From Anaerolineae bacterium (GTDB lineage Bacteria; Chloroflexota; Anaerolineae; Aggregatilineales; Phototrophicaceae), in the NCBI GenBank assembly GCA_022843745.1, contig JALHNB010000032.1, positions 1 through 64,000 of the forward strand: a stretch of DNA of 64,000 bases, in the 5' to 3' direction. The notes beneath the pieces were generated by a model. The model ran no database searches. It was not told the DNA's origin and saw only the letters and a list, made by a program, of their open reading frames with translations. The translations under genes were made by a program, and so were the position numbers. Positions 1-64,000 of the stretch are shown here, piece by piece. How positions within the stretch are numbered: position 1 is the first letter of the stretch; each line of letters starts with the position of its first letter.

Positions 1-2
1 TC

Positions 3-359
3 CCTGGTTCGCACACGAATGCTCAGGTCGCTTATGAGGACAGCCAACCCGAAGAAAACAATGTCCTGTACCAGACGATTGTTGATGCCGAGTCTTATGG
101 TGATAAGCCCGTCGTGATTGAACTCAAGGCCGGGCAGATATCGCTGCACACCGATTGGGTCATACACGGCTCAGAGGCCAACCAATCAGATCGCCGCCGC
201 TGCGGTTTGACCATGCGTTTTGTTTCATCGGACGTGCGTGCGCTGAAAAACTGGAATCAGAATGGCATCATCTGTCGCGGCAGTGATCCAAGCGGGCATT
301 GGGTGCATAACCCGCGTCCAGTCGGCGATACCATTCCCGAAAGAAAGGGAAAACAATGA
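3..359 (+). CDS. Phytanoyl-CoA dioxygenase (PhyH) family protein, C-terminal part
   Basis: The reading frame is open from the left edge, so the gene is cut at its 5' end and only about 118 residues are visible. The fragment has PGSH near its start and LHTDWVIHGSEANQSDRR further on. This matches the C-terminal half of the PhyH double-stranded beta-helix oxygenases, where the distal His of the iron site and the 2-oxoglutarate-binding Arg lie. Family members are Fe(II)/2-oxoglutarate hydroxylases of small molecules; the substrate cannot be read here. The stop overlaps the next start (ATGA), so the two genes are probably translationally coupled. A GTG at 114 could be mistaken for a start, but the frame is open and family-like before it. 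Confidence 0.75.
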   Translation, partial: PGSHTNAQVAYEDSQPEENNVLYQTIVDAESYGDKPVVIELKAGQISLHTDWVIHGSEANQSDRRRCGLTMRFVSSDVRALKNWNQNGIICRGSDPSGHWVHNPRPVGDTIPERKGKQ

Positions 360-2542
360 CCAATTACAACGTTACCTGGACCACTCCGTCCCAAAGTGCG
401 CGTGACTCCATGCCGCTTGGCAACGGCGATATTGCGCTGAACGCCTGGGTCAAAGACAACAGTGACTTGATTTTTTACATCGCCAAAATTGATAGCTGGG
501 ATGAAAACAGCCGCCTGGTGAAAGTTGGCAAAGTACGCATCGCGCTGAACCCACAGCCGTTAGTCACCTCATTCGAGCAAACGCTCAATCTGAACGACGG
601 GTCGATGCAGGTTAATTTAGGTGAGAATCTTCACCTTCAACTATGGGTGGATGCCAACCATCCGGTCATCGTGGTGGAAGTTGACAGCAAGCATCCTATC
701 GAAGCAAGCGCTGCCATCGAAATGTGGCGCACCGAGCAAACGACGCTGCCGTCTATCGAAATCAGCGACATTATGTACGACCACTCTATACCGGGCAACC
801 AGCGCGAACCGACCATCGTCGAGCCGGATGTGGTGCTGACCGGACAAGGCAATCGCATCGGCTGGTATCATCACAATACCCGTTCGCTTGGCCCGGCTCT
901 CATGAGCAAGTTGCAAGGGCTGGATGGCTTCAAGCGTGATGACCCCATCATCCACCGCACATTTGGCGTGGTCATCCAGGCCGAAAATGGTGTTAAAGTG
1001 GATGAGTTTCATTTGCAATCACCCGCAACGAAAACGCATCGCTTTGAAATCACCGTTCTGACTCAACACCCTTCCACGCCGGAACAGTGGTTGAAAGCTA
1101 TAGATGCTTCTATCGTCGCCATAAACGCGATTCCAGTTGACCAACGGCGAAATGCCCACAACCAATGGTGGGGTGATTTCTGGAATCGCAGTTGGATTCA
1201 CATTACGGGTAATGAGGCCTTTGCCGTCAGTCAGTCCTATGCGTTACAGCGTTATGTCAATGCCTGCGCGGGTCGCGGCGTCTATCCGATCAAATTTAAT
1301 GGGTCATTATTCACTGTTCCTTATCCTGGCAAGCCCAACGATGGGGACTATCGCCGCTGGGGATCGGGCTATTGGTGGCAAAACACGCGCCTCCCCTATA
1401 TCAGCATGTGCGCCTCCGGCGATTTTGACCTGATGCAGCCCTTGTTTAAGATGTACGGTCATGATTTGCGAGAGCTTTTCAAATATCGAACGCAGCATTA
1501 TCTCGGTCACGACGGCATTTATATCCCAGAGTGCATCTATTTCTGGGGCGATGTGTTCTCAGAAAGCTACGGATGGACACCGTTTGAGGAGCGTGAAGAC
1601 AAGCTTCAGGAAAGCGGCTGGCATAAGTGGGAGTGGGTTTCCGGGCCGGAACTCGTCTTCATGATGTTCGATTATTACGATTTCACGCAGGACGAAACAT
1701 TTTTGCGCGAAACGCTGATGCCGAACGCGCACGAAATTCTAACATTTTTCGACCAGCATTATCAGACAAATGAAAGTGGCAAATTGGTGATGCACCCGTC
1801 ACAGGCGCTCGAAACGTGGTGGGAATGCACCAACCCTATGCCCGAAATCGCGGGCGTACGAGCCGTCGTCGAGCGCTTACATGGCCTTCCCGAAAGCCTG
1901 ACCTCCAATGAGCAGCGCACATTCTGGAAGTCACTTGAAGCAAAAATGCCCGATCTCCCGACGCGCGAAATCGACGGCAAACGGGCATTAGCACCAGCCG
2001 AGTCTTTTGCGGACAAGAGAAATGTTGAAAATGCCGAGCTTTATGCCGTGTTTCCTTTCCGGCTGATCGCGTTCGACAAGCCGAATATTGAATGGGGCAT
2101 TACCGCGTTGGAGCATCGCGACGATCCCGGTCATTTCGGCTGGCGGCAGGACGATATTTTTATGGCCTATCTGGGCCTGACCGATCAGGCTAAAGAGGGG
2201 CTGCTGGCACGTGTCCGAAATTCTAAAGAGGACAAGTTCGCCCCGCCCAACAAAGTGGTCAATGACTCGCGTTTTCCAGCCTTCTGGGGTCCAAATTACG
2301 ATTGGATTCCCGATCAGGATCATGGCGGCGTTCTGCTCAAAACGGTACAGGCTCTGCTGCTACAAACGGATGGACGGCAAATTCATCTGTTCCCTGCCTG
2401 GCCGCATAATTGGGATGTCGATTTCAAGCTTCACGCGCCCTTCAACACCACACTCGAAGGTCGTTTCGAGAATGGTAGGCTTGCGGAACTGGTTGTCACG
2501 CCGGAATCGCGCCGCGCTGATGTGATTAACTGCCTGGAATAA
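356..2542 (+). CDS. DUF5703 domain-containing glycoside-hydrolase-like protein
   Basis: A 728-residue protein without an obvious signal peptide. The N-terminus (TWTTPSQSARDSMPLGNGDI) is the entry motif of the DUF5703 / GH95-like group: a beta-sandwich domain followed by an (alpha/alpha)6 barrel. The middle holds Trp-rich barrel segments (WWGDFWNRSW, GSGYWWQNTRLPYISM) and the C-terminal third has GGVLLKTVQALLLQT and HLFPAWPHNWDVDF, as in fucosidase-type enzymes. Activity is inferred to be removal of a sugar from plant or algal glycans; the catalytic pair is not certain. The start overlaps the preceding dioxygenase stop by 4 nt. It converges on the rhamnosidase gene with a perfect palindrome between them. 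Confidence 0.75.
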   Translation: MTNYNVTWTTPSQSARDSMPLGNGDIALNAWVKDNSDLIFYIAKIDSWDENSRLVKVGKVRIALNPQPLVTSFEQTLNLNDGSMQVNLGENLHLQLWVDANHPVIVVEVDSKHPIEASAAIEMWRTEQTTLPSIEISDIMYDHSIPGNQREPTIVEPDVVLTGQGNRIGWYHHNTRSLGPALMSKLQGLDGFKRDDPIIHRTFGVVIQAENGVKVDEFHLQSPATKTHRFEITVLTQHPSTPEQWLKAIDASIVAINAIPVDQRRNAHNQWWGDFWNRSWIHITGNEAFAVSQSYALQRYVNACAGRGVYPIKFNGSLFTVPYPGKPNDGDYRRWGSGYWWQNTRLPYISMCASGDFDLMQPLFKMYGHDLRELFKYRTQHYLGHDGIYIPECIYFWGDVFSESYGWTPFEEREDKLQESGWHKWEWVSGPELVFMMFDYYDFTQDETFLRETLMPNAHEILTFFDQHYQTNESGKLVMHPSQALETWWECTNPMPEIAGVRAVVERLHGLPESLTSNEQRTFWKSLEAKMPDLPTREIDGKRALAPAESFADKRNVENAELYAVFPFRLIAFDKPNIEWGITALEHRDDPGHFGWRQDDIFMAYLGLTDQAKEGLLARVRNSKEDKFAPPNKVVNDSRFPAFWGPNYDWIPDQDHGGVLLKTVQALLLQTDGRQIHLFPAWPHNWDVDFKLHAPFNTTLEGRFENGRLAELVVTPESRRADVINCLE

Positions 2543-2561
2543 TGTGTGGAGATGTAGAGTT

Positions 2562-2590
2562 GTAGGGGCGACTCGGCGAGTCGCCCCTAC
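2562..2590. repeat. Intergenic palindrome, GTAGGGGCG family (copy 1)
   Basis: A 29-nt perfect inverted repeat: GTAGGGGCGACTCG, one central base, then its reverse complement. It lies between two convergent stop codons, so it may end transcription from both sides, although no T-run follows the stem on either strand. Related copies occur at 23061, 31761, 42785, 46224, 54024 and 59839. Confidence 0.85.
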
Positions 2591-2613
2591 GAAAATTTTG
2601 TCGTTTACAGGGA

Positions 2614-5352
2614 TTACCCTACAACGAACTGATATTTCCCAGCCGCAAGCTCGTGAGCCGAACCACTGACCGCTTTGCCATTCAGCGTGATTTTTTCGCC
2701 CTCTTTTGCGGGCAAATTCACGCTTGCGGTGGTATTGGGCGGCACAACCACTGTCCAATTGAACTTGCCGTTCTCGATTTTCCAATCAGAAACCAGTTCG
2801 CCGTAGAGCGTCTTGAGTCTCCCTGCTGCGTGGGTTAGCCCGCCGCCAGGTTGAGGACTCAGGATACTATGCTTATAGCCGGGCTGCGCGGGGTCAATTT
2901 CGATCCCTGCCACCGTGTTATAGAGCCATGCGCCAATTGAGCCATAGGCGTAATGATTGAATGAGTTCATGCCGGGGTCTTGGAAACCGCTTTCCTCCGT
3001 CCAGCCGTCCCAGCGTTCCCAGATGGTCGTCGCACCCTGCGTTACCGAATACAACCACGAAGGCCAGCTTTTCTGGTGAAGCAGCGTATAAGCCGCATCT
3101 ACCTGTCCGTTCTCGCTGAGGACATGGGGCAAATAGGGCGCACCGACGAAGCCCGTAGACAGATGTCCGTTACGGCGCTGAATATCGGCAACCAGTTCAG
3201 TCGCCGCCAGGGAGCGCAATTTCTGCGGCAGCAGATCGAAGTGCAGCGCCAGAACATAAGCCGTCTGTGTGGGCGTAAACAGATCGGTATTGAAAACTTT
3301 CGACTCTACTGGCCCATAATCGACGACTTTTAGGTTGCCGCGCGAAATCGCATCCGCGCCGTCCAGCATCGCCCGAATCTGCGAAGTTGGCGGAGGATTA
3401 GTCGGTACTTTGCTCCCTATCAGATAACGCGCACCAAAAGCCTTTTTCACATCGGTAAAAAGCCTGCGATATTTAGCGGCTTCACGCGTTTTCCCCAGCA
3501 CAGCGGCAATTTTTGACATCAGATTCGCGTCGTAGGCCAGGAATGCTGTGCCGATCACGTCACGCGGGGTATTCGCATTGATCGAAAGCCAATCGCCAAA
3601 TCCCGGCCAACCTTCATATTCTGGTGCGCAGCGGATGTAGCCAGGGCTGGCAGCCAGCAGAAAATCCATAAACCGTGTCATGACAGCATAATTTTCTTCG
3701 AGGATGCGCTTGTCGCCATAGCACAGGTACATCATCCAGGGGCAGATCACCGCCGCGTCTGCCCAGGCTGGCCCACCGTCTTCCAGTGGGGGTATGGCGT
3801 TCGGCACGACAGCGGGAACAGTGCCCCGTTCGGTTTGAGCGTCGGCGACATCCTTCGCCCACTTGGTCATAAAACCCGCAACATCCATATTAAAAGCAGC
3901 GGTTCTCGCGAAAACCTGAATATCGCCTGTCCAGCCGAGCCGTTCGTCGCGCTGCGGGCAGTCCGTTGGCACATCGACAAAATTGCCCTTCTGACCCCAC
4001 ACGATATTATGCTGTAGCTGGTTGATAATCGGCTCGGAACATTCGAAATCGCCTGTCGGATTCATCTCAGAGTGCAGCACAATGCCCGTGATCGTATCGG
4101 CGGTCACAGCGCCGGGATAACCGGAAATTTCCACATAGCGGAAGCCGTGAAACGTGAATTTTGGCTCCCAGACTTCTTCGCCCTCGCCCTTAAAGGTGTA
4201 ATGATCGGTGGCACGTGCGCCGCGCAGATTGGTGGTGTACATCGTGCCGTCGGCGTTCAAGACCTCGGCGAAACGCAGCACGACGGTTGTTCCGGCTGGC
4301 GCACTGCCTTTAAAGCGCACACGTCCAACCATATTCTGACCCAGGTCGAAAATATGACTTTTCTGGAAAAAACTCCCTTTTTCAACCGGATCGCTGATCG
4401 GCTTCATTTCGCTGATGCGCCGCACGGTTGGGCCGTTGGTGGCAACGATAGCGGCATCAGGATCATCAAAAACCTCAGCCTTCAACCAACGCTTATCGTC
4501 AAATTTCGGTGCATCCCAACCGGGCATTTCCAGCCGCGCGTCATAGGATTCGCCCTGAAGCATATCCGCTTCGAGAATCGGGCCAAATTGATGCGACCAG
4601 GTGCGATCTGAGATGACATTGACCGTCTGCCCATCGTTGAATGTGATTTCCAACTGCGCCAGCAAGCGAGGCTGTCTGAAATAAGTTTGGCGATTTCCCA
4701 GGCCGATATGCCCTACCGCCCAGCCATCGCCGAGAATCGCGCCGATTACGTTTTCACCGTTCTGAAGCAAATCAGTCACATCGTAGACCATGTACTGCAC
4801 TCGTTTGCCATAATGCGTCCATCCCGGCGCGAACACATCCTCGCTCACCTGCTTGCCGTTAATGGAACACTCGTACACGCCCAACGCCGTCACATAAAGA
4901 CGCGCAGACCGGGCATTACTCGGCAGCGAAAATGATTTGCGCAGATATGGCGAGGGAATCGTGGTGCGTGGGCCACCTGTCAGCGCCGCGCCAATCCACT
5001 TTGCTTTCCAATCTTTTCGGCGCAGAAGCCCCATTTCGAACCATGCGGGATCGCTTTGGCCCGACTTACCCGTTTCGTCCCATACGGTAACTTTCCAGTA
5101 CACACGTTGTCGTGAAGTCAGTGCTTTTCCACCATAAGTGACATGGACGGATTGATCGGAATCAACTTTGCCACTGTCCCATAGGTCAGTCTTACCTTCA
5201 CTCAGATTTTTGGGGTCGCTGGCGGCGAAAATCTGATAGGCTGTCTGCCGCGCACCCTGCCGATCCGTCTGCATCTGCCAGCCAAGCCGGGGCAATCTGA
5301 CATCAATGCCGAGTGGATTCGTGCGATACTCACAAGTAAGATTTGTAATCAT
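2614..5352 (-). CDS. Alpha-L-rhamnosidase, glycoside hydrolase family 78
   Basis: A 912-residue enzyme that releases terminal alpha-L-rhamnose from glycosides or pectin-type polysaccharides. Order of parts: an N-terminal beta domain (1-120), a Bac_rhamnosid_N lectin-like domain (about 130-310), a concanavalin-like domain (about 325-435), the (alpha/alpha)6 catalytic barrel (about 440-790) and a C-terminal beta domain. The GH78 signature DCPQRDERLGWTGD starts at residue 464, with acidic residues D464, E470 and D477; a second conserved acid is E779 in TIWERWDGW. These match the catalytic acids known in the family. No signal peptide is visible, so it may be cytoplasmic and act on imported oligosaccharides. 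GAAGGA precedes the ATG. Confidence 0.93.
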   Translation of the reverse strand: MITNLTCEYRTNPLGIDVRLPRLGWQMQTDRQGARQTAYQIFAASDPKNLSEGKTDLWDSGKVDSDQSVHVTYGGKALTSRQRVYWKVTVWDETGKSGQSDPAWFEMGLLRRKDWKAKWIGAALTGGPRTTIPSPYLRKSFSLPSNARSARLYVTALGVYECSINGKQVSEDVFAPGWTHYGKRVQYMVYDVTDLLQNGENVIGAILGDGWAVGHIGLGNRQTYFRQPRLLAQLEITFNDGQTVNVISDRTWSHQFGPILEADMLQGESYDARLEMPGWDAPKFDDKRWLKAEVFDDPDAAIVATNGPTVRRISEMKPISDPVEKGSFFQKSHIFDLGQNMVGRVRFKGSAPAGTTVVLRFAEVLNADGTMYTTNLRGARATDHYTFKGEGEEVWEPKFTFHGFRYVEISGYPGAVTADTITGIVLHSEMNPTGDFECSEPIINQLQHNIVWGQKGNFVDVPTDCPQRDERLGWTGDIQVFARTAAFNMDVAGFMTKWAKDVADAQTERGTVPAVVPNAIPPLEDGGPAWADAAVICPWMMYLCYGDKRILEENYAVMTRFMDFLLAASPGYIRCAPEYEGWPGFGDWLSINANTPRDVIGTAFLAYDANLMSKIAAVLGKTREAAKYRRLFTDVKKAFGARYLIGSKVPTNPPPTSQIRAMLDGADAISRGNLKVVDYGPVESKVFNTDLFTPTQTAYVLALHFDLLPQKLRSLAATELVADIQRRNGHLSTGFVGAPYLPHVLSENGQVDAAYTLLHQKSWPSWLYSVTQGATTIWERWDGWTEESGFQDPGMNSFNHYAYGSIGAWLYNTVAGIEIDPAQPGYKHSILSPQPGGGLTHAAGRLKTLYGELVSDWKIENGKFNWTVVVPPNTTASVNLPAKEGEKITLNGKAVSGSAHELAAGKYQFVVG

Positions 5353-5528
5353 AATTTTCCTTCAAATATGCAGTGTTTATCTATTTCTGAAATTTTGAAC
5401 AACCCCTGTAAGATACATCAGGCACACGATAAACGCTATGGATTCCGCTAATAACTTTGAGTAATCGTCACTTCGCGATAGCATCATGCGGTAAAATAAA
5501 GCAAGAGATTTCAGGAGATCATTCATTC

Positions 5529-6224
5529 ATGGAAATATCAGGCGATTATGTGTTTGATGCACCGCGCGAGATGGTCTGGAAAGCGCTGCTCGACCCGAAT
5601 GTGCTAGGTGCGATCATGCCCGGTGGCAAAGGCTTCGAGCAGACGGACGAAAATCAATATAAAGGGGTACTGGAGGTCAAAGTCGGCCCTGTGCAGGGGA
5701 CATTTCAGGGCGTGATTAAACTTCTGGACATCGTGCCACCAGAACGCTATCAGATCGAGGTGGATGGCAAAGGCCCTGCTGGATTCGTCAAAGCGACTGG
5801 AAAAATGCAACTGGAAGTCCGGGAAAACCAGACCTTTATGGAATATTCCGGTCAGGCGCAGGTCGGCGGACGCATCGCCAGCGTCGGTCAGCGTTTGATG
5901 GACAGCGCCGCGCGTTCGATTATCCGCCAAAGCCTGGAAGCATTAAACGAATATCTGAAAATCGAGGTCGCCAAACAAGCACCACCACCGCCTGCGCCCG
6001 TCGAGCCAACGACGAACGGAGTCTCGCCGACTGTGCCGCCTGTAGTTTCCCAGGTTAGCCAGCCAGTCGCGCCGAAGTACACAACGACGACACAGACGAT
6101 GGTGGCGGTCAATGTCGCGCGGGATGTCGTCAACGACATCGTTCCCGCCAAATATCATCCCTGGCTGATCGGCGCGGTGGTCGCGCTCATCGTGTTCATT
6201 CTGTGGCTGATTTTGTCACGCTAA
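5529..6224 (+). CDS. CoxG-family SRPBCC protein with C-terminal membrane anchor
   Basis: 231 residues. Residues 1-145 are a CO-dehydrogenase-subunit-G type (CoxG, START/SRPBCC) domain: MEISGDYVFDAPREMVWKAL, then LDPNVLGAIMPGGKGFE and a terminal amphipathic helix. Next comes a Pro/Val/Thr-rich linker (about 150-205) and one membrane helix (WLIGAVVALIVFILWLIL) at the end, so the domain is likely anchored on the cytoplasmic face. In CO and aldehyde oxidase loci CoxG helps recruit the molybdo-hydroxylase to the membrane; no such enzyme is present here, so the partner is unknown. I chose the ATG at 5529 because AGGAG lies at 5513-5517 and the family begins at this Met. A TTG-started frame from 5457 is also open and has a near-repeat of the N-terminus. 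Confidence 0.8.
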   Translation: MEISGDYVFDAPREMVWKALLDPNVLGAIMPGGKGFEQTDENQYKGVLEVKVGPVQGTFQGVIKLLDIVPPERYQIEVDGKGPAGFVKATGKMQLEVRENQTFMEYSGQAQVGGRIASVGQRLMDSAARSIIRQSLEALNEYLKIEVAKQAPPPPAPVEPTTNGVSPTVPPVVSQVSQPVAPKYTTTTQTMVAVNVARDVVNDIVPAKYHPWLIGAVVALIVFILWLILSR

Positions 6225-6247
6225 CGGTTGCGAAAGATTTTCATTCT

Positions 6248-7588
6248 TTATAGAGCCTCGGCAAACGAAGCGTCAGTCAGAGCACGAACCTGATCGAGAG
6301 TCGCACCTGGCATCAATTCGATGAGCGTTAAGCGGCGATCTATAAATTTGAACACAGCGAGATCGGTGATAACCATATCAACCGCGTGACGAGCTGTCAG
6401 TGGCAGCGTAATTTCGCGCAAAATTTTGGGTTCGCCATTCCGGGAATTATGCGTCATGGTGATGATGAGCCGTTTCGCACCGCTGGCTAAATCCATCGCC
6501 CCGCCCACACCGAGCAGCGGTTCACCCGGCACCGCCCAATTCGCGAGATTAGCAGCCTCGTCAACCTGCAAACCGCCCATAATAGCCGCGTCAACATGCC
6601 TGCCGCGTATCATCGCGAACGAGAGCGCACTATCAAAATATGAACTTCCCGGCAAGGCGGTCACGGGCTGCTTGCCTGCATTCACGGGGTAGTCCATCGC
6701 ACCGCCGCTTTCTGGCGCTGGCCCGACACCAAGCATTCCATTTTCCGTATGCAGAATGATGCCACTTTCGGCGGTAATCAGATCAGCGACCAGGGTCGGG
6801 ATTCCGACACCCAGATTGACAATATCGCCGCGTTTCAACTCGGCCAGTGCCCGTTTCGCCATATTCATGCGCACATCATCAACCGCTTTCCGACTGCTGA
6901 CGGATGCCGATGAGCCGAGATCATCCAGAGTCGTGTGCGCTTGCACCAGATAATCGACAAAATTCCCAGGTGTGACAATTTCATCCGGCGAAAGCGTGCC
7001 AACAGGGACGATTTCCTCGACTTCGGCGATGACGAGATCGGCTGCCGTTGCCATCATCGGGTTAAAATTGCGCTCAGTCATACGGTAGACGAGATTGCCG
7101 GCAGTATCGGCTCGATAAGCGCGAATAAAAGCGATGTCCGCATGTAGCGCCTGGACAAACACATACTCTTTGCCGTTGATAATTTTGGTTTCGCTGCCCG
7201 CCGCCAGTGTCGTACCCGCCGCTGCTGGCGTATAGAAACCGCCAATACCCGCGCCACCTGCGCGGATCGCTTCTGCAAGCGTCCCTTGTGGCAGGAGTTC
7301 GACTTCCAGCTTGCCAGACTGCGCGGCGGCTACCGCTTCGGGATTGGAGGTATAAAACGAGCCAATCGCTTTTTTAAGCTGCCCATTTCGCAGCAATCGC
7401 CCGCCACCTAAACCCGCTTCGCCCACGTTGTTCGAAATCAGCGTCAGATTTTTAACATCGCGCTCCGCCAGTGCGTGAAATAAATGTACAGGATTTCCGG
7501 TCATACCGAATCCACCTGCCATCATGACCGCGCCATCACGGACGAATTCCGCTGCCTGCTGTACTGTAATCTGCGGCACGATTTTCAT
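6248..7588 (-). CDS. Fused two-domain 3-oxoacid CoA-transferase
   Basis: 446 residues combining an alpha (about 1-218) and a beta (about 237-446) subunit of the SCOT/AtoDA/PcaIJ family in one chain, joined by a short linker rich in Ser and Asp. It transfers CoA from succinyl- or acetyl-CoA to a 3-oxoacid. The alpha half has the glycine-rich [10 protein letters not shown] near the start. The beta half has GVGIPT and [11 protein letters not shown], in which E282 corresponds to the glutamate that forms the acyl-CoA thioester. Separate subunits are usual in bacteria; the fusion resembles mitochondrial SCOT. The start overlaps the thiolase stop by 4 nt, so the pair is an operon for acetoacetate or 3-oxoadipate breakdown; sequence alone does not tell which. 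Confidence 0.9.
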
Positions 7589-8859
7589 GCTGGTATCCGT
7601 TCGATAATCGTGGCTTCACCCTGTCCCACGCCCACACACAGAGTCGCCAGCCCATAGCACATGGATTCTCCGGCCTCAGCCCGACGCTGCATTTCATAAA
7701 TCAGCGTCGTCAGAATACGTGCGCCCGTGCACCCGAGTGGATGCCCCAACGCCAGCGCACCACCATTGACATTGGTGATCGCGTCGTCAAGTTCGAGTTC
7801 GCGGATAACCGCCAATGTCTGCACCGCAAAGGCCTCGTTGATTTCAACAAGGTCAATATTTTCGAGGGTCAGGCCGGCCCGTTCCAGCACCTTGCGCGTA
7901 GCAGGAACCGGGCCTAAACCCATTGTGCGCGGGTCAAGACCTACCGCCGCCGAAGCCACCCAACGCGCCAGCGGTTTGATGCCCAACAAATCCGCTTTTG
8001 CCTGCGACATCAGCACGAGCGCACATGCCCCATCATTCAGCCCACTTGCATTACCCGCTGTTACCGTGCCATTTTCGCGAAACGCAGGGCGCAATTTCCC
8101 CAACGCTTCCATATCCGTCGCCAATTGATAGCCGCTATCTGTCCTAACAGCGCGTGGATATTCGTCAATTTCGACAACCAGTGGCGCACCTTTTCGCTGC
8201 GGGATCGTTACGGGGGTGATCTCCCGTTGGAAATAGCCTTTATTCATGGCGTGAACGGCGCGTTCCTGGCTTTGCAGCGCGAACCGATCCTGATCTTCCC
8301 GTGTGATCGCGCCTCCGTTAATCTTCCCGGCGCAGCTCATCTCGTAAATATTTTCTGCCGTTTCGCCCATTGATTCCAGCGGAAACAGCGCCTCCATACG
8401 CGGATTCGGATAGCGCCAGCCAAGTGTCGTGTCATAAGCGACTTTATTGCCGCTTGGCCCCCAGGCTTCCGAATTTTTTGGCAGCGAATAGGGCGCACGA
8501 GTCATCGACTCGACTCCACCCGCGACAAAAATATCACCCTCACCGCAGCGAATCGCGCGGGCGGCCTGATTGACGGCGTTCAAACTGCTGGCGCACAGGC
8601 GATTCACGGTGACACCCGCGACATGATGGGGCAGCCCTGCCAGCAGCAAAGCCATACGCGCCACATTGCGGTTATCCTCTCCCGCCTGGTTCGCACAGCC
8701 CATGTACACTTCTTCAATTTCAGCCGGGTCAATCCCTGCCCGCTTCACCGCTTCGGCGATCACCAGCGCAGCCATATCGTCCGGCCTCATGCTGGATAAC
8801 GCGCCACCGAGTTTACCGATGGGCGTGCGAACGGCGCTGACGATGACAACATCATTCAT
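7585..8859 (-). CDS. Thiolase (acetyl-CoA / 3-oxoadipyl-CoA acetyltransferase)
   Basis: 424 residues, normal for degradative thiolases. It cleaves a 3-oxoacyl-CoA with CoA to give acetyl-CoA and a shortened acyl-CoA. Visible catalytic residues are the nucleophile C89 in [13 protein letters not shown]373 in [13 protein letters not shown] and C408 in [10 protein letters not shown]. The last motif is CVGVGQG where the family usually has CxGGGxG, a mild deviation. It is the first gene of a two-gene operon with the fused CoA-transferase, pointing to ketone-body or beta-ketoadipate use. No strong Shine-Dalgarno precedes the ATG. Confidence 0.92.
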
Positions 8860-9238
8860 AATTTTTAACCAATTTCAACAAAGGCGAAGAAATATGCTGT
8901 TCATTGTAGCAGTTTCGGGAGCGTTCTTAAAAGGGATGTCGAGGATTTTTAAACGGGATTTCCAGAGGCAAAAAATGACATACACGATATAGATCATTCG
9001 ATTTTTTCGCTTATTCGCAGTCCAATTTTCTTTGTTTAATCTGCACAAGATTGATTTAGAAATGGTCATTAATCCCCTTTAACTAGCCCCATTCCGTTTT
9101 TTAGAGTGCCTCAAACAAAATCTGTTGTCGCTTTATGATAACACTCCCCTCACAAAGCTTGTCTATATCTCACATTTATCCCATCTTACGATGTGTTAAC
9201 GTTCTATAGCATCCTTCTACACATCACAGGAGAGAAAT
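8860..9238. other. Divergent intergenic region upstream of thiolase and urtA
   Basis: A 379-nt AT-rich gap between divergent genes. It must hold promoters for both operons. A TACAAT hexamer on the minus strand near 8910 and TATGAT on the plus strand near 9133 look like -10 boxes, but neither has a good -35 at 16-18 nt, so I do not call them. AGGAGAG ends a few bases before the urtA ATG. I see no hairpin, small gene or RNA element. Confidence 0.5.
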
Positions 9239-10489
9239 ATGAAACTTTCGCGCGTCGCAATTGGCAAGCAGTTCAGGATATTGTTCCTCACACTCTTTGC
9301 CCTCGTAATTGGTGGTATGACCCTTGTAAAAGCCCAGGAAGCCGAAACCATTAAGGTGGGTATCCTGCACTCGTTGAGCGGCACGATGTCGATCAGCGAA
9401 GTAACCGTCGTCAACTCTACCCTCATGGCTATTGAAGAAATCAATGCAGCGGGTGGCGTTATGGGTCGTATGATTGAACCCATCGTCGAAGATGGTGCCA
9501 GCGATTGGCCGACATTCGCCGAAAAAGCTCAGAAACTCCTGCTCGAAGATCAGGTAGCTGTCGTGTTTGGCTGCTGGACGAGCGCCAGCCGTAAAGCGGT
9601 CAAGCCCGTTTTCGAAGAAAATAACGGCCTCTTGTTCTACCCTGTCCAGTACGAAGGCCTGGAACAATCGCCCAACATTTTCTACACCGGCGCAACAACC
9701 AATCAGCAGATCGTGCCAGCGGTGGAATATCTGCTCGAAGAAGGCCTGAGCAAAATGTTCCTTCTCGGCTCGGATTATGTGTTCCCGCGTACCTCGAACA
9801 CCATCATCAAGGCGCAATTGGCTGCCAGCGGTGGCGAGACTGTCGGCGAAGAATACGTACCCCTGGGTGGCACTGAATTCAGCACCATCATCGAGAAAAT
9901 CCGCGCTGCCGAACCACAGGTCATCTTCAACACCCTCAACGGTGACAGCAACGTGGCGTTCTTCAAACAATACAAAGATGCTGGTTTCACAGCCGAAACA
10001 CTGCCGACCATGTCCGTGAGTATCGCAGAAGAAGAAGTGAAAGCCATTGGCGTTGACTTCCTGCTCGATCACCTGGTCGCCTGGAACTACTACCAGACCG
10101 TCGAGAGCGATGTCAACACGACCTTCGTTGAAGCTTTCAAGGCCAAATATGGCGAAGACAGCGTGACGAGTGACCCGATGGAAGCTGGTTATTTCGGTGT
10201 GTATCTGTGGAAAGCGGCTGTGGAAGCAGCGGGTTCAACCGAGGTTGAGGCAGTACGCGCAGCAGCGGGTGGCATCACCTTCGAAGCACCAGAAGGCACA
10301 GTCACGATTGACGGCGACAACCAACATACCTACAAAATCGTGCGTATCGGCCAGGTTCGTGAAGATGGCCTGATCGACACTATTTGGTCAACCGAAGGCC
10401 CCGTGAAGCCTGATCCGTATCTCTGCACCTACGAATGGGCGGCTGAACTCCCCAAACCTGAAGAAGGTTGCCCCGAACCAGCCGCGTAA
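9239..10489 (+). CDS. urtA: Urea ABC transporter, substrate-binding protein
   Basis: 416 residues with an N-terminal Sec signal (hydrophobic stretch about 14-31, cleavage near KAQEAE) and a type I periplasmic-binding fold. Family signatures are [13 protein letters not shown], the [15 protein letters not shown] block, [14 protein letters not shown] and [15 protein letters not shown], all typical of UrtA/FmdD proteins and distinct from general branched-chain amino acid binders. It captures urea outside the membrane and passes it to UrtBC. It heads urtABCDE-ureDABCFG. AGGAGAG precedes the ATG. A stem-loop just after the stop probably lets this subunit be made in excess over the rest. Confidence 0.95.
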
Positions 10490-10513
10490 TAAACGCATGA
10501 CGTAATTCAGACG

Positions 10514-10565
10514 AGGGGCGTTTCCCTGCCTATGATTTGGAAGTCCGGGCAGGGTTTACGCCCCT
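10514..10565 (+). promoter_or_regulatory. Intercistronic stem-loop between urtA and urtB
   Basis: AGGGGCG (10514-10520) pairs with CGCCCCT (10559-10565), and CCCTGCC (10524-10530) pairs with GGCAGGG (10548-10554), separated by a small T-rich internal loop. There is no T-run after the stem, so it is more likely an mRNA-stabilising or partial-termination element than a full terminator. Its place after a binding-protein gene suits higher UrtA output. Confidence 0.75.
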
Positions 10566-10628
10566 TAACCGTGCGCTCACGTGCATGAAGCGCCAACAGT
10601 TCACATTATACACCTTTTGAGGTCGAGT

Positions 10629-11534
10629 ATGGAACTCATACTATCGCAGATATTTAACGGAGTGAGCCTGGGATCCATTTTGCTCCTGGCCGCGCTCGGT
10701 TTGGCGTTTTCATTCGGGTTGATGAAAGTCATCAACATGGCGCATGGTGAATTTATCATGGTAGGCGCTTATGTGACCTACTTTTTTCAGCAATTTATCG
10801 CGCCAGCACTCGGCGGGGAGAACGCTGCTAAAGGCGGCCTCTTTTTCATCCTCTCCATCCCGGCGGCGTTTATCATTACTGGTGCGCTCGGCTATTTGCT
10901 GGAAGTTCTCATCATCCGGCGCTTGTATGGGCGACCATTGGATACGCTGCTTGCAACCTGGGGCGTTGGCCTGATGTTGCAACAACTCGCCCGCAGCTAC
11001 GACTCGCGCAATGTTCCGGTCACTTCCCCGGACTGGCTCAACGGTGGCCTGATGATTAGCGATGCGCTCTCGCTGCCTTACAAGCGTATCTTCATTATCG
11101 CGCTGGTCGTCTTCTGCATTATCGGCATCTACTATTATCTGTACCGTTCACCACAGGGACGGCGCACACGTGCGGTCATGCAGAATCGCGAAATTGCTTC
11201 GGTTCTGGGCGTGGCGACCCGCCGTGTCGATGTGCTGACCTTCGCGCTCGGTGCAGGGTTGGCAGGTGTAGCAGGTTCCGCGCTGACATTACTCGGTCAG
11301 ATCGGCCCACAAGTCGGCACGGGCTACATCGTAGATGCTTTTATGGTCGTCGTATTAGGTGGCGTTGGCAGTTTGCCGGGAACGATTATTGCCGCGTTTA
11401 CCATCGGCATTTTCAACACCTTTTTAGAGATGAGTACAACGGCGACGTTGGGCAAAGTGCTGGTATTCGCCTTAATCATCGCCTTTTTGCAATGGAGACC
11501 GAACGGCCTCGTCGCTGTTCGCAGTCGCACATGA
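10629..11534 (+). CDS. urtB: Urea ABC transporter, permease UrtB
   Basis: 301 residues, a polytopic inner-membrane protein of the LivH class. The N-terminus ([20 protein letters not shown]) and the segment [19 protein letters not shown] are standard for UrtB. With UrtC it forms the membrane pore for urea. I start at ATG 10629, preceded by GAGG at 10619-10622; the frame is open back to 10581, but those 16 residues are not family-like. It sits 20 nt before urtC. Confidence 0.93.
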
Positions 11535-11553
11535 AGGCTGAGAGGATACTACA

Positions 11554-12669
11554 ATGACAACACTTCGACCCCGTTACTCTCTCGCGCGTGACTGGCTACC
11601 AATTCTCGTATGCGGCATTATTTTGTTCGTGATTTTGCCACAGGTGCTTTCTTCATTTCAGATTAACCTGCTAGGCCGTTTCCTGACTTATGCCATTGTC
11701 GCGCTTGGGCTGGACTTAATCTGGGGCTATACGGGTATGATGAGCCTCGGACAAGGGTTATTTTTCGGCCTCGGTGCATACTGCTTCGCCATGTATCTCA
11801 ATCTGGAAGCCGCCGGAAAAAACCTCCCGGAATTTATGCCGTTATACGGCGTGACCGAACTCCCCTGGCTCTGGCAGCCATTTCATTCACCTATCGTGGC
11901 GATTATTCTGGCGGTTGTTGTTCCGATGCTCGTCGCCGGACTGCTTGGCTTCATGGTCTTTCGCAGCCGTGTCCAGGGTGTCTATTTTTCGATTATCACC
12001 CAGGCGCTGACAGCCATCGTTGCCCTGCTTCTGGTGGGTCAGCAGCAGCTTATCAATGGCACGAACGGCATCACGGAGATGCGTACCATCTTCGGCTACA
12101 AACTGTCCGATCCGAATACAAAACTGGCGCTGTACATCATCACAGGTGTGGTGTTGGGCGCGGTCTTCATTCTCTGTCGTTTTCTGATCCGAACACGTTT
12201 TGGGCGGCTGCTGGTCGCTGTGCGTGATGACGAAAATCGCGTGCGTTTTGCCGGCTACAACCCCGTCGCCATCAAAGTGGCGGTATTCGCGCTTTCGGCA
12301 GGTATCGCTGGGCTGGCAGGGGCATTATTCGTCCCGCAGGTCGGCATTATCGCGCCAAAACAGTTGGACATTACCGCGTCGATTGAAATTGTCATCTGGG
12401 TCGCTGTTGGTGGCCGAGGCTCACTGATCGGCGCAATCTTAGGGGCGCTGCTGGTCAACACCGGAAAAAGCGTGATCAGTTCTGCCCGCCCGGACATCTG
12501 GCAATTTATTATGGGCGGCCTGTTCGTCGGTGTCGTGCTGCTGTTCCCCAAAGGGATTGTCGGCGCGATCAGAGACCTTCTGAAGCGCTTCAAACCCAAT
12601 TGGCGTATGCCAGCCTCACCCAATCTTGAAGTCGAAACTACTACTTTAGCAGCAGGAGAGCAACAATGA
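11554..12669 (+). CDS. urtC: Urea ABC transporter, permease UrtC
   Basis: 371 residues, LivM-class inner-membrane permease. It has the conserved GLDLIWGYTGMMSLGQGLFF segment, several further membrane helices, and AVRDDENRVRFAGYNP, the cytoplasmic loop that contacts the ATPases. The C-terminal 30 residues are polar. The stop overlaps the urtD start by 4 nt (ATGA). Confidence 0.95.
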   Translation: MTTLRPRYSLARDWLPILVCGIILFVILPQVLSSFQINLLGRFLTYAIVALGLDLIWGYTGMMSLGQGLFFGLGAYCFAMYLNLEAAGKNLPEFMPLYGVTELPWLWQPFHSPIVAIILAVVVPMLVAGLLGFMVFRSRVQGVYFSIITQALTAIVALLLVGQQQLINGTNGITEMRTIFGYKLSDPNTKLALYIITGVVLGAVFILCRFLIRTRFGRLLVAVRDDENRVRFAGYNPVAIKVAVFALSAGIAGLAGALFVPQVGIIAPKQLDITASIEIVIWVAVGGRGSLIGAILGALLVNTGKSVISSARPDIWQFIMGGLFVGVVLLFPKGIVGAIRDLLKRFKPNWRMPASPNLEVETTTLAAGEQQ

Positions 12670-13421
12670 GCAGCATTATGGAAATGAAGGGCGTTACCGT
12701 CAGCTTTGATGGGTTCAAAGTTCTGGATAATCTCGATTTCTGCATCGCCTATGATGAACTGCGTTTCCTCATCGGGCCGAATGGTGCAGGAAAATCCACC
12801 CTGCTGGACATCATGACTGCTAAAACACGTCCCGATCACGGCAAAGTCATTTTCGATGAGAAGATCAACGTGACACGCACCTCCGAACATCAACTCGTCC
12901 GTCATGGCCTGGGGCGCAAATTTCAGACTCCTTCGGTTTTCGGCAGCCTGAGTGTCTACGAAAACCTGGAAGCCGCGATTGGCTTCAAGACGAGCATTCA
13001 GAAACTTGTCGGAAAACTTTCTGGTGAACAGAAGGATAAAATCGAGGAAGTGATCGAGATCACCAACCTGAAAGACCTGCGTAATATGCCCGCAGGCATT
13101 CTTTCTCATGGTCAGAAGCAGTGGCTTGAGATCGGGATGCTCATCACACAAGAACCGAAGCTGCTCCTGCTCGACGAGCCTGTCGCCGGGATGACGCGGC
13201 GCGAACGCGATCATACAGGTGAACTGCTCCACAAGATCGCGAAAAATCGCTCGATTCTGGTTGTCGAACACGATATGGTATTCGTTCGCCAATTCGCCAG
13301 CACCGTGACGGTTCTGCACATGGGCAAGCTGCTGTGCGAAGATCACGTCGAGAATGTTCAGGCGAACCCGGAAGTGATCGAGGTTTACCTGGGACGCGGG
13401 CGCGGGCACAAGGCGGCGTAA
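12666..13421 (+). CDS. urtD: Urea ABC transporter, ATP-binding protein UrtD
   Basis: 251 residues, LivG-class ATPase. Walker A is GPNGAGKST, the signature loop is LSHGQKQWLEIGM (the UrtD form, not the usual LSGGQ), and Walker B is LLLLDEPVAGM followed by the H-loop VVEHDM. It powers urea import with UrtE. The gene overlaps urtC by 4 nt and ends 2 nt before urtE. Confidence 0.95.
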   Translation: MSSIMEMKGVTVSFDGFKVLDNLDFCIAYDELRFLIGPNGAGKSTLLDIMTAKTRPDHGKVIFDEKINVTRTSEHQLVRHGLGRKFQTPSVFGSLSVYENLEAAIGFKTSIQKLVGKLSGEQKDKIEEVIEITNLKDLRNMPAGILSHGQKQWLEIGMLITQEPKLLLLDEPVAGMTRRERDHTGELLHKIAKNRSILVVEHDMVFVRQFASTVTVLHMGKLLCEDHVENVQANPEVIEVYLGRGRGHKAA

Positions 13422-13423
13422 TT

Positions 13424-14131
13424 ATGCTATCTGTTAATGGATTACAGGTTTTCTATGGTCAGAGTCGCATCCTGAATGATGTCAGCATCGAAGTGCCGCC
13501 GGGTCAGATCGTCTGCCTGATGGGACGTAACGGAGTCGGCAAAACAACGCTCCTGAAATCGATCATGGGCGTTCTGAAAGCAAAAAAAGGAAATATCGTC
13601 TACGACGGCGTGGACATCACCACCACCGCGCCGCATAAACGGGCACACGCGGGTCTGGGCTATGTGCCGCAGGGTCGAGGCATTTTCCCGCATCTGACAG
13701 TTTACGAGAATATCCTCATGGGACTGGAAGCGCTGGACAGCAAGGAACAGCGCAACAGCCAGGACTCCATTGAGGAGGTTTACGCAAATTTTCCGGTATT
13801 AAAGCAGATGGGCAAACGGGTCGCGGGGACGTTGAGTGGCGGTCAACAGCAGCAGTTGGCGATTGGGCGCGTGCTGGTACGCCATCCCAAAGTGCTCCTG
13901 CTGGACGAGCCAACCGAGGGCATCCAGCCCAATATTGTACAGGAAATTGAGACACTGATTCAGTCGTTGCAGGAACGCAAGAATATTGCTATTCTCCTGA
14001 TCGAGCAATTTCTGGATTTCGCCCTGGGCATCGCAGATTACTGTTACGTGATGGAAAAAGGGCAAATCGTTTCGGGTGGAAATGCTAAAGAATTGGATCC
14101 CGAAATCATCAGAGAGCATCTATCAGTTTGA
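13424..14131 (+). CDS. urtE: Urea ABC transporter, ATP-binding protein UrtE
   Basis: 235 residues, LivF-class ATPase. Walker A is GRNGVGKTT, the signature is LSGGQQQQLAIGR and Walker B is LLLDEPTEGIQP, which is the UrtE-specific form. I start at ATG 13424, two nucleotides after the urtD stop; an upstream in-frame extension is open but runs in another frame of urtD and is not family-like. The stop overlaps the TTG start of ureD, tying import to urease assembly. Confidence 0.95.
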   Translation: MLSVNGLQVFYGQSRILNDVSIEVPPGQIVCLMGRNGVGKTTLLKSIMGVLKAKKGNIVYDGVDITTTAPHKRAHAGLGYVPQGRGIFPHLTVYENILMGLEALDSKEQRNSQDSIEEVYANFPVLKQMGKRVAGTLSGGQQQQLAIGRVLVRHPKVLLLDEPTEGIQPNIVQEIETLIQSLQERKNIAILLIEQFLDFALGIADYCYVMEKGQIVSGGNAKELDPEIIREHLSV

Positions 14132-14976
14132 CAAGCGCGTCTCTACATGCAATTGGTCGAAATGGCGAGCTGCGGCTGGGGTTCGCGCGGCGGGCGGGGC
14201 ATACAGCGCTGGTTGAAAATTACTCGCGCCCTCCCCTGCAAGTTATGCGGGCGATCCCGGACGCAGCAGATTGTTTGTGCGTCTATGTTTTGAGTCCGAC
14301 AGGAGGCGTGGTACAGGGTGATCGCTACACAATTCACATTGATGTGGGTGAAGAAGCACATGCGCTGTTTACCACGCAGTCCGCGACCAAAGTTTACCGG
14401 ATGCCGGAAGGCTGTGCCGAGCAAACCATTCGCATTAATGTAGAACGCGGCGCGGTTTTTGAATTTGTGCCGGACGCGGCGATTTTGTTTGCCGATGCCG
14501 ATTTGCGTCAATCCATCGAAGTCACCCTGCATCCCGGCGCAATGGCGTTGATTTACGAAATTGTCATGCCAGGTCGATTGGCAAGCGGCGAGCATCTGCG
14601 TTTTCGTCGTTACACCAATCGCCTCACGGTGCGCGATGACCTGGGATTGCTGCTGTACGATGCCGCGCAGATCGAACCCGCCAGTGACAACCTGAGCGCA
14701 ATCGGCAAATTGGAAAATTTCACCTGTTGGGGAAGTGCTTATCTGGTCGGCGATCTGGCAGCACACAACATAAATGCCGCCGCGTTCTGTGAAGCGCACC
14801 GCGAAATTCTGGAACGCAAGGACGCGATTGGTGGTCTATCGCCACTGTATCGAAATGGCGTATGTGCGCGGATGTTGAGCAAACGTCTGGAAACGATTTA
14901 CGCAGGTTTTGACGGCCTGCGCCAGATCATGCGGACGCGCTATATGGGATTGCCCCATGCGCCTCTGCGAAAATAA
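14128..14976 (+). CDS. ureD: Urease accessory protein UreD (UreH)
   Basis: 282 residues. UreD is the scaffold that docks on apo-urease and, with UreF and UreG, channels nickel to the active site. Matching blocks are LRLGFARRAGHTALVENYSR, LQVMRAIPDA, VYVLSPTGGVVQGDRY and TTQSATKVYRMP, followed by LIYEIVMPGRLASGEHL. The start is a TTG that overlaps the urtE stop (TTGA), so its level is probably set by coupling. Having ureD before the structural genes is a known arrangement. Confidence 0.92.
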   Translation: MTSASLHAIGRNGELRLGFARRAGHTALVENYSRPPLQVMRAIPDAADCLCVYVLSPTGGVVQGDRYTIHIDVGEEAHALFTTQSATKVYRMPEGCAEQTIRINVERGAVFEFVPDAAILFADADLRQSIEVTLHPGAMALIYEIVMPGRLASGEHLRFRRYTNRLTVRDDLGLLLYDAAQIEPASDNLSAIGKLENFTCWGSAYLVGDLAAHNINAAAFCEAHREILERKDAIGGLSPLYRNGVCARMLSKRLETIYAGFDGLRQIMRTRYMGLPHAPLRK

Positions 14977-15074
14977 AAATTGATTACCTTGATCCATATA
15001 TAAAAATGTCTTTAAACTCCTCCCTCACAAACCGACCCTCATTGCATAGAGAGGGACTTTAAAAGAGTTGGTCT

Positions 15075-15116
15075 CCCCTCTCCAATGCGTTGGAGAGGGG
15101 TTGGGGGTGAGGTTAA
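15075..15116. repeat. Intergenic stem-loop repeat between ureD and ureA
   Basis: CCCCTCTCCA (15075-15084) and TGGAGAGGGG (15091-15100) form a 10-bp stem with a 6-nt loop, followed by TTGGGGGTGAGGTTAA. A related element lies at 50472-50510 with the same GGGGGTGAGGTT tail. It occupies part of the 176-nt gap between ureD and ureA; the rest of that gap shows nothing. Confidence 0.75.
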
Positions 15117-15152
15117 TCACACGCGAAGCTAATTACGGATGAAAGGGCGAGG

Positions 15153-15455
15153 ATGAACCTAACGCCACGAGAAAAAGACAAGTTGATGATTTATGTCGCC
15201 GCGATGGTCGCCCGTGACCGCAAAGCGCGCGGCCTCAAGCTCAATCACCCCGAAGCGATTGCGCTTATCACCGCTGACGTGCTGGAAGGCATCCGCGATG
15301 GGCGCAGTGTGGCGGAACTGATGCAGTATGGCCGCACAATTTTGACGCGCGACGATGTGATGGAAGGCGTACCGGAGATGATTCACGACATCCAGGTCGA
15401 AGGCACATTCCCCGATGGCACGAAACTCGTCACCATTCACGAACCGATCACTTAA
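15153..15455 (+). CDS. ureA: Urease gamma subunit
   Basis: 100 residues, the standard length of a free-standing UreA. Matches are [40 protein letters not shown] and [18 protein letters not shown], ending in the [18 protein letters not shown] tail that contacts the beta subunit. Part of the cytoplasmic (UreABC)3 complex that splits urea to ammonia and carbamate. It stands 23 nt before ureB. Confidence 0.97.
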
Positions 15456-15478
15456 AAACTAAAACAAAAGAGGCGTTC

Positions 15479-15799
15479 ATGATACCCGGTGAATATTTTT
15501 TAGAGGACGGCGACATTATCGCCAACGCAGGCCGCCCTGTCGTCACGCTAATGGTGGCAAATACGGGTGATCGCCCGATTCAGGTTGGCTCGCATTTCCA
15601 TTTTTACGAAGTCAACCGTGCGCTGGAATTTGACCGCGAAAAAGCCTATGGGATGCACCTGAATATCCCCTCCGGCCTGACAGTGCGTTTCGAACCAGGC
15701 GATCAAAAAACCATCGAACTCACCACTATTGCTGGCACACGAACCGTTTACGGCCTCAACAGCCTCGTCAACGGTAAACTCGATAAAGAGGAGTCCTAA
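15479..15799 (+). CDS. ureB: Urease beta subunit
   Basis: 106 residues, normal for UreB. It begins [19 protein letters not shown] and has the conserved [19 protein letters not shown] and [17 protein letters not shown] blocks. The subunit packs against UreC and shapes the active-site entrance. It is separated from ureC by 2 nt, with GAGGAG just before the ureC ATG. Confidence 0.97.
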
Positions 15800-15801
15800 A
15801 A

Positions 15802-17520
15802 ATGCCGCTGCGTATTCCCCGGCGTGTCTATGCCGATCTCTATGGCCCAACAGTCGGTGATCGCGTTCGTCTCGCCGACACTGACCTGATTATCGAAGTT
15901 GAAAAAGATTTCACGCTTTACGGCGATGAAGCCAAATTTGGCGGCGGCAAAACCCTGCGCGACGGCATGGGTCAAGACCCTGTGACCACGCGCGAAGGAG
16001 GCGCACTCGATCTGGTCATCACCAACGCGCTGATTATTGACCACTGGGGCATCGTCAAGGCGGATGTCGGTGTGCGCGATGGCAAAATCGTCGGCATTGG
16101 CAAAGCGGGCAACCCCGGCATCATGGACTGCGTGGACGCAAATCTGATCGTCGGCACATCCACTGAGGTGATCGCTGGGGAAGGCATGATCCTCACGCCC
16201 GGCGGCATCGATTCACACATTCATTTCATCGCGCCGCAGCAGATCGAAGAAGCACTCGCATCCGGCATCACAACCATGCTCGGCGGCGGGACTGGCCCAG
16301 CAACGGGTACGAACGCGACCACCTGCACACCCGGCGCATGGAATATGTACCGGATGCTGGAATCTGCCGAAGCTTTTTCGATGAATCTCGGCTTCATGGG
16401 CAAAGGCAACGGCTCGATGCCCGATCCCCTTTGCGAACAGATCGAAGCAGGCGCGATTGGCCTGAAATTGCACGAAGATTGGGGAACAACCCCTGCCGCG
16501 ATTGACAACTGCCTTTCCGTTGCCGAAGAACACGATGTGCAAGTCGCCATTCACACCGACACGATCAACGAAGCGGGTTTTGTGGACGATTCGATTGCTG
16601 CGTTCAAAGGCCGCACGATTCACACCTTCCACACCGAAGGCGCTGGCGGCGGTCATGCGCCGGACATTATCAAGGTCTGCGGCGAATTGAACGTTTTGCC
16701 CTCCTCCACCAACCCGACTCGCCCTTTCACCGTCAACACGATTGCCGAGCATCTCGATATGCTCATGGTTTGCCATCATCTCAGCCCGTCGATTCCCGAA
16801 GATTTAGCCTTTGCTGAATCGCGCATCCGCCCAGAAACAATCGCCGCTGAGGATATTCTGCACGACCTGGGCGCATTGAGCATGATGTCATCGGATTCCC
16901 AGGCGATGGGTCGCGTCGGCGAGGTGATTATGCGCACGTGGCAGACGGCACATAAAATGAAAGTTCAACGCGGAAAACTGCCGCAGGATAATGAGCGTAA
17001 CGATAACTTCCGTGTCCGACGCTACATTGCCAAATACGCGATCAACCCAGCCATCACGCACGGAATCGCGCAGTACGTCGGCTCGATTGAAGCCGGAAAA
17101 TTGGCCGATATGGTGCTGTGGCGGCCTGCTTTTTACGGCGTGAAACCGGAGATGATTATCAAGGGCGGCTTTATCGCCTATGCGCAGATGGGCGACCCGA
17201 ACGCCTCGATTCCCACGCCGCAGCCCGTGCATGGTCGTCCGATGTTCGGCGGATTCGGACGCGCGATTTCCAGCACATCGTATACTTTTGTTTCGAAAGC
17301 AGCCTATGATCGCGGCATCCATAAAGAGTTAAACCTGCACAAAATGGTCGCGCCTGTGGGCAACTGCCGGGGGCTGACCAAAGCGGCAATGATTCACAAT
17401 GACTTTTTGCCGAACATCACCGTAGACCCGGAAACGTATGAAGTGCGTGTGGACGGCGAGATTCTGACGTGCGAACCTGCCGAGACGCTGCCGCTGGCAC
17501 AGCGCTATTTCTTGTTCTAA
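15802..17520 (+). CDS. ureC: Urease alpha (catalytic) subunit
   Basis: 572 residues. All active-site residues known from Klebsiella urease are present at a constant offset of +5: nickel ligands H139, H141, H251, H277 and D365, the carbamylated bridging K222 in [11 protein letters not shown], and flap residues C324 and H325 in VCHHLSPS. The enzyme should therefore be catalytically competent once loaded with nickel. It is followed by an inverted-repeat spacer before ureF. Confidence 0.98.
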
Positions 17521-17527
17521 GTAAAAA

Positions 17528-17612
17528 GTTGAAAGTGCTGAGTCAAAAGGATTTTGTGTCGAGGTTGTTGCCACTAGGTTTCACTCAGCACTCAGCACTT
17601 TTCACTTTCAAC
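17528..17612. repeat. Imperfect inverted repeat between ureC and ureF
   Basis: GTTGAAAGTGCTGAGT (17528-17543) is mirrored by ACTCAGCACTCAGCACTTTT and then CACTTTCAAC (17583-17612); the right arm carries an internal ACTCAGC duplication. It fills nearly the whole spacer. The ureF start codons begin 3-6 nt after the right arm. Confidence 0.8.
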
Positions 17613-17617
17613 GATTG

Positions 17618-18301
17618 ATGATGCTCTTCCAATCTCGTCAACTCCTGCTGTTGCTACAATGTATAGATTCGGCCTTTCCCACTGGCTCTTTTGCCCATTC
17701 CGGCGGGCTGGAAACCTATGCGCAGGCCGAAATCGTCACGACGGCGGGCGATCTGGCACGTCTGATCGCGATGAAGCTAGAAAGTGTGGCAAAAACCGAT
17801 CTGATTATTGTCCACAGTGCGTTATCGGCTGATAGTGCGCAAATTTTGCAACTTGATAATCTATGTTCCGCGTCGAAAGTGGCGAAAGAAACGCGCGAAT
17901 CCAGCGAAAAAATCGGACGGCGGATGCTCGTTAGTGTATTGAATTTGATGCCAAATGAGCGACTTCAATTTTATCAGGACGAAATCACGGCGGGGCGCTG
18001 CGCCGGACATCACGCGGTTGTTCATGGGCTGGCGTGTGCGGCGTTGGGCATCGAACCCCGCGCGGCACTATTGACGTTTGCTTATGCGTTGGCGACCAAT
18101 CAAACGGCGGCCTCGCTCAAGCTGATGAGCATTGGGCAGACGCAGTCGCAGGCTGTTTTGGGCGCGGCGGGAGAGGCGATTGAAGCTGCTGTCGAAACGG
18201 CGTTGACTCACACATTAGACGATTTTGGCAGCTTTACACCCGGCCTTGACATCCGTGCTATGCAGCACGAAACTCTTTTCCGGCGCTTGTTTATTTCTTG
18301 A
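17618..18301 (+). CDS. ureF: Urease accessory protein UreF
   Basis: About 227 residues, mostly helical. UreF bridges UreD and the UreG GTPase during nickel insertion. Matches are LLLLQCIDSAFPTGSFAHSG, GGLETYAQ, GRRMLVSVLNL, CAGHHAVVHGLACAALGI and the C-terminal helix block. TTG, ATG and ATG occur in tandem at 17615, 17618 and 17621; I take the first ATG. No Shine-Dalgarno is seen because the preceding inverted repeat abuts the start. Confidence 0.9.
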   Translation: MMLFQSRQLLLLLQCIDSAFPTGSFAHSGGLETYAQAEIVTTAGDLARLIAMKLESVAKTDLIIVHSALSADSAQILQLDNLCSASKVAKETRESSEKIGRRMLVSVLNLMPNERLQFYQDEITAGRCAGHHAVVHGLACAALGIEPRAALLTFAYALATNQTAASLKLMSIGQTQSQAVLGAAGEAIEAAVETALTHTLDDFGSFTPGLDIRAMQHETLFRRLFIS

Positions 18302-18313
18302 GGAATTTGGATT

Positions 18314-18970
18314 ATGCAGGTTAGCGAACAATCATTTGAACGGCGTGTGAAGCGCCTCAAGCCGCTGGTGATCGGCGTTGGCGGGCCAGTAGGTGCGGGA
18401 AAGACCACACTCGTTGAAAAATTGTGCAAGGCGATGTCGAAAGATCATCAGATTGCGGTCATCACCAACGACATTTACACCAAAGAGGATGCCGCGATTC
18501 TCACCCGCCTCAGTGCGCTTGAGCCGGATCGTATCTATGGTGTGGAAACGGGTGGCTGCCCACATACGGCTATCCGCGACGATATTTCCGCCAATCAGGA
18601 TGCGCTCGACGTGATGATGGAGCGTTTTGAGAGCAACCTGGACATTATTTTCCTCGAAAGTGGCGGTGACAACCTCGCGGCATCCTTCAGCCCGGAACTG
18701 GTCGAAGTGGAATTTTACGTGATCGACGTGGCAGGCGGCGAAAAAATCCCGCGTAAGGGCGGCCCCGGCATCACACGCTCCGACCTGCTGATGATTAACA
18801 AAATCGACCTCGCCCCCTATGTGGGAGCAAGCCTCGAAGTCATGCAGCAGGATACGGACCGGATGCGCGGGAAACGCCCCTACGTTTTCACCGATCTGAA
18901 AAGCGGGACAGGGTTGTCAATCGTGATCGAATGGATCGAAAGCCGTTTAAAAACGCGCGAACAGGCTTAA
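18314..18970 (+). CDS. ureG: Urease accessory GTPase UreG
   Basis: 218 residues, SIMIBI-class GTPase. It has the P-loop [10 protein letters not shown], the nickel-binding CPH motif in [15 protein letters not shown], the ESGGDN switch and the NKID base-recognition motif. It delivers nickel to urease through UreD/UreF upon GTP hydrolysis. It ends 2 nt before the convergent stop of the next minus-strand gene, leaving no room for a separate terminator. Confidence 0.96.
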
Positions 18971-18972
18971 AA

Positions 18973-21129
18973 TCAGCGCGAAATCAGAAACGCGAAAATT
19001 GCAGCGATGAGATAAGCGATCACCCCGGCGATGAGTACGCTGTTGAAGCCGCTGATGGTTGCCAGCGCCATCGCGCCCACCGTTCCGGCGACAGTCATGA
19101 CACCATTCACTGCCCAGGCCAACGCTACCTGATTTTCGCTGATTTTTCCGGCGAGTTTCAGCCCTAGTGGGAATGGCATTCCCATCAACAGCGCCAGCGG
19201 AAGCAAACTGACCGATGTTAACAGGATACGGACTAATGAAGGCTGGGCAAGAAAATTTTGACTGAGCAGCGGCCACATAAACAACCAGATAACGACTGCA
19301 ATTACCACGCCAATCGCGGGCAACCGTGCTGATGAAATCCCTAAACGCTCCGCCAGCCAGCTTCCGATGCCACCACCCACGAGCAGCACAGCCAGCGTGG
19401 TCGTGACGGCTAGCGTCGGATGACCGAGAAACAGGCGCGTCTGCTGGATCACGGCAATTTCGACCAGCATGAAACCCACACCCAACGCGGCGAAATAAAT
19501 CGGCAACAGGCGCGAAGTTTGCCGTCGTTTGAACACCAACAGCCCAACACCAACAGCTACAATACCACCCACAAGCAGTACAAGCGGCTGCAAATCAGCA
19601 GGAAGGCCACGCTCAAATTGATAAAAAAATGGGTGATTGTCGGTGGATGGGGAAATATCGGATTCTGACTCCGCGATCACTTCCGAAAATTCGCGCGTTC
19701 CAGCTTCGATGGCATCCAGCGGAGGCTGCGCCAATACTTCCGGCAGATACAGCGCCGTAAAGCCCACATCACGGGCGATTGCGCCATAAACCAGGCTGTC
19801 ATCACGGGTAAATGGTTTACTGCCAATGATGAGCAGCGGTGTCGGCCTGCCTGTTTGCGGATCAAGAAAAACCGCCATATGCCGTATCGCCTCGGCATCC
19901 GAAAGGCCGCGCGAACGAAACGCCGCCAGCGCTGTTGAAAGCGCCCGTGTAAGCGTCGCCTCATCGTAGAGAGTCAGCGCTATGTAGCCTGCTGGTGTCA
20001 AATGGTCGAGATAATCCTGAAACGCCTCGACGGTATAGATGGTATTTTCAGTCAGGGCATAGCCGATGCGCTCACTCGTCAGTGTGACCACCTGCGACAA
20101 AAAAATGAGGTCATAGAGCACATTTTCGCGACGGAGGACGCTGCGCCCTTCATCGACCAACACGCGAACGGACGATTGATTGTAGAGGCCGCCGTTGTAA
20201 GCTGAGAATTGGCGCACAAAGTCCACGCTGGCAGGATTCACCTCGACGGCAGTAATTTCCTGTGCATTGCCATTCAAGGCAAACCATGCATCCAATCCCC
20301 CGCCCGGCCCGATGAGCAAAACGCGCGGTGGTTGATTGGTCGCGAAGGGAAAAAAGCCAATGTTACGAATCAGCGAATTGTCGTTCGCCAGCGGCATGAT
20401 TGAGGCGGCAGCACCATCGATATACAGGCGGTAGGGTTCGCCATTTTGCGGATCAACCAGATCGGTGCGGGAGAAAGAATCCCAGCGCGTCTCGATGATT
20501 TTCCCCGTCTCCAAACTGCTTTGAATCGGCTTGGCGGTATTCAGGTTCGCGTAATCTAGTTTCAGCCAGGAAAAGCCCAGGTTTGAGACGAAAATCAGCA
20601 GCACGAAAATTACAGATACCGCTTGTAAAGGACGCCGCGTCAATGGATACAGACCGACGAGCGTCAAGGCCAGTGCCGCCGCCAATGCGCTGTTGATCGG
20701 TCCGAGCGCGTTCATTAATGGGATCGCCAAAATTGCACCGATACCCGCGCCAACAAGATCAGCCATGTACAGCAGGCCGCTTTGGTCAGCATTGCGGCTA
20801 AAAATTGAGGCGAATGTCAGGCCAATGAAAAAATAAGGCAAGGCGACCAGAACAAAAATGACACCTTGCAGCCCAAATATCAGAGCGATCAGAATAACCA
20901 GTACCAAGAATGCCGCAGCGATACTATAAAATGGCTGATAAGATTCCTGGCGGAGCGCTGGTCTCCAGGCTGCCGCCGCAGCGCCCAGGCCGATACCCAA
21001 CACCGCCAGCGACAGAATCGCGAATACATAGGGCGGATAATAAACCGCCGAGAACAGCCGTGTCAGCGTAATTTCGAGCAGCAGGCTTGCAGCGGAGAGT
21101 ATTGCTAAACTGAGGAAGCGAACGGTCAC
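18973..21129 (-). CDS. Membrane-embedded spermidine-synthase-like protein
   Basis: 718 residues: roughly six N-terminal membrane helices, a soluble Rossmann SAM-binding domain (about 265-400) with VLLIGPGGGLDAWFAL and ITAVEVNPASVDFV, and a set of C-terminal helices. This is the architecture of bacterial polyamine-synthase-like membrane proteins. Aminopropyl transfer is possible, but many members have unknown substrates, so I do not assign a reaction. The start is a GTG with GAGG six bases upstream. It is 7 nt downstream of the ABC permease gene and is probably the last gene of the peptidase-dipeptide transporter operon. Confidence 0.8.
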   Translation of the reverse strand: MTVRFLSLAILSAASLLLEITLTRLFSAVYYPPYVFAILSLAVLGIGLGAAAAAWRPALRQESYQPFYSIAAAFLVLVILIALIFGLQGVIFVLVALPYFFIGLTFASIFSRNADQSGLLYMADLVGAGIGAILAIPLMNALGPINSALAAALALTLVGLYPLTRRPLQAVSVIFVLLIFVSNLGFSWLKLDYANLNTAKPIQSSLETGKIIETRWDSFSRTDLVDPQNGEPYRLYIDGAAASIMPLANDNSLIRNIGFFPFATNQPPRVLLIGPGGGLDAWFALNGNAQEITAVEVNPASVDFVRQFSAYNGGLYNQSSVRVLVDEGRSVLRRENVLYDLIFLSQVVTLTSERIGYALTENTIYTVEAFQDYLDHLTPAGYIALTLYDEATLTRALSTALAAFRSRGLSDAEAIRHMAVFLDPQTGRPTPLLIIGSKPFTRDDSLVYGAIARDVGFTALYLPEVLAQPPLDAIEAGTREFSEVIAESESDISPSTDNHPFFYQFERGLPADLQPLVLLVGGIVAVGVGLLVFKRRQTSRLLPIYFAALGVGFMLVEIAVIQQTRLFLGHPTLAVTTTLAVLLVGGGIGSWLAERLGISSARLPAIGVVIAVVIWLFMWPLLSQNFLAQPSLVRILLTSVSLLPLALLMGMPFPLGLKLAGKISENQVALAWAVNGVMTVAGTVGAMALATISGFNSVLIAGVIAYLIAAIFAFLISR

Positions 21130-21136
21130 CAGCGCC

Positions 21137-22036
21137 TCACCGTTTCAGACGCGGATCAAGCGCGTCACGCAGGCCATCACCCAGGAAATTGAAGCCCATC
21201 ACCGTAAACATGATCGCCAGTCCCGGAAAGATGCCCAACCAGACGGATTGGCGAAAATAACCACGCCCTTCGGACAACATGCGCCCCCAACTGGGATCGG
21301 GCGGCTGTGTACCTAATCCAAAGAAGCTCAAAGCCGCTTCCGCCAGAATCGCGAATGCCAGACTCAGGCTGGTTTCGACGATAATGGGCGAGAGAATATT
21401 GGGGAAAATATGGGTGGACAGAATGCGAATATCGCCTGCTCCCAGCGCACGCGCGGCGGTAATAAATTCTTCATTGCGCACGGAAAGCACTGCCCCCCGT
21501 GCGATGCGGGCAAAAATAGGGATATAGACGATGCCAATCGCGATCATAGCGTTACCGACGCCCTTGCCCAGTGCCGCGAGAATGGCAATTGCCAGCAAAA
21601 TCGCCGGGAATGCGTAGAGTACATCCATTGAGCGCATAATCACTTCGTCGGCAATCCGGTTGCTGTATCCGGCGATCATTCCCAATATTGTGCCAACTGT
21701 CGCCGCCAGGCTGACGGCAATAATGCCGACCAGCAGTGAAACACGCGCACCATAAACAATGCGCGTAAACGTATCGCGCCCGAAATCATCCGTACCAAAA
21801 GGATGCGTCAGCGATGGCGGTGCAAAACGCGCACTAAAGTCCATCGTTTCAGGGTTATAAGCGGCGGTATTTGGCCCTAAAACTGCCATAAAGATAACCA
21901 CAAGCAGAACAAACGCCCCGAACATCGCCAGACGGTGGCGAATCAGGCGGTAAAAAGCATCCCCCCACAGCCCGCGTGAAGGCTGAGTTTGCGTCGCTTC
22001 GTTGATACCGATCTTGGCTACCGTTGTCGAGGCCAT
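21137..22036 (-). CDS. Dipeptide/oligopeptide-type ABC permease (DppC-like)
   Basis: 299 residues, inner-membrane permease of the OppC/DppC class. It has the N-terminal OppC domain (GDAFYRLIRHRLAMFGAFVL), PFGTDDFGRDTFTRIVYG, and the EAA loop around ALGAGDIRILSTHIFPNILS. It pairs with the DppB-like gene 27 nt upstream. No ATPase gene follows here; the ATPases must be elsewhere or shared. Confidence 0.9.
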   Translation of the reverse strand: MASTTVAKIGINEATQTQPSRGLWGDAFYRLIRHRLAMFGAFVLLVVIFMAVLGPNTAAYNPETMDFSARFAPPSLTHPFGTDDFGRDTFTRIVYGARVSLLVGIIAVSLAATVGTILGMIAGYSNRIADEVIMRSMDVLYAFPAILLAIAILAALGKGVGNAMIAIGIVYIPIFARIARGAVLSVRNEEFITAARALGAGDIRILSTHIFPNILSPIIVETSLSLAFAILAEAALSFFGLGTQPPDPSWGRMLSEGRGYFRQSVWLGIFPGLAIMFTVMGFNFLGDGLRDALDPRLKR

Positions 22037-22063
22037 AGGTTTTTTCCTGGCGGACGCCGCCTG

Positions 22064-23011
22064 CTACCCAAATTCAATACGGGGGTCGAGAAAAAAGTAG
22101 AGCAGGTCAACCACCAGATTGACCAATGTCACCATAATCGCGATAGTTAACACTGCGCCCTGCAACATCGGGTAATCGCGGTCCAGCACCGCGTCCAGCG
22201 CCAACCGTCCCAAACCCGGCCACGCGAATACAACCTCAACAATGACCACGCCGCTGAGAAGTGCCGTCATCTGCAAGCCGATAATCGTGACGATGTTAAT
22301 CATGGCGTTGCGAAGCGCATGTTTAGTGACGACGGTGCGTTCGCTCAGACCTTTGGCACGGGCGGTCTGGACATAATTCATATGCAGCACGTCCAGCATG
22401 GCACTGCGAATAAAGCGCGTCAGAATCGAAGCGCTCACGATACCTGTCGTCACGGCGGGCAAAACCAGATGTGCAATCCAGTCGCCCAGGTCTTCGCTTA
22501 TCGGTGTGTAGCCGCTGGGTGGCAACCAGTTGAGAGTCAGCGAAAACAGCAAAACGAGGATAATGCCCATCCAGAATGACGGCACGGATACCCCGATCTG
22601 ACTGAAAAACGACGCGACCAAATCTATCTTGCTGCCAGGTCGAACCGCCGAAAGAATGCCAATCGGGAATGCGATGGCTATGCCAATCAACAGAGAAGCC
22701 AAAGCGAGTTCAATCGTTGGCCCAAGTCGCTGCAAAAGCTGCGGCATAACCGGCTGTGACGTAATCAGGCTGCTGCCCAGCTCGCCACGCGCGGCTTTTC
22801 CTAACCAATCGCCATATTGCTCAAGAAACGGGCGATTTAATCCCAGGCGTTCGCGGATAGCGGCTACACTTTCATCGCTGGCATATGCGCCCAGAATGAC
22901 ACGCGCCGGGTCGCCGGGAACGATATGGACGATCATGAAGACGACAAACGTGACGCCCAGAATCACAACCAATGCCAGAAAGATTCGCTGAAGAATGTAG
23001 CTAAGGTTCAT
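22064..23011 (-). CDS. Dipeptide/oligopeptide-type ABC permease (DppB-like)
   Basis: 315 residues, OppB/DppB class. It starts MNLSYILQRIFLALVVILGV, has IVHIVPGDPARVILG and the EAA loop TARAKGLSERTVVTKHALRN. It forms the transport channel with the following permease. The 100-nt gap to the upstream binding-protein gene contains two adjacent inverted repeats. Confidence 0.9.
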   Translation of the reverse strand: MNLSYILQRIFLALVVILGVTFVVFMIVHIVPGDPARVILGAYASDESVAAIRERLGLNRPFLEQYGDWLGKAARGELGSSLITSQPVMPQLLQRLGPTIELALASLLIGIAIAFPIGILSAVRPGSKIDLVASFFSQIGVSVPSFWMGIILVLLFSLTLNWLPPSGYTPISEDLGDWIAHLVLPAVTTGIVSASILTRFIRSAMLDVLHMNYVQTARAKGLSERTVVTKHALRNAMINIVTIIGLQMTALLSGVVIVEVVFAWPGLGRLALDAVLDRDYPMLQGAVLTIAIMVTLVNLVVDLLYFFLDPRIEFG

Positions 23012-23031
23012 GCCATGCTTCCTGTTTGTAG

Positions 23032-23087
23032 GATGGGCATTAAACCCATCGTGTTATTTATAGGGGCGGGTGTGAGACCCGCCCCTA
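23032..23087. repeat. Two adjoining inverted repeats between binding-protein and permease genes
   Basis: GATGGG (23032-23037) pairs with CCCATC (23045-23050). Then TAGGGGCGGGT (23061-23071) pairs perfectly with ACCCGCCCCTA (23077-23087) around a 5-nt loop. The second is a member of the TAGGGGCG family. Placed after a binding-protein gene, it may reduce read-through into the permeases. Confidence 0.8.
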
Positions 23088-23111
23088 CGCTACCCAATAG
23101 GCCGATATAAA

Positions 23112-24635
23112 CTACTGGTCAAGCCAGACATTCCACAGTTGATTGAGCAGGTCAGGCCGAGTTACGAAACCTTTGACAAACGGCTTGTAGGCACGCAAAC
23201 CAACCGGGCTGTAGAAATAGATGTACGGTGCTTCGTCTACCAGCAGTTTGTTCGCCTGGCTGTAGATTTCGTAGCGTTCATCGAAGTCTGTGATACTGCG
23301 GCCTTGGTCTACCAGCGAATCGAATTCGGGATTGCTGTAGCCAGTGAAGTTAAAGACCTCACCCGTGCGATGTTGCAGATAGTAGTACAGATCAGCATCG
23401 GTCAGGCCAATCCAGCCGCATAGATAGATGTCATAATTGCCGCCGCCTTCCAGTTCGAGCCACTGCGACCATTCCGGCGCGTTAATTGTCGCGCGGATAC
23501 CGACTTCAGCCAGATTCTGCTGGACAACCTGCGCCTGACGAACGGTATTTTCATAGGTTGAGGTTGGCATCAATTCCACATCAAAGCCATCGGCAAAGCC
23601 CGCTTCCGCCAGAAGTGCTTTGGCTTTTTCCACATCACGACCATAAGGCGCATACTCGAAATACCAGGGGCTTCCCGGCGCGGTTGGCCCTTCAATCGGC
23701 GTGCAGAGGCCAAATTCGCCTGCTGCGCAGATTTGCTCACGATCAATCGCGTAGGCCATCGCCTGACGCACACGCACGTCACTCAGCGGGTCACGGGTGG
23801 TGTTCACGCCCATGTAGCTGTATTGCAGCAGCGGTGTCTCGCCGACGACCACATCCGGGTTGCCCTTCAGGGCTTCGTAGCTCTGGGGAGCGGGACTCAT
23901 AATCCAATCCACCTCGCCACCCAGGAGTGCTGCTTCACGCGGGCTGGCTTCGGGAATCACGACAATGTCAATTTCATCCAGATAAGGGAAACCCATCTGC
24001 CAGTAGTCGGGATTTTTCAGCAGCGTCATGCTGGTTGTGCCGACGACATCCTGAATTACGAACGGGCCTGTGCCGATGGGAACGACGATCTGCCCATCTT
24101 CACCCACACTCTCGCTTGCTACAATCGCACAGCCTGCTGCGCCTGCAATCGTGATCGGCAGTACACCGTTTGGCGATGTTGTGGTGATGGTGAATGTCGT
24201 GGCATCGGGTGCGTCAAAAGTAGCATCTGCGCCGCCGCAGCTATTGACGCGACCAGACCCCAATTCCGGGTTGATGATGCGCTCGAACGAGAATTTCACA
24301 TCCTCGGAGGTCATCTCGCGGCCATTGCTGAATTTCACACCTTCGCGGATTTTGAACGTCCATGTCAGGCCATCCTCGGATTGCTCCCAGGATTCCGCCA
24401 GCGATGGGGCAAGCTTAACCGCATCATCGAATGTGGTTAACCCTTCGACCACGTTCGCGAGGACGGCGAAGCTGGAGTAAGCACTGCTCAAATGGGGATC
24501 AAGGCTGACCCATTCAGCATCCCAGGCCGCTTTCAGCGTGCCGCCCATTTTGGGTTCAGCATCCTGGGCGATAGTCTGCCCAACCACGAATACGATAAGA
24601 ATCAATATACTTAACAAAACACCCAAACGTTTCAT
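23112..24635 (-). CDS. ABC transporter substrate-binding protein, family 5 (dipeptide type)
   Basis: 507 residues with an N-terminal Sec signal (hydrophobic about 4-22, cleavage near QTIAQDAE) and a type II extracellular solute-binding fold. Signatures are LAESWEQSEDGLTWTFKIR, REGVKFSNGREMTSEDVKFS and VRQAMAYAIDREQI. The family binds di/oligopeptides, glutathione, nickel or some sugars; next to a peptidase gene, peptides are the likely cargo. No lipobox cysteine is present. I start at 24635, with AGGAGA at 24647-24652; ten more residues are open upstream but lie before that site. Confidence 0.9.
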   Translation of the reverse strand: MKRLGVLLSILILIVFVVGQTIAQDAEPKMGGTLKAAWDAEWVSLDPHLSSAYSSFAVLANVVEGLTTFDDAVKLAPSLAESWEQSEDGLTWTFKIREGVKFSNGREMTSEDVKFSFERIINPELGSGRVNSCGGADATFDAPDATTFTITTTSPNGVLPITIAGAAGCAIVASESVGEDGQIVVPIGTGPFVIQDVVGTTSMTLLKNPDYWQMGFPYLDEIDIVVIPEASPREAALLGGEVDWIMSPAPQSYEALKGNPDVVVGETPLLQYSYMGVNTTRDPLSDVRVRQAMAYAIDREQICAAGEFGLCTPIEGPTAPGSPWYFEYAPYGRDVEKAKALLAEAGFADGFDVELMPTSTYENTVRQAQVVQQNLAEVGIRATINAPEWSQWLELEGGGNYDIYLCGWIGLTDADLYYYLQHRTGEVFNFTGYSNPEFDSLVDQGRSITDFDERYEIYSQANKLLVDEAPYIYFYSPVGLRAYKPFVKGFVTRPDLLNQLWNVWLDQ

Positions 24636-24745
24636 GATGCTCTCTTTCTCCTGTTTACGGTACATAAATCAAACGGAGTTACCGAACAATTCATCATTAT
24701 CCTCGGCCTTTGGCAAATCCACCACCTTACTTTTAGTGAACGTCG

Positions 24746-26572
24746 TCAGGTATTTTTTTGTAGTGACTGCACAAACCACTGAACAATGGATACCGCAGCG
24801 TGGATACGATTCGGCTCTTTTTGGAAGCCGTGTCCTTCATCGGGAAACAGCACATACTCGACAGGTATGCCGCGCCGCTTGAGATTTTCGACCACCTGCT
24901 CGGCTTCGATAACCGGGACATTCGTATCATTCGCGCCATGCAGCACAATTGTCGGTGCGGTCACGCGGTCAATCTTGAAAATCGGCGAAAGGCTGTCGAG
25001 CATGTCGCCCTCGGTTTCGGGATCACCATATTCAATCTTGGAAATCGCAGCCATCCAGGGTTCGGTCTGCTCAAAAAAGGTCTTAAAATTGACGACACCG
25101 AAAAGATTCGCACCTGCCTGAAACAAATCGGGATATTCCGTCAGGCCAGCCATCGTCATATAGCCGCCATAAGAACCGCCCATGATGCCAATCTGGTCGG
25201 AATTCGCGATCCCTGCGCCGACCACGTAATCGACACAAGCCTTGATGTCGCGAATCGCGTTCACTCGCAGCGCACCATTGTCGAGATTGACGAATGTTTT
25301 GCCGAAACTGCCAGAACCCCGAACATTCGGCGCGAAAACCGCGATTCCCTGTGCCAGAAGCGCCTGATAAGTGCTGTTAAACCAGGGGCGTTCCTGGCCT
25401 TCCGGGCCACCGTGAAAGCTGAGAACAATCGGAAAAGGCGCGGACGCTGCGTGTGGGCGGTAAAGCCAGCCGCTGAGTTCCAGGCCATCATGCGCCACAA
25501 ACCGCACCAGTTCAGGCTGCGTAAGCTGCTTCAGATCGACACCGGGGTGCGGACTGTCCGTAATCTGTGTGACCTGCCCGGAATCGCGATTATAGACCCA
25601 GATGTTTAGGGGAGATGCCGCGCCCGTTGCCGTAAATGCCAACTGCGAACCATCTGCTGAAAAACAAAGGTCAAAAATAACTTCTGCTGGCAGTGATGGA
25701 ACCTCGCTGACCGCGCCGCTTTCCAGATTCACAAATGCCAGTTCGCTGCGTCCGGCAACATTCCACACCAGCGCTGCGGTTTTGCCATCTTTGGTGAGGA
25801 TAAAATCTTCTAATTGGGCATCATCGCGTTTAGCGACCACTTCCAGCGCCCCCGGTTGACCATCCGCTTGAATGACCGCACGAGCAAATGCGATATTTTC
25901 GAGGTTCTGATCGGAGGTCACATAGACCGATTGACCATCGGGCGTGAATAGTGCCAGTGTAAAGTTGCCGGGGCCTTCGTGGGGAGTTAACAGGGCTTCC
26001 GTGCCGCTGACAAGATCAATCAAATATAAATTGCTGTCGCTGCGGTTGACCATACGATATAGCACCGCCCGTTTGCCATCCGCACTTATATCCGTCAGCG
26101 TTCCGATACCCTGATTTTTCGCGGCAAGCTGAAATTCGCCTGTGCTGACATCCACCAGATAAGCATCCATCGCTTCCGGCTCACGTCGATTGGAGGAGAT
26201 AGCTAATTTTTTCCCACCCTGCGCCCACATGCCCAACCAATTGGTTTCGATACCACCATCGGTCAGGCGGCGCAAACCACTCCCATCAGGGCGAATCAGA
26301 TAAACCTGCTGATTCATACCGCCGCCGGGTGCGAGGTTGAACGCCAGCCATTCGCCAGATGGCGACCATTTTACGCCACTGATCTGGTCATCAAGCGCGG
26401 TGACACGCTGCGGCCAGCCACCTTTGCTGGAAACGATCCACACTTGTGGAAGTCCGTTGAGATCGGAAATGAAAGCAATCTGGCTGCCATCGGGCGAAAA
26501 ACTTGGCGACCAGCAAGCGCCTATTTTTGCCATCATGGATACGGAAATTTTCAGTTCGTCTATAGAACGCAT
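24746..26572 (-). CDS. S9 family prolyl-oligopeptidase / acylaminoacyl-peptidase-like serine peptidase
   Basis: 608 residues. Residues 1-345 form a WD40-like beta-propeller (repeated FSPDGSQIAF, WSPSGEWLAF, FSADGSQLAF units) that filters substrates by size. Residues about 355-608 are an alpha/beta hydrolase with catalytic S467 in GGSYGGYM, D549 in GANDTNVP and H581 in PDEGHGF. No signal peptide is visible, so it is probably cytoplasmic and trims short imported peptides. It is the first gene of the minus-strand operon with the dipeptide importer. The start codon lies in one copy of a 30-nt tandem duplication. Confidence 0.92.
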   Translation of the reverse strand: MRSIDELKISVSMMAKIGACWSPSFSPDGSQIAFISDLNGLPQVWIVSSKGGWPQRVTALDDQISGVKWSPSGEWLAFNLAPGGGMNQQVYLIRPDGSGLRRLTDGGIETNWLGMWAQGGKKLAISSNRREPEAMDAYLVDVSTGEFQLAAKNQGIGTLTDISADGKRAVLYRMVNRSDSNLYLIDLVSGTEALLTPHEGPGNFTLALFTPDGQSVYVTSDQNLENIAFARAVIQADGQPGALEVVAKRDDAQLEDFILTKDGKTAALVWNVAGRSELAFVNLESGAVSEVPSLPAEVIFDLCFSADGSQLAFTATGAASPLNIWVYNRDSGQVTQITDSPHPGVDLKQLTQPELVRFVAHDGLELSGWLYRPHAASAPFPIVLSFHGGPEGQERPWFNSTYQALLAQGIAVFAPNVRGSGSFGKTFVNLDNGALRVNAIRDIKACVDYVVGAGIANSDQIGIMGGSYGGYMTMAGLTEYPDLFQAGANLFGVVNFKTFFEQTEPWMAAISKIEYGDPETEGDMLDSLSPIFKIDRVTAPTIVLHGANDTNVPVIEAEQVVENLKRRGIPVEYVLFPDEGHGFQKEPNRIHAAVSIVQWFVQSLQKNT

Positions 26573-26620
26573 CGCACACCTTTACTGCTTATAGAGCGCA
26601 TCGCATATCTTTAACTGCTT
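26561..26620. repeat. Tandem 30-nt duplication spanning the S9 peptidase start codon
   Basis: TATAGAACGCATCGCACACC plus CTTTACTGCTT-type sequence (26561-26590) is repeated at 26590-26620 with about four differences. On the minus strand each copy has an AAAG-type ribosome-binding stretch and an ATG followed by codons for Arg-Ser-Ile. The outer copy gives only a short frame ending within 15 codons. Confidence 0.8.
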
Positions 26621-26889
26621 GATGAAATGAGCTTTAGCTCAGGCACATGGACTGTAATGTAGAATATAAATGCCTGATGGCAAAACATATATTTTATGGA
26701 GGTAGGAGGAAAAGCGAAATTAACAAATAATCCCGCCCTTGTCAATATTTCCGCTTTGGACAACCTTTTAGCCAGCCCATCTCCCGATCTTGATGAATCC
26801 TTGACTTCTTCGTCAGCGGTATTGACTGACTCTTGACCATACCTCGTGATACAACTGACACAGCTAAACATCGAGAAGGAGAAACTTCG
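26573..26889. other. Divergent gap between the S9 peptidase and kdp operons
   Basis: A 317-nt AT-rich region. It holds the outer copy of the tandem duplication (to 26620), the candidate minus-strand promoter near 26730, and several TTGAC words near 26800-26840 of which none has a convincing -10 for the kdp genes. I searched by eye for a cyclic-di-AMP riboswitch or a KdpE-type site and could not support either. Confidence 0.5.
26717..26745 (-). promoter_or_regulatory. Candidate promoter for the S9 peptidase / dipeptide operon
   Basis: On the minus strand, a perfect -35 TTGACA (26745-26740) is followed 17 nt later by TAATTT (26722-26717). The -10 is weak (3 of 6). It would give a leader of roughly 140 nt, which would include the duplicated start region. 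Confidence 0.4.
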
Positions 26890-26970
26890 ATGGATGTTGT
26901 ATTTGTTGGGCTTATTCTTGTGCTTTTCGCCCTGTCGTGGGGTTTCGTGCGCCTGTGCGAAAAAATCTGA
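26890..26970 (+). CDS. 26-residue membrane peptide upstream of kdpF
   Basis: ATG at 26890 with AAGGAG at 26876-26881 (8-nt spacing) opens a frame of 26 codons ending at TGA 26970. The peptide is one hydrophobic helix (VVFVGLILVLFALSWGF) followed by a basic/acidic tail (RLCEKI). Similar short frames ending in an LC(D/E)(K/R) tail are found before kdpF in other bacteria as I recall, with no assigned function. Its position and good ribosome-binding site suggest it is translated and may be a further small subunit or stabiliser of the Kdp pump. Too short for routine gene calling. Confidence 0.6.
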   Translation: MDVVFVGLILVLFALSWGFVRLCEKI

Positions 26971-26983
26971 GAAGGGGGAATGT

Positions 26984-27040
26984 ATGAACTTGCACTATAT
27001 ATCGTCGAGAGGGATAGCATGAACTTGCTGTATATCGTCG
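26984..27040 (+). repeat. Tandem duplication of the kdpF start, forming a 12-residue leader frame
   Basis: ATGAACTTGCACTATATATC plus GTCG (26984-27007) resembles the kdpF start ATGAACTTGCTGTATATC plus GTCG (27019-27040). The first copy has its own AAGGGGG ribosome site (26972-26978) and encodes MNLHYISSRGIA, whose TGA (27020-27022) overlaps the kdpF ATG. Translation of the leader could feed kdpF by re-initiation. Confidence 0.7.
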
Positions 27041-27111
27041 TTGGCTTGATTACACTGGCGCTGCTGGGTTATCTGGTAGTCGCCTTGCTTAAACCGGAGT
27101 GGTTCTCATGA
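27019..27111 (+). CDS. kdpF: K+-transporting ATPase small subunit KdpF
   Basis: 30 residues: MNLLYIVVGLITLALLGYL, then VVALLKPEWFS. One membrane helix with the family's YLxxALLxPExF ending. KdpF stabilises the KdpABC complex in the inner membrane. GAGAGGG (27007-27013) precedes the ATG by 5 nt. The stop overlaps the kdpA start by 4 nt (ATGA). The region immediately upstream is a copy of its own start. Confidence 0.92.
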   Translation: MNLLYIVVGLITLALLGYLVVALLKPEWFS

Positions 27112-28865
27112 CGCTCAATAGCGTTCTACAACTCGTCATTTTCATGGTCGTCCTGCTGGCGCTGGTCAAGCCACTCGGCCTGTATATGGCGAATATTTAC
27201 GAAGGCCGTTCCGCCGTTAATCGAATTTTCGGCCCTGTGGAACGCCTGCTTTATCGACTTTTCGGCGTTCGCGAAGACGACGAAATGAACTGGAAAACCT
27301 ATGCGTTGGCCTTTCTGGTGTTCAACGCCATAGGGCTGCTGGTCGTGTATGTGTTGCAGCGTCTGCAAACATCGCTGCCACTGAATCAAGGTGCGCAGTT
27401 TCTGACGACACCGATGACACCCGAATCGGCCTTTAACACCGCCGTGAGCTTTGCCTCGAATACTAACTGGCAGGGTTATGGCGGCGAAATGACCATGACT
27501 TACCTGACACAAATGCTCGGATTGACCGTGCAGAATTTTGTCTCAGCGGCATCAGGTATGGCGGTACTGGTCGCGCTCATTCGTGGGCTTTCGCGGCGTT
27601 CCGCCCAGACCATCGGCAGCTTTTGGGTCGATCTGACGCGCAGTACGCTTTATATCCTGCTGCCATTTTCGATCATTATGGCGCTGTTCCTGGTATCGCA
27701 AGGAGTCGTGCAGACCTTTGATACCTATCAGACCGCGCAGTTGACGCAGCCAATCACGGGAAGTGACGGCAGCGCAGTTACCGAACAGGTCATCGCGGTT
27801 GGCCCGGCGGCATCGCAGATCGCGATCAAGCAGCTTGGCACGAATGGCGGCGGCTTCTTCAATGTCAACTCGGCGCATCCGTTTGAAAACCCGACGCCGC
27901 TGTCGAACTTTGTCGAGTTATTGGCAATTTTGGTCATCCCTGCCGCACTGTGCTACACCTTCGGCAAGATGGTGGGTGATACGCGCCAGGGTTGGGCCGT
28001 GCTGGCAGCGATGACGCTGATTTTCGCGGTATTGGTCGTGGGCGTTTCCCTGGCAGAACAAGGTGGTAATCCCGCTTTCAACGCATTGGGAATCGACCAG
28101 ACACCCAGCGATTTGCAGGCGGGCGGCAATATGGAAGGCAAAGAGACGCGCTACGGCATCGTCAACTCGACGCTGTGGGCAGCCGCAACCACCGCCGCCT
28201 CGAACGGATCGGTCAATTCGATGCACGACTCCTACACACCGCTGGGCGGCCTCATACCAATGTGGCTGATGCAGCTTGGTGAAGTGATTTATGGCGGCGT
28301 TGGTTCTGGGCTGTACGGGATGCTGATTTTCGCGATTATTGCCGTGTTCGTCGCCGGGTTGATGGTTGGGCGAACGCCAGAATATCTGGGCAAAAAAATC
28401 GAAGCCTATGAGATCAAGATGTCGTCGCTCATTATCCTGATCCCGCCTGTGCTAGTGCTGGTGGGCGCGGCTGTGGCAGTCGTCAGCGAAGGCGGCTTGG
28501 CGACGATCTACAACACGACTCCGGCGGTACATGGCTTCAGCGAGGTTTTGTATGCTTTTTCGTCGGCAAGTAATAACAATGGCAGCGCGTTCGCAGGCCT
28601 GGGCGCGAATACGCCCTTCTACAACATCGCGCTCGGCATTTGTATGTTCTTCGCACGATACTGGCTGGCAATCCCCGTTCTGGCGATTGCAGGGTCACTG
28701 GCACGCAAGAAAATTGTCCCGGCAGGCGCGGGTACGCTGCCGACACACACGCCGCTCTTCATTGTGATGCTCATCGGAGTCGTCATTGTCGTAGGCGCGT
28801 TAACCTTCTTCCCGGCGCTGGCGTTGGGGCCGATTGTTGAGCATTTCATCATGATCGGTGGCTGA
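27108..28865 (+). CDS. kdpA: K+-transporting ATPase, channel subunit KdpA
   Basis: 585 residues, about ten membrane helices, a member of the superfamily of K+ transporters. The four filter regions are visible: SNTNWQGYGGE, LGTNGGGFFN with HPFENPT, NSTLWAAATTAASNGSVN, and SSASNNNGSAFAGL. It selects and conducts K+ that KdpB pumps. I start at ATG 27108; a GTG nine bases earlier is in frame but inside kdpF. A structured 131-nt spacer separates it from kdpB, whereas these two genes are usually close together. Confidence 0.97.
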   Translation: MTLNSVLQLVIFMVVLLALVKPLGLYMANIYEGRSAVNRIFGPVERLLYRLFGVREDDEMNWKTYALAFLVFNAIGLLVVYVLQRLQTSLPLNQGAQFLTTPMTPESAFNTAVSFASNTNWQGYGGEMTMTYLTQMLGLTVQNFVSAASGMAVLVALIRGLSRRSAQTIGSFWVDLTRSTLYILLPFSIIMALFLVSQGVVQTFDTYQTAQLTQPITGSDGSAVTEQVIAVGPAASQIAIKQLGTNGGGFFNVNSAHPFENPTPLSNFVELLAILVIPAALCYTFGKMVGDTRQGWAVLAAMTLIFAVLVVGVSLAEQGGNPAFNALGIDQTPSDLQAGGNMEGKETRYGIVNSTLWAAATTAASNGSVNSMHDSYTPLGGLIPMWLMQLGEVIYGGVGSGLYGMLIFAIIAVFVAGLMVGRTPEYLGKKIEAYEIKMSSLIILIPPVLVLVGAAVAVVSEGGLATIYNTTPAVHGFSEVLYAFSSASNNNGSAFAGLGANTPFYNIALGICMFFARYWLAIPVLAIAGSLARKKIVPAGAGTLPTHTPLFIVMLIGVVIVVGALTFFPALALGPIVEHFIMIGG

Positions 28866-28883
28866 CGTGATTGAGCAAAATAG

Positions 28884-28948
28884 TCGGGTCATGTTTTCCT
28901 GGGCGCACAGCCATACGCCCTTACACATTCCGTTGATGTATGACCCGA
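28884..28948 (+). promoter_or_regulatory. Nested inverted repeat in the kdpA-kdpB spacer
   Basis: TCGGGTCAT (28884-28892) pairs perfectly with ATGACCCGA (28940-28948), and inside it GGGCG (28901-28905) pairs with CGCCC (28916-28920). No T-run follows. It may set relative amounts of KdpA and KdpB by mRNA processing or partial termination, or may be a degraded mobile palindrome. Confidence 0.65.
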
Positions 28949-28996
28949 TTTCAAACTGCAAATGTTCTGGAAATTTTGTATGGATAGGAATGAATC

Positions 28997-31075
28997 ATGT
29001 CAGTTGAATTGAAAGCCAAATCCCGTCCGCTGTTTGACCCGCCGATTGTTCGTCGGGCAGCGGCAGACGCTTTTCGCAAGCTCGATCCGCGCGTTCAGTT
29101 GCGGAATCCGGTTATGCTGATCGTCGAAGTCGGTTCGATACTGACGACTGCCCTGTTTATCCAGGCGCTCGTCGGTCAGGGTGAAGCGCCAGCCGGGTTT
29201 ATCCTCGCCATCAGCGTGTGGCTGTGGTTTACGGTGATTTTCGCCAATTTTGCCGAGGCAATGGCGGAGGGGCGCGGTAAAGCCCAGGCTGATTCGCTGC
29301 GAAAAGCGCGGCGCGATGTGAGCGCCAAGAAACTCGCCAGCCCGAAGTATGGCGCAAAATTCAGCGAAGTCTCGGCGGGAACGCTGCGCAAGGATGATGT
29401 CGTGCTGGCCGAAGCGGGCGATGTGATCGCCGGTGATGGTGAAGTCATCGAGGGAGTCGCCTCGGTAGACGAGAGCGCGATTACGGGCGAAAGCGCCCCG
29501 GTTATCCGCGAAAGTGGTGGTGATCGCAACGCAGTGACAGGCGGCACGCGCGTCCTTTCGGACTGGCTGGTCGTCAGAATCACGGCGAATCCCGGCGAGG
29601 CATTTCTTGACCGCATGATTTCGATGGTCGAGGGTGCAAAACGCCAGAAAACACCGAACGAAATCGCGCTGAATATTCTGCTGGCGGCGCTGACCATCAT
29701 CTTCCTGCTGGCGACGGCGACTTTATTACCCTTCTCGATATATGCCGTAAATGGCGCGGGTCAGGGTCAGCCGATTACCGTGACAGTGCTGGTGGCGCTG
29801 GTTGTCTGTCTGATTCCGACGACGATTGGCGGCTTGCTATCCGCAATTGGTATCGCTGGGATGGATCGGATGATCCAGGCAAATGTCATCGCCATATCTG
29901 GGCGTGCCGTCGAAGCGGCGGGTGATGTAGACGTGCTGCTGCTCGATAAAACCGGGACAATCACGCTCGGCAACCGTCAGGCAACGGCATTCCTGCCTGC
30001 ACAGGGTACAACGCCGGAAGCATTGGCCGATGCTGCGCAGCTCTCATCGCTTGCAGACGAAACGCCGGAAGGCCGCAGCATTGTCGTCCTGGCGAAGAAT
30101 CAGTATAAGCTTCGTGAGCGCGATGTAGCCGCTTTAGGCGCGACCTTTATCCCATTCACGGCGCAAACTCGTATGAGTGGTGTCGATCTGGATGGTCGTC
30201 AGATTCGCAAAGGCGCGGCGGACGCGGTCAAGGCCTATGTTGAAGAACAGGGCGGGCAATTCTCGGCCAGTGTGCAAACCATCGTTGACGATATTGCGCG
30301 TCAGGGTGCAACGCCACTGGTCGTCGCCGAAAATAAACGTGTCCTGGGTGTGGTGCAGTTGAAGGATATTGTGAAGGGCGGCATCAAGGAACGCTTTGGT
30401 GAACTGCGGCGTATGGGCATCAAAACGGTCATGATTACGGGCGATAACCCGCTGACCGCCGCCGCGATTGCCGCTGAAGCAGGCGTGGATGATTTTCTGG
30501 CGCAGGCAACACCCGAAGCAAAACTCAAGCTGATTCGCGAAAATCAGGAAGGTGGGCATCTGGTAGCGATGACGGGTGATGGCACGAATGATGCCCCGGC
30601 ATTGGCGCAGGCGGATGTGGCAGTCGCGATGAACACCGGCACACAGGCGGCAAAAGAAGCCGGCAACATGGTTGACCTGGACTCGAACCCGACCAAGCTG
30701 ATCGAAATCGTCGAAATCGGCAAGCAGCTTTTGATGACCCGCGGCGCACTGACGACGTTCAGCATCGCCAACGACATCTCAAAATATTTCGCCATCATTC
30801 CTGCGGCCTTCGCTACGACTTATCCGCAGCTAAGTGCGCTCAATATCATGGGGTTAGCGACACCGAACAGCGCGATTGCGTCGGCGGTGATTTTCAACGC
30901 GATCATCATCATCTTCCTGATCCCACTGGCACTGCGTGGGGTGCGCTACCGTCCGATTGGTGCGCCTGCCCTGCTGCGCGAAAATCTGCTGATCTATGGT
31001 CTGGGCGGGATTATCGCGCCGTTCATCGGTATCAAACTGATTGATCTGATTTTGGTCGCGCTGCGCTTCACCTAG
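28997..31075 (+). CDS. kdpB: K+-transporting ATPase, P-type ATPase subunit KdpB
   Basis: 692 residues. The phosphorylated aspartate is D317 in [13 protein letters not shown]; also present are the actuator TGES loop in [12 protein letters not shown], the nucleotide-domain KGA(A/S) region, [14 protein letters not shown] and the hinge [17 protein letters not shown]. It hydrolyses ATP to drive K+ uptake through KdpA. AGGAA at 28986-28990 precedes the ATG. Confidence 0.97.
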
Positions 31076-31101
31076 ATACAGCGCTCAAGAGGAGAATAGA
31101 A

Positions 31102-31749
31102 ATGGCTACACAAACCAGCACAAGCACATCATTGATTCAGATAATTCGTCCGGCGATTGTCTCGCTGGTGATCTTCACCATCATCACAGGCGTACTTTAT
31201 CCGGCGCTGATAACGGGTATCGCGCAGGTCGTTTTCCCGAATCAGGCGAATGGCAGCCTTATTAAGGACGCAAACGGTACGATTATCGGCTCTGAATTAA
31301 TCGGTCAGGAATTTAGTGACCCGTCGTACTTTTGGGGACGACTCTCGGCAACCGGGCCAGTCCCGTATAACGCAGCGGCATCGTCCGGCTCGAATTATGG
31401 CCCACTGAACCCGTCGCTGATCGGCGAGGAGGGTATCATCCAGACCCGCATCAACGCGCTGCGCGATGCTGACTCGGCGGCGGGAGTCACAAACACCGCG
31501 CCGATTCCGGTTGATCTGGTGACGGCATCTGCCAGCGGGCTTGACCCTCAGATCAGCCCAGCGGCGGCATTGTACCAACTTCCCCGTGTCGCAGCACTGC
31601 GCGGCACGGACGAGGCCAGCATCCGAAGTTTAGTTGACGAATTTACGGAGGGGCGCACTTTGGGTCTACTGGGTGAGCCGCGCGTCAATGTACTAGAACT
31701 GAATCTGGCGCTGGACGAGCGTTATCCATTGGTGGAAACATCCGAATAA
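31102..31749 (+). CDS. kdpC: K+-transporting ATPase subunit KdpC
   Basis: 215 residues: one N-terminal membrane helix ([20 protein letters not shown]), then the outside domain with [29 protein letters not shown] and [19 protein letters not shown], all diagnostic for KdpC. It assembles with KdpAB and helps ATP and K+ binding. GAGGAG precedes the ATG. No kdpDE sensor genes follow: the next gene is convergent. Confidence 0.96.
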
Positions 31750-31760
31750 GCAAGCATTCC

Positions 31761-31787
31761 TAGGGGCGACTCGGCGAGTCGCCCCCA
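31761..31787. repeat. Intergenic palindrome, GTAGGGGCG family (copy 2)
   Basis: GGGGCGACTCG (31763-31773), one central base and CGAGTCGCCCC (31775-31785) form an 11-bp perfect stem, with a mismatch further out. It is nearly identical to the copy at 2562 and also sits between convergent stops (kdpC and an oxidoreductase). Confidence 0.85.
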
Positions 31788-31802
31788 CCCTATGCACACC
31801 AC

Positions 31803-32861
31803 TCAGATCGTCGGCATGATGACTTCGACTTCGCGACCAGCGGCGGCGCTGCGGAAGATGCCATCCATAATCAGTTGAGCCATCAGAATACCATGCGTAT
31901 CAACAGGCGAAGGGCCACCCGTGCGCACTGCATCCACAAAAATCCGCGCTTGCGGCACGAAATGGTGCATTCGATTCGGTTCGCTATGATCGGGAATTTG
32001 CGGCTCGACATTAGTCATCGTGCCGAACTCGTCGCGGAACAGCGCTAATTTTGGAGAAAGTTGCAAGCCACCTTTTGTACCTAAAAAGATGCTCGGCCCC
32101 AGGCCACTGCTGTGCGCGACCCAATAGGTGACGAAATGCAGCGCCAGGCCGTTATCAAAGCGTACAAAGGCCGCGCCAAAATCCTCAACATCGACATCTT
32201 CCGGCACATGCCCCCAATCACCAGGAACGTTAGGCGTGGTCTTGCCCATCTGGTAACTGACGATGGCGCTGACACTGACCGGGCGCGGGCTGCCAGCCAG
32301 AAACATAAAAGTATCGAGGTCATAGCACCCAATATCGACAATCGGCCCTGCACCTGCCATATCCGGTCGCAAAAATGAGCCGCCGGGAATCCCGCGCCGC
32401 CGTCCGCCGACCATCTGCGCGTAATACATGTCGCCCAATGCGCCAGAATCGACAATTCGTTTCGCCGCCTGCACCTCCGGCTGCCAGCGCTGCCAGAATC
32501 CGGTATGGAGCATTTTTCCGCTTTGTTTAGCCGCTTTAATCATCGCAACGGCATCTTCGAGTTTGGCCGCAAGCGGTTTTTCGATCAACACATGCTTGCC
32601 TGCCAGCAGCGAATCAACAGCGGGTTGGCGGTGCGCCTGGTTATAGGTGCAGATACTCACAGCTTCAACATCGTTCATCGCCAGAAGCTGCTGATAATCC
32701 GTAAAAAAATGCGGGATGTCATATTCTTTGGCAAAGGCTTCCGCCCGTCCCGGCACAATATCCGCGACGGCGATCATCTCGACATCGGGCAGTCGCTTGT
32801 AAGCCCGCGCGTGACTGTGAGCAATCCCGCCTGAACCGATAATTCCAATTTTGGTTGTCAT
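31803..32861 (-). CDS. Gfo/Idh/MocA family oxidoreductase
   Basis: 352 residues. An N-terminal NAD(P)-binding Rossmann fold (IGIIGSGGIAHSHARAYKRL) is followed by the EKP motif (VLIEKPLAAKLEDA), whose Lys is catalytic in the family, and a C-terminal alpha/beta domain with GPIVDIGCYDLDTFMFL. Members oxidise or reduce sugars, inositols or amino-sugars; the substrate is not clear. I start at 32861 rather than six codons upstream, which gives a 4-nt gap after the preceding oxidoreductase stop; the two form an operon. Confidence 0.88.
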   Translation of the reverse strand: MTTKIGIIGSGGIAHSHARAYKRLPDVEMIAVADIVPGRAEAFAKEYDIPHFFTDYQQLLAMNDVEAVSICTYNQAHRQPAVDSLLAGKHVLIEKPLAAKLEDAVAMIKAAKQSGKMLHTGFWQRWQPEVQAAKRIVDSGALGDMYYAQMVGGRRRGIPGGSFLRPDMAGAGPIVDIGCYDLDTFMFLAGSPRPVSVSAIVSYQMGKTTPNVPGDWGHVPEDVDVEDFGAAFVRFDNGLALHFVTYWVAHSSGLGPSIFLGTKGGLQLSPKLALFRDEFGTMTNVEPQIPDHSEPNRMHHFVPQARIFVDAVRTGGPSPVDTHGILMAQLIMDGIFRSAAAGREVEVIMPTI

Positions 32862-32865
32862 GATT

Positions 32866-33885
32866 TTACGCCTTCCCAAATTGATATTCGCTCTGGGTTT
32901 GAGCAGCGATGTAAATCCCTTCGAGCAGTTCGGTCAGGTTGCGACCATCCTCGACGGTGATTGTGGGTGTCGTCCCTTGCAGACAAGCGCTCACCCATTG
33001 GTTAAAAGGCATCGGCAGCGCTTCCGGCATTTGCGTCGGGACAATGTAGGGCGTTCCCGGCCCCGGATAATCCTGAATTGCTGCTTTCCGGCTGCCCAGC
33101 ATCAGGCTGCCGCTGTCCTGCCGTCCGATGTAGCCTTCTGTTCCGTAAATCTCCATCGGATTTGGCCCCATGCGATGCACCCAGGACACATCGAGAATGC
33201 CGAGTGCGCCGCTTTTGAACTCGACCACCGCGACGCAGTTATCGTCAATGTCATACGCGCCGCTGAAATTCTGGACTTTGGCGATCACGCTCACGGGTTC
33301 ACCAAGAAACCAGCGCATCACATCGACGGTATGGCAACCGAGGTCGAACAGCGCACCACCACCCGCCTGGGATGCATCGCCAAACCAGGCGCTTCCGCCG
33401 TGAAACCACTTGTCCAGCGCGGCCATATGAGCGACACGCGCCCGCATCATGGTAATTTTTCCGAGCAGTCCGTTGTCCAATGCCTGTTTCATAAAGAGGG
33501 TTTCGGGTCTGACGCGGCTTGGAAGCGAAATCACGAATTTGATCCCGGCTTCGCGAACAGCCTTAACGACCTGATCGGCATCTGCGGTGGTAACAGTAAG
33601 GGCTTTTTCGGTAAAAATATGCTTGCCTTGCTGTGCGGCAGCGAGAAGGAGTTCGGTGTGCTGCGTGGTCGGCGCATTGATGAGAACCGCGTCGATTTCG
33701 CTGCTGGTGAGCACTTTATTCAGGTCGCGTTCGTAGGGGACATTATATTTTTGAGCAGCCTCCGTCCCGCGTGCTTCGTCGTCGTCCCAGATACACTGAA
33801 TTGTGGCTTCAGGATGCGCGTTAACCTGACGGGCGTAGTCGTTGGCATGGACATGGGCAAAGCTTAACATAGCAATACGCAACAT
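32866..33885 (-). CDS. Gfo/Idh/MocA family oxidoreductase
   Basis: 339 residues. The Rossmann start is atypical (LRIAMLSFAHVHANDYARQV, lacking the usual GxGxxG) but is a known variant of this family. HIFTEKALTVTTADADQV carries the conserved EK, and ALFDLGCHTVDVMRWFLG is the C-terminal domain helix with the His of the active site. It is first in a two-gene unit. A terminator lies between it and the regulator gene upstream, so it probably has its own promoter in a very short gap, or depends on read-through. Confidence 0.86.
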   Translation of the reverse strand: MLRIAMLSFAHVHANDYARQVNAHPEATIQCIWDDDEARGTEAAQKYNVPYERDLNKVLTSSEIDAVLINAPTTQHTELLLAAAQQGKHIFTEKALTVTTADADQVVKAVREAGIKFVISLPSRVRPETLFMKQALDNGLLGKITMMRARVAHMAALDKWFHGGSAWFGDASQAGGGALFDLGCHTVDVMRWFLGEPVSVIAKVQNFSGAYDIDDNCVAVVEFKSGALGILDVSWVHRMGPNPMEIYGTEGYIGRQDSGSLMLGSRKAAIQDYPGPGTPYIVPTQMPEALPMPFNQWVSACLQGTTPTITVEDGRNLTELLEGIYIAAQTQSEYQFGKA

Positions 33886-33911
33886 ATTACTTCTCCAAAA
33901 ATATTTATTAG

Positions 33912-33954
33912 GTTAAAAACATCGGCATCCGCTATTGATGTGCACGGATGCCGA
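33912..33954 (-). terminator. Rho-independent terminator after the GntR-LacI regulator
   Basis: A perfect 10-bp stem, CGGATGCCGA (33945-33954) with TCGGCATCCG (33922-33931), and a 13-nt loop. On the minus strand it is followed by TGTTTTTAACC. It lies 7 nt after the regulator's stop codon. Confidence 0.8.
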
Positions 33955-33960
33955 ATTGCA

Positions 33961-35100
33961 CTATTCTTTTATCGGGGCGCGGACTCGTAATTTGACACCG
34001 CAGGACTCGCGAACAATCAGATTAACCGGAAGTTCGATATGGCGCTTGGGGCCGCGCTGCCCCTCGATGCGCTTGATAATCAGATCGACAGCCTGTGCGC
34101 CCATGTCACGGCAGGACTGCGCCACCGTCGTCAACGGCGGATTCCAGTGCGCCGTAAAGCGTAAATTATCAAAGCCAACCAGCGCTAAATCTTCGGGAAT
34201 GCGCAACCCAACCTGCTGCGCGGCCTTCATTAGATTAACCGCTTCGTAATCAACAGAAGCTACAATCGCGTCCGGGCGTTCCGCGCGTGTCAGAAATTCG
34301 ACATAAGGGTCTGGCATCCCTTTCAGCAGTCGTGGATGCTCAATAACCAGCGATTCATCATAGGGCAGGCCATATTCTTCAAGCGCTTTGCAGTAACCTT
34401 CAAAACGATCACGAACCGAGGTGGTGGCAAGCGTCCCGGTATGCGAATAACAAAAGCTGATGCGGTTGTAACCCAGGATAATTAAATGCTCAGTCGCGCG
34501 ATACGCACCACTGAAGTTATCGGAAGTTACATAATCCGTATCCAGATCGGGAAAATAGCGGTCAATCAACACAAATGGAATATGATCGTCATCGAGCTTC
34601 CAGATGGCTTCGCTATAAGCCATATTGCTCAGTGGGTAAATAATCAGCCCGGTCACGCCATCGGCACGAAGACGATTAATATCGTTCGTCTGCTGCTCAG
34701 CGCTTTCTTCGGTATAGGCAAATGTGACCTGATACCCGCGCGATTTGGCAGCGTATTCGACACCGCGCAGAATATCCAGGTCAAGCTCACTTCCAGGGTA
34801 GCTCAACAGCAGGCCAATCCGTTTACTGACCGATTGGATGCCACGATCACGTCTGACTAAAGGGGCTACGGCGCGAACAAACGTCCCGCGCCCTTGAATA
34901 CGTTCCAATAAACCTTCATTGACAAGTGATGTCATAGCCTGTCGTACTGTGCCACGACTGATGTTGTATTCTTCAGCTAAGTCCAGTTCGGTGGGCAGGC
35001 GCGAGCCGGGTGGAAGGCTTCCATCCAGGATGCGCACGCGAAAATGCGCAATAAGCTGCGCATAGAGTGCTTTGTCATTGTCTCGGTCAAGAGAGGGCAC
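33961..35100 (-). CDS. GntR-LacI hybrid transcriptional regulator (AraR-like)
   Basis: 379 residues. Residues about 8-75 are a GntR winged helix (YAQLIAHFRVRILDGSLPPG, EEYNISRGTVRQAM, ERIQGRGTFV). Residues about 92-375 are a LacI/PurR-type sugar-binding domain (IGLLLSYPGSELDLDILRGV, GLIIYPLSN, VLIDRYFP, LALVGFDNLRFTAHWNPPLT). This domain pairing is that of AraR-type repressors, which release DNA on binding a sugar. It is divergent from the ABC importer at 35480 and probably controls it. The start is GTG with AAGGA six bases upstream. Confidence 0.92.
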   Translation of the reverse strand: MPSLDRDNDKALYAQLIAHFRVRILDGSLPPGSRLPTELDLAEEYNISRGTVRQAMTSLVNEGLLERIQGRGTFVRAVAPLVRRDRGIQSVSKRIGLLLSYPGSELDLDILRGVEYAAKSRGYQVTFAYTEESAEQQTNDINRLRADGVTGLIIYPLSNMAYSEAIWKLDDDHIPFVLIDRYFPDLDTDYVTSDNFSGAYRATEHLIILGYNRISFCYSHTGTLATTSVRDRFEGYCKALEEYGLPYDESLVIEHPRLLKGMPDPYVEFLTRAERPDAIVASVDYEAVNLMKAAQQVGLRIPEDLALVGFDNLRFTAHWNPPLTTVAQSCRDMGAQAVDLIIKRIEGQRGPKRHIELPVNLIVRESCGVKLRVRAPIKE

Positions 35101-35154
35101 GTCACGTCCTTATAGCAAATTTTGTAATGTTCCGACAGAAAAAGATATATACAA

Positions 35155-35183
35155 ATGCTACTCTGACTTCAGGGGGATGTCAA
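35155..35183 (-). promoter_or_regulatory. Promoter of the GntR-LacI regulator gene
   Basis: Minus-strand TTGACA (35183-35178), 17-nt spacer, TAGCAT (35160-35155). The expected transcription start falls in an AAAAAGATATATACA element (35139-35153), the inverted partner of TGTATATATTTTT at 35268-35280 near the opposite promoter. These twin sites are candidate operators for self-regulation. Confidence 0.65.
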
Positions 35184-35267
35184 GCAAACTCCGGGGTGGA
35201 CTCCTCGTAATTCAACCTGTTTATGAAGCAAAATTAAACATAACGTCACTTAAATTCCGGTTTAATA

Positions 35268-35339
35268 TGTATATATTTTTGTTAGAGGCCTTGACAAAGA
35301 ACCAGATTTTTGGCTAACATTTGAATTGTACTTTGTACA
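35268..35339 (+). promoter_or_regulatory. Promoter and operator-like sites for the ABC importer operon
   Basis: TTGACA (35291-35296), 18-nt spacer, TAACAT (35315-35320). TGTATATATTTTT (35268-35280) lies just upstream, and a 5-3-5 palindrome TGTACTTTGTACA (35327-35339) covers the expected transcription start. A second small palindrome, AATGTCTGGACATT, is at 35437-35450. The TGTAC half-sites resemble operators of AraR-type regulators. Confidence 0.6.
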
Positions 35340-35479
35340 GAACAAACTTAATGCTAACAGCTTGATTGGTTCGCCCCATTTGCGGCGATTGTACACACAT
35401 AGAGTGCCCCTGATGGAGGAAGGGGATTGCGAAGAAAATGTCTGGACATTCATATCTATAAATTTTTAGGAGCTAGACA

Positions 35480-37228
35480 ATGGCATCACGTAAAGCCAAA
35501 GTTCAACGTTTAATACGCTTTTTTCTCCTTTTCGCCATCAGCATTTTAGTTGTTGCCTCTACCGTACTCCCGGCAGTGACTTTTGCTCAGAGCGAGCTTC
35601 CCGTTCCGCGTGAGGAAACAATCTTCCTCGAAGACACTCCCGGCCCATTCACGGCCTTTGACAGCTTCAACACCTACATCCCCAACGGCAATGACTTCGC
35701 CAATGGTCATATTCAGATTGGCCGCGAATATCTGTTTCTCGCTAATTTTGCTACGGGCGAAGTTGAACCCTGGATTGCTGAATCCTTCGAATATAATGAA
35801 GATTACACCCAACTCACCTTCCATCTGAACCCCGCTGTTCATTGGAACGACGGTGAGCCGCTTACCGCAGACGATATGGTTTTCACCATCAACACCGTAC
35901 TCAATACTCCAGCATTGGGCGGCGCTTACTCGACAGAAATCCGCGAATTCGTCTCAGAAGCTACTGCACCAGACGCAAACACAGTGGTACTCAGCCTGAA
36001 CAAGCCCGGCCCGCGCTTTGTGTATGGCTTTTATGGGCAGGTTGATGGCTTTAACATTATGCCCAAGCACATCTGGGAAGGTCAGGACCCGCTGACGTTC
36101 AAAAATAATCCACCAGTTACAACCTCTGTCTGGAAATTGAGAGATGCACTGCCCGACCTGCGTATGTTCATCTGGGAACGTGACGAGAATTACTGGGCAA
36201 AAGATATTCGCTTCCCCGAAGCAAAATATATTGTCTACCGCAACGCCCCCAGTTCAACAGATGCCGATTATCAGGAATTTGTCGCTGGAACGATTGACCA
36301 CGCCCATAACATTCAATGGCTGCAAATCCAGCAGGCACAGGCCGAAAGCCCGAATGCGATTTCCGGCGCGTTCCAGGATCCCTGCCCACGCGGTATGTGG
36401 ATTAATACGCAGCGCTATCCATTGAGCAACCCCGAAGTTCGTTGGGCGCTCTCCTACCTCGTGAACCGCGAGAAAATCGGCACAGTCATCTGGCAGCCAC
36501 CCACGGTTGCGGCAGATCATCCCTGGTCGGATTGGGCGCTCCTCGCTCCCTTCCTCGATCAAGGTGTGCTGGATGAACACAAAATTGAATTCAACCCAAC
36601 ACGCGCAGCAGAAATTCTGGATGAACTGGGATTCGCGGCGGGCGCCGATGGCATCCGTGTCGATGACCAGGGCAATCCGCTGTCCTGGACGATTATCACC
36701 CCGGCTCAGGTCGGAAACGGTGAATACCAGATCGCCGAAGATGTGGCTGCCGAAGCCGCGAAGATTGGGGTTCAACTGAATGTCCAGTATCTCGCCGGCG
36801 CACCATTCGACGAAGCCATCAACACCGGCAACTTCGACTTGACTTCGCACTGGCTGTGCGGTGCATGGCTTGATGCCCTCGACCTGTATCAGAACTACAC
36901 CAGTGACCGCCCGATCCCGCGCGATGGTCAGCGTGTCAACGGTGGCAACTGGATCGGCCTGGAAAATCCGGCTCTCGATGATGCAGTCGCCCGCTTAAAA
37001 GTGGTCAGCGCGGACACTCCTGAAGCGCAAGCGGCTTATGTCGATGCCCTGAACGCCTGGATGGAAGCAATGCCTGCGATCCCTGTCGTCCAGACGATCT
37101 ATGTCATGCCCTGGAACACCACGTACTGGGAAGGCTGGCCGGTAGATGAAAATATGTACACCGTGCCGTTTACCTGGTGGGCAACCTTCTATAAAGTGCC
37201 ATTCGCCCTCAAACGTGCTGGCTCGTAA
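35480..37228 (+). CDS. ABC transporter substrate-binding protein, family 5
   Basis: 582 residues with a Sec signal (hydrophobic about 13-35, cleavage near TFAQSE) and the family 5 solute-binding fold: NFATGEVEPWIAESFEYNED, HLNPAVHWNDGEPLTADDMV, VRWALSYLVNREKIG. The family is named for peptides, but many members in polysaccharide-degrading bacteria bind oligosaccharides; control by a sugar-type regulator suggests the latter here. AGGAG lies 7 nt before the ATG. A stem-loop after the stop separates it from the permease genes. Confidence 0.9.
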   Translation: MASRKAKVQRLIRFFLLFAISILVVASTVLPAVTFAQSELPVPREETIFLEDTPGPFTAFDSFNTYIPNGNDFANGHIQIGREYLFLANFATGEVEPWIAESFEYNEDYTQLTFHLNPAVHWNDGEPLTADDMVFTINTVLNTPALGGAYSTEIREFVSEATAPDANTVVLSLNKPGPRFVYGFYGQVDGFNIMPKHIWEGQDPLTFKNNPPVTTSVWKLRDALPDLRMFIWERDENYWAKDIRFPEAKYIVYRNAPSSTDADYQEFVAGTIDHAHNIQWLQIQQAQAESPNAISGAFQDPCPRGMWINTQRYPLSNPEVRWALSYLVNREKIGTVIWQPPTVAADHPWSDWALLAPFLDQGVLDEHKIEFNPTRAAEILDELGFAAGADGIRVDDQGNPLSWTIITPAQVGNGEYQIAEDVAAEAAKIGVQLNVQYLAGAPFDEAINTGNFDLTSHWLCGAWLDALDLYQNYTSDRPIPRDGQRVNGGNWIGLENPALDDAVARLKVVSADTPEAQAAYVDALNAWMEAMPAIPVVQTIYVMPWNTTYWEGWPVDENMYTVPFTWWATFYKVPFALKRAGS

Positions 37229-37253
37229 ACCTCAACAACTTTAGTTAAAATTT

Positions 37254-37282
37254 CGGGAGCAGTGTCTAAAAACCTGCTCCCG
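37254..37282 (+). promoter_or_regulatory. Stem-loop after the binding-protein gene
   Basis: CGGGAGCAG (37254-37262) pairs perfectly with CTGCTCCCG (37274-37282) around an 11-nt loop, followed by TAAATTATATT. It could be a weak terminator or a 3' stabiliser that raises binding protein over permease, like the urtA-urtB element. Confidence 0.7.
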
Positions 37283-37310
37283 TAAATTATATTATTTGGA
37301 GAATTTTTTG

Positions 37311-38327
37311 ATGCACAGAAGGGCAGTCCTGCGCTATGTCGTGCGGCGGCTAGCGATTTATTTTCTAACGATTTTTGGCTCATTTACCATCGCATTTCTG
37401 TTTTTTCGGATGATCCCCGGCAACCCGCTGGGCGCACTTCTCACAAGTTTGCAGCAGCGATCCGCCTATACGACAGCGGCATCGCAGGAAATGGTGGATC
37501 ATTACACAGAACAGCTCGGCCTGAGTGGAACCATCCCTGAGCAGTATTTCCGCTATATCTCGAATGTATTGTTCCGCTTCGATTTTGGCCCATCGCTGGT
37601 GGCATTTCCGACCCCCTCGCAGGAATTGATCGTCCGCGCCCTCCCCTGGACAATCGGTTTGTTAGGGTTATCCGTCATCATCTCGTGGATATTCGGCATT
37701 ATCATCGGCGGGCTTGTGGGGTGGATGCGAGCATCGCCTGTTTCGAACGCGCTAACGACCTTTGCCATCGCCTTTTCGCAGATACCGCAGTATATCGTCG
37801 CGTTGATCCTGCTTTTCCTGTTTGCCTTCACGCTGGCGTGGCTGCCCGTGCGCAATGCCTACCCCGCCAACCTGACACCTGCATTTACACTGGAATTTAT
37901 CCTGGGGATCATTAAACACGGTACGCTCCCCGCGCTGGCAATTGTCCTCGTTTCCGTCTCCGGCTGGATGCTCTCGACTCGTTCGCTGGTCGTCTCGATT
38001 TTGGGCGAAGATTATTTGCTTTATGCCCAGGCGAAGGGCTTGCCTCGGCGCAATATTTTCTTCCATTACGTGCTGCGTAATGCCCTGCTGCCCCAGCTTA
38101 CCGCGCTGGCGATCTCGCTTGGCTTCATCGTCAACGGTGCGCTGCTGGTCGAAACACTTTTCAATTATCCCGGCCTGGGATCACTGCTGGTCACATCTGT
38201 TGGCATTCTCGATCTGAACACTATTCAAGGCATTGTTTTAATGTCAATCGTCGCGGTACTCACGGCCAGCCTGCTCCTCGACCTGGCGCTCCCATTTGTC
38301 GATCCGCGCATTCGGACGGGGGGGTGA
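37311..38327 (+). CDS. ABC transporter permease, DppB/OppB type
   Basis: 338 residues. RRLAIYFLTIFGSFTIAFLF and RMIPGNPLGALL are the OppB-class N-terminus; the EAA loop is YAQAKGLPRRNIFFHYVLRN; it ends with LPFVDPRIRTGG. It forms the inner-membrane channel with the next gene. I start at ATG 37311, with GGAGA at 37298-37302; an in-frame TTG at 37296 lies on the ribosome site itself. Confidence 0.9.
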   Translation: MHRRAVLRYVVRRLAIYFLTIFGSFTIAFLFFRMIPGNPLGALLTSLQQRSAYTTAASQEMVDHYTEQLGLSGTIPEQYFRYISNVLFRFDFGPSLVAFPTPSQELIVRALPWTIGLLGLSVIISWIFGIIIGGLVGWMRASPVSNALTTFAIAFSQIPQYIVALILLFLFAFTLAWLPVRNAYPANLTPAFTLEFILGIIKHGTLPALAIVLVSVSGWMLSTRSLVVSILGEDYLLYAQAKGLPRRNIFFHYVLRNALLPQLTALAISLGFIVNGALLVETLFNYPGLGSLLVTSVGILDLNTIQGIVLMSIVAVLTASLLLDLALPFVDPRIRTGG

Positions 38328-38328
38328 C

Positions 38329-39195
38329 ATGCGTTTTATTTTGCATTTTCTGCAACAAAACAAACTTTTAACCAGCGGCATTATCCTTTTTTTGCTGATC
38401 TGCCTGATCTCCGCCATGCAGCCGATCCTCATCAACGCGCTCATCGGTGATCTGAATCCGATGGAAGTCGGTGCATTTCCAATTTTTGAATCCCCCACCC
38501 CTGCTCATCCTCTGGGAACAGACCGTTACGGGCGGGATGTTACGGCGCTGCTTTTACTGGGCTTGCGATATTCCCTGAGCATCGGTTTACTCGCGGGAAT
38601 TGTCTCGACAATAATCGGTACTGTCGTCGGCCTGATTACCGGATTCTATGGCGGTTGGATTGATAATATCCTGCGGTCAGCCACCGACATGATCCTCGTC
38701 ATCCCGACTCTGCCGCTGCTCATCACACTCTCAACCTATCTCAAAGGTATGGATGTGGTTTCGATGGCTTTGCTACTGGCCGCGTTCAGTTGGCCGTTTT
38801 CAGCACGGACGATTCGCGCACAGGTGCTTAGTCTGCGTGAACGGAGCTATATTGATCTGGCACGTGCTTCCGGCATGGGCAAGGCCGAAATCATCTTTCA
38901 GGAAATTATGCCGAATCTGCTGCCATATCTGGGCGTATCGCTGGCTGCCAGCATTGTCGGCGCGATTTTAGCCGAGTTTGGCCTGGAAGTGATCGGACTG
39001 GGGCCGGGCAACATCGCCACGCTGGGGCTGATGATTAACTGGGCGATTGGCTGGGGTTCGATGACTCTGGGCAAATGGGCGCTCATTGCCGCCCCCGCTG
39101 GTGTCCTCATTTTGATTTTTCTCTCGCTCAATCTGATTAATATTGGCCTGGAGCAGACCTTTAATCCCCGGCTGAAGGGTACGACAGGGTTATAG
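38329..39195 (+). CDS. ABC transporter permease, DppC/OppC type
   Basis: 288 residues. It has HPLGTDRYGRDVTALLLLGL, several membrane helices and the EAA loop DLARASGMGKAEIIFQEIMP. It starts 1 nt after the upstream permease stop, with a run of Gs as ribosome site. Residues predicted further upstream in the same frame are inside the previous gene and are not family-like. Confidence 0.9.
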   Translation: MRFILHFLQQNKLLTSGIILFLLICLISAMQPILINALIGDLNPMEVGAFPIFESPTPAHPLGTDRYGRDVTALLLLGLRYSLSIGLLAGIVSTIIGTVVGLITGFYGGWIDNILRSATDMILVIPTLPLLITLSTYLKGMDVVSMALLLAAFSWPFSARTIRAQVLSLRERSYIDLARASGMGKAEIIFQEIMPNLLPYLGVSLAASIVGAILAEFGLEVIGLGPGNIATLGLMINWAIGWGSMTLGKWALIAAPAGVLILIFLSLNLINIGLEQTFNPRLKGTTGL

Positions 39196-39197
39196 TA

Positions 39198-40307
39198 ATG
39201 AATAAAACTTTATTAGATATTGAAAATTTGCGCGTTTATTTTCATAGTGTTCGCGGCGAATATAAAGTTGTGGATGGTGTGAATCTGAAAGTCAACCGCA
39301 ACGAGATTTTTGGTCTTGCGGGCGAATCTGGCTGCGGCAAGTCCACCGTGATCGAAGCGATTATGCGCCTGATACGCCCACCGGGGTATATCCAAGCCGG
39401 GCAGATCAATTTCTACCCGGAGTCCGTTGCCGATAACACCCACCCAGACGGCAAAGTCCGGCAAAAGACAGGCGACGATACACTTACAGCCGAGCAGCTT
39501 GCCAATGGCATTGACCTCGTAAAAATTAACGAGCGTGCTTTGCAGCAGGTACGCTGGAAATACATCTCGTATGTACCACAAGCATCCATGAATTCCCTCA
39601 ATCCGATCATGCGGATTGGCGCACAGATGACCGATACCATGTTGGTGCATTCGTCATACTCCAAAATCGAAGCCCAACAACGCGCCGCCGAAGTTTTGGA
39701 AATTGTCGGCCTGCCACCGCGCGTTTTATGGTCATATCCGCATGAACTCAGCGGCGGGATGAAGCAGCGTGCGATTATCGCTATCGCCATGACCTTGAAC
39801 CCACAGCTTGTGATTGCCGACGAGCCGACGACAGCCCTTGACGTGAATGTTCAGCGGGCAATCCTGGAAGCCATCCTCAATATCAAACAGGAATCCGGCA
39901 CAACCGTGATGTTTGTCAGCCACGATCTGGCGGTTCATGCCGAACTGGTAGATCGTCTGGCGATTATGTACGCCGGGAAAATTGTCGAAGTAGACACCGT
40001 TCATAAGCTGTTTAAAGAACCGCTGCACCCCTACAGCCAGCGTTTATTTGCCTCGATTCCGGTTCTGGGTGGTGTGCGGACTCGCCAGGAATCCATTCTC
40101 GGTCAGGCACCAGATCGTCTGACCTGGCCTACGGGCTGCCGTTTTCATCCACGCTGCCCATTCGCGATGGACAAATGTAAGCAAATCGAGCCGCCGCTGG
40201 TGGAAGTCGAACCCGGCCATCAGGTCGCCTGCCATCTCTACTATGATGTGGACACCCGCGCAATCAATCTGACGAATGAGAAGGTGCAAAATGGCAAACT
40301 CTCCTGA
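39198..40307 (+). CDS. ABC transporter ATP-binding protein, OppD/DppD type
   Basis: 369 residues. Walker A GESGCGKST, Q-loop SYVPQASMNSLNP, signature LSGGMKQRAIIAIAM, Walker B LVIADEPTTALDV and H-loop FVSHDLAVHAEL. The C-terminal oligopeptide/dipeptide domain has the Cys-rich GCRFHPRCPFAMDKCKQ, an iron-sulfur-type motif typical of OppD/DppD. It energises import with the next ATPase. Confidence 0.93.
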   Translation: MNKTLLDIENLRVYFHSVRGEYKVVDGVNLKVNRNEIFGLAGESGCGKSTVIEAIMRLIRPPGYIQAGQINFYPESVADNTHPDGKVRQKTGDDTLTAEQLANGIDLVKINERALQQVRWKYISYVPQASMNSLNPIMRIGAQMTDTMLVHSSYSKIEAQQRAAEVLEIVGLPPRVLWSYPHELSGGMKQRAIIAIAMTLNPQLVIADEPTTALDVNVQRAILEAILNIKQESGTTVMFVSHDLAVHAELVDRLAIMYAGKIVEVDTVHKLFKEPLHPYSQRLFASIPVLGGVRTRQESILGQAPDRLTWPTGCRFHPRCPFAMDKCKQIEPPLVEVEPGHQVACHLYYDVDTRAINLTNEKVQNGKLS

Positions 40308-41337
40308 CCATTTTCTCGATGTGCGGAATGTCAGCACCCATTTTCACCGCCGCCAACGCAGTCAGGCACCTGTCGTTGCCGTTGATGACGTTTCCTTCAG
40401 TTTGCCCGGTGGAAAACCCACACTGCTGACGATTGTCGGCGAAAGCGGAAGCGGCAAGACAACGCTGACCCGCAACATGCTGGGGCTGACACCACCCACC
40501 AGCGGCAGTGTGCTTTATCAAGGCAAGGACATTTACCATATGTCCTCCGAAGAATGGATCGACTACCGACGTGAAGTGCAGCCTGTTTTTCAAGACCCTT
40601 ACGCGACTTACAACCCGTTTTACCGGATTGATCGCGTACTGGAGGTGCCGATTCGTAAATTCAAGCTGGCGAAATCGAAAGACGAGGCGCGTTCCCGTAT
40701 GGAGGAAGCGCTTCAGGCTGTCGACTTACGCCCCTCAGACGTGCTGGGGCGCTATCCGCATCAACTCAGCGGCGGCGAACGACAGCGCATCATGCTCGCG
40801 CGTATTTACCTGATTCGCCCAAAACTGATTATCGCCGACGAACCGCTGTCAATGATCGACGCTTCGCTGCGAACGGTGTTCCTCAATATTTTACTTGATC
40901 TGCGCGATAATCATGGGATTTCGTGCATCCACATCACGCATAATCTCGCGACTGCGTATTATCTGGGCGGTCAGATGATGATTATGTGCCGGGGACGGGT
41001 GATCGAACGCGGCGACATGGACACGATTGTGACCAAGCCCAGCCATCCTTACACGCAGCTTTTGATTGAGTCTGTGCCATCCCCCGATCCCGAACTGCGC
41101 TGGGAACGACGGAAGCAGGAAACGAAAAATCTGACGGAAATCAGTGAACTTAAAACCGATGTGAATGCCTGCGTTTTTACCGGACGCTGCCCGCATGTCA
41201 TGCCGACTTGCCACACCAATCGCCCGCAATTTATCCCGATAACCCCTGTTCAGGAAAGCGCCTGCTTCCTGTATGACAAAGCGGTCAATCCAGAAGCCTC
41301 AAAAGTAGCACCCGCGCGACAAGCCAGCGCTGATTAA
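40291..41337 (+). CDS. ABC transporter ATP-binding protein, OppF/DppF type
   Basis: 348 residues. Walker A GESGSGKTT, Q-loop PVFQDPYATYNP, signature LSGGERQRIMLARI, Walker B LIIADEPLSMIDA, H-loop HITHNLATA, and a C-terminal CVFTGRCPHVMPTCH motif. I take ATG 40291, preceded by GAGAAGG, rather than ATG 40276; either way it overlaps the upstream gene. It ends the importer operon, which is closed by a strong terminator. Confidence 0.92.
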   Translation: MANSPDHFLDVRNVSTHFHRRQRSQAPVVAVDDVSFSLPGGKPTLLTIVGESGSGKTTLTRNMLGLTPPTSGSVLYQGKDIYHMSSEEWIDYRREVQPVFQDPYATYNPFYRIDRVLEVPIRKFKLAKSKDEARSRMEEALQAVDLRPSDVLGRYPHQLSGGERQRIMLARIYLIRPKLIIADEPLSMIDASLRTVFLNILLDLRDNHGISCIHITHNLATAYYLGGQMMIMCRGRVIERGDMDTIVTKPSHPYTQLLIESVPSPDPELRWERRKQETKNLTEISELKTDVNACVFTGRCPHVMPTCHTNRPQFIPITPVQESACFLYDKAVNPEASKVAPARQASAD

Positions 41338-41368
41338 CGTTATCCTTCAAACAGCAAGCTTCAATATC

Positions 41369-41403
41369 AGGAGGGTTTGTTCACAGCAAATCCTCCTTTT
41401 TTT
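41369..41403 (+). terminator. Rho-independent terminator of the ABC importer operon
   Basis: AGGAGGGTTTG (41369-41379) pairs with CAAATCCTCCT (41387-41397), with one G-T wobble and a 7-nt loop, and is followed by a run of seven Ts counting the last stem base. The best terminator in the window. Confidence 0.92.
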
Positions 41404-41468
41404 GGCAGCTAAACCAAAATGTTTTATGCTCATTTCATATACGTTCGACAATTTAAGAAGGACAGACC

Positions 41469-42755
41469 ATGAAAATCAAGCTGGCCTATGGTCGCAGCGG
41501 CCTGGAGATTAACCTGCCCGACGAGGCAGATGTGACGGTGATTGAATCGCGATTTGTTCCGGGTGTGGCTGACTCGGCGGCAGCCTTACGGGATGCGCTG
41601 CGGCAGCCGATTGGGACGAACCCCCTGCGCGATCTTGTGCCTGCGGATGCCACAGTCGCGTTGATATTCAGTGACATCACCCGCCCCACGCCGAATCATC
41701 TCATTTTGCCCGTGATTCTCGATGAACTAAGCCATCTACCAGCCGAAAACATCATTCTCTGCAACGCGCTGGGGACGCATCGCCCAAACACGGAAGCTGA
41801 ACTCTCGCAAATGCTTGGCGCTGAATTGGTGCAAAAATATCGCATCGAGCAGAACAACTGCTTCGACCCATCCACGCAGGTCTATCTGGGGAAATCGGCA
41901 CTCGGTCATGACCAGTGGATTAACCGCGTCTACATGGAAGCCGATATCAAAATTCTGACCGGATTTATAGAGCCTCATTTTTTCGCGGGCTTTTCCGGCG
42001 GCGGCAAGGCGGTCATGCCGGGGATGGCCGGGCAGCAAACCGTACTCGGCAACCATGATGCACAAATGATCGGCAACCGTAACTCGACGTGGGGCGTGAC
42101 AATCGGCAATCCGATCTGGGAAGAAGCGCGGGAGATCGCTTTACAGACTAACCCGACATTTTTGCTGAACGTCACACTGAATAAAGACAAAGCGATTACC
42201 GGCGTTTTCGCGGGTGAGCTGGCGCAGGCTCATGACCGGGGGATCGAATTTGTGCGACAGTCCGCGATGGTGCCTGTCGTCGAACCGTTTGACGTGGTGA
42301 TTACGACCAATTCCGGCTATCCGCTGGACATGAATCTCTATCAGGCGGTCAAGGGCATGAGCGCGGCGGAACAAGTGGTGCGTGAGGGTGGCAGTATTAT
42401 TGTCGCGGCGGAATGCTCCGACGGCATCCCCGATCACGGGCTCTATGGGCAGCTTTTACGCGATGCGGGAAATCCAGCGACGTTATTTGAAAACATCATG
42501 AATGGTAAGACTCAGCAAGATCAATGGCAGGCACAAATTCAGGCGCGGATTCAGCTCAAGGCTGATGTTTATGTCCACGCAAGCGGCCTGACCAATCAGC
42601 AAATTCAGGATTCGCTGCTGATCCCGTGCGATGACATCGCCGCGACAATCGAAGCACTGCGCCAGAAATATGGCCGGAATGCGCGAATCGGCATTCTCCC
42701 CGAAGGCCCACAAACGATCCCCTATCTCGTGGCGACACCTGCTATCGCGAAATAA
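41469..42755 (+). CDS. larA: LarA-family nickel-pincer racemase (lactate racemase-like)
   Basis: 428 residues. LarA interconverts D- and L-2-hydroxyacids using the nickel-pincer nucleotide. All four cofactor/active-site residues of the Lactobacillus enzyme occur at a constant offset of -4: H104 in LGTHRP, H170 in EPHFFAG, K180 in FSGGGKAVMPG (the Lys that forms the thioamide link) and H196 in GNHDAQ. So it should be an active family member, though the acid may be lactate, malate or a sugar acid. The larBCE cofactor genes are not in the window. AAGGA precedes the ATG. It follows a terminator, so it has its own promoter in about 65 nt. Confidence 0.88.
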   Translation: MKIKLAYGRSGLEINLPDEADVTVIESRFVPGVADSAAALRDALRQPIGTNPLRDLVPADATVALIFSDITRPTPNHLILPVILDELSHLPAENIILCNALGTHRPNTEAELSQMLGAELVQKYRIEQNNCFDPSTQVYLGKSALGHDQWINRVYMEADIKILTGFIEPHFFAGFSGGGKAVMPGMAGQQTVLGNHDAQMIGNRNSTWGVTIGNPIWEEAREIALQTNPTFLLNVTLNKDKAITGVFAGELAQAHDRGIEFVRQSAMVPVVEPFDVVITTNSGYPLDMNLYQAVKGMSAAEQVVREGGSIIVAAECSDGIPDHGLYGQLLRDAGNPATLFENIMNGKTQQDQWQAQIQARIQLKADVYVHASGLTNQQIQDSLLIPCDDIAATIEALRQKYGRNARIGILPEGPQTIPYLVATPAIAK

Positions 42756-42784
42756 TCCAGATTCGTTATTTTCATTGCGGGTTC

Positions 42785-42812
42785 GTAGGGGCGAGGCATG
42801 CCTCGCCCCTAC
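42785..42812. repeat. Intergenic palindrome, GTAGGGGCG family (copy 3)
   Basis: A perfect 28-nt palindrome with no loop: GTAGGGGCGAGGCA and its reverse complement. It is between the convergent stops of larA and the E2 gene. The outer nine bases match copy 1; the inner bases differ but stay self-complementary. Confidence 0.88.
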
Positions 42813-42835
42813 ACAGACAATGATATTACCTTGAT

Positions 42836-44197
42836 TTACCCAATTAACCACAAATACGGCTGCTCGATAAATTGCTTAATGCGCTGCAAAAATCGCGCGG
42901 CGGGTGCGCCATCCACCAGACGGTGATCGAAGGTCAGACTCAAGAACATCATGTGGCGAATCGCGACTTTTTCAGCGTCAGCGTCGATGACCACCTGCTT
43001 GGCCTGGATACGCCCCACGCCCAGAATCGCGCATTCCGGCAGGTTGATGATCGGCGTAAAAACGTCGATTTCGTACATGCCGAGATTGGTGATCGTGAAC
43101 GTGCTGGCAACATCCGATTTGAGTGTACCTGACCGCGCATTTTCAGCTAACACGGATGATTCTGCCGCGATCTGACGCAAACTTTTTGATCCGACATCGC
43201 GAATCACTGGGACGAGCAAACCGCGCTCAGTATCGACAGCAAAGCCGATATGTGCCGCGCCGGACATCACGATTTCATCGCCGTCCAGACGGGCATTGAG
43301 CATCGGGTGTTCTTCCAGCGCGACAGCGCAGAGTTTCGCCAGCAGGTCGTTATAACTCGGCACAGGGCGCGTGTTCGCCGACGAATCACCCTTCAATTGT
43401 TTGCGCAGTTTGACCAGTTCTGTCGCATCCACTTCCGTCGTGAGCGTAACGGGCGCAGTCGTGTGAGCGCTGGCAGACATGCGCTCGGCGATCACGCTGC
43501 GAATCCGGCTGACCGGGATGCGTTTTTCATCTGCCGAGGTTGAAACGGGAGCGCGGAATTCAGCGGCGCGTTCAACATCTTCGCGGGTAATACGCTTGCC
43601 GGACATTTTTGCGCTGAGCGAGGCCAGATCAACCCCAAGTTCTTCAGCGGCACGACGGGCTACCGGGCTAATTTCGACAAGTTGAGGTTCAGGTGTGGAA
43701 ATTGGCGCACTTGGCTGAGACTGAAGCGCGGCACGGACATCACGTTCGACGATTCGCCCACTGCGTCCACTGCCCGTAAGTGCCGTCCATTCGATGCCTA
43801 ATTCGTGAGCGATTCGGCGAGCACGTGGGCTGATGGCTGGCAGGCCATTCGATTTTGATGCCGATTGAAAAGCTGAAGTTGCAACGGCACTTGGTTGTTC
43901 AGCCATTTTCGGGCTAGCTAGTGAAGTCGATTTTTGCGATGGCAACGCCTCTCCGGGCTGCACCAGATAGGCCAGCAATCCGCCTACGGGAATCGTCGTG
44001 CCGGGAGGCGGGGCATCCGGCGGGATATGCAGAATACCATTCTCAAAGGCTTCGACTTCGTTCAGTGCTTTGTCACTCTCAACGGTGAAAATAAGATCGC
44101 CAACTTTTACAGTATCGCCGTCATTTTTGAGCCACTCGACCAGCACGCCTTCTTCCATCGTCCAGCCCAGGCGGGGCATCACAATTTCGGTTACCAT
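42836..44197 (-). CDS. Dihydrolipoamide acyltransferase (E2) of a 2-oxoacid dehydrogenase complex
   Basis: 453 residues. One lipoyl domain (1-80) with the lipoylated Lys in VESDKALNEVEA; a Ser/Ala-rich linker; two tandem peripheral-subunit-binding domains (about 118-157, ISPRARRIAHELGIEW; and about 170-212, ISPVARRAAEELGVDL); then the catalytic domain (about 225-453) ending with the LTFDHRLVDGAPAARFLQ active-site motif. Most E2 proteins have one such binding domain; two are less common. It passes acyl groups from E1 to CoA. It is third in an E1-alpha, E1-beta, E2 operon, 5 nt after E1-beta. No E3 gene is present. Confidence 0.92.
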   Translation of the reverse strand: MVTEIVMPRLGWTMEEGVLVEWLKNDGDTVKVGDLIFTVESDKALNEVEAFENGILHIPPDAPPPGTTIPVGGLLAYLVQPGEALPSQKSTSLASPKMAEQPSAVATSAFQSASKSNGLPAISPRARRIAHELGIEWTALTGSGRSGRIVERDVRAALQSQPSAPISTPEPQLVEISPVARRAAEELGVDLASLSAKMSGKRITREDVERAAEFRAPVSTSADEKRIPVSRIRSVIAERMSASAHTTAPVTLTTEVDATELVKLRKQLKGDSSANTRPVPSYNDLLAKLCAVALEEHPMLNARLDGDEIVMSGAAHIGFAVDTERGLLVPVIRDVGSKSLRQIAAESSVLAENARSGTLKSDVASTFTITNLGMYEIDVFTPIINLPECAILGVGRIQAKQVVIDADAEKVAIRHMMFLSLTFDHRLVDGAPAARFLQRIKQFIEQPYLWLIG

Positions 44198-44202
44198 TAA
44201 AA

Positions 44203-45183
44203 TTACTCCGCCAACAGATCGCGAATCGACTGCAAAATAGTTTGGGCATTCGGCACAACAGCGGCTTCCAGCGCGGGGCTGTAGGGTGTCGGCGTGTGCA
44301 GACCGTTTAAGCGCATGACGGGCGCGTCGAGATCATCAAAACCCTTTTCCATCACCTGCGATGAGATTTCCGAACCTACCCCGCATGGCGCAAAAGTTTC
44401 ATCCACGATCAACAAACGTCCTGTTTTGTGAACCGATTGCAAAATCGTGTCGATGTCCAGCGGCGCGAGGGTGCGCGGGTCGATAATCTCAATTGAAATC
44501 CCCTCATTCGCCAGTGTTTCGGATGCTTTTTCAACAAGGCGCACCATCGAACCGAGCGCGACCACCGTCGCCTGAGTACCTTCGCGAACGATTGCCGCCT
44601 GCCCGAACGGAATTGAATAATCTTCCTCCGGCACATGCCCTTTGACGTTCAGCAGCGACTTGTGTTCGAGGAATAATACCGGATCATCGCCCCGCAGCGC
44701 CGTCTTGAATAAGCCTTTGGCATCGTAGGGATTGGTCGGCATGACGACGCGGAAGCCAGGGATATGCACAAAAATCGGATAATAGCTGCCGGAATGATGA
44801 GTCGCCGACGAGCCACCGATGCCGATGCAGCCGCGCAAAACAATCGGCATTTTCAGCCGTCCACTGCTCATATACTGCATTTTGGAGGTCTGGTTGAACA
44901 ACTCACCGAAACTGTCGAGGATAAAGTCGAAAAACATGAAGTCCACTACCGGGCGCGATCCGGTCATGGCCGCGCCGGTACACATGCCAACGAAACCGCG
45001 CTCGACAATCGGCGTGTCACGCAGGCGCATCGGGCCGTAGAGTTCATACAAGCCCTGAGTTGTATTAAAATTGCCACCGCGCACACCAATCCCCTCGCCA
45101 ACGACAAAAATACTGGGGTCACGCGCCATTTCTTCGGCTAAAGCTTCGCGGGCGGCAGTCGTATAGGTTATTTCACGCATCAT
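44203..45183 (-). CDS. 2-oxoacid dehydrogenase E1 component, beta subunit
   Basis: 326 residues with the transketolase-like pyrimidine-binding domain (ITYTTAAREALAEEMARD, VVGEGIGVRGGNFNTTQGL, DTPIVERGFVGMCTGAAM) and the C-terminal transketolase domain (DPRTLAPLDIDTI, LLIVDETFAPCG). With E1-alpha it makes the ThDP enzyme that decarboxylates pyruvate, acetoin or a branched 2-oxoacid. ATG occurs twice at the start (45183 and 45180). The gene is 15 nt after E1-alpha. Confidence 0.92.
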   Translation of the reverse strand: MMREITYTTAAREALAEEMARDPSIFVVGEGIGVRGGNFNTTQGLYELYGPMRLRDTPIVERGFVGMCTGAAMTGSRPVVDFMFFDFILDSFGELFNQTSKMQYMSSGRLKMPIVLRGCIGIGGSSATHHSGSYYPIFVHIPGFRVVMPTNPYDAKGLFKTALRGDDPVLFLEHKSLLNVKGHVPEEDYSIPFGQAAIVREGTQATVVALGSMVRLVEKASETLANEGISIEIIDPRTLAPLDIDTILQSVHKTGRLLIVDETFAPCGVGSEISSQVMEKGFDDLDAPVMRLNGLHTPTPYSPALEAAVVPNAQTILQSIRDLLAE

Positions 45184-45198
45184 GTGTTTTTAATTTCC

Positions 45199-46170
45199 TC
45201 ACACGCTAAAGATATGCTCGGTTGCCGTCGCCGGGTCGGGATAGGGGCTGTTTTTCGCGAACTCGGCGGCTTCGTCCACCATCGCCTTAATGTCGGATTC
45301 AATCTCCTCGAAATCGCCCTCTTCCGCCAGATTTTGCGCCAGAAGTTTGGCTTTCAGAGTCACAATCGGATCACGCTGTTTCCAGGATTCGACTTCTTGG
45401 GGCGTTCGGTATCCGGCATCGCGCATTCCCTCGGCGTGAGGGCGTGTGCGGTAGGTTTTACAGTGGAGCAGCGATGGGCCGCCGCCGGATCGCGCACGTT
45501 GAATCGCTTCACTCGCCGCCTGAGAAACCGCGAGCACATCATTTCCGTCAAGACTGTAACCAGGCATTCCATAAGTTCGGGCGCGTGCTGCCACATCCTG
45601 ATTTTTCGTCGCATAGGCGAACGGCACTTCCGTCGCGTACATGTTGTCCTCGCAGACAAAAATGACAGGCAAATCCCAGATCGCGGCCAGATTCAGCCCT
45701 TCGTGGAACGCGCCGTTATTCATCGCGCCGTCACCGAAAAACGCGACACCGACATTATCCTTGCCGAGCAGCTTAAAACTGTAGCCCGCGCCTGTCGCCT
45801 GCAAAATACACGGACCGACGATGCCGCTGGTTCCCATCATGCCGACTTCTGGCGAAAACAGGTGCATACTGCCGCCGCGTCCCCGCGAACAGCCTGTCAC
45901 GCGGCCAAATAATTCAGCGATGACTTCGCGCGGAGGGACACCTTTCGCCAGCGCATGTCCATGACCACGATGAGTGCTGAAAACGGCATCCTCGTGGCGG
46001 AGATGGGCGCACACGCCCGTCGCAACCGCTTCCTCGCCAACATATGTGTGACACGCACCGGGGATCATGCCGCCAGCATAGGATTTGGCAAGCTGTTCCT
46101 CGGTACGCCGGATCATCAGCATTTGCCGCCACAGCGTTAAAGCCTGTTCTTTTGCAATTTCCTCAGACAT
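45199..46170 (-). CDS. 2-oxoacid dehydrogenase E1 component, alpha subunit
   Basis: 323 residues. It has the E1-alpha blocks STHRGHGHALAKGVPP, GRGGSMHLFSPEVGMMG and the ThDP motif FFGDGAMNNGAFHEGLNLAA, then YRTRPHAEGMRD. Overall it reads like pyruvate or acetoin dehydrogenase (PdhA/AcoA). It opens the three-gene operon. A palindromic repeat lies between it and the hydroxyacid dehydrogenase upstream. Confidence 0.92.
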   Translation of the reverse strand: MSEEIAKEQALTLWRQMLMIRRTEEQLAKSYAGGMIPGACHTYVGEEAVATGVCAHLRHEDAVFSTHRGHGHALAKGVPPREVIAELFGRVTGCSRGRGGSMHLFSPEVGMMGTSGIVGPCILQATGAGYSFKLLGKDNVGVAFFGDGAMNNGAFHEGLNLAAIWDLPVIFVCEDNMYATEVPFAYATKNQDVAARARTYGMPGYSLDGNDVLAVSQAASEAIQRARSGGGPSLLHCKTYRTRPHAEGMRDAGYRTPQEVESWKQRDPIVTLKAKLLAQNLAEEGDFEEIESDIKAMVDEAAEFAKNSPYPDPATATEHIFSV

Positions 46171-46223
46171 CCAATTTTTCCTGTTCTAAAACCTATCTAG
46201 CCTAATTTAATTTCACATCTCGC

Positions 46224-46251
46224 GTAGGGGCGTTTCGCCAACCGCCCCTAC
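46224..46251. repeat. Intergenic palindrome, GTAGGGGCG family (copy 4)
   Basis: GTAGGGGCG (46224-46232) and CGCCCCTAC (46243-46251) pair perfectly around a 10-nt centre. Between two minus-strand genes (D-2-hydroxyacid dehydrogenase and E1-alpha). Confidence 0.8.
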
Positions 46252-46270
46252 AAACCAATTGTCTCAGTAT

Positions 46271-47230
46271 TTAAATTTGATTCGCGGGCGCGATTGGCTT
46301 TTCGCCCCGCAGCACACGCGCGACTTCTTCCGCCGCTTTATGGCGCACATCGACGCGGGATTCTTCGGAGTACCAGCCCGTGTGCGGCGTGACGATGATA
46401 CGCGGCTCATGAAAAAATGGATGATCGTTCGACGGCGGCTCGACCCAGAACACGTCAATCCCCGCCCCGGCGATTTTTCCACTTTGTATCGCGGCTAAAA
46501 GCGCATCTTCGTCAACTAGTGGGCCACGAGCCGTGTTAATCAAAAAGGCACCGGGCTTCATCAGCGCCAGCGATTGGGCGTTAATCACGTTGCGCGTCTC
46601 CGGCGTAAACGGCGCGTGGAGCGTCAAAAAGTCTGATTCGCGCAGCAAAGTTTCCAGATCAACCGGGCGCACACCAGCCGCTTCCATGATACCGGGATAA
46701 ACGTAAGGGTCATGGGCGATCACGTTCAAGCCCAGGCCGCGCCCTTTCGCCGCTGAAGATGTGCCGATGCGTCCATAGCCAAACACGCCAAGCGTTTGAC
46801 CGCGCAGCCGTCGGAAGGGGGTGATTTTGGATGGATCATACCATGTCCCATCATGAACCGATTTTTGCATTCCCGGCAGGCTACGTGCCAGCATCAGCAT
46901 GAGTGTGATCGCATGAGTCGAAACCTCATCAATGCAATAATCGGGGACGTTGCAGACCCAAATGCCTTTTTGGGCTGCCCCCGGAATATCAATCGCGTCC
47001 AATCCTGTTCCCACACGCGAAATAATCTTGCAGCGCTCCAATTTCGAGATCAACTCAACGTTCACCTGATGCAGCGTGACCATTATGGCATCGGCGCTGC
47101 TGGCTGCGGCCACCGAATCCGGTGAGGTCAGGTCGCTGGTATGGACAATTTCGATACCTGGGATCGTGCCGAGGATTCGCTCCTCAATCGCATCACCACC
47201 CATGTCATAAGCAATTACCACTTTCGGCAT
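46271..47230 (-). CDS. D-isomer-specific 2-hydroxyacid dehydrogenase
   Basis: 319 residues, two-domain NAD-dependent enzyme. Nucleotide motif VFGYGRIGTSSAAKGRG; catalytic Arg in NTARGPLVDEDALL, Glu in DVFWVEPP and His in TPHTGWYSEES. It reduces a 2-oxoacid or oxidises a D-2-hydroxyacid; a phosphoglycerate or glyoxylate role is possible. GGAG precedes the ATG. A copied fragment of the neighbouring gene's 3' end lies just upstream of its start. Confidence 0.9.
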   Translation of the reverse strand: MPKVVIAYDMGGDAIEERILGTIPGIEIVHTSDLTSPDSVAAASSADAIMVTLHQVNVELISKLERCKIISRVGTGLDAIDIPGAAQKGIWVCNVPDYCIDEVSTHAITLMLMLARSLPGMQKSVHDGTWYDPSKITPFRRLRGQTLGVFGYGRIGTSSAAKGRGLGLNVIAHDPYVYPGIMEAAGVRPVDLETLLRESDFLTLHAPFTPETRNVINAQSLALMKPGAFLINTARGPLVDEDALLAAIQSGKIAGAGIDVFWVEPPSNDHPFFHEPRIIVTPHTGWYSEESRVDVRHKAAEEVARVLRGEKPIAPANQI

Positions 47231-47247
47231 GTTTTTTCTCCGTAAAT

Positions 47248-47303
47248 TTAAAGAATGAGTTCCTGCGCGACCAAAAATTAAAGAATGAGTTCCTGCGCAA
47301 CCA
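47248..47303. repeat. Tandem duplication of the 3' end of the UlaG-like gene
   Basis: TTAAAGAATGAGTTCCTGCG plus CGACCA (47248-47273) repeats at 47278-47303 with one change. On the minus strand the inner copy encodes the last residues LVAQELIL and the stop; the outer copy repeats those codons just after the stop. Period is 30 nt. Confidence 0.88.
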
Positions 47304-48093
47304 GATGAATCCCCTCGCCAACCGCAAGACTGCGAGCCGTACCGCTTCCTTCGAGCTTGCGATATGTAGATTCGAAGAGTGTCGGATCGAGGGTCGCGTC
47401 CGGGTTAGGGTTTGAGTCTTTCCAAAGAATATGGTGCATGGGGATGGCAACTTTTACGCCCAACTGCCACGCCAGCAGCGCCGCTTCGTGGGCATCCATA
47501 TTGCCCGTGACACCGTTGATGACCAGCATCGCCACATGAATATTTTCGTGCTTGAGCGCCCGCAAACGCAGGTCATATTCGGTATCGCCGGTGTGGTAGA
47601 CCCGCAGGCCATCGAAATCGAGAATCAGGCCGATAGCATCCGGCACTTCCCAGCCCGGTATTCCAGCGATATGACGCGCCGGGACAATCTGGATTTTCAC
47701 ATCTTTAAAGACGTGTGTTTCCCCCGCCTGAATATTTTGAGTACGATCCCGGTCTACACCCCAACTGAGCGCATGTGATCGAGCGCTCGGCGGACACCAT
47801 AATTCCACGTTCGAGTTTTGCATGATGACCGGAATCGCGCCGGGGTCAAGGTGATCTTCGTGCCAGTGAGTCGCAATCACCAGATCAGGCCGCGCTTCTT
47901 CAGCCGTAATCGGTGTAGGAAAGCCTCGTTCGATACCAAAAATCTGCGCGACAATATTGGAAAGATACGGGTCAATGTAGATCACTGTCCCGGCGGGGGT
48001 CTTAAAAACAAAACCCGTGCCGCCGAGCCACCAAGCCATGACGCTGCCGGGTGGAACCTGAGTCTCGGTTATCGTTTGATGAATTGATGCCAT
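47278..48093 (-). CDS. UlaG-like metallo-beta-lactamase-fold hydrolase
   Basis: 271 residues. Start WWLGGTGFVFKTPAGTVIYI and the metal motif ATHWHEDHLDPGAIPV (HxHxDH) place it in the metallo-beta-lactamase fold; a further His occurs in PARHIAGIPGWE, Asp in YHTGDTEYD and His in PMHHILWKD. This pattern matches the L-ascorbate-6-phosphate lactonase (UlaG) group, so it may open a sugar-acid lactone. It stands between two hydroxyacid dehydrogenases, 3 nt after the upstream one, which suits sugar-acid breakdown. The substrate is inferred. Confidence 0.83.
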   Translation of the reverse strand: MASIHQTITETQVPPGSVMAWWLGGTGFVFKTPAGTVIYIDPYLSNIVAQIFGIERGFPTPITAEEARPDLVIATHWHEDHLDPGAIPVIMQNSNVELWCPPSARSHALSWGVDRDRTQNIQAGETHVFKDVKIQIVPARHIAGIPGWEVPDAIGLILDFDGLRVYHTGDTEYDLRLRALKHENIHVAMLVINGVTGNMDAHEAALLAWQLGVKVAIPMHHILWKDSNPNPDATLDPTLFESTYRKLEGSGTARSLAVGEGIHLVAQELIL

Positions 48094-48095
48094 CG

Positions 48096-49184
48096 TTATA
48101 CTGCCCTATTTTCTAAAAATCGCGCCAGTTTTTTCTGGAAACCTGGTCGCTCCAAGACTTCTTTATTCACGACGTTATCCGGCACTTCGCCACGCGCCGC
48201 CTGGAGCATACAGCGCGACATCTGTTTACCGCCTGCCGTCCAGATGTCGGATGTCGCTGGGGCAAAATGCGGCGTGAGAATGACATTATCCAGCGCGATC
48301 AACGGGTCGTTGGCGGGCAGCGGCTCCACATCGAAAACGTCTAAACCTGCGCCCGCAATACGCCGTTCCTGCAAAATTTTAACAAGAGCTTGTTGGTCAA
48401 CCAGCGCCCCACGCGCCAGATTAACCAGATAGGCAGTGGGCTTCATCAACGCCAGATGTTCGGCGCGGATCATATTGCGTTTTTCCGGTGTCAGGTTGGA
48501 ATGGATGCTGACGTAATCGGATTCGCGCATGACTTCTTCCAGCGAGGTCAGCCGAACATTCAACGCCGCCGCTTGCGCAGGATCAGCGTTCGGCGAATAG
48601 GCGATTACGCGCATATTGAACGGCGCGACAAGACGCACCAGTTCACGTCCACTCGCGCCCAGCCCGATAATGCCAAGTGTCCGGCCTTCGATCTCGCTGC
48701 CCATGACATCCGATTGCAAATCCCAACGGCCCTCACGTGTGACTCGATCCTGCTCCGGCAACCGTTTCGCCAGCGCCAGCATGAACATCAGCGCGGAGGA
48801 GGCTGTCGCGTGGGTCAAAACATTCGGCAGATTGAAAAGTGCGATGTCGTTGTCGGTCAGCGCTTGCACGTCGATTTTGTCGTAACCTGCGCCGGAACGC
48901 CCGACAATCGTCAGATCGCCCGCCCCATGCGCGAAAATTTTGGACTTGATCCAGGGACGCAGCACGATCAACCCGTCGATATTGGCGATATGGTCGGCGG
49001 TCACTTCCAGCGTGTAGAGCCGATCCCAATAAGTCGGATCGTTCTTATCCGGCGCGTGATCCATCAGGAAGTGATAGTCGATAAATAGCGTTTCGTCCAT
49101 CAAGCCAAAACCGAGATCACCATAGGCGCTTTTACCATCCAGGTTTAAGAAATCGCCCGTGATAGCGATGCGAAACGTCCGCAT
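48096..49184 (-). CDS. D-isomer-specific 2-hydroxyacid dehydrogenase
   Basis: 362 residues. Nucleotide motif IIGLGASGRELVRL; catalytic Arg in NLARGALVDQQAL, Glu in DVFDVEPLPAND, His in TPHFAPATSD. The N-terminal domain is longer than in the paralogue at 46271. I start at ATG 49184 (MRTFRIAITGDFLN), which leaves 1 nt after the dehydratase stop; 19 residues upstream in the frame overlap that gene and look unlike the family. Confidence 0.88.
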   Translation of the reverse strand: MRTFRIAITGDFLNLDGKSAYGDLGFGLMDETLFIDYHFLMDHAPDKNDPTYWDRLYTLEVTADHIANIDGLIVLRPWIKSKIFAHGAGDLTIVGRSGAGYDKIDVQALTDNDIALFNLPNVLTHATASSALMFMLALAKRLPEQDRVTREGRWDLQSDVMGSEIEGRTLGIIGLGASGRELVRLVAPFNMRVIAYSPNADPAQAAALNVRLTSLEEVMRESDYVSIHSNLTPEKRNMIRAEHLALMKPTAYLVNLARGALVDQQALVKILQERRIAGAGLDVFDVEPLPANDPLIALDNVILTPHFAPATSDIWTAGGKQMSRCMLQAARGEVPDNVVNKEVLERPGFQKKLARFLENRAV

Positions 49185-49185
49185 A

Positions 49186-50403
49186 TTAGCCTCTTGATGC
49201 CTTGCGCGTGTCGCTGATGTCCGAAACTTCGATGTGAACATCCGGGCGTTGTAAAACGTCGCCGCGCAGTGCTGTCCCCAGGCCGGGTTTTTCTGGCAAC
49301 GTCAGCATCCCGTCGCTGATCGGGATTTTTTCGGTCATCACGTCGTTATACCAGCCTTCGTAATACGCCCGCACGGTTTCCATAATCATCGCGTTCGGGA
49401 TGTGCAGCATCAGGTGTGCCGCCGACCAAAGCGCCACAGGCCCAATGGTATCGTGGCTGGTGATCGGCAGATAGTAGGTGTCCGCCAGCGCACAGATTTT
49501 ACGAGTCTCGCTGATCCCACCCGTCCACGCCATATCTGGCATGATGATGTCGGCGGCGTTCTGCTCGACCACCGCGCGGAAACCGAAGCGCGTAAACAGC
49601 CGTTCGCTCACACACAGCGGGATTTTCGTATCCTGTTTCAAACGAGCATACGCTTCGGGGTTATCCGGCGGGATAATTTCTTCCAGCCACAGAATATCGT
49701 AAGGTTCGAGAGCGCGGGCAATTTTGGTCGCTTCCGGCAGATTCCAGCGAGCGTGGCCTTCAATCGCGATTTCCATTTTGTCGCCGACGGTGTTACGAAT
49801 GTCCTCGACATAGGAGATGCCTTTTTTAAGCTGCTCTTTCGAAATGAAATGTGTCACCGGGCCAACGGCTTCTGCCCCCGCCCGCTGACCAATCGGCCCG
49901 CCAAGCGATGTACCGAATTGATCGAACGGCCAGATTTTCATGGCTTTGATGCCTGACTTGAGCAGTTCAACGGCGAGTTCACCCGTTTGCTCTTTTTCGC
50001 GCCAACGGTGAAAGTCCTGATACGGCCCATGACTGACACAGGTGTTATAGATCATGATGCGGTCACGGTTGCGCCCGCCAAGCAGCGTGTAAATCGGCTG
50101 CCCGGTGTGCTGCCCCAGAATATCCCAGAGCGCTACATCTACCGCGCTGATCGCCCGCATTTCGCTGCCGCCGAAGCCGAAAAAATTGACCGTCCCCATC
50201 ATATTGTTCCAGTGATTCTCAATATCGAGCGGATTCCGGCCAAGCAGCAGCGACGCGAACACATCGTGAATCATGGCACTGATAGCACGTGGGACATAAA
50301 AAGTCTCACCCAGGCCGATCAAGCCGTCATCGGTGTGGATGCGCAGCCAGATGGTGTTGGGTTGGTCGTCAAACCAGATGGTTTCCAAACGGGTAATTTT
50401 CAT
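49186..50403 (-). CDS. Enolase-superfamily sugar-acid dehydratase (MR/MLE group)
   Basis: 405 residues. The N-terminal capping domain (MKITRLETIWFDDQPNTIWL, GLGETFYVPRA) precedes a TIM barrel with IEGHARWN, WLEEIIPPDNPEAY, CVSERLFTRFGF and the His-Asp dyad in ITSHDTIGPVAL. This motif set belongs to galactonate/mannonate dehydratase-like members of the mandelate racemase group, which remove water from an acid sugar to give a 2-keto-3-deoxy acid. The exact sugar is unknown. It is followed closely by a dehydrogenase and a lactonase-like gene. Confidence 0.87.
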   Translation of the reverse strand: MKITRLETIWFDDQPNTIWLRIHTDDGLIGLGETFYVPRAISAMIHDVFASLLLGRNPLDIENHWNNMMGTVNFFGFGGSEMRAISAVDVALWDILGQHTGQPIYTLLGGRNRDRIMIYNTCVSHGPYQDFHRWREKEQTGELAVELLKSGIKAMKIWPFDQFGTSLGGPIGQRAGAEAVGPVTHFISKEQLKKGISYVEDIRNTVGDKMEIAIEGHARWNLPEATKIARALEPYDILWLEEIIPPDNPEAYARLKQDTKIPLCVSERLFTRFGFRAVVEQNAADIIMPDMAWTGGISETRKICALADTYYLPITSHDTIGPVALWSAAHLMLHIPNAMIMETVRAYYEGWYNDVMTEKIPISDGMLTLPEKPGLGTALRGDVLQRPDVHIEVSDISDTRKASRG

Positions 50404-50471
50404 AAAATGTCTCTAAAAAGTTGTTTACGTATCCATTTTTACAAGGACATCACCCAAAAACCTGTTTAACT

Positions 50472-50510
50472 CCCCTCTCTGAATTCGGAGAGGGATTGGG
50501 GGTGAGGTTG
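50472..50510. repeat. Intergenic stem-loop repeat, GGGGGTGAGGTT family
   Basis: CCCCTCTCTGAATTCGGAGA plus GGG forms a stem (about 7 bp) and is followed by ATTGGGGGTGAGGTTG. Same arrangement as the element at 15075. It lies in the 119-nt gap between the SDR and the dehydratase genes. Confidence 0.7.
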
Positions 50511-50522
50511 AAATTTCTGAAA

Positions 50523-51329
50523 TCACCAGGTATGGTTGCCGCCCGCGTTGAGCGCCAAATTGCCGCCGTCCACTGGAAGCAGCATACCCGTGACAAATGC
50601 CGCCGCGTTAGACGCTAAAAAGATGGCTGGTCCCACAATGTCACCGACTTCACCGAGGCGGTTCATCGGAATGCCTCTGAGCAAATTTTTGATAAGATTT
50701 GGGTCAGTTTTCGGGTCGCTTAACCAGGCATCCATCCCTGCTGTTCGCATTTGCGCGGGCAAAATGGCGTTGACGCGGATTTTGTACTTCGCCCATTCCG
50801 TCGCCAATTCGCGCGTCATCTGGTGGACACCGCTTTTAGCGACACCGTAAACAAAATTCCCACGACCCAGCGATGTTACCCCGGCAATCGAGCCGATATT
50901 GATGATGCTGCCGCCTGCGCCACTCTGAATCATGCGATGGCCTGCTGCCTGGGCGCACAGCCAATATCCCGTCAGGCATACCGCAAGCGCATGATTCCAT
51001 TGTTCCAGCGTCAGGTCTTCCGGCTTAACGCGCGTAAAGGCAAACGGCGCGTTCAGCATAATATCAATTTTGCTAAAATTCTGATCGACGGTTGCAAATA
51101 AATGATCGACATCTTCCGGCTTGCTCACGTCACAGCGAACCGTGATGACTTTGCGGCCTAATTCTGTAATCTGTTGAGCCGTTTTTTCAAGTCCTGCTTC
51201 ATTAATGTCAGCGGCAACGATGTCTACACCATTGCGTGCGTAACCGATAGCAATCGCCTGCGCCAGACCGGAAGCAGCCCCCGTGACAACCGCAGTCCGT
51301 CCGGTCAGATCGAAAAGTTGATCCGGCAT
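50523..51329 (-). CDS. SDR family oxidoreductase (gluconate 5-dehydrogenase-like)
   Basis: 268 residues, classical short-chain dehydrogenase. Cofactor motif TGAASGLAQAIAIGYARNG, active-site Ser in IGSIAGVTSLG and YxxxK in YGVAKSGVHQM; it ends with the VTGMLLPVDGG loop. Likely oxidises a hydroxyl of a sugar or sugar acid. It starts 3 nt after the GntR regulator stop, so it is in that regulator's operon. Confidence 0.9.
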   Translation of the reverse strand: MPDQLFDLTGRTAVVTGAASGLAQAIAIGYARNGVDIVAADINEAGLEKTAQQITELGRKVITVRCDVSKPEDVDHLFATVDQNFSKIDIMLNAPFAFTRVKPEDLTLEQWNHALAVCLTGYWLCAQAAGHRMIQSGAGGSIINIGSIAGVTSLGRGNFVYGVAKSGVHQMTRELATEWAKYKIRVNAILPAQMRTAGMDAWLSDPKTDPNLIKNLLRGIPMNRLGEVGDIVGPAIFLASNAAAFVTGMLLPVDGGNLALNAGGNHTW

Positions 51330-51332
51330 TCT

Positions 51333-52031
51333 CTAACTCTCCTTCGATGTTTGTGTGTAGCTTTTGACAATGCGTTCATAAGCCTGACGAAGATGCTCCC
51401 GAATGAGTGCCACTGCCCTGGCCTCGTCGCGGTTGCGAATGGCATCGAGAATCTCCTGATGGCCTGAGATAATCAGTTCACGGAAATCAGGATTAACGAC
51501 ATTGCGCGATAATAAAAAGATATGAATTTGTGGCTTGAGGATCGACCAGCATTCGTAGAGGCGTTTATGTTTGGCGGCCTGATAAAGAATGTCGTGAAAC
51601 TGAATATCGAGCCTCGCCGCTTCCTGCGCCGAAATCCCATGATCGACTGCCGCGCTCATCGCGTCAATCACGTTCTGCATGTCGTCCAGGTGCTTGGGTT
51701 CGCCTTTATCAATCGCTTCGGAAATCGCAAAGGTTTCGATGGCAACGCGCAGACTGTAAACCTCATCCAGGTCTTCACGTGAAAGCCTTGCAACCGCCGC
51801 GCCACGATTGGGCTGTTTAATTACCAGTCCTTCACGTTCAAGCTGAACCAGCGCTTCCCGAATCGGCCCACGACTGACCTTGAGAAAATCCGCAAGCATT
51901 TCCTCACGCAGCTTGACATCCGGTGCTAATTTCCCACTGTAGATGGCCTCGCGCAGACGGTCTACCACGTCTTCGGCAAGGCTTCTCTTTTGCGGTAATG
52001 CTAGAAGATCGGTTAATTCCTCTTTTGACAC
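51333..52031 (-). CDS. GntR family regulator, FadR/FCD subfamily
   Basis: 232 residues from GTG 52031. Winged helix at the N-terminus (LAEDVVDRLREAIYSGKLAP, FLKVSRGPIREALVQLEREG, KQPNRGAAVARLSREDLDE), then the helical FCD ligand domain with the metal-site pattern (RLDIQFHDILYQAAKH and a later SGHQEILDAI). Such regulators respond to organic or sugar acids. An in-frame TTG at 52061 is possible, but the likely transcription start is only a few bases before it, so I prefer GTG 52031. Confidence 0.88.
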   Translation of the reverse strand: MSKEELTDLLALPQKRSLAEDVVDRLREAIYSGKLAPDVKLREEMLADFLKVSRGPIREALVQLEREGLVIKQPNRGAAVARLSREDLDEVYSLRVAIETFAISEAIDKGEPKHLDDMQNVIDAMSAAVDHGISAQEAARLDIQFHDILYQAAKHKRLYECWSILKPQIHIFLLSRNVVNPDFRELIISGHQEILDAIRNRDEARAVALIREHLRQAYERIVKSYTQTSKES

Positions 52032-52099
52032 AAATCCGGCTACTTTGTAAACTGTAAACAATTTGCAAAAAGATTATCCCAAGCCTATGGGTTTGTCAA
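52025..52099. promoter_or_regulatory. Overlapping divergent promoters with a shared operator
   Basis: Plus strand: TTGACA (52025-52030), 17-nt spacer, TAAACT (52048-52053). Minus strand: TTGACA (52099-52094), then GGATAATCT (-10 within 52071-52078). Between them TTGTAAACTGTAAACAA (52045-52061) has a TGTAAAC direct repeat inside TTGT...ACAA ends, overlapping the plus -10 and lying just after the minus start point. Binding there by the GntR/FCD protein could repress both directions. Confidence 0.65.
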
Positions 52100-52113
52100 C
52101 TGAGGTGAACTTC

Positions 52114-53172
52114 GTGAAAATTCTTGTATCCGATCTCGAAACATTTTGCGTTGAAGCGATGCGCCACTACGGTATCCGTGATGAGGATGCGCGGCTTACG
52201 GCACAAATCATGGTCAAAATCGACACCTGGGGCATTTACACGCATGGTACGCGCCAGCTTCGCGCCCTGCTCAAAAACTTTCCAGGTGGACGGCTGGACG
52301 CGCAAGCCTCACCCGAAGTGTTGAATCAAGGGCTGGCGTGGGCGCTCATCGACGGGCATCACGCCATGCCGTTCGTCACCGCGCATCAGGCGATGACACT
52401 GGCTATCGAAAAGGCGAAAAACACGGGCATTGGTTATGTGAGTGTCCTTCACAGCAGCCACTTCGGCGCTGCCGGATACTACGCAAATATGGCCGCCAGC
52501 GAGAACATGATCGGCATCGCGATGTGCAACGCCGATCCACAAATGACCATTCCCGGCGCGAGTGGTAAAGTTTTGGGGACGAATCCAATTGCCTATGCCA
52601 TCCCGACGAGCGAAAATAAATCAGTTTTTCTCGATATTGCGACCAGCGCGGTTGCCGCCAGCAAAATTCTCCGAGCCAAAGCATTGGGACAATCTATTCC
52701 TGAAGGCTGGCTGGTCGATAAAGACGGCGTAGCAACTACCGACCCCGGCAATTTTCCCAGCGAAGGCGCGATGATGCCGATGGCCGCGCACAAAGGCTAT
52801 GGGCTGGCGCTGCTGGTGGAGGTGCTTTGCGGTGTGATGACGGGCGCGGCAATGACGAAAGATCAGCCGAGTTGGGTGCTTGACGTAGCAGGTGAAAACG
52901 CTCCCAAAGCCAACCAGGGGCAGATGTTTATGGCAATCAACATCGGCGCGATGATGCCGTTCGAAAATTTCGAGCAGCGTATGGGAACGCTCATCACGTA
53001 TATCCACGATGCGCCGAAAGCTAAAAACGCGGATTGCATTTTTCTACCCGGCGAAATGGAATGGGATAAACATGATGCTGCGCTTCAAGACGGCCTCACG
53101 CTACCGCCCGATGTCGTCGAAAGCCTGAAAGGATTGGCGCAGGATACCGGGATAACGTTCCCTGCTGGCTAA
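52114..53172 (+). CDS. Ldh-family (malate/L-lactate/ureidoglycolate type) NAD(P)-dependent dehydrogenase
   Basis: 352 residues from GTG 52114 (KILVSDLETFCVEAMRHYGI). Motifs are DTWGIYTHGTRQL, VSVLHSSHFGAAGYYANMA, GTNPIAYAIPTSE, FLDIATSAVAASKI and AHKGYGLALLVEVLCGVMTG. This is the YlbC/ComC-like dehydrogenase fold, unrelated to ordinary lactate dehydrogenase; members oxidise malate, sulfolactate, ureidoglycolate or sugar acids. GAGGTG six bases before the GTG supports that start; ATG 52087 is the alternative. Confidence 0.88.
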   Translation: MKILVSDLETFCVEAMRHYGIRDEDARLTAQIMVKIDTWGIYTHGTRQLRALLKNFPGGRLDAQASPEVLNQGLAWALIDGHHAMPFVTAHQAMTLAIEKAKNTGIGYVSVLHSSHFGAAGYYANMAASENMIGIAMCNADPQMTIPGASGKVLGTNPIAYAIPTSENKSVFLDIATSAVAASKILRAKALGQSIPEGWLVDKDGVATTDPGNFPSEGAMMPMAAHKGYGLALLVEVLCGVMTGAAMTKDQPSWVLDVAGENAPKANQGQMFMAINIGAMMPFENFEQRMGTLITYIHDAPKAKNADCIFLPGEMEWDKHDAALQDGLTLPPDVVESLKGLAQDTGITFPAG

Positions 53173-53184
53173 TTTCTCTACTGG

Positions 53185-53979
53185 TTAATTGACGACTTTT
53201 AGCCAACCACCGTCCACATAATAGGACGAACCCACGCAGTAACTCGCTTTGGGTGAACACATGAAGACGAAAAAGTTCGCCAGTTCTTCTGTCGTTGCGA
53301 AGCGTCCAATAGGCGCATTCTCTTTGGCGATCTGCGTCAGCACATCGTCTGCCGTTTGGTTAGTTCCCTGAGCGATGTTCTCCGCGTGCTTGATCCAGCC
53401 TTCGGTCAGGATAAGGCCGGGGTTGATGGCATTCACGCGAATATTAAACGGGATCAATTCCTCCGCGAGACATTTGGTCATCATGACCAGCGCGGCTTTG
53501 GTCGTGTTGTAGATCGGCTCACGATAAATCGGCTGGGTCGCGCAAATCGAGGCATTGTTGAGGATGACTCCCCCGCCGCGTTCGCGCATTGAGGGGACGA
53601 AGGCGCGTGCGAGACGGATCGCCGCCATGACGTGAAAATCCCAATAGTATTGCCATTTTTCGTCGGGCGCGTCCATGATCGTTTCCGCCGTACCGACACC
53701 GGCGTTATTGATGAGCATATCCACGCCGCCGAATTTTTTGACGACTTCGGAGACAAAAGCGTCAATATCTTCAACTTTGCTGACATCTGCTTTCATGCCG
53801 AACGTTTTCACGCCATATTTTTGGGCAACATGATCGGCCATTTCAAGTGTCAGCGCTTCGTTACGGGCGCAAAGGGCGACATGGACACCTTCCTGAGCGA
53901 GGCCTTCGGCAACCGCCAGCCCAATACCCTGACTGCCGCCTGTAATAACTGCAACCTTATTTTTGAGTCCTAAATCCAC
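53185..53979 (-). CDS. SDR family oxidoreductase
   Basis: 264 residues. TGGSQGIGLAVAEGLAQEG, LINNAGVGTAETIMD, catalytic Ser in LNNASICATQP, YxxxK in YNTTKAALVMM, and a C-terminal YCVGSSYYVDGGW loop. The start is GTG with GGGGAG six bases upstream. Its stop is 12 nt from the convergent stop of the Ldh-family gene. Probably a polyol or sugar-acid dehydrogenase. Confidence 0.9.
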   Translation of the reverse strand: MDLGLKNKVAVITGGSQGIGLAVAEGLAQEGVHVALCARNEALTLEMADHVAQKYGVKTFGMKADVSKVEDIDAFVSEVVKKFGGVDMLINNAGVGTAETIMDAPDEKWQYYWDFHVMAAIRLARAFVPSMRERGGGVILNNASICATQPIYREPIYNTTKAALVMMTKCLAEELIPFNIRVNAINPGLILTEGWIKHAENIAQGTNQTADDVLTQIAKENAPIGRFATTEELANFFVFMCSPKASYCVGSSYYVDGGWLKVVN

Positions 53980-54023
53980 TTTTAACTCCCCAAATCAGAA
54001 CTTAGTCAGTATCATATTTTTTT

Positions 54024-54069
54024 AGGGGCGCACAGTGACCGCAGGAAATCCCTGTGGGGCGGTGCGCCC
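54024..54069. repeat. Intergenic inverted repeat related to the TAGGGGCG family
   Basis: GGGCGCAC (54026-54033) pairs with GTGCGCCC (54062-54069); inside, CAGG and CCTG can extend the structure. It begins with TAGGGGCG like the other palindromes. Between two minus-strand genes. Confidence 0.7.
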
Positions 54070-54084
54070 AACCCACATAATCAC

Positions 54085-54972
54085 CTAGAATTTCAACGCG
54101 CCTTCCAGCAAGCCCTTCATGTACCAGCGCTGGGCAAAGGCAAAAACAATAATCCCCGGCGTAATCACCATGATATACACCGCTGCGATACGCGGCCACG
54201 CCCATGCGCCCAGGCCACCGAATGCGCTTGCCAGCACAACGGGCATCGTGCGAACGCCTTGATCGTTGGTCAATGTGTAGGCCAAAAGATATTCACCCCA
54301 GGCCGTGACGAAATTCACCATCACCAGAACGACAAGCCCATTTTTGACCAGTGGCAGCATCACATGCCAGAAAGTCTGCCATGAGCTACAGCCGTCAATA
54401 TTGGCCGCATCGACAATTTCGAACGAAATTTGCTCGAACATGCCGCGCATAATCAGGATGCTGGTCGCAAGATTCAATGTCACATAGGGCAAGATCAGCC
54501 CCGGCAGGGTGTTAATCAGGCCGATTTCGTTTTGAATCTCAAAAATAGCGATCAGTGAAATAAGGCGACTGGGGAAAAAGAGTGATCCTACCAGCAGGCT
54601 GAGGACGATAGATCGGCCTCGCAATCGCAGATGTACCAGAGCATAGCCAGCCAGCACCGCGCAAACACTTGTCAGGAACACGGTGGACAACGTGACCACG
54701 ATGCTGTTGCTCATGTTCTGAATCAGCGTCGGGACGGCGTTAAACACATAACCGTAGTGCGAAAAATCGAACTGCTGCGGCCAGAATGTGCCTGTATAAG
54801 CGTCTGGCAGCGATTTCACCGACAGGAGAAATACCCAGGCCAACGGGATCAGCACGATCAGACAAAAGAAGATCAGGATCGAATGGAGCAGAACGGTACT
54901 CCAACGCAAGCGGGGTCTGCGCGGCATGATAATGGGTCTGCTGACGGCAACAGAAGATTGGGAAACTTCCAT
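54085..54972 (-). CDS. Carbohydrate ABC transporter permease, MalG type
   Basis: 295 residues. LLHSILIFFCLIVLIPLAWV is the first helix; the EAA loop is VDAANIDGCSSWQTFWHVML, characteristic of MalG/LacG permeases. I start at ATG 54972, with GAGAGG upstream, 11 nt after the MalF-type stop; 37 upstream residues in the frame lie inside that gene. Confidence 0.9.
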   Translation of the reverse strand: MEVSQSSVAVSRPIIMPRRPRLRWSTVLLHSILIFFCLIVLIPLAWVFLLSVKSLPDAYTGTFWPQQFDFSHYGYVFNAVPTLIQNMSNSIVVTLSTVFLTSVCAVLAGYALVHLRLRGRSIVLSLLVGSLFFPSRLISLIAIFEIQNEIGLINTLPGLILPYVTLNLATSILIMRGMFEQISFEIVDAANIDGCSSWQTFWHVMLPLVKNGLVVLVMVNFVTAWGEYLLAYTLTNDQGVRTMPVVLASAFGGLGAWAWPRIAAVYIMVITPGIIVFAFAQRWYMKGLLEGALKF

Positions 54973-54983
54973 GTCGATACCTC

Positions 54984-55928
54984 TCAATCCCGATTGCGGA
55001 AAATATAGAACAAACCACCCACGACAACCAGCATCGCCGACGCACCTATCCAGCCAATTGCTGCCGCATAGCCCTGGAACCAATCACCTAACTGGAAGGC
55101 CAGATGCCACATATAGACTGTCCAGGTATAGGTTGGCAGTCCACGATTAAACCCACCAAAAATCAAATATTCATCAATAACAGCCATCGCCGTACCGAAA
55201 CGCAGCACGACCAGCACCAGCATCACGGGACGCAGGCGTGGAAGCGTTATACGCCAGAACATTTGCCATTCATTCGCGCCATCCACACGAGCCGCATCGA
55301 ACATCTCGCCGGGGATAGAGGCCAGCCCTGCCAGGAAAAAAATCGTGTGGTAGCCCAATCCCCACCAGATTTCCATTAAGGCAATCGCTGGGAGCGCAAG
55401 CGGCGTATTACCCAACCATTGTGGCGCAGTTCGGTACGTGAACAGGTGCAGACCATCGACCAGAAGGATATTAATCGGGCCAATCTCAAAGTCATAAAGC
55501 CATTTCCACAGCACAAAAATCATTGGGCCGGGAATCACTGCCGGAATCAAAAGGATGAGCCTGTAAGTGCTCGCCAGACGCTCCGTTTTCACGCGATCCA
55601 GCAAAACCGCCAGAAACAGCGGAATAAAGATCGTCCCCGGCAAAAATAGCGCGGTAAAGGTTGCCGCCCGCAGCAGACCCTCATACATAATCGGGTCGTT
55701 CAGCGCATTCGCGTAATTCTGAAACCCGACCCACTGGATAGGATCACGCCGCAGGTAGTGATAATCGGTAAAGCTGATGATAAAGACACGGATAATCGGG
55801 TAAACCTGATACCCAATAAAAAAGAGAATCGCCGGGACAATATAGAGCCAGTGTCCCGCGTACTTGATTTCTTTTCGGATTTGCTGCCAGAGGCCGCCGC
55901 GCCTGTTCGACAGAGTGAGACTCGCCAT
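54984..55928 (-). CDS. Carbohydrate ABC transporter permease, MalF type
   Basis: 314 residues. HWLYIVPAILFFIGYQVYPI begins the membrane part; the EAA loop is FDAARVDGANEWQMFWRITL. I start at ATG 55928, with GGGAG upstream; the 22 further residues open in this frame are not family-like. It forms the sugar channel with the MalG-type protein. No ATPase is encoded nearby; such systems often share a common MsmK-type ATPase. Confidence 0.9.
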   Translation of the reverse strand: MASLTLSNRRGGLWQQIRKEIKYAGHWLYIVPAILFFIGYQVYPIIRVFIISFTDYHYLRRDPIQWVGFQNYANALNDPIMYEGLLRAATFTALFLPGTIFIPLFLAVLLDRVKTERLASTYRLILLIPAVIPGPMIFVLWKWLYDFEIGPINILLVDGLHLFTYRTAPQWLGNTPLALPAIALMEIWWGLGYHTIFFLAGLASIPGEMFDAARVDGANEWQMFWRITLPRLRPVMLVLVVLRFGTAMAVIDEYLIFGGFNRGLPTYTWTVYMWHLAFQLGDWFQGYAAAIGWIGASAMLVVVGGLFYIFRNRD

Positions 55929-56009
55929 TGTTTTCTCCCAAAGACGGTGTAGCTGAAGATACCCGTTTCCAGTGAGAAAACGGGTATCCTGCATTTTTAT
56001 GCTTCGAGA

Positions 56010-57401
56010 CTAGCTTGTCTTCGCAATTTCAGCGGCGACAGCGTCTTTGGCGGCCTGGAGCGCAACCAGCGGGTCGGGTTCTGCGCCTGTCAGATACGTT
56101 TCCCATATTGGCTGTCCGAGGACGAACTGCTGTAAACCAAATGAGTGGTTGGGGATGGCCTTCGCCACGTCAAGCTGTCCGCGTACCAGCGGCACCCAGC
56201 TTTCCGCTGCCAGCCATTCCGGTTCATCAGCTTCCCAGCCTGCGTAGATTGATTTATAAGGCGGGAGTTGACCGGGGTGCGCTGTTGGGCTGCCTGCAAT
56301 CGAGTCCTGCCAGATGCGTGGATTCTGGGTGAGCGCGGCCATGTATTCAGCGGCCTTCTCTTTATTCTGACCATATTTGAACAAGCAAGCGCCCGTTGTC
56401 CAGAACACGGTAGAACCTGCGCCACCAGCGGCGGTGGGCAGTGCGCCCATACGCAGGGCTGAAGGGTCTGTCCAGTTAGCGGCGTAACGCAGCGGCGCAT
56501 TCTGATATTTGATGTAGTAAGCGACGGACTGGCTGCCAAACGCCACTTCGTCGGGCGTATTGTTAACACCGCCATCGCTTGTGCCCGGTTGCAGAGCGTT
56601 TGCCGATGACAAATCGAGCATCTGTTTCATGACTTTTAGGGCTTCGACTGCCGCATCATTGGTGAAATCGAAAAGCGGTGTCGGGTTATCGCCGAGTTGA
56701 TAATAAACATCCGTGCTAAAGCTGTGGGTAATTGGGGCAAGCGAACGCCAGCCGTGTGCATCAAACGTACAGCCATAGCGCGCCGCGCCTGCATCCAGCA
56801 CCGCTTTTGAGTTCGCAAGATATTCATCCCAGTTCGCAGGAGGAACATCGGGCAGACCTGCCGCTGTCGTGATCGAAGAGTTATAACCCTGGACGATCAC
56901 ATCCAGCAGGAACGGCCATGAGTACAATTTACCATCAACCGTGCATTCCTCACGGATGGAGGGGATCATGTCGTCAAGTATCTCTTTGGGAATATAGTCG
57001 TCCCAGGGTTCAATCACGCCAGCTTCGATCAAAGCAGCCATTTCCACAAACGGTGTCATGCCGACGTAGACATCCCAGGTGCTTTCTTCATTCGCTGCCT
57101 CCGCGACAAAGCGGGCGACATCAAACCCCTGAACGGGCGCGATCTGGAAGTTCAGGTCGCCAAATGCAGCATTCACGTCTGGAATACCTGGATGCAAATC
57201 CACAATCCATTGATAGAAACTGGGAGTTAGTGGACGGCTTTCCTGTGCAAAAGCACGCCCCGGCGCGGCCAGTCCCCGGACACCGGACAGGCCTAACCCC
57301 GCGCCGAGCATTGCTTGCATGAACTGCCGACGCGACAGCCGTCCTTGTTTTAACTGATTGAGTAAAGCATTTTCAATAATATGTTCACGTTCGCTTTTCA
57401 T
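56010..57401 (-). CDS. Sugar ABC transporter substrate-binding protein with Tat signal
   Basis: 463 residues. The N-terminus has SRRQFMQAMLGAGLGLSG, a twin-arginine export signal, with cleavage likely near RAFAQES. The rest is an extracellular solute-binding protein family 1 fold (WDVYVGMTPFVEMAALIEAG, GKLYSWPFLLDVIVQGYN). Tat export implies it folds before leaving the cell. It is the first gene of the MalFG-type importer operon. GGGGAG precedes the ATG. Confidence 0.88.
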   Translation of the reverse strand: MKSEREHIIENALLNQLKQGRLSRRQFMQAMLGAGLGLSGVRGLAAPGRAFAQESRPLTPSFYQWIVDLHPGIPDVNAAFGDLNFQIAPVQGFDVARFVAEAANEESTWDVYVGMTPFVEMAALIEAGVIEPWDDYIPKEILDDMIPSIREECTVDGKLYSWPFLLDVIVQGYNSSITTAAGLPDVPPANWDEYLANSKAVLDAGAARYGCTFDAHGWRSLAPITHSFSTDVYYQLGDNPTPLFDFTNDAAVEALKVMKQMLDLSSANALQPGTSDGGVNNTPDEVAFGSQSVAYYIKYQNAPLRYAANWTDPSALRMGALPTAAGGAGSTVFWTTGACLFKYGQNKEKAAEYMAALTQNPRIWQDSIAGSPTAHPGQLPPYKSIYAGWEADEPEWLAAESWVPLVRGQLDVAKAIPNHSFGLQQFVLGQPIWETYLTGAEPDPLVALQAAKDAVAAEIAKTS

Positions 57402-57853
57402 AATTCTCCCCTTTTAAAAAGTGATCGCCAGTTTGCGAGAGTGTTTGTAGCGCACTTCACATCCCACGCCAATAATTTATCCCTCCTTTTAATTATTAAT
57501 TTAACGATCATTTTATCCATATTCCAATATTCGCCCCATGTTTAGTATAGCTAAATTTTATTGAGGCGACAGCATGACTGACGACCAGCGCATTACCCAC
57601 CTAACACTCAAAATAACAGTCAATCAATCTCAACAATTTTCTTAACGCAACAATGCTCTGCTACAGGGAGGTTGACCCAGCACGTAGAAATTTATTATAT
57701 TCGTAACATTGACGACAAATCGTTTAAATTCCAGGTTCTATCAATAACATCTCCATACCAATTTCCCAAAGATGAGCGATGGTGTTGTAATCTCATAGGG
57801 TAAAATCTCATTTACACTGTATATTCAATCGAAGACTTAACAATGAGCGATTT
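57402..57853. other. AT-rich divergent intergenic region
   Basis: A 452-nt gap between the sugar importer operon and the kinase. It contains a small palindrome TTTAG/CTAAA (57541-57555) and a 23-codon frame at 57574-57645 with GAGG seven bases upstream, too weak to call as a gene. Possible promoters on either strand are below consensus. No hairpin terminator or RNA gene is visible. Confidence 0.45.
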
Positions 57854-59824
57854 ATGACTGAAGTTGAACGCAAGCGCCGGATCGAAAAACTTGCGGGCTT
57901 TGTTTTGCCTAAGGGTAATTACACATTACAGGATCACGTCGCTACCAGCCATATGTCGGTGGTCTATAAAGCGCTGGACAACGCCTCGCGCCGCTATGTC
58001 GCCATCAAGATTCTGCTTGACGAGAAATTTTACTGGCGTTTTGAGAATGAATTTGAACTTTCCTATGACCTGACTGTGACCAATATTGCCGTCACAACCC
58101 GCGCCGATCTGGTCGGCGAGATTATTTTTGATGGTGACGGCGATATCGTCATCAAGTATCTCGTCATGAAATGGCTTTCAGGTTTATCGCTGCTGGATAT
58201 CATCCGCAAGAATCGCGAAGATCCCAAACCGACTCAACAGCTTTTAGAAGAAGCGCTGGCGATCCTGCGCAAGTTAGCCCCGGCGCTGGATACGATTCAC
58301 CAGAAAAACATCTATCACCGCGACATCAAGCCCAGCAATATCCGGTTTAACAACGACACTAACGAGCGTAACGAACCCTATTTATTGGATTTTGGCATCG
58401 CTAAAAAAGGGCATATTGAGGAAACAACGCTTGTTGTCGCCCGTGAAAGCACAACCGTTGGCGAGTACACAGGCACACCACGCTATATGCCGCCGGAGCA
58501 GTGGGACGGGAATGTCAATTCCGGCGCAAGCGATCAATACGCGCTGGCAATTACCATTTACGAACTGCTGTCCGATGGCACTTCGCCATTCAGAAAATCG
58601 ATGCAATCGACCTCTCCAACATCACCTTCTGGTAATGGTAGCAATCCTGCCAACGTCTATGCGTGGCAAAAAGCGCATCGGGAAGCCGAGCCAACGTCGA
58701 TCAAGGAATACCGTTTTGATGTACCAGAAGCAGTCTGGCAGATACTCAAACAGGCAATGAGCAAAGACGCTTCGCAGCGGTACGAAAATATTAAGCTATT
58801 CCAGGAAGCGTTCCAGAGCGCTGTACATCCTTACTCACCAAAACCGCGCTTGAATGCCCCAATGCCAAACGTACAGCAGGCTGTTTATCACCCACCACAG
58901 GACGCACCAACGTGGCCCAAGAATGTGCCTGTACCGCAGACACGCTCTCGAACGCCCATAATCGGCGCAATCATTTTTATCATTGTGGGTATCATTGGCG
59001 CACTCATCGTTTTGCCATCATTTTTGGCGACACCTACAGCAACACCTACCGTTATCGTATCAACCTCACCTACAACACCAACCGTTATTGCAGCAACGAA
59101 CGAGGCCGCAGTCGCGATTATTCCAACGGCTACGCCGACCATTCCGAGTGATACCCCAGCTCACACATTGACTCCGGCTCAAGAAGCGACGCACACATCC
59201 CAGCCGCCTTCGGCAACACCCGTGCCACCTGCCGCCGCAGTGGTCATTCCAACAACGACACCTTCTCCCCTTCCACCGTCACCAACCAGCACGCGCACAC
59301 CTGTGCCAAGCGATACACCAATGCCATCCGCCACCAGCACACCGAGCCAGACACCGACTCGCGTTCCTTCCAATACACCTATTCCACCAACAGCCACAAC
59401 CACACCTTCTTCAACACCAACGCGCACACCGACAACATTGCCAACTGCGACTCATACCCCAATGCCGACTCTGACTGCTACACTCACCGCTACACCGATG
59501 GTCAAGGATTTTGTGGAATTATTGGATCAGATCACCAGGGCTGGAAGCAGCGCGGCCCGTTTTGACTGCGCCGGATATGTTGAGGCTTATGAAGGCTTGG
59601 AGGATGCCGTCGCCGTTTCATCGGTGGAAGTTGAGGTCGCTATCATCGCGCCAATAGTTGAAGATGGTGCGGAGACGCTGCCCGTGCTGTACGAATTTTG
59701 TAATCGGGAGCAAAATCGGACACAGAATAGCATCCAACTGCCCTCGAATATCAGCAACAATCAGTTTCGCGACCTGCGAGGAGTGATTGGCGAGGCCAAA
59801 CGCGCGATTCAAAATCTACGCTAA
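57854..59824 (+). CDS. Receptor-type Ser/Thr protein kinase with Thr/Pro-rich stalk
   Basis: 656 residues. The kinase domain (about 20-320) has the ATP-anchoring K52 in YVAIKIL, catalytic D157 in YHRDIKPSN and the metal-binding D179 in DFGIAK, plus PPEQWDG. The nucleotide loop, normally GxGxxGxV, reads ATSHMSVV (30-37) with no Gly, which is unusual for an active kinase. One membrane helix at about 367-390 (IIGAIIFIIVGIIGALIVLP) is followed by a Thr/Pro/Ser stalk (about 392-550) and a roughly 100-residue outside domain with two Cys that I do not recognise. It probably senses something outside and signals inside. It converges on the RHS gene. Confidence 0.88.
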   Translation: MTEVERKRRIEKLAGFVLPKGNYTLQDHVATSHMSVVYKALDNASRRYVAIKILLDEKFYWRFENEFELSYDLTVTNIAVTTRADLVGEIIFDGDGDIVIKYLVMKWLSGLSLLDIIRKNREDPKPTQQLLEEALAILRKLAPALDTIHQKNIYHRDIKPSNIRFNNDTNERNEPYLLDFGIAKKGHIEETTLVVARESTTVGEYTGTPRYMPPEQWDGNVNSGASDQYALAITIYELLSDGTSPFRKSMQSTSPTSPSGNGSNPANVYAWQKAHREAEPTSIKEYRFDVPEAVWQILKQAMSKDASQRYENIKLFQEAFQSAVHPYSPKPRLNAPMPNVQQAVYHPPQDAPTWPKNVPVPQTRSRTPIIGAIIFIIVGIIGALIVLPSFLATPTATPTVIVSTSPTTPTVIAATNEAAVAIIPTATPTIPSDTPAHTLTPAQEATHTSQPPSATPVPPAAAVVIPTTTPSPLPPSPTSTRTPVPSDTPMPSATSTPSQTPTRVPSNTPIPPTATTTPSSTPTRTPTTLPTATHTPMPTLTATLTATPMVKDFVELLDQITRAGSSAARFDCAGYVEAYEGLEDAVAVSSVEVEVAIIAPIVEDGAETLPVLYEFCNREQNRTQNSIQLPSNISNNQFRDLRGVIGEAKRAIQNLR

Positions 59825-59838
59825 AAAATGGGGTGTTC

Positions 59839-59866
59839 GTAGGGCGACTCGGCGAGCCGTCCCTAT
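59839..59866. repeat. Degenerate intergenic palindrome, GTAGGGGCG family (copy 5)
   Basis: GTAGGGCGACTCG, one base, CGAGCCGTCCCTAT: the same element as at 2562 with a lost G and two arm changes. It separates the kinase stop from the convergent RHS stop by itself, since the gap is only 46 nt. Confidence 0.75.
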
Positions 59867-59870
59867 ACAA

Positions 59871-62800
59871 TCACCGCCCCAGCCAACCAAAATTCACGCC
59901 AAGCCCATAATCCAGTACCTTCGGAGCAGGCTTCACAGGCCAGCGGCGGCTCAGAGTCGTGGCGATACCGAGGGTATCATCGGTAAACCACTGGTCGCGA
60001 TAGGCGGCAGCATCGGCAGGCGGTAAATCTGGCGGAGTCGGCAACGCATCGTCCAACGCCTGCTGAAGCCAATCCTCGCCTGTCATAAAGGGTAGCTGAT
60101 CGAGCGTTTCAACAAGGCCAATCACGGACTCCGCACTGCGATAGCCACCCAGCGGACGCGGCAAATGTTGGAGAAGCGCTGCCGGAGTGCGATCAACGGA
60201 AAAACGCGGCGCGATTGATTCCCAGGTATCCGCCAATGTCCTATTCCTGGCTTGCCAGCCGCGATTCAGATAGGTTGTGAAGCGATAAGCCGGGAGTCGC
60301 ATTCGATCAACCAGCGATGCCAAACGCGCCTGTGGCTGCACAATTTGCGAGGGAATCCATTGGCTATTTCCCCAGATCGCATCACCAAAGTCAAGCTGTC
60401 GTGCCGTACCCCAGCCGCCTTGCCCTGGCGCATTGTCCTCCAGAAGCCGCAGTGCGCCGTTGGTGGGGTCAATCTGTGCTCCCGGCAGGTTAAAATTATT
60501 GGCTAACCAGTTTGGCAGGTTGATGAAGCTGCTGAGTTCTTCGCGTTGATTGAGTGCAGGTTGCAGCACATCATCAACGAAAGCATTTTCGCGCATCCCT
60601 GTTGGCGCTGGCTGATGATGCGCTTTGATCGACTCGGCGGTAAAAGCCGCAGCCGTTTGTTCAATTTCCAGTGCTTGATTAAGGATGCGCAGGCCTTCGC
60701 CATACTGCGGAGTCGAACGTTGAACAGGTGGCGTTCCCCGGCGCGGCGGATAATCATACACATTCCCCAGCGCATCAGGGCCGAGTGGATCACGCTGCAA
60801 GAAACGGGCAAGCTCCGGCACATAGACGCGAGCATCCGTAAAAACGAGGTTATTTTGTGTATCCCAGAGTTGATCCTGACCAATTACCTGAAAACCCTGC
60901 CAGCTATCCGGCGCGGCGAGGAGTAAACAGGGGTCAGGGGTATCTGTCGGTGCGGTCAGCGTTAGATAACGCCCAAACGGGTCGAATAACCACACTGCAT
61001 TCGGCGTTTCGGACTCACCATAACTTCGTGTGCCAAACGCCTGACCTGAGCCGCCGTAAATATAAGGCGCGATCTCATCACCCTGGGCGCTGAAAAGCGG
61101 TACACCATCGGCAGATTGGACGTGATAAGCTGCGCCGCCGTTTTCGGTAATCATGAACGGTGTCCGGTTCGCGCCATGATACACAAACTGCTGCCCGTTT
61201 GCCTCGATCACGCGATTATAGACATCATAGCGATAGGCCGTCATGTTTTCGCCGCGCTGCACTTCGATCAGCCGATTCGCGCCGTCATAAGTATAGGCCC
61301 CGCAGACCGTACCATTGGCGCTCACGCTGTTCATATTGCCCTGATTATCGTAGGTATAGGCGAAACGCAGAGTGGCGAGATTATCCTGCGCACCAACAAT
61401 CAGGAAGGTCGAAAATCCGGCGAGTCCGACTGCGATGACCATGAACAAAGGCGCATACCGTTTTCTACGTGAAAGCCCGGCGATACCCCCTAGCAGAGCC
61501 AGCGCGATTACCCCGGCGGCCTGCGGTGGATTTTGTGGCGTGTTGATCGTCACCGTGCGCGATAAAAGCTGATTGCGCTGCTCACCATATTGATAATCAA
61601 TCACGACCTGTGTGACATCTTTACATTGTGGCACATCTTTTCGCGCACCATTTTCATCCAGGCACATTTCGTCAGGTAACTGTCCGTATTGACGCACTTC
61701 CTGGTCAAGCTGACTGTATTCCGTGTAAACGAATGTCACCTGATAGAGCAAACGGTTGCCGCCGCTGTCGTTAATGCGCATGGTCAGCAGATTATCGTTT
61801 TGATCGTAACCCAGGACGATGATATAGCCTTCCGCCCCGTTCATAAAATAAGCGGGGTCAAAACTGCTGATCGCCTGACGCTGTGTTAAACGAGTCGGAC
61901 TCAGCACATTATCAACGATAAAGCCTTCGCCCATTGGGATATAGTCGATGCGCAGATCATCACCCTGGCGGTTAACGTAAAAATCCATCGCGTAATCGTC
62001 ACCCCAAAAGAGCGTAAACGGCGTGATTCCGCTTTCGTCCTGTGTGCCATATTCGACGCTTAGAACGGGCGTTGATTCTTCCGATTCACCTGGGGCATAT
62101 TGCACCGATTGCAGCAGGCCACTCGGGAACAGCGAAAATGTTAACGTCGCGCCGGTCTGCTCATCACGAATGCTGTAGCTCAGATTGCTGTCGTCATAAT
62201 CATAAATGAGCTGCTGTGTACCCGCCTGGACGATGCTCAAACGACCATTCGCATCATAGCCATATTTCAATTGGCCGCTGACCGCACTAAGCTGCTCCAA
62301 ACCTGCATACTCCAGCGTATAATCGCCAATGGATGTCAGCAAACTGAGTGCATCAGGCGAATAGCCCAGTTCGGTTTCGCCCCATTTTGTGAGTGCGCCG
62401 CCGTTATAGGTGTAGGGAATTGAGGTCTGGTCGAACGCTTGTGTGACGATCAGCCCCAACGCATCATAGTTATAGCTTTCCAGCACGCCATTTTCCGCAG
62501 CGCAGGCATCATAGCTCAAAGATCGCTCGGTCAACGCCTGACAAACGCCCGTCACCTGATCGAGATCATACGAGAGGATGATGTCAACACCTGCCGGGCC
62601 GCTGATGCGCGTCAAACGATTGAGATCATCGTAGATATAGTTATAAGTTTTGCCATCTTCATTCTGGTAACTGACCAGATTTCCAGCGTCATCATAAGAA
62701 AACGCCTCGACATTCTGTTCTTCGTTGATCGTGCGGATCAAACGCCCCAGCGTGTCATAGCGGAAGCGGAAATTCGCACGCCACACATTTTGCGCTTCGT

Positions 62801-64000
62801 CATCTTCACAAACGGGCTGACCATCAATCGTATAAAGTTCAGGCGAAACGCTGTCGAGATTAAAATAGGGTTCTTGCAGGCAGGTTTCGCGCGTGATGTC
62901 TTCGAGCAGACCTTCGGCGTTATAGGTATAAAGTGTGCGTTGACCGGGGCCGCGGACGGCGATCTTCGGTGGTTGGCGGTCATCACCCGGCGAAAATGTA
63001 TAAATGCGTGTGACATCTGCGCTGCTTTGACGCAAATTCAGAATGCCATCGTCAGTGGGATAATAACCATAATCCGTCGTTGCATCGCTACTTTGCGATT
63101 GAACCAGACGATAGAGCGAGTCAAACCTCAAAGTTGATTCATTATGAAAACCATCACTCACCGCGATTTCCGGGCGCTGATCGCTATGCTGAAGCGTCCA
63201 GAGATTATCTTCGCCATTCGGATTGGCGGTAAAAAGTTTGCCAAGTGCATCATACTGAAAACTCAACGGAGGCTGTGGCGCATTTTCAACCGACAAGAGC
63301 TGGCTCGACGGCGAGAGCATGAAATCCCAGCCCCAGCCCTCCACATCCTCGGCGGAAATCCCGATCTGATAATTGGCAAACTCGTAGTTCAGCAGCATAT
63401 TACGCGCCGATTCGCCACTAGTTCGCCATTCGGTGAGGTTGCCAGCCGCGTCATAAATCAGATCATATTGACGATTCTGTGGACGATTAATGCGCCAAAG
63501 CGCCCCCAAACTGTCGAATGTATAGATCGTTTGTTTACCACGTGCGTCGGTATAGGTGAGCGTGTTAGCGCTGTCATTCCAATCGTAGCGGTTGCGTCCG
63601 GCAGCATTGATGATGGCGGTCAGCCGAGTCGGGTCTACGCGATCCTGATATTCATAGGTCGTGACAATCCCCAACGGCGAAATCACGCTGTCGAGCAGAC
63701 CTTTGGCGTTATAGGTGTAGCTGATCGAATCGCCTGTCTGAATATCCTGCCGCAAAATCAACTGTCCGGCGCTGTTATAAGCATAGACCGAGCCGCGCCC
63801 CAGGCCATCCACCGCACTGGTTAACAAATCTGCCGTGTTGTAGGTATAAGTCATGGTTTCATGAGGTGCGCCGTCCACCGCCACATACAGCAAGCGCCCC
63901 AAACGGTCATATTCATAGCGCCGGGTAACACCATGCTCATCCGTCCAGGAGGTCATATCACCCGCCGCGTCGTAAGCGAACATCCAGGTGAACGTTCCTG
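59871..64000 (-). CDS. RHS/YD-repeat protein, 5' end beyond the window
   Basis: At least 1375 residues; the frame is open to the right edge, so the N-terminus is missing. Many YD repeats are visible (YDAAGDMTSW, YEYDRLGRLL, YDDAGNLVSY, YDANGRLSIV, YTYDGANRLIEV), which fold into a hollow shell. The RHS core ending is DARVYVPELARFLQRDPLGP, encoded near 60750-60840. About 300 residues follow it and are unlike the repeats; in RHS toxins this place holds the effector, but I recognise no toxin motif. Two hydrophobic helices (encoded about 61390-61545) interrupt the repeats, an odd feature. No immunity-type gene follows; the next gene downstream is the convergent kinase. Confidence 0.88.
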   Translation of the reverse strand, partial: GTFTWMFAYDAAGDMTSWTDEHGVTRRYEYDRLGRLLYVAVDGAPHETMTYTYNTADLLTSAVDGLGRGSVYAYNSAGQLILRQDIQTGDSISYTYNAKGLLDSVISPLGIVTTYEYQDRVDPTRLTAIINAAGRNRYDWNDSANTLTYTDARGKQTIYTFDSLGALWRINRPQNRQYDLIYDAAGNLTEWRTSGESARNMLLNYEFANYQIGISAEDVEGWGWDFMLSPSSQLLSVENAPQPPLSFQYDALGKLFTANPNGEDNLWTLQHSDQRPEIAVSDGFHNESTLRFDSLYRLVQSQSSDATTDYGYYPTDDGILNLRQSSADVTRIYTFSPGDDRQPPKIAVRGPGQRTLYTYNAEGLLEDITRETCLQEPYFNLDSVSPELYTIDGQPVCEDDEAQNVWRANFRFRYDTLGRLIRTINEEQNVEAFSYDDAGNLVSYQNEDGKTYNYIYDDLNRLTRISGPAGVDIILSYDLDQVTGVCQALTERSLSYDACAAENGVLESYNYDALGLIVTQAFDQTSIPYTYNGGALTKWGETELGYSPDALSLLTSIGDYTLEYAGLEQLSAVSGQLKYGYDANGRLSIVQAGTQQLIYDYDDSNLSYSIRDEQTGATLTFSLFPSGLLQSVQYAPGESEESTPVLSVEYGTQDESGITPFTLFWGDDYAMDFYVNRQGDDLRIDYIPMGEGFIVDNVLSPTRLTQRQAISSFDPAYFMNGAEGYIIVLGYDQNDNLLTMRINDSGGNRLLYQVTFVYTEYSQLDQEVRQYGQLPDEMCLDENGARKDVPQCKDVTQVVIDYQYGEQRNQLLSRTVTINTPQNPPQAAGVIALALLGGIAGLSRRKRYAPLFMVIAVGLAGFSTFLIVGAQDNLATLRFAYTYDNQGNMNSVSANGTVCGAYTYDGANRLIEVQRGENMTAYRYDVYNRVIEANGQQFVYHGANRTPFMITENGGAAYHVQSADGVPLFSAQGDEIAPYIYGGSGQAFGTRSYGESETPNAVWLFDPFGRYLTLTAPTDTPDPCLLLAAPDSWQGFQVIGQDQLWDTQNNLVFTDARVYVPELARFLQRDPLGPDALGNVYDYPPRRGTPPVQRSTPQYGEGLRILNQALEIEQTAAAFTAESIKAHHQPAPTGMRENAFVDDVLQPALNQREELSSFINLPNWLANNFNLPGAQIDPTNGALRLLEDNAPGQGGWGTARQLDFGDAIWGNSQWIPSQIVQPQARLASLVDRMRLPAYRFTTYLNRGWQARNRTLADTWESIAPRFSVDRTPAALLQHLPRPLGGYRSAESVIGLVETLDQLPFMTGEDWLQQALDDALPTPPDLPPADAAAYRDQWFTDDTLGIATTLSRRWPVKPAPKVLDYGLGVNFGWLGR

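Follow-up and report, generated by a model that had tools for sequence, protein, structure and literature searches.

The window, i.e., the whole stretch of 64,000 nucleotides that was analyzed, carries two convergent genes with stop codons separated by 46 bp. One encodes a receptor-type Ser/Thr kinase (57854..59824, plus strand; 656 residues) and the other an RHS/YD-repeat protein, whose C-terminal half is encoded by positions 59871..64000 of the minus strand. The kinase comprises a catalytic domain (approximately residues 20 to 330), a transmembrane helix (residues 369 to 387; 58958..59014, plus strand; hydropathy of 3.25), a T/P/S-rich stalk predicted to lie outside the cell (59015..59500, plus strand; 61% T/P/S), and a C-terminal domain of approximately 107 residues and five helices, designated OUT (59501..59821, plus strand). 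A second hydrophobic stretch, at residue 584, is weaker (1.69) and falls within this outside domain. The Pfam Pkinase model matched the protein above its curated cut-off (E = 5.5e-26; 92 bits versus 31.7), and the best matches of a PDB sequence search included PknA and PknB. The score against the PASTA-kinase equivalog (Stk1/PknB, NCBIfam NF033483) was 130.4 versus a cut-off of 450. The catalytic residues of the VAIK (K52), HRD (D157), and DFG (D179) motifs are present, in agreement with the original prediction, which had also rightly proposed a long stalk followed by an outside domain of no known family. An anti-phage defense function was rejected, since the PADLOC matches of the kinase domain to PD-T4-6, mad6, and other entries were taken as generic kinase similarity and the RHS protein had none.

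The RHS gene continues beyond the window to position 68489 of the contig (C32:59871-68489, minus strand) and, taken as the longest frame, encodes a protein of 2,872 residues that has a hydrophobic segment at its N terminus; of these residues, only the last 1,370 are encoded in the window. Pfam analysis identified RHS_repeat (E = 4.9e-45, 11 stretches) and DUF6531 (E = 6.2e-8; 33.3 versus a cut-off of 24.1), and the RHS-associated core domain TIGR03696 scored 26.5 versus a cut-off of 32.5 for the 1,370-residue part. Between YD repeats, an SRRKR turn is flanked by hydrophobic segments (residues 2322 and 2348), which together form a putative membrane hairpin of two helices and an Arg-rich turn (61392..61526, minus strand; residues 2322 to 2366 of the full protein). 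The description of a giant YD-repeat protein with two membrane helices holds, although it had been derived from approximately half of the protein. Two such segments were found in 14 of 19 RHS proteins and a single one in 2 of 19, with none passing the threshold in G041, G010, and G027. The first core-end motif, DPLG (60780..60791, minus strand), is followed by a tail of approximately 300 residues (59874..60779, minus strand) that is conserved within its subgroup of RHS proteins. The gene adjoining the 3′ end of the RHS gene, the side on which an RHS toxin would have its cognate immunity gene, is that of the kinase in the window. Recurrence of the hairpin and of the tail in relatives indicates that these features are not peculiar to the window copy. 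Structure prediction of the C-terminal part was too poor for use (mean pLDDT of 35.1).

The glycine-rich loop (GxGxxG) is absent from the window kinase. The corresponding segment, V29-A-T-S-H-M-S-V-V-Y38 (57938..57967, plus strand), carries A30, S32, and S35 at the three Gly positions, and residues 24 to 45 contain no glycine, as had been noted from the outset. A local mutation was ruled out as the cause, since orthologues share the loop rather than having the standard one (LIASSHMSVVY in G428, FVASSHMSVVY in G429, and LIASSNMSVVY in G436). Among kinases close to the query or encoded in the fetched stretches, which are not a random sample, all three Gly positions were replaced in 6 of the 75 with a readable loop (5 of 80 distinct kinase domains were excluded because the loop was unreadable), and these six form one clade (0.998). 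Loss of every loop glycine in a single clade would fit a pseudokinase or a nucleotide-sensing scaffold, the window unit then signaling without phosphoryl transfer. We regard this as improbable because the K, D, and D residues of the VAIK, HRD, and DFG motifs are retained in all six kinases, the substitutes are mostly small (A, S, and T; K once), Ala also occupies the first aligned loop position in Mycobacterium tuberculosis PknA, to which the window loop aligns gap-free, and Toxoplasma WNG1 is described in excerpts of PMC6442604 as active despite having no Gly loop. In BPK1, the solved member of the WNG family, a helical extension replaces both the loop and the first strand, according to the same excerpts. 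In OUT-containing kinases outside the Gly-less clade, two or three of the loop glycines remain (one in G003), and the Gly-less kinases of G016 and G452 have no OUT match, so that a Gly-less loop is not a defining feature of the unit.

The OUT domain was predicted with high confidence by AF2 as a helical domain of approximately 100 residues (pLDDT of 93.6), with two cysteines that are invariant in alignments A1 and A2, and is common to the RHS-linked kinases. Foldseek returned no match at E ≤ 0.001. VIA-align returned helical bundles with a best Z of 8.1, including Psb27 (Z = 7.8) and the sensor domain of KinB (Z = 6.8), a range that corresponds to a possible common arrangement according to the notes of the tool. 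We could not match OUT to a known family and consider it to be a candidate sensor domain. Of the 18 OUT places in the order, 17 kinases were checked, and each has a transmembrane segment ahead of OUT. These kinases do not form one clade in the kinase-domain tree, the deep branches of which are weak, yet they share the outside domain. Beyond the order, with at most 12 candidates per genome scored, OUT was detected in at least 6 of 396 genomes of the class sample (E ≤ 0.01; the matches in G240 and G401, outside the family, were weak) and in at least 2 of 400 genomes of the phylum sample (E ≤ 0.001), both from the same family as the window genome.

Of the 15 order-level OUT kinase genes whose contigs permit a test, 12 adjoin a gene of the same RHS family. 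Since the profile HMMs for this comparison were built from loci L031, L091, L093, and L095 to L103, hits at these loci were obtained by construction and the other loci are independent; of the 12 places outside this definition, 6 were linked, 3 were not, and 3 lay on truncated or insufficiently long contigs, which gives linkage in 6 of 9 testable copies. With the RHS genes as the starting point, an OUT kinase gene adjoins 12 of 21 copies; it was not found in the covered stretch at 8 copies (G002, G005, G006, G009, G027, G428, G450, and the second copy of G015), the contig of the remaining copy (G025) being cut. Conversely, no RHS gene was found within the 20-kb stretches around the OUT kinase genes of G027, G009, and the second G015 copy. 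The two genes are convergent in seven genomes (G000, G008, G439, G436, G429, G500, and G501). In G041 and G003, the kinase gene is located upstream of the RHS gene and the predicted frames overlap by 4 bp; in G015, it is codirectional and downstream; in G010 and G028, the two genes share a strand and are separated by a VWA-FHA gene. Linked loci occur in families f1, f6, and f8 of the order. In genus g13, a second kinase family is encoded upstream of the RHS gene.

Co-occurrence was assessed in 98 genomes of the family. OUT was present in 14, all of which also carry the RHS family, detected in at least 17 genomes at E < 1e-20 among 13 candidates per genome (hypergeometric, 2e-14). This cut-off was set after inspection of the list and excluded G435 (2.9e-11) and G437 (2.3e-14), the inclusion of which would give 19. 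By genus, 9 OUT-positive genera fell within 11 RHS-positive genera of 24 (4e-5); this count includes G450, for which OUT positivity depends solely on a weak match (E = 0.003), located in a short open reading frame without a kinase hit. The same 4 of 17 genomes of genus g13 carry OUT and the RHS family at E < 1e-20, and the RHS family is present in G002, G005, and G006 without any OUT hit in the genome. In the class, the RHS C terminus was found in at least 8 of 396 genomes (E ≤ 1e-25, 3 candidates per genome scored), one match, in G295, lying outside the family (E = 3.5e-29) on a 9-kb contig without a kinase gene. Distances between kinase parts correlate with those between RHS parts (12 pairs, r of 0.90 to 0.95, Mantel P of 2e-4 to 4e-4), the species tree not being controlled for.

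Linkage and co-occurrence rule out chance neighbors, and the repeated adjacency of an RHS gene and a receptor kinase gene suggests a surface sensing unit. The original prediction had conceded that the pairing might be accidental and would have been contradicted by relatives without the neighborhood or by orthologues that all had a standard Gly loop; neither proved to be the case. Recurrence of the neighborhood and of the Gly-less loop in orthologues supports its proposal of a functional unit, in which we infer contact between the two proteins. Linkage and co-occurrence can also reflect inheritance of a cassette. The genes could belong to a surface-gene cassette maintained by co-transfer, with products that do not interact, as might be expected from the patchy distribution (RHS family in at least 17 of 98 family genomes), the existence of two-gene and larger versions, and the unlinked copies (three of the OUT kinase and eight of the RHS gene). 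Such a cassette appears rather unlikely to us, since linkage outlasted changes in gene order and orientation in families f1, f6, and f8, predicted frames overlap at two loci, and the kinases share an outside domain despite not forming one clade in the weakly resolved kinase-domain tree.

Loci of the sister subgroup B additionally encode a membrane protein combining VWA and FHA parts and, often, a PP2C phosphatase (PP2C and FHA identified by Pfam). The VWA-FHA family was detected in 8 of 98 genomes (E ≤ 1e-40), which are exactly the 8 genomes with a subgroup B RHS protein, and was not found in G000 at this threshold among 12 candidates scored. Kinase, PP2C, and FHA genes occurred together only in G015 (C186) among the stretches covered, and not beside the window pair.

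The composition of these loci raises the possibility that the RHS protein acts as a contact-dependent toxin, or carries one, and that the kinase, with the FHA and PP2C parts in subgroup B, governs its deployment in the manner of PpkA, PppA, and Fha for type VI secretion. RHS proteins described so far are often toxin carriers (PMC8636562, in part), and a pore-forming Rhs toxin is on record (PMC10684867, in part). A second DxxG motif is retained in 4 of 12 aligned RHS proteins, including that of the window. However, the second DPxGL motif, which is the site of the catalytic Asp in Photorhabdus laumondii Rhs1 according to excerpts of PMC8636562, is missing from the window protein, where TPPVQ replaces it, and from the subgroup A relatives shown. 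As anticipated from the initial inspection, the tail is unrecognized, in that a Pfam search returned nothing up to E = 5. Subgroup A tails align across genera, with 27 to 46% identity to the tail of the window protein, and mean identities within subgroups (25 to 28% for the tail and 32 to 40% for the shell parts) indicate that the tail is not swapped within subgroups. Between subgroups, tail identity is only 15%, and profile comparison yields an alignment confined to the end of the core and the beginning of the tail (132 columns, probability of 95.6, 14% identity), a partial alignment that would be compatible with toxin cargo. Within subgroups, a swappable toxin tail is unsupported, as the tails are homologous and collinear rather than variable; this conservation and the absence of the second cleavage motif in the window argue against swappable cargo. 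In addition, a protein with this hairpin would stay attached to the cell that made it. We therefore consider a toxin unlikely, if somewhat less so than the alternatives discussed above.

We give roughly even chances to the reading in which the receptor kinase and an RHS shell anchored in the membrane work as a coupled surface sensing and signaling unit. Its basis is computed: the gene structure, the recurrent linkage, the co-occurrence, the recurrent hairpin and tail, the kinase motifs, and the shared OUT domain. From these we infer the topology, contact between RHS and OUT, kinase activity, direction of signaling, signal, and substrates. The RHS protein would be exported, probably by Sec, and would form a YD-repeat shell on the outside, and the internal hairpin, with its Arg-rich turn facing the cytoplasm, would anchor the protein in the membrane; it would not be a releasable toxin. 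The kinase would be a single-pass receptor with its catalytic domain inside and the stalk and OUT outside. OUT would most likely sense the state of the RHS protein near the membrane (assembly, contact with a ligand or a neighbor, or damage), which the kinase would relay by Ser/Thr phosphorylation. In subgroup B, the VWA-FHA membrane protein may read phosphothreonine and PP2C may reset this mark. More tentatively, the unit may follow the adhesion-receptor principle of teneurins, with an RHS shell that has abandoned toxin delivery, sits fixed in its own membrane through the hairpin, and forms the outer part of a sensor of contact or of the envelope. A dedicated receptor kinase would read this sensor by means of a new domain, and sister lineages would add FHA/PP2C output.

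If correct, a recurrent membrane-integral RHS family with a receptor kinase would extend bacterial RHS shells to a signaling role and offer a possible model for the change from shell to receptor seen in teneurins. Toxins have been the main focus of studies of RHS proteins. Chloroflexota have many Ser/Thr kinases, and the RHS protein would also provide one of these, here in a poorly known group of these bacteria, with a partner that can be tested; OUT would be a new candidate sensor domain, and the Gly-less kinases a bacterial clade that lost every loop glycine and kept the catalytic residues. Titles and beginnings of abstracts in the open-access PMC literature revealed no paper on a unit of RHS and receptor kinase, and the main text of PMC13018210, on bacterial teneurin-like proteins, contains neither "kinase" nor "Chloroflex" as a search word.

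Similar to receptor kinases of the PknB/PknA type, the window kinase combines a Hanks-type domain, a single transmembrane helix, and a C-terminal outside part, but OUT replaces the PASTA domains and the loop is Gly-less. Its clade shares with the WNG kinases, as described in part of PMC6442604, the loss of the loop glycines and the conservation of the other catalytic motifs. In contrast to BPK1 in that source, the glycines are only substituted here, in a loop that aligns to that of PknA without a gap. The TerY-P triad comprises VWA, PP2C, and kinase components. Subgroup B loci resemble the type VI threonine-phosphorylation pathway (PpkA, the PP2C phosphatase PppA, and Fha) in that, next to the RHS gene, they encode a receptor-type Ser/Thr kinase and/or PP2C together with an FHA protein that has a VWA-like part. 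PpkA of P. aeruginosa itself carries a VWA domain (PMC1262709, in part), whereas subgroup B has VWA and FHA as a fusion within a single membrane protein and the window has only the kinase and the RHS protein. Finally, the window RHS protein shares the DUF6531 start, the YD repeats, and the first DPLG core-end motif with other RHS/YD-repeat proteins (Rhs toxins, WapA, and bacterial teneurin-like proteins) and differs from them by its internal membrane hairpin, its subgroup-conserved tail, the lack of a second DPxGL motif, and its receptor-kinase partner.

The kinase gene (positions 57854 to 59824, forward strand) and the RHS gene (positions 59871 to 68489 of contig C32, reverse strand, extending beyond the window) are convergent and separated by 46 bp in a draft genome of 7.96 Mb, in which the window covers bases 1 to 64000 of that contig. 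The kinase is composed of a Hanks-type domain, one strong transmembrane segment, a T/P/S-rich stalk, and an outside domain of ~107 residues (OUT). The RHS protein (2,872 residues) contains an N-terminal hydrophobic segment, a DUF6531 start, and YD repeats, two of which flank a hairpin (two hydrophobic segments and an SRRKR turn), followed by more repeats, one DPLG motif, and a tail of ~300 residues. Among named sequences, the RHS gene is most closely related to those of MAGs titled Anaerolineaceae (within Chloroflexota), Anaerolineae, and Chloroflexi and of one titled Bacteroidetes, the last probably mislabeled. By eye, a sugar ABC transporter lies upstream of the kinase gene (window positions 54085 to 57401), and genes for an AlaX-like editing protein and an ABC exporter lie upstream of the RHS gene (stretch L031, 11549 to 17333, reverse strand; contig positions 68548 to 74332).

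The neighborhood survey began from the surroundings of RHS relatives. The kinase is located upstream of the RHS gene in genomes G041 and G003, with predicted frames overlapping by 4 bp, convergent with it in G008, downstream on the same strand in G015, and on the same strand with one intervening gene in G010. These five kinases and that of the window share the outside domain, with invariant C, Y, and C residues. OUT was defined from these six proteins and then searched independently of RHS information, leading to its detection in 17 of 154 order-level genomes (E ≤ 0.001; 18 places), in families f1 (that of the window), f3, f6, and f8. Larger class and phylum samples afforded only two further matches, both weak. 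As far as tested, OUT is a new domain by sequence and model comparisons: of five sequences scanned against Pfam at E ≤ 5, four gave no match and one gave two matches that fell below the cut-off, and the OUT profile retrieved nothing from the PDB below an E value of 0.17. AlphaFold2 (four sequences) predicted a five-helix bundle with high confidence (mean pLDDT, 93.6), for which Foldseek found no match at E ≤ 0.001 and a second structural comparison gave Z values usual for helical bundles.

Among the 12 OUT places not used in the definition, six were linked to the RHS family: the genes are convergent with 1.3 to 2.9 kb between them in G439, G436, and G429, convergent and overlapping in G500 and G501, and separated by a VWA-FHA gene in G028. 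Three showed no RHS linkage in 20-kb stretches (G027, G009, and the second G015 copy); since these kinases group in the kinase-domain tree (support, 0.986), they may form one paralogous lineage. The last three were too short to judge (G428 and G488, contigs of <5 kb; G025, a 10-kb contig in which the OUT kinase adjoins a VWA-FHA gene). Counting from the RHS side gave a lower proportion, with an OUT kinase beside 12 of the 21 copies examined and none near eight in the stretches read, some of which were limited by contig ends (G002, G005, G006, G009, G027, G428, G450, and the second G015 copy); the cut G025 copy was assigned to neither group. The original prediction had allowed for a chance pairing. 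Because an OUT-bearing genome contains one or two OUT kinases in its several megabases, we estimate by hand that the chance of finding one within 3 kb of an RHS gene is roughly 0.2%.

Other kinases were observed near RHS genes. In genus g13, a second kinase of 910 to 928 residues, with glycines in the loop and a different C-terminal part, is encoded directly upstream of the RHS gene (L155, 12999 to 15785, reverse; L157, 162 to 2903, forward; L160, 124 to 2856, forward), so that the RHS gene stands between two kinase genes in G429 and G436. The OUT kinase of G428 is encoded on a contig other than that of the RHS gene and second kinase. Near the G005 RHS gene, a 1,458-residue protein (L100, 14268 to 18644, forward) shows weak kinase similarity (E = 8.7e-5), has the loop YPRGRSGETLRAVD, and matches no Pfam family at E ≤ 0.01; it is possibly a degenerate kinase. 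No kinase match was found in the stretches read around other giant RHS proteins of the same group (2,583 to 4,207 residues; L105 in G045, L106 in G003, L107 and L108 in G041), the G045 protein having two hydrophobic segments near its C terminus.

At the family level, OUT was detected in 14 of 98 genomes (E ≤ 0.01), all included in the 17 containing the RHS family at E < 1e-20 (hypergeometric P = 2e-14); at 1e-10, the RHS family is found in 19. Omitting G450, whose weak OUT match falls in a short ORF that gave no kinase match and whose RHS gene has no kinase neighbor in the stretch read, gave 4e-13. Likewise, nine OUT genera fell within 11 RHS genera of 24 (4e-5), and both families occurred in the same 4 of 17 g13 genomes (RHS, E < 1e-20). 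The RHS gene is present in G002, G005, and G006, all of which lack OUT. Pairwise distances of the kinase and RHS parts were correlated (0.90 to 0.95, 12 pairs, species ancestry not being controlled for), which fits joint inheritance. A cassette whose two products do not interact is one of the main rival explanations, with a low probability.

The nucleotide loop, Gly-less in the window kinase (A30, S32, and S35 at the glycine positions), could be read in 75 distinct kinases obtained from best matches in relatives and fetched stretches. None of the three glycines was present in 6 kinases, one in 2, two in 33, and three in 34. The six Gly-less kinases form a single clade (0.998) and all retain the catalytic K, D, and D, so that the loop is a shared trait and apparently under constraint, rather than the local mutation considered in the original prediction. 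The clade comprises the window kinase, its OUT-bearing orthologues from G428, G429, and G436, and kinases without an OUT match from G016 and G452; a related OUT kinase from G439 is cut by the contig end before the loop. The Gly-less loop is not specific to RHS pairing. In the HMMER alignment, Mycobacterium tuberculosis PknA has an Ala at the first position, and Toxoplasma WNG1, which lacks a Gly loop, is reported to be active as a kinase (PMC6442604). It seems more probable that the window kinase has retained activity than that it is inactive. By eye, TPR-like repeats end the 1,508-residue G016 kinase (L032/L110) and propeller-like repeats that of G452 (L153/L156).

Published polymorphic-toxin RHS proteins consist of a shell and a highly variable C-terminal domain following a PxxxxDPxGL motif; of their two DPLGL motifs, the second contains the catalytic Asp (PMC8636562). 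A toxin controlled by the kinase is the other main rival, slightly more probable than the cassette; a toxin role is conceivable, since tails without Pfam matches may be toxic. Against this, the tail is homologous across genera within subgroups A (including the window copy) and B, and the alignment revealed no second DPLGL motif in the window protein and the subgroup A relatives shown; DxxG occupied that position in 4 of 12 aligned proteins, all from subgroup B. Mean identity was 28% (A) and 25% (B) for the tail and 33% (A) and 40% (B) for the pre-hairpin shell, subgroup A tails being 27 to 46% identical to that of the window. Tail identity between subgroups was 15%. Since the alignment of the A and B profiles covers only the core end and first tail part (132 columns; probability, 95.6; E = 1.2e-8), the last part may have been exchanged long ago. 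Among 19 family proteins, the hairpin was detected as two segments in 14 and as one in two, and no hairpin segment passed the threshold in G041, G010, and G027; single segments beyond the hairpin and N terminus passed it in five (G002, G008, the second G015 copy, G439, and G005, with two). On these features, the RHS protein appears unlike polymorphic toxins.

Computation established the linkage, co-occurrence, domain anatomy, and conservation of the kinase/RHS pair. The most likely reading, to which we give about an even chance, is an RHS shell anchored in the membrane and monitored by a receptor kinase: the RHS protein would be exported and held in the membrane, OUT would contact this shell, and the kinase would be active and relay the resulting signal. 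In searches of open-access papers for such a unit, no description of it appeared among the titles and abstract openings. Two threonine-kinase passages in a 2012 polymorphic-toxin survey (PMC3482391) deal with one plant target and one kinase as a toxin domain, neither concerning an RHS receptor-kinase unit.

Beside subgroup B RHS genes lies a gene whose product combines a VWA-like part, a transmembrane segment (ahead of the FHA region in 7/7 checked), and an FHA domain (Pfam, 5/5 scanned; VWA above the cut-off in two and below it in one more). At E ≤ 1e-40, the VWA-FHA family occurs in 8 of the 98 family genomes, and these are precisely the ones that contain subgroup B RHS genes (G005, G006, G009, G010, G015, G025, G027, and G028); in six of them, it adjoins the RHS gene. 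Four genomes encode PP2C phosphatases close by, at two loci in G015 and one each in G006, G009, and G027, and Pfam confirmed three of the five; kinase-OUT, VWA-FHA, PP2C, and RHS occur all together only on G015 contig C186. By eye, the stalk and OUT of subgroup B OUT kinases are separated by an additional region (L097, 11810 to 14083, forward; L099, 16339 to 18510, reverse). Since the window genome has no VWA-FHA match at E ≤ 1e-40, its unit is the two-gene version, perhaps with output proteins encoded elsewhere. The parts list of subgroup B resembles that of the type VI secretion pathway formed by PpkA, PppA, and Fha (PMC3953482).
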